From positions 1 through 23,709 of IMG/VR virus record IMGVR_UViG_3300000956_000118: DNA of 23,709 nt; one strand, given 5' to 3'. Below the pieces are notes generated by a model, which was given only the letters and a program-made list of their open reading frames with translations, was not told where the DNA came from and did not search any database. The stretch is from a virus. Shown piece by piece: positions 1-23,709 of this stretch. Each line of letters starts with the position of its first letter. Positions within the stretch are counted from its first letter, which is position 1. The position numbers and the translations under genes are program-made.

Positions 1-3000
1 CGGGCTTGCGTAGAATGGCGGCGAATAGACGATTGGCAGACCGCCGATTGGAACCGATACGTCGTTCCCACTCTCTATTCGGTCCGGCATATCGATCGCG
101 ACCTCAAGGGTCGAGATGTCGATCCAGTTCGTCGCCAGCAGTACTTCTCCGCGAAGCTGGAAGTCGAACAAGCGAGCGCGATAGTCACCGACAACAAACG
201 GCTTCCACGCCGACCAAACGGCCGGGAACACATCGGAGGTGCGAACCCACAACGACAGCGAAGCGCCAACCGGCGGGTCGCCATCGATACTGATCATCGA
301 ATCGAAATCAGCAATCGTGTCGATGTAGCTGCCGTCGTCGTAGAGCACCGCTTCGACATTCGCCGTCAAGCGGCAGTCGTAGACATAACCGAGGTCGGAA
401 GGCGCAGCAAAGCTGTAGGACATCGATAGGCTTGATCCGCCATATTTATCGACCTCTCCTAGCCACGCATCAAGGTCAGTGATGTCGTCAAACAATCCGA
501 GAGCAGACATTTTCAGTACGCCGGAAGCGCCTGCGGCATTAACCGCAACACCAGAGAATGCTGGAGATTCCGTTACCGTAAGAACGACGTTTTCAGGTAG
601 CGGAACCTGCGCGTCAGACCAGACTTCCGTGATCGGCCCGCCAACACCTGAGGAATCGACTGCGCGTGCCAGGTACTTTCCTGGAAGCAACGACACGACA
701 GCCGACGTAGATCGCCCGGCCGCCTCGGTGAGAGGCAGTGCTGCATCCCAGTTGGTCGAAGTATTCCGCGACTGGCGGATACTGATGCTGCCGCCAAGCT
801 TCACATCCAGTTCAGGCACTGGGTCCCATGCCAGCGTCGCCACGCTGTTGATGACGTCGAGCCTGAGCCCTGACAGAGCGGAAGGCGGTGCAAGTAACGC
901 CTGAGCGGTGTAATTCTGGGTCGATGCCGGGCCGGACAGGCCCAGTACCGACTTCGGCGTAACCCGCACAGACCAATCACCAGCTGAAGCAGAATCAAAA
1001 TCAATGCTCGGGGTAGATATCTCGGCGACATATTCCCAGTTCCCCCCAGGCTTCTTCACCTCTACTTGATACCGCATAGCCCTTGCCGGCTGCGTCCAGC
1101 TCACGGAGAGCCTTGCTGCAGCCACCCCCGTTCCGGTGTCATACAGCGACTCAAGGAAAGCCAGCTGTCCAACGGCGGCAGGTTTCCCAAGATTCACGAT
1201 GCTGGTCGGCGCGTCGATATCTGGGGTCCCAAAATCGACCTGATTGAACTTGTCAGGGTCGTACGCCAGTGCATTGATGACATAGGTCCCGTCACCGCCC
1301 TCAGTGATACCGATCACGCGAAATTTCTGCGTGCTCAGAGCCGCACTGGCGAACGCCCAAGGCGCTGATGCCAATGGAGCAGACGGCAATGCCGGAGAGA
1401 CTCCAACAGAGGTTGCGCCGGTCGAAACGGTGACGTTTCGGCTGGCGTAGCTGCCGTCAGCCAGAATCACGCTGATGACGCCAGTCCCACCCAAACCGAC
1501 AGGCGCATCAAGCAAAAGATTCGACGTGGTGCTGCCAGTGAGCAAGCGGCCGCCATTTCTGGCGCCGGCCCGGTTTGCATCGGCAATATCAATGATGTCG
1601 CCAGGCATTGGGATTGCGCCGTCAGCACCGACGGCAAACGTCACCGCCTCGCTTTCTGCATACAACAGCCATCTGCCAAGTCGGCGGGCCTGGCCGCGCG
1701 ATGTGCAGCCTACAGCCACGACATCGCTCTGCTGGATTCTTCCCCACTTGGCGATCAGTTCAGGACGCTCGACGATCTCGACCGTCTGCTTGTACTGCTG
1801 GAACGGGTTGTTCCAGGTAACGGCGGCAACGTTGTAACGCTGGTCGGAGGCAACGGACTGGTAGCTAAAATCACCGCCGACAATGTTCGAGTTGTTGAAC
1901 AGATAGCGACTGGAGCGCGGTGCATCCTGTACCGCCGTGAGCGTGCCGCCAGCCCAGAAACAGATCGCACGGAACACGGACACCATGTCGTTAACCAGCT
2001 TCCACGCGTCCTGCTGCGAGGTCAGCGCCAGATTGCAGGTAAAGCGTGGCTCAACGCCGCCATTGCCGTATCCATTCGGGACGAGTGCGTCGCAGTACTG
2101 CGCGATGCTGTACAGCGCGTATTTGTCGACCAGCGTCGAATCCAGCAGGCCGCCCAACCCATAGCGGGTATTGGTCAGCATGTCGTACCAGACCCAGGCT
2201 GGGTTATTGGTCCAGGCACGCTTGAATGCTCCATTCCACGAACCGGAGTAAACCCTTGTGGCGGGGTCATAATTGACCGGGACCAGGACCTTGATCCCTT
2301 GAACCATGAACGCCATGCGCGGGATGCTGGAAAACTGCTGCGCATCGATCGACAGGCCGACCAGCGCCGTGTTGGGATAGCGAAGTCTTTCATCCCACAG
2401 CAAGGTCATGCTGTCGAAAAAAGTACGGTTCTGGATGGCCGCGCTGGTGGAGTCGACAGAGAGCCGGGTGACCCTCACATAGCGCGGAAGCCCGCCCGAT
2501 ACAGGCAGGCGCAAGTAATACGAGAACTGCGTGCGGCTCATGGTCTTGCCATCAATCGCCAGATCTCCGCAAAGCAAAGACCAGGCGCCGCTGCCGACCT
2601 TGCCCTCAATGCGAAAGACTGCCCGAGACCCCTTGGTGTCGCCGGTTTTCATGTTCTGTTCAGAGAGCTGCGGAGTACTGATGGTCACCCGGACCGCATC
2701 CACGTCGGTGTCAGTGATGGCGCGTTCGGTCGCCACGGCATATTTAAGCTCGACGCCTACCGTCTGCTCGGCTTCAAGGCCGGTGATCGGCATGTAGCTC
2801 TGCCACTGCGTACCGTTCCGGGTATCGACCTGTACATCGGAGAAGTTGAAGCTGCCATCAGGGTTCTGAAGCGGCACATCATCGAAAAATATCCCCATCG
2901 CGCCGTAAGGAATGCCCTGGATCTCCCCCTCGCTGATTGCGTGAAGAATTCGCACATGCTGGCGTGAACGCAGGCTATCTGGCGCTTCAACCGCAGCGCG

Positions 3001-3063
3001 AGTCGTTCCACTGCTGCCGCCCCCCTTGCCCCCACCCTTTCTACCGATAATTAGCTCGCTCAT
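1..3063 (-). CDS. Tail tip host-specificity protein J, C-terminus cut off (1021+ aa)
   Basis: The frame opens with ATG at 3061-3063, overlapping the I stop, and stays open to the left edge, giving 1021 codons. The product starts MSELIIGRKGGGKGGG, then DSLRSRQHVRILHAISEGE at about 28-46, matching the lambda J start (DAISEGPIEG). The stretch VIGITEGGDGTYVINALAYD at about 580-600 matches the conserved J region before the fibronectin type III repeats. Two such repeats follow at about 622-715 and 718-810. The last part is the receptor-facing region. J forms the tail tip hub and binds the host receptor; lambda J has 1132 residues, so a modest C-terminal piece is missing here. The cut is due to the window, not a mutation. 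Confidence 0.92.
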   Translation of the reverse strand, partial: MSELIIGRKGGGKGGGSSGTTRAAVEAPDSLRSRQHVRILHAISEGEIQGIPYGAMGIFFDDVPLQNPDGSFNFSDVQVDTRNGTQWQSYMPITGLEAEQTVGVELKYAVATERAITDTDVDAVRVTISTPQLSEQNMKTGDTKGSRAVFRIEGKVGSGAWSLLCGDLAIDGKTMSRTQFSYYLRLPVSGGLPRYVRVTRLSVDSTSAAIQNRTFFDSMTLLWDERLRYPNTALVGLSIDAQQFSSIPRMAFMVQGIKVLVPVNYDPATRVYSGSWNGAFKRAWTNNPAWVWYDMLTNTRYGLGGLLDSTLVDKYALYSIAQYCDALVPNGYGNGGVEPRFTCNLALTSQQDAWKLVNDMVSVFRAICFWAGGTLTAVQDAPRSSRYLFNNSNIVGGDFSYQSVASDQRYNVAAVTWNNPFQQYKQTVEIVERPELIAKWGRIQQSDVVAVGCTSRGQARRLGRWLLYAESEAVTFAVGADGAIPMPGDIIDIADANRAGARNGGRLLTGSTTSNLLLDAPVGLGGTGVISVILADGSYASRNVTVSTGATSVGVSPALPSAPLASAPWAFASAALSTQKFRVIGITEGGDGTYVINALAYDPDKFNQVDFGTPDIDAPTSIVNLGKPAAVGQLAFLESLYDTGTGVAAARLSVSWTQPARAMRYQVEVKKPGGNWEYVAEISTPSIDFDSASAGDWSVRVTPKSVLGLSGPASTQNYTAQALLAPPSALSGLRLDVINSVATLAWDPVPELDVKLGGSISIRQSRNTSTNWDAALPLTEAAGRSTSAVVSLLPGKYLARAVDSSGVGGPITEVWSDAQVPLPENVVLTVTESPAFSGVAVNAAGASGVLKMSALGLFDDITDLDAWLGEVDKYGGSSLSMSYSFAAPSDLGYVYDCRLTANVEAVLYDDGSYIDTIADFDSMISIDGDPPVGASLSLWVRTSDVFPAVWSAWKPFVVGDYRARLFDFQLRGEVLLATNWIDISTLEVAIDMPDRIESGNDVSVPIGGLPIVYSPPFYASP

Positions 3064-3677
3064 ACCGGTAAAGCCTCCGACCAGGTGCCGATTGCAACAA
3101 CGCTCGAACCCACCAGCATCTGCCCATACACGATGGGAACTGGAAGGCCTTGCTGGGTTGAGTTGAAGGCGCCGTTGAACAGGTAGCTGGGCTTGTTCTC
3201 GGTAACAGCCTGGTCCTGCTGGCTGGCTGCTTTCGGGGTTGGCGAGAGCATTTGAATGACGCCGCCGATAGTCAAGGCGATACCCATCTGAATCATTGGC
3301 GCACCTATCCAAGCCTGACCGAAAGCTGAGGCCACCACGCCAACAACGACCAACACAACACCCAGAACGGTTTGGAAAAGACCACCATTCTTGCTCCCAG
3401 CAATAATCGGGACAATTCGGATCTCGGTTGTTCCGCTGATAGTCAGATGATCGACCCCGACGTTTTCCCGGTTGCGGAATATCGCGTACCTCATACCGAG
3501 GCGAGCCTGATCTCGGATAAAATCTTCAAATCCATCAACGGTGTGTTTCAGGGCGCTGAAGGCTTCTTGGGTCGTGCCGGTTTCGAGCAGGTAAGTCTTC
3601 TGCCGCCAAAACTTTTGAGCGAGGCTTCCAGAAAGCTTGATAGTTGCCATGGACTGACGGCCGACTACATCGCTCAT
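3060..3677 (-). CDS. Tail tip assembly protein I (205 aa)
   Basis: This is a lambda gpI-like protein needed to assemble the tail tip; gpI itself is not thought to remain in the virion. The N-terminal part begins MSDVVGRQSMATIKLSGSLAQ and carries ubiquitin-like strands, as in the family (KLSGSLAQKFWRQ, VDHLTISGTTEIRIVP). A hydrophobic Gly-rich centre at about 97-143 (LGVVLVVVGVVASAF, then GIALTIGGVIQMLSPTPKA) is typical. The end (SYLFNGAFNSTQQGLPVPIVYGQMLVGS, here in two parts) is highly conserved in the family. GGAGAAAAGT lies before the ATG at 3677; a second Met at residue 10 is less likely. It overlaps J by four bases (ATGA). Confidence 0.92.
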   Translation of the reverse strand: MSDVVGRQSMATIKLSGSLAQKFWRQKTYLLETGTTQEAFSALKHTVDGFEDFIRDQARLGMRYAIFRNRENVGVDHLTISGTTEIRIVPIIAGSKNGGLFQTVLGVVLVVVGVVASAFGQAWIGAPMIQMGIALTIGGVIQMLSPTPKAASQQDQAVTENKPSYLFNGAFNSTQQGLPVPIVYGQMLVGSSVVAIGTWSEALPV

Positions 3678-3692
3678 ACTTTTCTCCGGACA

Positions 3693-3717
3693 ATAAAAAA
3701 CCGCCCTTAGGCGGTTC
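3693..3717 (-). terminator. Intrinsic terminator after the lipoprotein gene
   Basis: On the minus strand AACCGCC pairs with GGCGGTT (7 bp, perfect) around a 4-base loop, followed by TTTTT and ATT. It lies 17 bases after the lipoprotein stop and just before the ribosome site of the I gene, so it cuts the tail operon between K/lipoprotein and I/J. Confidence 0.87.
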
Positions 3718-3734
3718 TGGTGGATTGCTTGCAG

Positions 3735-4157
3735 CTATAGGCTGGTTGGCCTGACGTCAAGCCCGGCCTCGGGGGCCGAGAAAACGCGGAAGCTTTTCTC
3801 TTGGCCTTGCTTCAATACCGTCTCCGCCTCGGTACGTTTCTCATTCAAAGGCCCGCAAAGGCCGCCTCCCTCTAGAGCAGCGCCTACAATCCACTCTCCT
3901 GGAGGCAGTGTAAAAGTCACCTTTTCCTCTGGGGCGAGCTTCGCCGCTCGTTTTCCATTGAGGAATATAGTGGCGTAACAGCCGCTACCCATAAAGCCGC
4001 TGTCTCGGATCACTGTCAGCGCTCCAGAACTCTCCAGTGCGCCTTGATAGGCCAGCACGCGATCGGCTGGAGCTTTAATAGCTTGCGACGACGGGACTGG
4101 CGAAGTCGCACATCCTGCCAGCGCAGTAACGGCGAGAAAGGTGAGAACCATGCGCAT
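3735..4157 (-). CDS. Phage-encoded lipoprotein, moron candidate (140 aa)
   Basis: The N-terminus MRMVLTFLAVTALAGCATS is a lipoprotein signal: basic start, hydrophobic core, and lipobox L13-A14-G15-C16. Residue +2 is Ala, which sends lipoproteins to the outer membrane in gammaproteobacteria. The mature part has Cys60 and Cys100, which might form a disulfide, and strands such as GCYATIFLNGKRAAKL and VTFTLPPGEWIVG, suggesting a beta-sandwich. It sits between K and I, has a 58-base gap before it, a GGAG ribosome site and its own terminator just after it. This matches a moron: an added gene of use to the lysogen. A superinfection exclusion or surface role is possible but unproven. Confidence 0.85.
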   Translation of the reverse strand: MRMVLTFLAVTALAGCATSPVPSSQAIKAPADRVLAYQGALESSGALTVIRDSGFMGSGCYATIFLNGKRAAKLAPEEKVTFTLPPGEWIVGAALEGGGLCGPLNEKRTEAETVLKQGQEKSFRVFSAPEAGLDVRPTSL

Positions 4158-4215
4158 AACGAATCTCCAAGGATTTTGGCGACTCTAGCAGGGAAGTTGC
4201 GCACAAATACAGGGC

Positions 4216-4923
4216 CTATCGCTGGTAGCGCATGATATGCGTCGTGCATTCACGGTAGGCGCGACCGTAGACCTCTTTGCAGCTCAGCCGGCCATATAGA
4301 TGATGCAGCAGAATGTCACCCTCCAGCCAGATCGCGCCATGGCACGGCGTCGGGCTGCCGATCGCCATGACGATCAGGTCGCCTTGTTCTGGTGTATCGA
4401 CGGGAACGAAGCCGGTCTTGGCAAAGTTATCCACGTACAGGTTTTCGCCGTTGTGCCACCAGTCGTCCTTGCGGTGAAAGTCCGGCAGCGTGATGCTCAG
4501 CACCTGCCGGTAGTAATCACGGACCAGGGTGTAGCAGTCGATCACGCCATGGACGAACACACGACCTTCCAGCGCCATTTCGCCAGAGGCTGGCATCTCG
4601 TGCCAAGTCGCCACACCGTCGACCAAGCCAACGATCCACCAGGCGGTGCGGCTCACGGCATGGCTGGCAAGATCGTGAAGGCTCGGTTCTGGTCCGGCAT
4701 CCGGGTGCGAATGAACGATAGCCACGATGTCGCCCATATCTTCGGCAGCAGCGTAGTCCTCAGGGTGAAGAATGAAGTGGTCCGGTTCTTCGGACTGGTT
4801 GCGGCATGGCCTGTACTGCGGTTTCCCGCGCACACTGACAACCAGACCGACGGACTCCCTCGGGTATTCGGCGCGAGCATGGTCCTCGGCCGCCGATCGA
4901 CACTTGCTGAACAATTCACTCAT
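4216..4923 (-). CDS. Tail tip assembly protein K, JAB + NlpC/P60 (235 aa)
   Basis: This protein pairs two peptidase domains, as lambda gpK does. The N-terminal JAB/MPN domain shows Glu23, HSHP at 71-74 and Asp84 in SLHD, the full JAMM metal site. The C-terminal NlpC/P60 domain shows Asp129-Cys130 (VIDCYTLVRDYY) and His195 in PCHGAIWLEGD. gpK is needed for tail tip assembly and may open peptidoglycan during entry. The start is the ATG at 4921-4923 (MSELFSK), two bases after the L stop and with GAGG upstream. The frame is open further upstream (to 5025), but that would run into L and adds Arg-rich residues with no match. Length is near that of lambda gpK. Confidence 0.92.
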   Translation of the reverse strand: MSELFSKCRSAAEDHARAEYPRESVGLVVSVRGKPQYRPCRNQSEEPDHFILHPEDYAAAEDMGDIVAIVHSHPDAGPEPSLHDLASHAVSRTAWWIVGLVDGVATWHEMPASGEMALEGRVFVHGVIDCYTLVRDYYRQVLSITLPDFHRKDDWWHNGENLYVDNFAKTGFVPVDTPEQGDLIVMAIGSPTPCHGAIWLEGDILLHHLYGRLSCKEVYGRAYRECTTHIMRYQR

Positions 4924-4925
4924 GG

Positions 4926-5618
4926 TCAGAGCCTCGGAACGTTGGCGATACCCGGGAACCCGCCAAAGGGAAGCTCGCCATTGGCGCCAAAGCGCAACTT
5001 GCAGCCGCCGACGGTCCTGCTGCACTGGTCTTGGCTGGAGTCGCTGGTCGGCCTGTTCAGGTAGTCAGCAACGGGGCCGCCGGCATAGCCGCACTCGCCT
5101 GAGCGGTAAGCCCACAGGCATGTGCCGGCAATGACTTGGCGGCGCGGCAGCTTGACACCTTGAAGGTCGAGGGGAGAGCCCAGTTCGAACTCAATGGCCG
5201 CCGGAGTTTCGTTGGCCTTGCGCGTGATGATCCACGTCTCGACCGGGTACTCTTCGGAAGGATTCGCCGTCGGGTTGCCGGCTGAGAAGTTGACCGCGTC
5301 CAGGTACTTGACCAGGGTGCGCCGACGCTTGAGTTTGGCGCCGAGCAAGTCCTCATACTGTCGACACAGCGCCGAGATGGTGCCGCCGAAGTTACCCACC
5401 TGCAGCTTGGGACGCGCCGGCGATCCCTGACTCGGCGTGGCGAACTCGACAGCATTGATCGGCCAAGGCGTGTAGGTGTTGCCCTGCCATATGACCGAGC
5501 CAAGGTTTTCGTTTGTCCCGGCACTGAAGCGAAGGGTCAGGCTCGGCAGCACAAGCTCGAACCCCTCCCAGATGGTAAGGCCTGCCGCCAGTGAAAGCTG
5601 GCCTTGGAGAGCGGTCAT
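4926..5618 (-). CDS. Minor tail protein L (230 aa)
   Basis: This protein matches lambda gpL (232 residues) in length and sequence pattern: IWQGNTYTPWPINAVEFA at 43-60, ISALCRQYEDLLGAKL at 81-96 and SPLDLQGVKLPRRQVI at 148-163. The C-terminal domain has four Cys at 167, 176, 199 and 206 (TCLWAYRSGECGY, then QCSRTVGGCKLRFG). Lambda gpL binds an iron-sulfur cluster through such Cys, so this one probably does too; the cluster is inferred. It forms part of the tail tip hub. Two bases separate its stop from the K start. Confidence 0.93.
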   Translation of the reverse strand: MTALQGQLSLAAGLTIWEGFELVLPSLTLRFSAGTNENLGSVIWQGNTYTPWPINAVEFATPSQGSPARPKLQVGNFGGTISALCRQYEDLLGAKLKRRRTLVKYLDAVNFSAGNPTANPSEEYPVETWIITRKANETPAAIEFELGSPLDLQGVKLPRRQVIAGTCLWAYRSGECGYAGGPVADYLNRPTSDSSQDQCSRTVGGCKLRFGANGELPFGGFPGIANVPRL

Positions 5619-5944
5619 TCGTATACCTCCTCAAAGGTCGCAGACAGGCCATCCACCCCGCGGGCTATGTTGGTCCTGGTCCATTCTCGGCAAACAAACA
5701 CCCCGATCGGCTGACCGGGGTGGGTGTAGTCGAAGGCCTCGATGGCGCCTCGCGCCTTGAGGAAGTCGTCGATGTCGTCGATTTCATCTATGGCCCGCTT
5801 GAACGTCAGCGAGTACTTGCGCGGCTGCCGATTGATGCCAGTCCCTTGCCGTTGCTCGTACCCATCGCCAAACTTGATGACCTTGACAGTGGGAGTGACG
5901 GTTTTAGAGGCGTCATAAGTTGCCCGCCATGTGAATGTCGGCAT
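5615..5944 (-). CDS. Minor tail protein M (109 aa)
   Basis: This 109-residue protein equals lambda gpM in length and matches the family: MPTFTWRATYDASKTVTPTVKVIKFGDGYEQRQ, here in two parts, with the tell-tale FGDGYEQR at about 25-32. It also has RKYSLTFKRA, DDFLKARGAIEAFDYTHPG and the end VDGLSATFEEVYE. gpM helps attach the tail tip complex to the tape measure. A perfect Shine-Dalgarno sequence precedes it, and it overlaps the L gene as ATGA. Order H-M-L-K-I-J is conserved here. Confidence 0.93.
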   Translation of the reverse strand: MPTFTWRATYDASKTVTPTVKVIKFGDGYEQRQGTGINRQPRKYSLTFKRAIDEIDDIDDFLKARGAIEAFDYTHPGQPIGVFVCREWTRTNIARGVDGLSATFEEVYE

Positions 5945-5948
5945 GAGT

Positions 5949-5956
5949 CCTCCTTA
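5949..5956 (-). promoter_or_regulatory. Perfect Shine-Dalgarno TAAGGAGG of the M gene, containing the H stop
   Basis: On the minus strand TAAGGAGG lies 4 bases before the ATG of the M-like gene, and its first three bases are the stop codon of the tape measure. This gives strong, coupled re-initiation and fixes the M start. Confidence 0.85.
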
Positions 5957-8761
5957 GGTGAGTTGCCCGCCGTTACGGCGCGCGGTTGCGATTTCCTGAC
6001 GGCAGACGACCTTGATCGCTTCGGCCAGGCGCGCCGGGTCTGGAGTAGCGCCACCACCTTCGGAGGCATCGACCGTCACGCTGACGTTGACCGTGCTGGA
6101 GTTGGCTCCACCACGAACGCCAAGGCGACCTTGTGAATCACGCGCCAGAGGCACAATCGCCTCCGGGCCGGCCTCACCCATCACACCGGTTTTGCCGTTG
6201 GCCATGCCAAATGCAGTCGGCGAGCTGACGACGCTGTCGGAGAAGGCCCCGCCATTGGCGAACATCTGCACGCCGCCGGACCAGGCACCGCCCTTGGCTT
6301 GCGGGAAGTAGGTCGACGAGTAGCCGGCTTGTGATGCGCCAACATTCGATGAAGTCGCGCCGGCAGAGCCAGAGGCCAGACCATTGCCGCTACCGCCGAA
6401 ATAGGCACCAGCCACATTGGCAGCCAGACCGAACAGCCCGCTAAGCGCCGAGGATCCAGCCTGGCGCGCGGCGATGCGGGCCATATCAGCGAGCACCGAC
6501 TTGGCAAAGTCGCTGAACGACAGCTTTCCGGTCAGGGCAAACTGAGAAACAGCGTCTTCCATGGAGCTGAACGCGCGGGTGAACAGACTTTTCGTCTGCC
6601 CGGCTACGTCGCGCGTCGACTCGAGGTAGTTCTCCCAGGCCGACGATGCACCGGCGCTCCAGCTGCCTTGCGCATCAGTCATGTCGTCGTAGTTGGCCAC
6701 CACCGTGTTGCGCAGATCCTGCTGACTCTGGGCTACAGCTTTCAGCTTGGCGTTGTACTCGTCGAGGCTCATGCCGCGCGAGCCGTCGCCATACTGGTTG
6801 GCCAGGTCAATGCGCTGCGCATTCGCCTTATCGTCGATGCCGTTGAATTGACCCTGGAGCGCTTTCTGACGGTCTCCCATGCCAAGCCCTGCTGCGTCAC
6901 GCTGCCCTTGTTGGCGCAACGTGACGGCCTGCTGCTGTAAGGCATCGGTGTAGGTCTTGATCGCCAACGCCTGCTTCTTGACCCGGCCCTCTTCGTTGGT
7001 GGCAAGGATCTCAAGCTGGCTGTCGGCATCCTTCTGCGCCTTGACCATGCTGGTACGGGCGTCGGCGATCTTCTGGTCCAGCTGAATACGCTGGGCGCCA
7101 GTTGTGCCGGCCCGATCCTTGACGGCTTCCAGTGCGGAAATCTCGGCCTGATAGGCGCCAGTAACCTCTTCACGCTCCGCCCGGATCAGCGCGGTACGCT
7201 GGTCGAGGTAGTTCTGCTGCGTGATCAGCCCGGCCTTCTGCTGAGCCTCAAGCTCCTTCTCGGAGTTCGAGTAGGTGGCCTGCAGTTCCTTGATCGCGTT
7301 CTGTGCATCGTTGTAGCCGGTCAGGTTGAGCTGATTGGCCTTTCCGGCCGGGTCCTTGTTCTTGTCCTTGATGTTCTGGATGGTCTTGGCCACCAGATCA
7401 GCCTGGACCAGCGGGTTGTTGGGGTCGGCTTTACGCAGATCCTCGACATCGCGCTTGTATTCCTTGATCAGCTTGTTGCGCTTCTCCTCGGTGGTGAGGT
7501 TTGAATCGCTGATCGCCTTTAGCTTGGCGGCTGCATCAATGCCTTCACGCTGGATCAGCGCCTTGTCGCCTTCCGCCTTGGCATTTGCCTCGATCTGGAC
7601 CTTGGCGCGCTTGAGTGCGCTGATCTGGTCCTCGATGAACTTGGTCGAACTGCTCCCGGCGCCAAGGCTGTCAGGGAACAGGTTCGCGAGAAAGCCATCC
7701 TTGCGAGACGCGAGAATTTTTTCGCGCTCGGCGATCTGGGCATCGATCGACTGAGTGCGGCCGACGTCCAGGGTCGCATCCAGCGCGCCGGCGGCAGCCG
7801 ACTTGACCTTCTTCCACGCGCTTTCGATCAGGCCAAGGTTGGCGGTGACATCAGTCGTGCGGGTTTTGATGGTGTCGGCATAGGTGTCGGTCAGCAGCTT
7901 GGCGGCGCCAATGGTGTCGCCCTGCTCCTTCAGCGCAACGATCTGTGAGTAGACCGAAGCCGTCAGGAAGTTGTACTGGTCGTTCAACTCCTTCGCGGCC
8001 GCAACCGGATCCTTGCCGATCTTGGCGAACTCGGCGACCGTCTCCTCGATGGCTCTGCCAGTAGCCGATTGCATCTCAAGCGCAGCCGCGGCCACGACAC
8101 CGAAGCTTTCGCCAGCGATTTTGCTGTTACCGGCAAGCTGGGCCAGCACTTCAGCTGCTGCACCGGTCGTGCCTATGGTCGAACTGACCTGGGCAGCCAG
8201 AGAGCTCAACTGGTCAGCACTGGTGCCCGCGGCATTGCCGGTGAGAATCAGCGCCTTGTTGTAGGCCGTCGTCTCTTCGCTGCCTTTGTAGTAGGCAAGA
8301 CCAAGGCCTGCGGCTGCGGCAGCCGCCAAAGTAAATGGGTTGACAAGCCCAGCAACGTAGCCGCCAAGCGCGCGTGCAGCAGGGCCAATCCCGCCGAACA
8401 TGTCCTTGAGCTGACCACCTTGTTGCAGGAGTACGGTCAGCGGGGATTGACCGCCCTGTAGGCTGGTCAGAATGTCGGTGAACTGGGCCGGGACGTTGCG
8501 CAGGGCGGCGGCTGTTTGAGCTGCGGAGACACCGACAGCGGCAGTCTGCTTGCCAAGCTTTGCAGTGGCCGCTTCGGCAGCCTTGGTCTCGGCGGCCATG
8601 GCCTTGATGGACGCGCCAGCCTTCTTGCTCTCGCCGGATAGGTCGGATGTGGCTTTCTCGGCCTTGGCGCCAGCCTGAGCCAGTCCATCCAGTTCCGTGG
8701 AAGCCTTGGCTACGTCACCGGTCTCGACCTTGATCCCAAGGCTGGCGATGTCTTGTGTCAT
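5954..8761 (-). CDS. Tail tape measure protein, lambda H-like (935 aa)
   Basis: The tape measure sets tail length and is released during infection. The N-terminal part (about 1-330) has the prophage tape-measure domain (NVPAQFTDILTSLQGGQSPL near 88-107, then a hydrophobic stretch GYVAGLVNPFTLAAAAAAG near 130-150). The centre (about 370-690) is long and helical with coiled-coil character. The C-terminal part has the lambda tape measure motif FSDFAKSVLADMARIAAR, then a Gly/Ser-rich hydrophobic region and the common GEAGPEAIVPLARDSQGRLG. A length of 935 residues at about 1.5 A per residue predicts a tail near 140 nm. AGGAGA precedes the start. The stop codon is part of the TAAGGAGG site of the next gene. 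Confidence 0.93.
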   Translation of the reverse strand: MTQDIASLGIKVETGDVAKASTELDGLAQAGAKAEKATSDLSGESKKAGASIKAMAAETKAAEAATAKLGKQTAAVGVSAAQTAAALRNVPAQFTDILTSLQGGQSPLTVLLQQGGQLKDMFGGIGPAARALGGYVAGLVNPFTLAAAAAAGLGLAYYKGSEETTAYNKALILTGNAAGTSADQLSSLAAQVSSTIGTTGAAAEVLAQLAGNSKIAGESFGVVAAAALEMQSATGRAIEETVAEFAKIGKDPVAAAKELNDQYNFLTASVYSQIVALKEQGDTIGAAKLLTDTYADTIKTRTTDVTANLGLIESAWKKVKSAAAGALDATLDVGRTQSIDAQIAEREKILASRKDGFLANLFPDSLGAGSSSTKFIEDQISALKRAKVQIEANAKAEGDKALIQREGIDAAAKLKAISDSNLTTEEKRNKLIKEYKRDVEDLRKADPNNPLVQADLVAKTIQNIKDKNKDPAGKANQLNLTGYNDAQNAIKELQATYSNSEKELEAQQKAGLITQQNYLDQRTALIRAEREEVTGAYQAEISALEAVKDRAGTTGAQRIQLDQKIADARTSMVKAQKDADSQLEILATNEEGRVKKQALAIKTYTDALQQQAVTLRQQGQRDAAGLGMGDRQKALQGQFNGIDDKANAQRIDLANQYGDGSRGMSLDEYNAKLKAVAQSQQDLRNTVVANYDDMTDAQGSWSAGASSAWENYLESTRDVAGQTKSLFTRAFSSMEDAVSQFALTGKLSFSDFAKSVLADMARIAARQAGSSALSGLFGLAANVAGAYFGGSGNGLASGSAGATSSNVGASQAGYSSTYFPQAKGGAWSGGVQMFANGGAFSDSVVSSPTAFGMANGKTGVMGEAGPEAIVPLARDSQGRLGVRGGANSSTVNVSVTVDASEGGGATPDPARLAEAIKVVCRQEIATARRNGGQLT

Positions 8762-8783
8762 GCCTTTCTCCTGACAATAAAAT

Positions 8784-9095
8784 TCACTTCGCCTCAGCCA
8801 TGACAGCGAGCGCTTCGGCCTCCATTACTTGAAGGTCAGGAAAGAGTTCGGGGATTTGCCGCTTCTTGATGCCGATGTAGCTGGCCACGTCTCGGATGGA
8901 CGTGTAGTCGAGCCCGGTCGCACCACCAGCTCCGGTGCGCCACTGCGTGCCGAGTGCATTGAATAGGCGGAAGACTGGCCAGTTGTCCGGCCAGACCTCC
9001 ACGTCTTCATCAATGTCGTCGAGGGTCAGGCCAAACATCGCCATGTCATCGGCTGAGGCGCGCGGTTCGTACATCGCGCGCGCCGCGGCTATCAG
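8784..9095 (-). CDS. Frameshift extension of tail chaperone, GT-like, DUF1799 (103 aa)
   Basis: This is the T-part of a G/GT tail chaperone, made by -1 slippage at 9095-9101. The added part begins LIAAARAMYEPRAS and ends EALAVMAEAK, so the fused product has about 230 residues. The body shows MFGLTLDDIDEDVEVWPDNW and TSIRDVASYIGIKK, the DUF1799 pattern known downstream of tail chaperones. The extension binds the tape measure and tube protein in lambda. Separate initiation is unlikely: the ATG at 9072-9074 has no ribosome site, and an ATG at 9162-9164 lies inside the chaperone gene and would add a Cys-rich stretch with no family match. Coordinates are given from the slip point. Confidence 0.85.
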   Translation of the reverse strand: MIAAARAMYEPRASADDMAMFGLTLDDIDEDVEVWPDNWPVFRLFNALGTQWRTGAGGATGLDYTSIRDVASYIGIKKRQIPELFPDLQVMEAEALAVMAEAK

Positions 9096-9475
9096 TTTCC
9101 CCGGCGGGCCACTGCATACGCATTTTGATACGCGTCGATCACGGCAGCCGGAGCACCGGCACAACTGGTAGCCAGTTCGGTGATCGCTTCATCAGTAAGG
9201 CCTTCCTCGAAGTCCCAGCCGACCACGATCTCTTTCATCTGGCCGATTTCGAGGGCGATTTGCACCTCAGTGGCAGACTCCCAAGTCGCGCCATCCTTGC
9301 GCGATTCTTCGATGGCCTTGTCGCGAGCCTTGTTCCACTTGTCGTAATACTTCGACAATTCCTTGCGGTTCATGCATTTGAATTCGAAGCCGACCTTGGC
9401 AGGCTCGGAACCGATGCGCGGGATCTCGACTTCGGCCTTGAACGTGGCGTTCTGGGCAATCTTGAAGCTAGCCAT
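9092..9475 (-). CDS. Tail assembly chaperone, lambda G-like (127 aa)
   Basis: This cytosolic chaperone coats the tape measure before the tube assembles. Its start MASFKIAQNATFKAEVEIPRIG and body (FKCMNRKELSKYYDKW, VVGWDFEEGLTDE, ALEIGQMKEI) match the tail assembly chaperone group seen before frameshifted extensions. It ends AVARRGN* (TGA at 9092-9094). The last codons CGG GGA AAC contain a GGGAAAC slippery heptamer in the correct frame, so part of the product should be extended in the -1 frame through the overlapping downstream frame. Start has AAGGGG. It lies between tube and tape measure genes, as in lambda. Confidence 0.87.
   Translation of the reverse strand: MASFKIAQNATFKAEVEIPRIGSEPAKVGFEFKCMNRKELSKYYDKWNKARDKAIEESRKDGATWESATEVQIALEIGQMKEIVVGWDFEEGLTDEAITELATSCAGAPAAVIDAYQNAYAVARRGN
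9095..9101 (-). promoter_or_regulatory. -1 programmed frameshift slippery site GGGAAAC
   Basis: On the minus strand the zero-frame codons CGG GGA AAC TGA contain the X XXY YYZ heptamer G GGA AAC right before the chaperone stop codon. A one-base backward slip continues into GGG AAA CTG ATA GCC, which is the frame of the DUF1799-like extension. Lambda uses GGGAAAG at the same place in G/GT. Frame arithmetic fits -1 exactly. Confidence 0.88.
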
Positions 9476-9484
9476 GTGTTCCCC

Positions 9485-10132
9485 TTACGACAGGTAGCGA
9501 GTAGGTGCGGCCTGCAAGGCCAGGGAGACGGTACGGGTCAGCAGGTTGTTGCGCGACACCGCCGGCTGGAGCGAGAACGAGGTGTAGGCGCCGTAGTACA
9601 GCTTGTCGGTGCCCGGCAAGTTCAGTCGTGCGGCTTGCATCGACTTCGCCGCATCAGCAGCGGTCACGATGGCTACGTAGGCCAGAGTCGGGTCGTCGGC
9701 CACGGTCAGCACCATGCTGGCGGCAGACTTGTCGGTTGGCAGTTGACGGCCCTGCTGGTCTTCGAGGAAGACGACGTCTTGGTAGTTCTGGTCGCCGCCG
9801 GAGAATGCAACGTCGGTGATCTGCGGAATCTGTGCCCAGGTCAGCACCTTGGTCAGCGTGCCGGCACCGGAGCCGGCCGGGTAGATCTGGGTACTGGTGG
9901 TGTCGATCGATTCCAGGGTGATCGCGGTCGCGGTCGCCGCTTTGACTCGGACCACCTTGCCGTTGAGCAAAGTCCATCCGGAAGTGAGTTGCACGATGTC
10001 ACCAGCCACCAAAGTGGCGCCAACGGTGGTGCAGATTGCTTCGGAGGCGTTGGAGATGGCCGAGAATGCGAGTGGGGCAGCGTAGGTAGCGGCGTGTTCG
10101 AACGTCGCGCCGTTGGGCAGCTTGTATCCCAT
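9485..10132 (-). CDS. Major tail tube protein, lambda V-like (215 aa)
   Basis: This is the tube protein that stacks in rings to make the tail. The N-terminus MGYKLPNGATFEHAATYAAP and the later VAFSGGDQNYQDVVFLEDQQGRQ segment are typical for the Phage_tail_3 (lambda gpV-like) tube group. A beta-rich stretch at about 36-80 contains LVAGDIVQLTSG and TAITLESIDTTS, likely a small surface barrel. The C-terminus (NLLTRTVSLALQAAPTRYLS) is usual. Length is normal for tube proteins (about 200-250). Its TAA lies in the AAGGGG ribosome site of the following chaperone gene, so the two are coupled. Confidence 0.85.
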   Translation of the reverse strand: MGYKLPNGATFEHAATYAAPLAFSAISNASEAICTTVGATLVAGDIVQLTSGWTLLNGKVVRVKAATATAITLESIDTTSTQIYPAGSGAGTLTKVLTWAQIPQITDVAFSGGDQNYQDVVFLEDQQGRQLPTDKSAASMVLTVADDPTLAYVAIVTAADAAKSMQAARLNLPGTDKLYYGAYTSFSLQPAVSRNNLLTRTVSLALQAAPTRYLS

Positions 10133-10155
10133 GGGGTTTTTCCTCTGTGCAGAAA

Positions 10156-10181
10156 TGACAAAACCCGCTCAATGGCGGGTT
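10156..10181 (-). terminator. Hairpin/weak terminator between tail terminator and tube genes
   Basis: On the minus strand AACCCGC pairs with GCGGGTT (7 bp, perfect) around a 6-base loop. The tail is short (TT, then GTCATTTC), so termination is likely partial. It precedes the highly expressed tail tube gene and could also protect or set mRNA ends. Confidence 0.55.
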
Positions 10182-10203
10182 CTGGGTTTGCCCAATGGGC
10201 GGA

Positions 10204-10626
10204 TTAGGTGGTGGTGTCGGCCCGGTACTGGATCGACAGCGGCAGCGTGGTGGTCGTATCGCCCTGCTGGGCTGAAGCGGTGGACATCGGCGCGCGGACG
10301 TAGACGGTGAAGGTCGTCTTCGTCAGGGCCAAGTTGTTCGGGAACAATGCGTAAATCTCATCGGCGATCGCCTCGGCAGTGCCGCGACCGATGCCGGCCT
10401 TGGTCACGACACTGACCTGAAACACGCCGCGATAGGCCGTGTGTTTGCCTTCGAGGTCTTCGCTGGTTGTGTTGGCCGGCAGCAGGAAGGCTCGCAGGTA
10501 GGACGATCCGTCCGCCGGCGGTGTAAAGGCGACGTCCTCATAGGCAATCGGCAGTGCCGGAACCCTGGCGGTCGCCCACGTCTTCAGGCGGCCTTCAAAC
10601 AGGCTGCGGATGATTTTGTCTGACAT
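10204..10626 (-). CDS. Tail terminator protein, DUF4128 / lambda U-like (140 aa)
   Basis: Tail terminators form a ring that stops tube growth at the right length and binds the head connector. The 140-residue length is close to lambda gpU (131). The sequence shows an N-terminal helix (IIRSLFEGRLKTWATARV), a loop with VAFTPPADGSSYLRAFLLP, strands (YRGVFQVSVVTK) and a helix (GTAEAIADEIYALFP), as in the DUF4128 group. It sits between the gp10-like and tube genes, as in lambda Z-U-V. A small terminator hairpin follows before the tube gene. Confidence 0.83.
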   Translation of the reverse strand: MSDKIIRSLFEGRLKTWATARVPALPIAYEDVAFTPPADGSSYLRAFLLPANTTSEDLEGKHTAYRGVFQVSVVTKAGIGRGTAEAIADEIYALFPNNLALTKTTFTVYVRAPMSTASAQQGDTTTTLPLSIQYRADTTT

Positions 10627-11195
10627 CAGGGGAGCTCCGAGACGGCTTTATCGATGAACATCTGTACTTCGAGGACCGAGATGCGAACCATGCCGGCGGG
10701 TGCTTGGCTTGAATGCCCGTACTCCAGCGGCTGCGCATACGGGAGGTTATTCATCATCCAGATGGTGCCGACCTGAGTCGTGAAGCCTTGGATGACGCCT
10801 ACGCCCTCGCCGATGGACTCGCGTCCGGTCGGATCGATGCGCTCCAGCGTGCCAGTCTTGGCCGTGTTGAAGCTGACCTGCCAGTTACCCCTGAAGCGCC
10901 CGCCGACGTAGTCACCACCAGCGACCAGATCCATGCCATCCTTGATCAGGCGCCCGGGCTTCATCCGTCCATTCTTGGTCAGGTTGGCCGGATCGCTGCG
11001 CAACTCGGCGTTAAGCCGGGACACTTCGTTGTTGTACTGGGTGGCGGTCGCATTGGCCGCCCAGAGCTCCGGGTTGCCGACTGGGGATCGATCCACTACG
11101 GCGCCAAGCAGGTCGATGGCGACCTTCTTGATCACCGTCTCGGCATTGGCATTGGCCTTCTCGGCGAATGCCTTTAGATCAAGGGAGAAACTCAT
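10626..11195 (-). CDS. HK97 gp10-like / lambda Z-like tail completion protein (189 aa)
   Basis: The protein starts MSFSLDLKAFAEKANANAETVIKKVA, an N-terminal helix typical of the HK97 gp10 family. It carries RSPVGNPELW near 37-46, GGRFRGNWQVSFN near 97-109 and, near 152, the NLPYAQPLEYGHSSQAP signature (family pattern: N-x-x-Y-A-x-x-x-E-x-G). Such proteins complete the tail top or link head and tail. Length matches lambda gpZ (192). GGAG lies before the start, and the stop shares one base with the next start (TGATG). The call is firm as a family. Confidence 0.87.
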   Translation of the reverse strand: MSFSLDLKAFAEKANANAETVIKKVAIDLLGAVVDRSPVGNPELWAANATATQYNNEVSRLNAELRSDPANLTKNGRMKPGRLIKDGMDLVAGGDYVGGRFRGNWQVSFNTAKTGTLERIDPTGRESIGEGVGVIQGFTTQVGTIWMMNNLPYAQPLEYGHSSQAPAGMVRISVLEVQMFIDKAVSELP

Positions 11196-11210
11196 TTGGC
11201 TCTCCTAACT

Positions 11211-11420
11211 TCACACGGTATGCGAAATCTCGGTGCCAACCGAACATGCTGGCCAGTCATCGTTTTCACAGTCGATCCACTGCCAAGCATCGTTGCCCAT
11301 GTAGCGGGCGGGCTGCCACTTATTCACCCATTCCTCTTCGGCATCGCAGTCCCGGTTTGGGAGAGCCCAATAGAAACGACCCGGGATCAGTTCTCTGTCT
11401 GGCCAATCATTCGCGGTCAT
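11211..11420 (-). CDS. Trp-rich small acidic protein (69 aa)
   Basis: This 69-residue product contains seven Trp, at positions 6, 18, 31, 35, 46, 48 and 56, and is acidic. Its core is PGRFYWALPNRD, then EEEWVNKWQPARY and AWQWIDCENDDW. Similar short Trp-rich phage proteins often sit after fibre genes. They have no settled function, though a small beta-barrel or WWE-like fold is plausible. GAGGT lies before the start, 15 bases after the SGNH stop, so it appears to belong to the same inserted unit. It could be a chaperone or cap for the fibre proteins; that is a guess from adjacency. Confidence 0.65.
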   Translation of the reverse strand: MTANDWPDRELIPGRFYWALPNRDCDAEEEWVNKWQPARYMGNDAWQWIDCENDDWPACSVGTEISHTV

Positions 11421-11435
11421 TGGGCTACCTCGTTG

Positions 11436-12656
11436 TTACACATACACACTCGTATCAATGCAGCCAGAATCTGCAACTGCCACGTTCGCTATTTCGTTAA
11501 GGTGCGTGCCCTCCACGGTCCATTGCACTTCAGCGCCGACTGCGCCAGACCATTTCCAGCGTAATTGGTCCGTCGGCATTTGTGTGACCAAGGCGACATC
11601 GAAGAAGGCAATCAATGGAGCTGGTTTTGTGCGAATCCAAGTGTTGACTGCAAGCCTTGGCTGACTGGAAGTTACTTGTTGCTGATGAACCTGATCAATC
11701 CATGTGCCGTTGGTGGACGATGTCTGCACGGTCAGTGTGCTTTGGGTGACTCCTTTGCTTGGGAACTTCGCATATAGCTCCAGCAGATCCGACTCCAATT
11801 GCGCAGCGGTTCTGCCTTGGGACAGGTCATTAATACCGTATTGGCTGTGGATATGCGTGTGATACGAAGTAATACGGACGCGCTTGGTAAGTCGGGTGAG
11901 GAAATTATATAACGCGTCACCTGGAGTCGCGATAAGCGTATACGGCAGCGCTCGCCCAATCGAACGGGCAATCTCTCCCATGTCATACAGGTTGATGTTG
12001 TTGGTTGCGTCATCGCCTTGGCCAGATGCCCGGCTGTCACCAAGAATGCCGATACTCTCAACATTAGACATACCGAGAATCGCTAATGGGTAATACGCCG
12101 ACCGTGTGAAAGGTGGCGAGTTGACGCCACCTCCAGTCATGGTGCGGTCCACGCCACCAGAGGCTACCGCTTCGCAGTACTCACCTGCACGCCCGCCAGT
12201 CACTGTTACCCCAGCTGGTGATACATAGATTCCAGCGGTGTTTACCACGTAGGAGTTAATCCAATACCCAGCGTTATCAGGTATAGCGTGAAAGCATTTA
12301 TCACTAACAATCTCTAGGCCGTTGAGAATTGTTCCTTGGGCCACGCCAGAGAATTTAACTTGGGTAAACACCCCCGCCGGATACTCGACAGATGCTGTGA
12401 TCGTCATCGTAGTGCCGAATGAGTTCTCTGACGTCTGACTCGCATACCAATTGCCAAACACAAGTTGTACAAACGCGAGCGAACCCCCTCGGTTAACGTG
12501 ATACGTTCGGGAATTCATCTGCGTGAACGACACGCTGTTCTGGTTGCACGTACGGCAGCGTGTTGCAGTATTTCTTAATGTCTTCGGCTTGAATGTGGCT
12601 GCAATGGCCGCATTCAACTGACTTTTACTAACGCCTGGAACGTCAAGAATACCCAT
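11436..12656 (-). CDS. SGNH/GDSL-type hydrolase, virion-associated candidate (406 aa)
   Basis: SGNH hydrolases cleave esters, often acetyl groups on polysaccharides. The family blocks are visible: GDS at 206-208 (Ser208 nucleophile), Gly246 in TPGDAL, GIND at 274-277 (Asn276) and EGTHLN at 382-387 with His385. The usual Asp three residues before the His is Glu382 here. The first 25 residues (MGILDVPGVSKSQLNAAIAATF) look like the N-terminal joining segment of phage fibre proteins. Residues 30-190 form a beta-rich region with no known match to me. It has no signal peptide. GC is lower than its neighbours. Position among connector genes and the fibre-like start suggest a capsule or LPS O-acetyl esterase mounted on the virion; substrate is unknown. 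Confidence 0.75.
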   Translation of the reverse strand: MGILDVPGVSKSQLNAAIAATFKPKTLRNTATRCRTCNQNSVSFTQMNSRTYHVNRGGSLAFVQLVFGNWYASQTSENSFGTTMTITASVEYPAGVFTQVKFSGVAQGTILNGLEIVSDKCFHAIPDNAGYWINSYVVNTAGIYVSPAGVTVTGGRAGEYCEAVASGGVDRTMTGGGVNSPPFTRSAYYPLAILGMSNVESIGILGDSRASGQGDDATNNINLYDMGEIARSIGRALPYTLIATPGDALYNFLTRLTKRVRITSYHTHIHSQYGINDLSQGRTAAQLESDLLELYAKFPSKGVTQSTLTVQTSSTNGTWIDQVHQQQVTSSQPRLAVNTWIRTKPAPLIAFFDVALVTQMPTDQLRWKWSGAVGAEVQWTVEGTHLNEIANVAVADSGCIDTSVYV

Positions 12657-12664
12657 GGTTCACC

Positions 12665-13096
12665 CTATACGATTATGAGATCTGGCTGAGCCGTTACGGC
12701 TCCGTTTGCATTTCGGGTAAACGCCGGCTGGGTGATAGTTCTCACTGGATTCCCGAGGTAGGTCGCATGCCAAGCGTCAATAGCACCAGGAAAAGCGACG
12801 CTTACAGCATCAGTGGTCCAGATTCCAAGGGTTCCGTCTGGCCATTTAATATGAGCCGTCAGTAAGGTGCCGTTACTGTCTTCACTGTCCCTACTGACTA
12901 GCGTGAAGTTCTGAACCAAAGCCCAGGCCGATAAATTGGAAGCCGCGGCTGTTCCAACGAATGCAGCTGCGGCATTCGCCTGCGTTGCGAAGTCGGGCAG
13001 CGCTGCGACAAATGCATCCATCTTCGACGTGAAGTCTGCCGGGGCTTCTGCTCGGGCAGGCGGAGCTGGGAGAGGTGCGATCGTTGGAGCACTCAT
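12665..13096 (-). CDS. Fibre-base-like protein (143 aa)
   Basis: The N-terminus MSAPTIAPLPAPPARAEAP with the following DFTSKMDAFVAALPDFATQAN resembles the attachment segment found at the start of many phage fibre and collar proteins. The C-terminal part (HIKWPDGTLGIWTTDAV and later ITQPAFTRNANGAV) resembles repeats seen in phage fibres near the receptor-facing or joining domain. So the gene looks like a short stand-alone fibre adaptor. It sits in an odd place, between head closure and tail terminator genes rather than after J, and is followed 8 bases later by the SGNH hydrolase. I infer that the two proteins decorate the head, neck or tail together. Confidence 0.65.
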   Translation of the reverse strand: MSAPTIAPLPAPPARAEAPADFTSKMDAFVAALPDFATQANAAAAFVGTAAASNLSAWALVQNFTLVSRDSEDSNGTLLTAHIKWPDGTLGIWTTDAVSVAFPGAIDAWHATYLGNPVRTITQPAFTRNANGAVTAQPDLIIV

Positions 13097-13500
13097 CAGC
13101 GCCTCCCTTGAATTTCGTAGATGATTGGAACGCCAGCCGGGCTTACTTCCTTGACGTTCATCACGGTCAGCGTCGAGTAAGGCTTAGTGAAGTAGTCGTA
13201 GATGTTGGGTGCATCTATCTCGTAGATGACCTTGCTCGAAAGCTGAGGCGCAGGACCAAGGCCTTGAGCGGCAACCTTGATCTTCTTGTCGCCCTGCTTG
13301 ATCAGGCTGTTGTTCTGGAACTCCTGCCCCGTGAAGTCGCTCACGATGCAGCTGGCGACCTGTTCGGTGGCGGTGCCGGGCGTTGTAGAGCCAGTATCAG
13401 GGTCGTATCCGTCGTCAGCCGTGGTGCGAATCACCGCGGGCTGGCCGAACTCCTCGATCATCTCCAGAGCCATGTCCGCCATTTCGTTGTAAAAGCCCAT
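13096..13500 (-). CDS. Head closure / head-tail joining protein (134 aa)
   Basis: This 134-residue protein fits the size and position of head closure proteins (lambda FII or SPP1 gp16-type), which seal the filled head and offer the tail-binding surface. It has an N-terminal helix (MGFYNEMADMALEMIEEFG), an acidic loop (TADDGYDPDTGSTTPGTA) and several beta strands ending with a typical VPIIYEIQGRR. Stops and starts overlap by one base on both sides (TGATG), so expression is coupled to the connector and to the following fibre-base-like gene. No catalytic motif is seen. It could instead be a second adaptor. Role is from context and general fold pattern. Confidence 0.72.
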   Translation of the reverse strand: MGFYNEMADMALEMIEEFGQPAVIRTTADDGYDPDTGSTTPGTATEQVASCIVSDFTGQEFQNNSLIKQGDKKIKVAAQGLGPAPQLSSKVIYEIDAPNIYDYFTKPYSTLTVMNVKEVSPAGVPIIYEIQGRR

Positions 13501-13997
13501 CAGGACCTCCGCAGACTTACCTGGTTGGACGACTCAAGGAATCCAGTGAGCTGAGCATATGACTGGCGCACAGCGGCGGCTTTGGTGATGCTGGGGGCGG
13601 CAGTTGCATATTGGCGCTCGACCGCACCCTCAACCCGCTCCCTGATGACTGCGCCTTTCTTCAGTTCAGGCTGTACCAGATCGTCAGCGTGAATCTCGGC
13701 AGCCAAAGCCATCTGGGCCGCCTTGATCTGCACAGGGATGGAATCGGACGGCAACGTCCAGCCATTACGGCAGACGTCGTATCGAGGCCATGCCAGCGCC
13801 TGATCACGATTCACCGCCTGCCCCTTCCAAGGCTTCGCGCTCATCTCAAGCGCGGCCCGGCGCAACAGCGCCTCCTGCGAAGGTGTATCAGCCGGAATCA
13901 CCCGACCAAAATTCGCGGCGTATGCGACCAGTTCCGCAGCCGTGGCAAAACTCTCGGCACCTGGAACGATCAAGCCTGTTTCGATGACGAGAGCCAT
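13500..13997 (-). CDS. DnaT-like / head-tail connector protein (165 aa)
   Basis: This 165-residue helical protein occupies the place of the first connector (adaptor) that binds under the portal. It has an N-terminal stretch common in this family (GAESFATAAELVAYAANFG), a PSQEALLRRAALEMSAKPWKGQ helix pair at about 39-60, an aromatic turn (LAWPRYDVCRNGW at about 68-80) and a long helix (PVQIKAAQMALAAEIHADD). Database relatives are often named 'DnaT-like ssDNA-binding', but the position between coat and head closure genes argues for an adaptor like HK97 gp6 or P22 gp4-type function. It shares one base (TGATG) with the next gene. The family is recognised by pattern; the function is inferred from order. 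Confidence 0.75.
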   Translation of the reverse strand: MALVIETGLIVPGAESFATAAELVAYAANFGRVIPADTPSQEALLRRAALEMSAKPWKGQAVNRDQALAWPRYDVCRNGWTLPSDSIPVQIKAAQMALAAEIHADDLVQPELKKGAVIRERVEGAVERQYATAAPSITKAAAVRQSYAQLTGFLESSNQVSLRRS

Positions 13998-14000
13998 GGG

Positions 14001-14156
14001 TTACTCCGAGGTGCTTTCTGCTTTTGCTGGCTTTTGCGCTTTTGCTGGCTTGGCTTCATCCAGCAACTCATGCACTTCAGGATCGAAGTCTTCCTCGTTG
14101 ATCTCAACGAAGTCGCCCTGGTCCTTACCCCACGTTTTCACCTGAACAGTCTTCAT
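14001..14156 (-). CDS. Small acidic head-region protein (51 aa)
   Basis: This 51-codon gene lies between the coat and the connector gene, with GGAGAAAG as a good ribosome site. The product starts MKTVQVKTWGKDQGDFVEI, continues with a very acidic middle (NEEDFDPEVHELLDEA) and ends with a Lys/Ala/Pro repeat (KPAKAQ then KPAKAE). Its stop is three bases before the next start. Small proteins right after the coat gene can be decoration, completion or simply accessory head proteins. Nothing in this one decides between these. It is probably real because of its strong ribosome site and gap-filling position. Confidence 0.7.
   Translation of the reverse strand: MKTVQVKTWGKDQGDFVEINEEDFDPEVHELLDEAKPAKAQKPAKAESTSE
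14021..14051. repeat. Short direct repeat, period 18, in the 51-aa gene
   Basis: The 13-base word CTTTTGCTGGCTT occurs at 14021-14033 and again at 14039-14051. On the coding strand it makes the two KPAKA(Q/E) units at the end of the small acidic protein. It looks like an in-frame 18-base duplication. Confidence 0.8.
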
Positions 14157-14173
14157 GTCTTTCTCCACTGAAG

Positions 14174-14195
14174 GCCCGGAGCCGAAGCCCCGGGC
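14174..14195 (-). promoter_or_regulatory. Stable UUCG-tetraloop hairpin after the coat gene
   Basis: On the minus strand GCCCGGGGC and GCTCCGGGC form a 9-bp stem (one G-U) closed by a C(UUCG)G tetraloop, one of the most stable RNA loops known. No T run follows, so it is not a normal terminator. It begins 7-8 bases after the coat stop codon and could protect the 3' end of a processed coat mRNA or tune the level of the genes after it. The structure is seen in the sequence; the role is inferred. Confidence 0.65.
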
Positions 14196-14202
14196 GTTCC
14201 GA

Positions 14203-15375
14203 TTAGCCCAGCAGGATGCCCGAGTGACGAGGAGCGATCATTTTCACGCCCCAGGCCAGGTTGATCTCGTAGCGCACTTGACGCTTCTGCTTGTAGATGG
14301 CGAACTCGTAGGTCAGGCCCGACACAGGGTCGGTCACCATCATTACGTCGTCCGCAGCATCACCGCCTTCTGGCATCGCAGGAGCGCGGGTTGCCAGCTG
14401 GATGGCCGAGCGGTGGAAGAACATGTTGCGGGCAGCAGCAGCAATCACGGTGATCGCCTTGGCAGCAGCGCTCATTGCAACGCGCAGACCTGGCTCGGCG
14501 ATGGTGATGGTGCCGCCGTTGGAGGTGTCGGTATCACCCGAAACAACCACGTACTTGTTGGTGTCACCCGCGAAGGTGACGATATCGCCCGCGAGGATGG
14601 TGCCAGTGCCGGCAGAAGCCAGAGTGATGACGGTCGCGCCGACAGCGTAACCAGCAGCGTTGGTGGTGGCAGAAGCGCCAGTGCCCACGACGACACCCTC
14701 TTTCACCTGCGCCGAGTTGTGCAGCAGCAGGCCCTGGTACTCGCCAAGCGCGCCCTGACGCAACAGCGCTTCGGCTTGCGGGCCGCCGGTGTTGGTTTGG
14801 AACAGGGTCGACATTTTGCCGCGGATGTTCGCAACAGCCGCGCCACCGAGGACCAGGTGCATGTCGCTCTGCGGAGCACCGTTGTCGTCCAGGATCTTGC
14901 GGGCCTGAGCGAAGTCGCTCATGTCGCCAGAAGTGCCGAACGGAGTGGTGCCCGCAGTGCCATAGGCGCGCGAGGTGTTGATGTGCAGAGCAGCGAGGTC
15001 GGTTTCGACTTCGTTGGTCAGGGTGCGCATGGCCTGGGCGATACGCTGGACGTTGATGCTGCCCAGAGTGCCGGCATTGCTGAGGCCCAGAGTTTCCTCA
15101 CCAGTGATGCCGAACGGCACCGAACGCGCCTTGCTGATGGTCATCTGCACGTTGCCGATGGTCTGGTTCGGGGTGTCAGCAGCGTAAGCCGCAGGAACCA
15201 GGTCTTCAGCAGCCATCGCGCCAACCACTGGCGATACAACGGCCTGGCCGACAGCTGCACGCTCTGCAGTCGAGTCGCGGGATACGGCCGGAATGAAACC
15301 GACCAGCTCGCGGGATACAACGTCCATCGCTTCCTGAATGGAAGGGATCAGACTGGTAAGGGTCAAAGTGCCCAT
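14203..15375 (-). CDS. Major capsid protein, P22 coat-like (390 aa)
   Basis: This HK97-fold coat protein has features of the P22 coat family. The N-terminal region (SLIPSIQEAMDVVSRELVG) and the long middle helix region (INVQRIAQAMRTLTNEVETD at about 107-126) are typical. Residues about 229-297 form a beta-rich inserted domain (GATVITLAS, LAGDIVTFAG, GGTITIAEPGL) in the place of the P22 insertion domain, which stabilises the capsid. The C-terminus has the usual APRHSGILLG ending. Length is a little shorter than P22 coat (430). It follows the scaffold gene with AGAGGTAG as ribosome site, and a very stable hairpin lies 8 bases after its stop. P22-like coats are processed without a prohead protease, consistent with none being seen. 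Confidence 0.9.
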   Translation of the reverse strand: MGTLTLTSLIPSIQEAMDVVSRELVGFIPAVSRDSTAERAAVGQAVVSPVVGAMAAEDLVPAAYAADTPNQTIGNVQMTISKARSVPFGITGEETLGLSNAGTLGSINVQRIAQAMRTLTNEVETDLAALHINTSRAYGTAGTTPFGTSGDMSDFAQARKILDDNGAPQSDMHLVLGGAAVANIRGKMSTLFQTNTGGPQAEALLRQGALGEYQGLLLHNSAQVKEGVVVGTGASATTNAAGYAVGATVITLASAGTGTILAGDIVTFAGDTNKYVVVSGDTDTSNGGTITIAEPGLRVAMSAAAKAITVIAAAARNMFFHRSAIQLATRAPAMPEGGDAADDVMMVTDPVSGLTYEFAIYKQKRQVRYEINLAWGVKMIAPRHSGILLG

Positions 15376-15388
15376 GCGGTACTACCTC

Positions 15389-16144
15389 TTAATCGACAAT
15401 CTTGATTTTTGCCTGGATCGCCGCTCGTTGATCGAGGGGGCTCAAGGCTTCGTATTGGGTTCGTTTCATGGTCTTGGCCCCGTGGTTCGCATTGCTCTGT
15501 TGCGAGCCGCCGCCATTGGCGTTGGCTGGGAACCAGTGCGGAGCCTTGTCTTTCATGTCGCTGAACCACTCCTTGAGCGTCAGCGGCTTGCCGTCCTTGC
15601 CGAATGCGTCTTCTACGGCGACAGGGTTGCCCTCGTCGTCGAGCTTGAAGGTCGCACTGGCGCGGAGCAGCGCGTCATCGATTGCGTACTGATGGAGGCC
15701 AGCAGCGGTAGCTTCTGCGCGAATGCCGTTTTCAAGGACTCGGCGACTGAACTTGTCAGCCCGGGTCTCGGCAGCTTCACGCGCGGCACGTTCTTTGGCG
15801 GTTTCCTGTTCGAAGCCTGCCTTCATGCGCGTGGTGCGCTTGTCGAGCACTTCGTCAATTTTCCCGGCAGCGATCAGGCCAGCTTCTTCGTCGTTGGCGA
15901 ACTTCGAGAGGATGTTCCGAACCGCATCAGGGTCGATGCCTTCGAAACGAGCAGCATCCTGCTTGGCCGCCTTGAGCGAGCCCAGCAATTCGCTGTTTTT
16001 GGTCTTGAGGCCGCTTACAGCCGCTTCAACAGCTGCCGCAACCTTGGCGTCGAAGTCTTGGGTGTCGTTTCCGCCACCATTACCACCACCTTCGCCACCA
16101 CCCTCTTCCGCCATCAACGGATACCACTTGCCGAAAATAAACAT
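15389..16144 (-). CDS. Capsid scaffolding protein (251 aa)
   Basis: Scaffolds fill the prohead and guide coat assembly, then leave or are degraded. The protein starts MFIFGKWYPLMAEE, followed by a Gly-rich low-complexity stretch at about 15-26 and a long charged helical region with heptad-like patterns (ETAKERAAREAAETRADKF at about 115-133). A loosely folded Asn/Gly-rich part follows (ANANGGG). It ends with a small basic helical region (LSPLDQRAAIQAKIKIVD), which may bind coat, as the basic C-terminus of P22 scaffold does. It directly precedes the coat gene. The start has AAGGGG 8 bases upstream; a second Met at residue 11 has no such site. No protease domain is visible. Confidence 0.87.
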   Translation of the reverse strand: MFIFGKWYPLMAEEGGGEGGGNGGGNDTQDFDAKVAAAVEAAVSGLKTKNSELLGSLKAAKQDAARFEGIDPDAVRNILSKFANDEEAGLIAAGKIDEVLDKRTTRMKAGFEQETAKERAAREAAETRADKFSRRVLENGIRAEATAAGLHQYAIDDALLRASATFKLDDEGNPVAVEDAFGKDGKPLTLKEWFSDMKDKAPHWFPANANGGGSQQSNANHGAKTMKRTQYEALSPLDQRAAIQAKIKIVD

Positions 16145-16183
16145 CTGCTAACCCCTTGGGTCTGTTGGCCGCCTGGCGGCAAA

Positions 16184-16208
16184 TAAAAAGCCCCGTCATT
16201 GACGAGGC
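16184..16208 (-). terminator. Intrinsic terminator before scaffold (second of a pair)
   Basis: On the minus strand GCCTCGTC pairs with GACGGGGC (8 bp, one G-U) around a 3-base loop, followed by TTTTTATTT. Its stem and tail resemble the terminator at 22895. Together with the one at 16226 it makes a double stop ahead of scaffold and coat genes. Confidence 0.83.
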
Positions 16209-16225
16209 CTGTGTAAATCGCGTGC

Positions 16226-16254
16226 ATAAAAAAGCCCCGGCGGATGCCAGGGCT
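16226..16254 (-). terminator. Intrinsic terminator after the zinc-ribbon gene (first of a pair)
   Basis: On the minus strand AGCCCTGGC pairs with GCCGGGGCT (9 bp, one G-U) around the 4-base loop ATCC, followed by six T. It is one of the strongest terminators in the window. It lies inside the late operon, between minor head and scaffold genes. Confidence 0.87.
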
Positions 16255-16275
16255 GTTTGAATTCGTTTCGTGACG

Positions 16276-16524
16276 CTACAGCGTGACGCGCTCGCCTTTG
16301 AGTAGACACCCGACGCAGAGCAGTACCTTGGTCCCGCCGGTTGGTTTGCCGTTCTTCATCAGGACGCCGATCTTGCTTTCAATGACCTCACGGCCGCCGC
16401 AACGATGACACTGAACCATCGCTTCAGGCTTCGGCATCGCACGCACACGACGACGCACCTGCTCGGCCGGGGTATCCGGTGGAGCGGTGCCGTCGATCAC
16501 GTGGAAGCGCGGTTTGTCGGTCAT
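16276..16524 (-). CDS. Small zinc-ribbon protein (82 aa)
   Basis: This 82-residue protein has two Cys pairs, C39-x-x-C42 (CHRCGG) and C70-x-x-C73 (CVGC), separated by 27 residues, the layout of a zinc ribbon. The residues between them include a basic, Gly-rich turn (MKNGKPTGGTK). The first 35 residues are Pro-rich and probably flexible. It overlaps the minor head protein stop as ATGA, so it is translated with the head genes. Two terminators follow directly. Zinc ribbons often bind nucleic acid or protein; which applies here cannot be told. It could be a head accessory or a small regulator. Confidence 0.75.
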   Translation of the reverse strand: MTDKPRFHVIDGTAPPDTPAEQVRRRVRAMPKPEAMVQCHRCGGREVIESKIGVLMKNGKPTGGTKVLLCVGCLLKGERVTL

Positions 16525-17636
16525 GCCGCGATCTTAGCAAATGCTGCAGCATCGCGGGCGCGCATCTGGTCTAGCGTCATCCACTCACCTGTCGGCGAAT
16601 AGAAGTCCTCCAGATCCAGCTTGCCATCCTTCAGCAGCTGGTACCGCGCCGGGCCGAGCACATCGATCTTGCGAGCGTCCGACTGGCGATTGAGCCATTC
16701 GCTGTAGGTGGTGTTCGCCGGGACTTGTCCGTCCATGCTGGCGCGCTGGGCCGGGGTCATCTCGTCCAACTTCATACCGAGCTCGCGCCAAGACTTGGTC
16801 ACGGGCGCTGACGTTGACCGGCAGCACCAGTGGATCTTGCCCGGGCCTTGCAGCCAAGGCACCTTGTGTCCGATCGGCTTGTGCGTGTTGACGGCGTACT
16901 GAAGCTGGTCGCGGATGCGGCACATCGGAGAGGTCTTGTTGTCGAGCGTGGACACCCAGCGCTCAGCCTTCAGGACTTCCTCGTTGGCCTTGTTGAATTC
17001 ATCCCGCGCTGTCGCCGCGGTGTGGCTCACAGCCGTCCTGACGACCGCCGCAAGGTCTTTGCGAGGCCGCTCAAGGAAGCCATCAGCGTATCCGGTAGCC
17101 CGAGAGCCACGAATTCCGCGAATGATCTGGTCAGTCGTCTTGCCTTCGAGGTAGCCGGTGCGGATGGCGTTGCGGACCTTGACCATGCGGTCGGCGGCGA
17201 TCTCTTCGCCCCAGTTGCGCAGCAGGCGGCCCTGGAACGGCCGGGACATCGCAGCAGCATAGGCCTGCTCGGCGCTGACACTGGCAATCGGGAAGCGGAC
17301 CAACACAGGCTCAGGGATAGCCTTCTCGAACAGCGCCTGCTGCCAGCTGACCTCATAGCCTGCCAAGTCCTTCAGGTCGCTCTGTAGCTCTTGGGCGACA
17401 GAGGCATAGGCCTGAGTGTTGATCAGCCGGACTTGATCCAGCAGCAGCTCCAGTCGCTCAACCGTAAAGGATTCGGCCGGCAACCGCTCCAATGCAGCGG
17501 ACAAGGCCGCCGAAAGGTCAGCGTCGGACCGATTCAGCAACGCAATTATCCGCCGGACCACGCCAACCTTGTACTTTTCGAGGCTGACCGCGTGCGCGAT
17601 CTGCTCGTCTTCGAGGACCTGGTTGACGGTTGGCAT
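16521..17636 (-). CDS. Minor head protein, Mu F / SPP1 gp7-like (371 aa)
   Basis: Proteins of this family are packaged in the head in a few copies, bind the portal and are linked to DNA exit or ejection. The diagnostic C-terminal domain is visible: AVVRTAVSHTAATARDEF at about 197-214, LDNKTSPMCR at 231-240 and KIHWCCRS at 267-274, the last replacing the usual H-x-NCRC pattern. The N-terminal 130 residues are helical and may contact the portal. The extension after residue 290 ends in an acidic, Tyr-containing region. The start abuts the portal stop with no gap, and the stop overlaps the next start as ATGA. Family assignment is firm; the exact role in this phage is inferred. Confidence 0.88.
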   Translation of the reverse strand: MPTVNQVLEDEQIAHAVSLEKYKVGVVRRIIALLNRSDADLSAALSAALERLPAESFTVERLELLLDQVRLINTQAYASVAQELQSDLKDLAGYEVSWQQALFEKAIPEPVLVRFPIASVSAEQAYAAAMSRPFQGRLLRNWGEEIAADRMVKVRNAIRTGYLEGKTTDQIIRGIRGSRATGYADGFLERPRKDLAAVVRTAVSHTAATARDEFNKANEEVLKAERWVSTLDNKTSPMCRIRDQLQYAVNTHKPIGHKVPWLQGPGKIHWCCRSTSAPVTKSWRELGMKLDEMTPAQRASMDGQVPANTTYSEWLNRQSDARKIDVLGPARYQLLKDGKLDLEDFYSPTGEWMTLDQMRARDAAAFAKIAA

Positions 17637-19031
17637 TTACAGCACCCCGAGGCTCGGCCCCTGTTCGGCAATCTTGGCTTTCTCTTCGTCCCACTTGATG
17701 TCACTGGACACCACATTGCGGCGCTGCATCTCGGAGAACAGCGTCTCGTCGGATAGGCGGCCTTGCGATGCCATGTTGAGCAGCAGAGGGAGTGTCGTTT
17801 CCGGCGCGAAGTCGATGTCGAAGTTGCCCTGCACCTGGACGTGACCACCTTCCGGCAGCCCGCTCAGTTCGGCGAAGTGCTGAAGGATCTGGTCCAGCGC
17901 ATCCTCAAGTCCGCTCGCCATGGTTTGCAGAGGGCTCAACTCCTGAGCGGCCTCATCCTCGGCCTGCGTGGCAGTCTTGACGGCCTGCTTGTCCTTCTGG
18001 AGCAGTTTTGCCCCGGCGACACGCATCTGGTCCTCAAGGTCGGACAGTGACGTGCGCCCGGCCTCAATCGATGCTCCGGTGTGCTCGACCCACTCCATTT
18101 TGCCATTGGTTGGCAGCTTGGTAGCAGACGCTGTGCCGACCTTTAGCTCCCAGGTATCGTCGTCGATGCCCGAGATCGCCAGCATCGGCACCCGAGCAAC
18201 GTGCAGGATGTTGTCCTGATCGCTCTGCGACTGCCAGTGCTTGGCGTTGAGGTAGGCCAGCTCCAGTAGCGGCGGCTTGGCAGTCATGAAGCCGGTACGG
18301 TCGGTGTAGAGGGTCGTCAGTGCAATGTGACCGAGGGAGGTCTTGCCCTCCTCGTACAGCACCCACGTTTTCTTCCCTTCGACTTCCTGCTCGCGGTAGG
18401 TCATCCACGCGCCCGGAATCAGCACGCGGATCTGGTTGATGCACTTGATGCCGAACAGGCCATCCTCTTCCTCGACCGACTCCATGTAGCGGAACTGGGT
18501 CAGGACGTGCTCGCCGCCTTCGTTGCTCACGCGCCAGCCGATCACCTGTTGAGGGCGAATCATGATGGCGTAGGGGCGCGCCTTGACGGCTTGAGCGTCA
18601 GCCAGGGTGACCAGCTGCTCAGTGTCGCCGCTCGGCTTGATGTTCGGATACTCGGCCAGCGCATGGCACAGGCCGTGCGACAGTGCCTGGGTGAAGAACG
18701 ACTTCGCCCAGACCTGCAGGTTGTTGCCCTGGCGGTCGAAGTCCTCAGTGAGGTCTTGCAGCGCCGGCGGAACATCTTCGCCCAGCACGATCGGCTCAGC
18801 GAACACGCGACCGGTGTTGTTCTTCACCGTCTCGCGGTATGCGGGAAACAGGGTCGACAGGCTGATCCGCTTCCGGTAGTCCTCACCCTCTTCCTTCGGC
18901 CACTTCGGCAGCAGCGCTTCACCCGCCTCGCGCATCGCCCGGGTGCCGCCCATCAAAGGATCGACGATGGCCCAGTCTTCGCGCATGGCGTCCACTGCGG
19001 GCAGTGTCTTGCTTGGATCGTCACTGCTCAT
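17637..19031 (-). CDS. Portal protein, DUF4055-type (464 aa)
   Basis: The portal forms the dodecameric ring at one capsid vertex through which DNA enters and leaves. This 464-residue protein follows the large terminase and precedes the minor head protein, the usual portal slot. The sequence matches the DUF4055 portal family in layout: an N-terminal region with YRKRISLSTLFPAYRETVKN, a wing region with IRPQQVIGWRV and LIPGAWMTYREQEV, and a C-terminal helical part with SLSDLEDQMRVAGAKLL, followed by LGDE-like acidic and NMASQGRLSDETLFSEMQRR segments. The last of these resembles the portal C-terminus that meets the adaptor. Its TAA is directly adjacent to the next ATG. The ribosome site before its own start is weak, so coupling to the terminase gene is likely. 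Confidence 0.88.
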   Translation of the reverse strand: MSSDDPSKTLPAVDAMREDWAIVDPLMGGTRAMREAGEALLPKWPKEEGEDYRKRISLSTLFPAYRETVKNNTGRVFAEPIVLGEDVPPALQDLTEDFDRQGNNLQVWAKSFFTQALSHGLCHALAEYPNIKPSGDTEQLVTLADAQAVKARPYAIMIRPQQVIGWRVSNEGGEHVLTQFRYMESVEEEDGLFGIKCINQIRVLIPGAWMTYREQEVEGKKTWVLYEEGKTSLGHIALTTLYTDRTGFMTAKPPLLELAYLNAKHWQSQSDQDNILHVARVPMLAISGIDDDTWELKVGTASATKLPTNGKMEWVEHTGASIEAGRTSLSDLEDQMRVAGAKLLQKDKQAVKTATQAEDEAAQELSPLQTMASGLEDALDQILQHFAELSGLPEGGHVQVQGNFDIDFAPETTLPLLLNMASQGRLSDETLFSEMQRRNVVSSDIKWDEEKAKIAEQGPSLGVL

Positions 19032-19034
19032 AGG

Positions 19035-20519
19035 TCAAATTCTCAGAGGTGCGGTGGATGCGGTGCGTACACGCTTGGTCTTGGCGACAGCGAAGTATCT
19101 GAAGGCGTCGGAGCCGTGAGATGTGCGGTCATGGAGAGGCTTGTCCTTCCAGCAGCCGCGGTTCTCGTCCCACTCCTTGCGGTAGTTTTCGAGATGACCG
19201 ATGCCTTCTTCGCACTTGGACTCATCGAACACGCAAAGCGGAAGGATCTCCCGCGCCGCTTCGATGCCAGTATCAACGGCTGTCTTGGGCACGACCTGGA
19301 ACCGGATGGAGTACTTGTCGCCATCGATCACATAGCCCTCTTTGGCGATGTCCTTGCGGCTCTTGGCATCGCTGCCAAACTCGCGGTTCTCGATGTCGTG
19401 CGGCCCCCAGTGCTCGGAATAGGTGTAACCCTTGTCCTTGAGCACCTTCATGTAATGCCTCAGGCCTTCGCCGGAGTTCTCGTAGTAGTCGATGACGTGG
19501 TACTCGGTGCCAACCTGACGCACGAACCAGATGGCCGTGGAGTCGCCGACCCCGATGTCCCAGAAGGTCATCACCGGCAGATGGCTGTTGTCCGGGATCA
19601 CCCCTATGCGCTTGTTGGCATAGAGCTTGGCGAACTGCTTGGCGTAGTAGGCGCCTTCGACCGACTGCTGGAAGGCTTCGGCCGGCACTGACGGGTATTC
19701 CCGCTTCATGTCGTCGCCGAGGGATTTCTCCTTGGCGGCGTACCAGGCGCGCTGGCCGTCGTTCGTGACGATGCCATGCTTGGCTGCCAGCTCGTTGAAG
19801 TAGTCGGTCAGGCGCTGCGGGATGATCACGCCGGCAGGGTTAAGGCGGTATTCCTTGTTCTTCCACCAGGAGAAGAAGAAGAACTTCCAATCCAGCAGGC
19901 CCAAGGGCACGCCGGATAGCTGTTGCTTCTCAGCGCTCTGCGAGTACTCGAAGAAGTAACCCGCCCGCCCCTCTGCCGTCGACTCAATGGTGACAAAGCA
20001 GTCGGTGGCCACAGCCTCGAAGGCGCCGGTGACGATCTCGCGGGCCTTATGAGGAAACTTGGCGCAGATCTTCCCGAACTCGGACACGTGCAGATAGCGC
20101 AGTGTACCGCCTCGGAAAGACGTGGAAACGTAGATCGAGCCGCCTTTGCTGAACACCAGCTCACCAGACGCATCATTGCGCGCCGGATTGGCCTTGCGGA
20201 TCTCAAGCGGCAGGTTGTCGTAGGCGTATTTCACCTTCTCCCTGAACAGGCGCTTGGCGTCGTTCAGGGTATGGGCGATCAGTGCGCACTTGGCCGACTC
20301 GAACAGAGCCGCGTCCAGTTGGATGATGCAGCACTCGGTGGTGAAGCCGAGCTGGCGAGCCTTGAGGATGATGTTGCGAGTGTGCAGCCCATCGAAGTAT
20401 TCGATCTGCTCGTCCGTCATCCGGAAGCGGACCTTCTTGCCCGCCTTGTCCGTGATGAAGTAGAGATTGTTCAGCCTCCAACGCTTATCCCGAAGCAGCG
20501 CTATGTGCTCGGGCTTCAT
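19035..20519 (-). CDS. terL: Terminase large subunit (494 aa)
   Basis: This is the packaging motor ATPase and nuclease that docks on the portal. The ATPase part shows a Walker A-like KARQLGFTT at about 53-61 and a Walker B-like YLHVSEFG at about 142-149, with a coupling-type TIESTAEG near 177-184. The nuclease part shows FWDIGVGDSTAIWF at about 319-332 and a final HGSDAFRY at about 468-475, carrying the usual acidic residues. I chose the ATG at 20517-20519 because GAAGGAAG lies just before it and it follows the small terminase stop by one base. A start 8 codons earlier (20543) would overlap the small terminase and has no good ribosome site. Length is normal. Confidence 0.93.
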   Translation of the reverse strand: MKPEHIALLRDKRWRLNNLYFITDKAGKKVRFRMTDEQIEYFDGLHTRNIILKARQLGFTTECCIIQLDAALFESAKCALIAHTLNDAKRLFREKVKYAYDNLPLEIRKANPARNDASGELVFSKGGSIYVSTSFRGGTLRYLHVSEFGKICAKFPHKAREIVTGAFEAVATDCFVTIESTAEGRAGYFFEYSQSAEKQQLSGVPLGLLDWKFFFFSWWKNKEYRLNPAGVIIPQRLTDYFNELAAKHGIVTNDGQRAWYAAKEKSLGDDMKREYPSVPAEAFQQSVEGAYYAKQFAKLYANKRIGVIPDNSHLPVMTFWDIGVGDSTAIWFVRQVGTEYHVIDYYENSGEGLRHYMKVLKDKGYTYSEHWGPHDIENREFGSDAKSRKDIAKEGYVIDGDKYSIRFQVVPKTAVDTGIEAAREILPLCVFDESKCEEGIGHLENYRKEWDENRGCWKDKPLHDRTSHGSDAFRYFAVAKTKRVRTASTAPLRI

Positions 20520-20520
20520 G

Positions 20521-21036
20521 TCAGGCTTCCTTCGATAGGTCATCCATCAGTTTGGAGAGTTCGTCGGAATCGCCTCCGCCAAGGTCAGCGTCCATGTTGT
20601 AAGCCTGACGCTCACCCTTGATGACTTTGAGCTGAGCATCAACGCCGGCATTCAGTGCGCGGGAGAAGTCGCCGAGGTTGTCCTCGGTCACCTCGATGTC
20701 GCTCAGTGCCAGACGCAGCTTGCTGGATATGTCTCGCCACTGACCAAGGTCAGCACGGTGAGCCAATACAATCGAGGCAGCCTCATCAGATGCCTCGTCA
20801 ACGATCTGTGCATCTTCACGCTGCGTGAAGCCAGTGCGTGAAGTATTGCGTGAAAGCTTTTCCTTGGTCGCTGTGCGCACCTGAGCAGTAAGGTCACGCT
20901 GCCAGCCATTCTTCTTGGCTCTGCTGCGGATCGTGCCTTCGTTGGTGTCGTACTTGTCAGCGATTCCGCGCAGGGACAGCGCACCAGCCCGGTAGGCTCG
21001 CTCGATCGCCTCCCAGTCGGGCTGCTTTGCCGCCAT
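20521..21036 (-). CDS. terS: Terminase small subunit (171 aa)
   Basis: The small terminase recognises phage DNA and guides the large subunit to start packaging. The first 50 residues carry a helix-turn-helix of the type seen in many small terminases: AIERAYRAGALSLRGIADKY then TIRSRAKKNGWQRD. The middle and C-terminal parts are helical and acidic, ending DELSKLMDDLSKEA, which suits oligomerisation and contact with the large subunit. The length is typical. An AAGGAA ribosome site precedes the ATG. Its stop lies one base before the preferred start of the large terminase, so translation is coupled. The call rests on the HTH and on position directly before the large terminase. Confidence 0.88.
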   Translation of the reverse strand: MAAKQPDWEAIERAYRAGALSLRGIADKYDTNEGTIRSRAKKNGWQRDLTAQVRTATKEKLSRNTSRTGFTQREDAQIVDEASDEAASIVLAHRADLGQWRDISSKLRLALSDIEVTEDNLGDFSRALNAGVDAQLKVIKGERQAYNMDADLGGGDSDELSKLMDDLSKEA

Positions 21037-21048
21037 GTTGAATTCCTT

Positions 21049-21483
21049 CTACTGCTCAACCTTCACGGTGAGCGTTCTGATCTTGCCGCCAGTGCAGCTA
21101 TCGCGCTTCATGGCCATCTCTACGGCTTGATAGGCAGATGCGCCCATGTCCATTGCGGTATAAGCGTGATCGGAGCCACTGCCAATCGCATAAGGTCGAT
21201 CAGGCAGCACCTGGCTCTTTTCAATGCCGTCTTCGTCATCGTGGCTGATGTACCAAACCTCACCCTCGACCACTACCAGCGCACTCATCTGCACGGACGT
21301 CTGAGGCTCGCCGAAATAGGCATCAAGCAGCTTATGCGCGCCTGATAGGCTGCCGCAGACAACGAACTTCACACCATCACGCTCCAGGCACTTCTCGAAG
21401 TCGTCATAGACGATGGTGCCGCTACTGGTGGTTGCTCGACCGTCATAGGCAATGATGCCGTCCTTGTAGGCGATCGTGGTCAT
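21049..21483 (-). CDS. HslV/proteasome-like Ntn-hydrolase (144 aa)
   Basis: The N-terminus MTTIAYKDGIIAYDGRAT matches the start of HslV and proteasome beta subunits. Thr2 would become the N-terminal nucleophile after Met removal, with an Asp at residue 14 and a Lys at residue 31 in the expected order. The later stretch YAIGSGSDHAYTAMDMGAS (about 98-116) corresponds to the HslV IGSGG region, and KRDSCTGG follows. At 144 residues it is shorter than HslV (about 175). HslV forms a peptidase ring fed by the HslU ATPase; no HslU is seen here. Phage relatives are often found near terminases, and their role is not established. It could process phage proteins or only keep the fold. The family call is fairly sure; the activity is not. 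Confidence 0.8.
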   Translation of the reverse strand: MTTIAYKDGIIAYDGRATTSSGTIVYDDFEKCLERDGVKFVVCGSLSGAHKLLDAYFGEPQTSVQMSALVVVEGEVWYISHDDEDGIEKSQVLPDRPYAIGSGSDHAYTAMDMGASAYQAVEMAMKRDSCTGGKIRTLTVKVEQ

Positions 21484-21671
21484 CTGTTCACCATTCGAGC
21501 TGTCTCGCTATGGGCCTGACCATGCAGGAGGGCAACGAGCAGGCCTTGTGGCAACCCGGCAGCCTTGGCCGCATCGATCGCCTTGACCAGCGCCCGATCA
21601 AACTCAGCGACCGCGTCAATGATGTCCATGCTCACGGGCAGTTCGTGACGGATGCGCGTGACGTTGCTCAT
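21480..21671 (-). CDS. Small helical unknown protein (63 aa)
   Basis: This 63-residue soluble protein has a helical centre (IDAVAEFDRALVKAIDAAKAAG at about 17-38) and a His-containing end (LLHGQAHSETARMVNR). The start follows GAGGTGAGCCC and overlaps the upstream stop as ATGA. Its own stop overlaps the HslV-like gene's start as ATGA as well. The tight coupling on both sides argues that it is translated. I do not recognise the family. It may be a partner of the following Ntn-hydrolase, but only adjacency supports that. Confidence 0.7.
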   Translation of the reverse strand: MSNVTRIRHELPVSMDIIDAVAEFDRALVKAIDAAKAAGLPQGLLVALLHGQAHSETARMVNR

Positions 21672-21847
21672 GGGCTCACCTCATCCTGACTTTCAATCTT
21701 GCGGAACCGGATCACCTTCGTGGCTTGCTCGGACAACTTGTCGCTATCCGCTTCCATGCCGATGATCCAGGCGAAGACGTAAACCGCTCGCAGGTAGAGC
21801 ACGAACCACCACGGGAGATAGGCCTGCAACTGGAAGGTCTTGGCCAT
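21668..21847 (-). CDS. Short membrane-associated phage protein (59 aa)
   Basis: This 59-residue gene runs from ATG at 21845-21847 to TGA at 21668-21670. Its stop overlaps the next start as ATGA, which supports it as real. Residues 9-30 (AYLPWWFVLYLRAVYVFAWIIG) are hydrophobic and aromatic and look like one membrane segment or amphipathic membrane anchor. The rest is charged (MEADSDKLSEQATKVIRFRK). Upstream bases give only a weak GGTGA ribosome site. Its place near the holin pair could mean a lysis accessory role, but this is a guess and no family is recognised. Confidence 0.65.
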   Translation of the reverse strand: MAKTFQLQAYLPWWFVLYLRAVYVFAWIIGMEADSDKLSEQATKVIRFRKIESQDEVSP

Positions 21848-21961
21848 ATCGTCACCATGTGATCTGCAATCAACTGCCAGTATTCCAGCCGTTTCAGCCG
21901 GATATGCGCAGTCTATTGCGTGTAAAGAGTGGCGCCCGCACGAAGCCAGGCACCCTTTGGT
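21848..21961 (-). other. 114-base gap among small genes, no gene seen
   Basis: No convincing gene fits in this gap. On the minus strand it holds a loosely promoter-like pair (TTTACA, 16-base spacer, TATCCG) and a short direct repeat, CGGCTG AAA CGGCTG. Either could be chance. In many phages the packaging site lies near the small terminase gene, so a cos or pac site here is possible but cannot be recognised from sequence alone. Confidence 0.3.
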
Positions 21962-22153
21962 TTAATCGTCGCCGACAACTTTGATGTCTTTGCCGTCCAA
22001 TGCGAAAGTGACAGTCACCGTCGGCACCGTGCCAGGCTCATTCCGCGTCTCGACACATATCTGGCGCGGGAGCATCTCGCCGGCCTCGGTGTAGAGGGCG
22101 AATGGCGGGATTTCGCTGAACGAGTTCGGCAGGCGTTTCAGGATCAGCTTCAT
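21962..22153 (-). CDS. Small unknown phage protein (63 aa)
   Basis: The start chosen is the ATG at 22151-22153, which overlaps the upstream stop as ATGA. A longer in-frame start 13 codons upstream would lie deep inside the membrane-protein gene and is unlikely. The 63-residue product (MKLILKRLPN...) looks like a small beta-rich protein: it has a proline-rich first third, a middle YTEAGEMLPRQ and a strand-like end (VPTVTVTFALDGKDIKVV). The pattern suggests a compact beta-sandwich or barrel, but no family is recognised. It sits in a run of small coupled genes between lysis and packaging. Confidence 0.7.
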   Translation of the reverse strand: MKLILKRLPNSFSEIPPFALYTEAGEMLPRQICVETRNEPGTVPTVTVTFALDGKDIKVVGDD

Positions 22154-22485
22154 GATTTGTCGCTCGCCGACTGCTCCAGGTTGTTCAGGCATTGCTCACA
22201 GTGCAGGTATCGGCACAGCCAGCCCCGGACGATCGGCCAGTGGTTGGCGACGAACCAGTGCCTCAGGCCAGCCAATGCAAGTGCCCCGTGGAAGGTGACG
22301 CCTGCGGTGGTCGGCGTGACAAACACCGTCTCGGCCCGGGTGACGATCGCGAATCCGGTCAACATGATCGTGGCGTAGATGATCTTGCCCACAATCCCGT
22401 CATGGACTCGCGCGCTCAACATGCACCACATCGCCCAGAGGCTGATGACGCCAATGAACAGAGTGCTCAACGTTTGAAGATTCAT
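22150..22485 (-). CDS. Small membrane protein, possible second holin or antiholin (111 aa)
   Basis: This 111-residue protein has an N-terminal membrane segment at about 5-23 (LSTLFIGVISLWAMWCML), a second at about 33-49 and a weaker hydrophobic stretch at about 62-80. Its C-terminus is soluble and contains two close Cys (LHCEQC). It begins three bases after the holin stop and ends with an ATGA overlap into the next gene, so its translation is coupled to both. A second small membrane protein next to a holin is common in phages and often acts as an antiholin or accessory holin. That role is inferred from topology and position only; I recognise no specific family. Confidence 0.7.
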   Translation of the reverse strand: MNLQTLSTLFIGVISLWAMWCMLSARVHDGIVGKIIYATIMLTGFAIVTRAETVFVTPTTAGVTFHGALALAGLRHWFVANHWPIVRGWLCRYLHCEQCLNNLEQSASDKS

Positions 22486-22488
22486 GGA

Positions 22489-22809
22489 TTAACCCCCTCC
22501 GAACTTCGAGCGAACAAGCGCCCAGAGGTCAGCGGCTTTAATGGCACGGTTGACGGCGGTCATGAGCGACCCGCCGAAGGCTCCCAATAGGAAGCCAACA
22601 CCGGCCACATTGCTGGGGTCTATGATGCCGAGGTAGGTGCTGACGATCCCGGTCAGGTACAGGGCGCAGGCAACACCAGTGATCAGGAAGACCACCCAGG
22701 CCTTCCAGTCCGTCAAGTCGTCCTTGTGCCACCAGCTTGCAACGATGGCGCCAAAGAAGCCGGCGATGATCCACTCGGCCCTGTCGAGCATGCGATGAAA
22801 GAATTCCAT
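22489..22809 (-). CDS. Phage holin (106 aa)
   Basis: Holins form pores in the inner membrane at a set time and trigger lysis. This 106-residue protein starts with an amphipathic N-terminus (MEFFHRMLDRAEW) and has hydrophobic segments at about 13-26, 37-59 and 67-84. The last of these is Gly-rich (GVGFLLGAFGGSL), and a basic C-terminus (RAIKAADLWALVRSKFGGG) follows. Size and three-segment layout fit class I-like phage holins. A GAGAGG Shine-Dalgarno sequence lies 7 bases upstream. It is the first gene after the Q-like region, the same place as lambda S. No endolysin follows it here. Holin is the best call from topology and position; the precise holin family is not resolved. Confidence 0.8.
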   Translation of the reverse strand: MEFFHRMLDRAEWIIAGFFGAIVASWWHKDDLTDWKAWVVFLITGVACALYLTGIVSTYLGIIDPSNVAGVGFLLGAFGGSLMTAVNRAIKAADLWALVRSKFGGG

Positions 22810-22837
22810 GCGCTCGACCTCTCAGTTGCATGTGTGA

Positions 22838-22862
22838 AATAAAAGGGCCGGTGTGAGCGGCC
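22838..22862 (-). terminator. Intrinsic terminator, second of a pair, before the holin
   Basis: On the minus strand a 5-bp GC-only stem (GGCCG / CGGCC) with a 7-base loop is followed by CTTTTATTT. It ends about 30 bases before the holin start. The short stem makes it weaker than the terminator at 22895, but in tandem they form a clear barrier. Confidence 0.7.
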
Positions 22863-22894
22863 AAACGCTGGGGGGCAGCGGTGAATTCGAGGCA

Positions 22895-22922
22895 ATAAAA
22901 AGCCCCGCACAGTGGCGAGGCT
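22895..22922 (-). terminator. Intrinsic terminator (tR'-like), first of a pair
   Basis: On the minus strand an 8-bp stem (AGCCTCGC / GCGGGGCT, one G-U pair) closes a 6-base loop and is followed by TTTTTATT. It stands between the Q-like gene and the holin, so unmodified polymerase would stop before the late genes. Confidence 0.85.
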
Positions 22923-23005
22923 CTAAAGTGTCAATCCCTAACGCGCAAGATCGACAGGATGGGTAAATACTCTCTCATTTTCTCACTCAATGCAATGGCT
23001 ATCTG

Positions 23006-23551
23006 CTACGCCGCGCAACTTTCGATAAGCCCCTCGGAATCCAGCAGCTCCTGTGCAACTGACAGCGCCTCATTCACCTGCTCATCCAGCGCCTTGCGGA
23101 TCGAGGATCGCCACCGGTACCGGGTTGATTCTGGTTTGCCGTCGTTGTCCCAGTTTGTAATGTCGTACCATGCGGCCGGCAGCACCGAAGCAGAACGCTT
23201 GCCCTCGGCGCCTGCCACCTGAGGAATGGCCCAGGTCAACACGGCGCATTCCCGGAAGCGCTTCGGGGCTGGCGTGCGCACGGAGTTCAGCAGCTCCAGA
23301 ATGGCGCCATGCTTGCGCTCTTCGTGCGTCGAGTACTTCGCTACCAAGGCCCGCCAGTGCGCTGGAGTGAGCGCTTTATGCAGGCGCCCGAACACCCAGC
23401 AGTCAGTCAGGAACGCTGATTCCTTCCCGACGATCTCCCCCTTCTGCTTGGCACACTGCACCTTCGGTTCAAAGTCGCACCCACCGGCCGAGTTGATGGT
23501 CTCGGCGGCCAGAGCGCGGACAACTGCGGATACCACGTTGCGATAGGTCAT
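23006..23551 (-). CDS. Probable late-gene regulator in the antiterminator Q position (181 aa)
   Basis: This 181-residue soluble protein has no signal peptide or membrane segment. It has a mixed N-terminal half with several Cys (25, 33, 51, 102), a charged middle (HEERKHGAI), an aromatic segment (LPAAWYDITNWDNDG near 125-139) and a basic, probably helical end (RYRWRSSIRKALDEQ near 144-158). The start is preceded by a GGGGGA Shine-Dalgarno sequence. It is the last gene before a 196-base gap holding tandem terminators and then the holin, exactly where lambda has Q. Q proteins load on RNA polymerase at the late promoter and let it read through terminators. Identity as Q is inferred from position only, because I do not recognise a Q family motif. 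Coding status is nearly certain. Confidence 0.8.
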   Translation of the reverse strand: MTYRNVVSAVVRALAAETINSAGGCDFEPKVQCAKQKGEIVGKESAFLTDCWVFGRLHKALTPAHWRALVAKYSTHEERKHGAILELLNSVRTPAPKRFRECAVLTWAIPQVAGAEGKRSASVLPAAWYDITNWDNDGKPESTRYRWRSSIRKALDEQVNEALSVAQELLDSEGLIESCAA

Positions 23552-23563
23552 GATGATTCCCCC

Positions 23564-23709
23564 TTAAACCGAGTAAACAGCGCGACGTTTCGAAGCTTCA
23601 GCACCTGGCACAGCGCTCGAGATGATGTCCTTCACCTCTTCGGCACTGATGGTGATGCGACCCTTCTCGCCGTAGGTCTTGGAGCGCAGCACGGCACTCA
23701 GGCAGGCAC
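23564..23709 (-). CDS. Unidentified phage protein, C-terminal part (cut by right edge)
   Basis: An open frame enters from the right edge and stops with TAA at 23564-23566, leaving 47 visible codons. The visible residues begin ACLSAVLRSKTYGEKGRI and end SKRRAVYSV, giving a basic tail after a short acidic helix-like stretch (SAEEVKDIISSAV). The stop lies 12 bases before the start of the next gene, so the two are probably co-transcribed. By lambdoid order, the gene just before a Q-like antiterminator belongs to the nin/delayed-early region, but nothing in the visible piece identifies a family. It could be any small nin-region protein. That it codes is likely from the spacing and lack of stops; its function is unknown. 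Confidence 0.6.
   Translation of the reverse strand, partial: ACLSAVLRSKTYGEKGRITISAEEVKDIISSAVPGAEASKRRAVYSV

Follow-up and report, generated by a model that had tools for sequence, protein, structure and literature searches.

The present analysis identified a gene insert that probably encodes a virion appendage cassette, in which a small carrier protein would hold a tagged esterase, in the slot between the head closure gene Hc1 and Neck1 of a 23.7-kb virus record (IMGVR_UViG_3300000956_000118; its full 23,709 nucleotides are referred to here as the window). Carrier and esterase seem built to fit together like plug and socket, and the pair, a C-terminal module on the carrier and a short tag with which the product of the following gene begins, recurs with many different enzymes in unrelated phages. 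SGNH esterases of phages and neck appendages are already known kinds. The portable carrier module with its tag appears to be undescribed as far as the searched libraries show: we found neither a family model nor a paper on such a pair, the sole text match for the tag being a paper on yeast Sup35. In the mechanism we propose, the 143-aa carrier would attach to the particle via its first 47 residues and rise as a helical, probably trimeric, stalk ending in an 80-residue beta module, which would grip the 406-aa SGNH esterase by its N-terminal tag. The enzyme might then strip O-acyl, probably O-acetyl, groups from the host surface polysaccharide and thereby aid the virion in binding to the cell or gaining access to it, with the main receptor binding presumably exerted by a lambda-J-like tail-tip protein.

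The window encodes its late genes on the minus strand, arranged as is usual (terminase, portal, head morphogenesis, scaffold, P22-type coat, Ad1, Hc1, the insert, Neck1, tail terminator, tail tube, tape measure, minor tail genes and tail assembly protein). Absence of the tail-tip gene J from the left end was ruled out by a J-like open frame (Table 1). The host group is probably Pseudomonas, as suggested by the same anchor segment located behind an Hc1 homologue in a Pseudomonas MAG (L149). Besides, the head-tail adaptor Ad1 (13500-13997; PHROG 477) matches PF20557 at 4e-45, a family whose name, 'DnaT-like ssDNA binding protein', looks misleading for this protein, and a 144-aa protein adjoining the terminase genes (21049-21483) matches phrog_1040, 'peptidase HslV family' (7e-41).

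Table 1. Features of the insert, its borders and the left end of the window (positions in the window).
Feature	Position	Strand	Basis or remark
Hc1, head closure, 5' border of the slot	13096-13500	-	PHROG 161, 3e-24; stop overlaps carrier start (TGATG)
Carrier protein, 143 aa	12665-13096	-	AlphaFold2 model
Anchor segment of carrier, aa 1-47	12956-13096	-	common to L002, L003, L004 and L149 in the same slot
C-terminal beta module of carrier, ~80 aa (aa 60-143)	12668-12919	-	
8-nt spacer GGTGAACC, carrier stop to cargo start	12657-12664	-	
N-terminal tag MGILDVPG of the 406-aa cargo	12633-12656	-	
Predicted SGNH esterase (cargo), 406 aa	11436-12656	-	PHROG 8480, conserved catalytic residues, profile match
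Ser208	12033-12035	-	predicted catalytic residue of the 406-aa protein
Asn276	11829-11831	-	predicted catalytic residue of the 406-aa protein
His385	11502-11504	-	predicted catalytic residue of the 406-aa protein
Trp-rich orphan ORF, 69 aa	11211-11420	-	
Neck1 / gp10-like / tail completion protein, 3' border of the slot	10626-11195	-	PHROG 169, 1e-49
J-like open frame	1-3312		runs off the contig

The three open reading frames that the first-pass annotation had placed between head closure and the gp10-like protein are real, lie on the minus strand and fall exactly between Hc1 and Neck1. Their proposed separate origin and the reading as a fibre/esterase cassette are well supported by composition, by an empty site in most relatives, by the varied cassettes in this slot and by the fibre-type anchor on the 143-aa protein. 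A recount reproduced the earlier GC figure for 12301-12480 (89/180) exactly; with 52% GC (0.52) set against 60% (0.60), the insert represents the GC minimum of the contig, and the lowest-GC segment of 1,739 nt begins at 11172, i.e. on the insert. The SGNH gene has 51.4% GC and a GC3 of 0.536 and the carrier gene a GC3 of 0.514, compared with 0.61-0.82 in the flanking structural genes. Among relatives with both neighbours found, Hc1 lies <100 nt from Neck1 in 81 loci, so that the slot is empty, and 24 further related loci have space for Hc1 only. Four relatives carry an insert in this gap, namely fibre or enzyme cassettes (L002, L003, L004) and, at L052:6476-6787, a 103-aa protein that is unrelated and starts with a signal-peptide-like stretch. 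Low GC and sporadic occurrence amid structural genes, together with the unrelated small insert of L052 in the same gap, are also what a moron might show, i.e. an enzyme and its neighbours expressed for the host or lysogen (e.g. for surface alteration) and outside the virion. Yet, the insert shares the strand of the structural genes, the carrier start overlaps the Hc1 stop just as in L002, L003 and L004, the first gene bears a fibre anchor, and anchor-enzyme fusions occupy the same slot, all of which renders a moron very improbable. Fibre or enzyme features had been ascribed to all three genes; this held for the 143-aa and 406-aa products, but nothing links to the appendage the 69-aa Trp-rich ORF, for which PHROG and Pfam searches and the related loci yielded no relative. 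Likewise, of the fibre-like N-termini read into both larger proteins, that of the carrier is indeed a fibre-type anchor, but the 406-aa protein begins with a short conserved tag, which pairs with the C-terminal module of the carrier; the earlier interpretation is thus borne out in part.

Judged by its sequence, the 406-aa protein is a predicted esterase of the SGNH family. It matches PHROG 8480 at 5.5e-40, and Ser208 (GDS block), Asn276 (GxND block) and His385 (last block) are invariant in eight aligned sequences, relatives being 23-34% identical. In the DxxH block, the window protein has Glu382 where its seven relatives have Asp, which makes its activity uncertain. A profile of the eight sequences (A5) matched solved SGNH hydrolases near full length (9kr0, 1.7e-19; 7tog, 1.3e-13), the second of which belongs to work on xylan-deacetylating carbohydrate esterases (PMC9105624). 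The single-sequence Pfam match (PF13472, 0.0033) lay below the curated cut-off, a single-sequence fold was set aside (pLDDT 29.5), and a peptide-pattern search of viral_contigs retrieved no close relatives. A polysaccharide might be the substrate, because SGNH phage fibres have been shown to be esterases (PMC13123978). Of note, one phage with an SGNH homologue (Shewanella phage vB_Sb_QDWS, L121) carries an annotated retron-type reverse transcriptase at 15342-16373.

The AlphaFold2 model of the carrier (76 sequences, pLDDT 89) comprises an N-terminal segment, a 42-residue helix (residues 19-60) and a compact C-terminal beta domain. Fibre-like proteins of other phages, unrelated beyond this segment, share the 47-aa anchor at their N-termini (25 viral loci plus one Pseudomonas MAG), and a scan of genome_contigs with the anchor returned one locus. 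Outside the Hc1 slot, at L141:6001-7404, a further protein showing SGNH-like motifs (GDS and GGND) carries the fibre-type anchor as a fusion. The beta module is present in 79 viral loci, carried on unrelated N-termini. It matched no family in Pfam or NCBIfam, and no PHROG match was significant; solved structures resembling it were not found by sequence, and by fold the best E was 0.3. A search of the viral library returned phage proteins, the best being a minor tail protein of Gordonia phage Phistory.

In the window, module and tag are both present, the one at the carrier C-terminus and the other at the start of the next gene. When the tag was written as the motif M[GS]x(0-2)[ILVF][LM][DE]xP, the gene following a module carrier began with it in 46 of 68 non-redundant cases, against a background of 6/1,871 among the other ORFs of the module loci. 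The next gene was itself a carrier in 8 more cases, and several of the remaining 14 had looser variants (MGFLDPKP, MGLLDPAI, MSILEPSK). Since this motif had been written after viewing the gene list, we ran the reverse test and scanned the whole viral collection with a DNA pattern for M[GS]ILD[AV]PG: the module lay ≤500 nt upstream in 29 of 33 matches, and upstream in 13 of the 16 on contigs outside the first list. The commonest carrier-cargo spacing among tagged pairs was 8 nt, which is also that of the window pair. Behind the tag, 20 of 38 cargo proteins match Lipase_GDSL_2 and four polysaccharide deacetylase, with single matches to FAD oxidoreductase, BNR, GH43, pectate lyase-like and other families; the tagged families also include alpha/beta-hydrolases. 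Given this variety, we rejected the idea that the tag simply starts the proteins of a single enzyme family. The tagged cargo of L181 (5252-7363; also L174) reads as an FAD-dependent oxidoreductase, which is odd for a virion appendage, and one tagged cargo protein matches PF12831 at 3.9e-75.

Docking of module and tag is suggested by this gene pairing, although genes may also be inherited together as a pair on other grounds. The pairing might reflect co-inheritance or a shared DNA recombination joint only, the proteins having no contact: the DNA over the carrier-cargo junction is similar in several Gram-negative phages, and L156 and L157 share 2.1 kb of module and cargo at 89% DNA identity. The carrier N-termini of these two phages differ, which would fit an N-terminus that determines the site of attachment. 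Against pairing without contact, positions L4, D5 and P7 of the tag hardly change between phages whose hosts differ greatly while its third codon positions vary freely, and both cargo and carrier N-termini vary freely as well. We thus regard pairing without contact as rather unlikely and favour docking. If this is true, a short tag would reveal a displayed phage enzyme whatever its fold, its carrier would reveal the site of display, and many unannotated phage enzymes could be found by one motif.

As to where the esterase would sit, mounting on head, neck or tail, as raised in the first-pass annotation, is plausible, and from the gene positions we rate a neck location as somewhat better than even. 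Beside head or connector genes, pairs occur between Hc1 and Neck1 (window and L002), between coat and Ad3 (L154, whose cargo is 34% identical to the window SGNH protein), behind portal in L233 and a short distance ahead of the sheath gene in L155 and L156; L154, L155, L156 and L233 have other gene plans. Many other pairs adjoin genes for lysis, tail fibres or terminase, which means that the pair also occurs away from necks, and the proteins in which the anchor is most familiar are encoded beside tail genes; this counts against the neck. Indeed, the same carrier-enzyme pair might be mounted on the tail tip or tube, with the gene site being no more than a place where the late operon tolerates insertions. 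In other phages, proteins encoded after a tail-type gene often bear this anchor, and the actinophage relatives of module and SGNH protein are annotated as minor tail proteins. Against this, we did not find the gene that normally stands before the anchor in L002, L003 or L156, these records hold a single carrier copy, and other phages repeatedly have the pair next to connector or capsid genes; tail mounting therefore remains a minority prospect. For the full reading, an esterase mounted at the neck of this phage through a portable module-tag pair, we see the chances as evenly balanced. If it holds, the role of neck appendages could be tested by removing the cassette, which is absent from most relatives.

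Among known systems, E. coli phage G7C gp63.1 has been reported as an O-acetyl deacetylase and two Klebsiella prophage fibres as active esterases (PMC13123978). The window resembles these receptor-binding proteins in placing an SGNH enzyme on a putative phage adhesion protein, yet they are tail fibres or spikes, whereas the window gene lies in the connector cluster and encodes an enzyme separate from its carrier. The neck passage structure of lactococcal 936/P335 phages forms neck-mounted, dispensable collar fibres with a coiled coil and carbohydrate-binding ends (PMC6669499). It would share the neck mounting, read from genes alone in the window, but is one long protein with a BppU-like N-terminus and binding modules, and a PHROG search of the window proteins gave no match to its families. 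Passages of two reviews (PMC9863714, PMC10491603) describe phi29 gp12, T4 wac and XM1 gp40 as collar appendages, phi29 gp12 digesting a surface polymer; the window cassette may likewise stand at the neck, but we found no homology, and those passages mention no carrier/tag pair. Among actinophage minor tail cassettes, gp28-gp31 of Arthrobacter phage TripleJ contain the same module, at 43-45% identity in gp28/gp29, and an SGNH homologue (29% identity) that starts with the same tag, MGILDIPG. This cassette differs in lying within the tail gene cluster, in having several carriers in series and another anchor, and in its Gram-positive host. Several module carriers also stand in a row before a tagged enzyme in the Arthrobacter-type phages L189, L194, L195, L197 and L201, as they do in TripleJ (L123:4511-7212), and such serial carriers read as if a fibre were assembled from docked links.

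The slot holds different cassettes in related phages. In L002, a 142-aa carrier (70% identical to that of the window) is followed by a 587-aa protein starting MSILDAPGLSK, which reads from its sequence as a putative beta-helix spike and had no PHROG or Pfam match. L003 and L004 have a single 644-aa chain, with a window-type anchor fused directly to a different GDSL-like hydrolase (weak PF00657 matches at 0.0084 and 0.0018; motifs GDS, GIND and DRVHP visible). Scanning 300 genomes of the Pseudomonas MAG's genus for further neck-slot examples gave few and weak ones. Other related phages place cassettes between coat and Ad1 rather than in the Hc1/Neck1 slot, including GDSL hydrolases in L094 and L103 (PF13472, 3e-11 and 6e-11) and a protein with a GDS motif in L105. 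In L084, L088, L091, L097 and L106, this coat to Ad1 gap of ~2.4-2.6 kb is a second insertion slot with a conserved cassette of 139-, 265- and 325-aa proteins. The first of these matches phrog_644 (unknown function) and the other two had no PHROG match; the 325-aa protein contains many Ala/Ser-rich repeats and has the C-terminal end PLAGQTQTFPLG.
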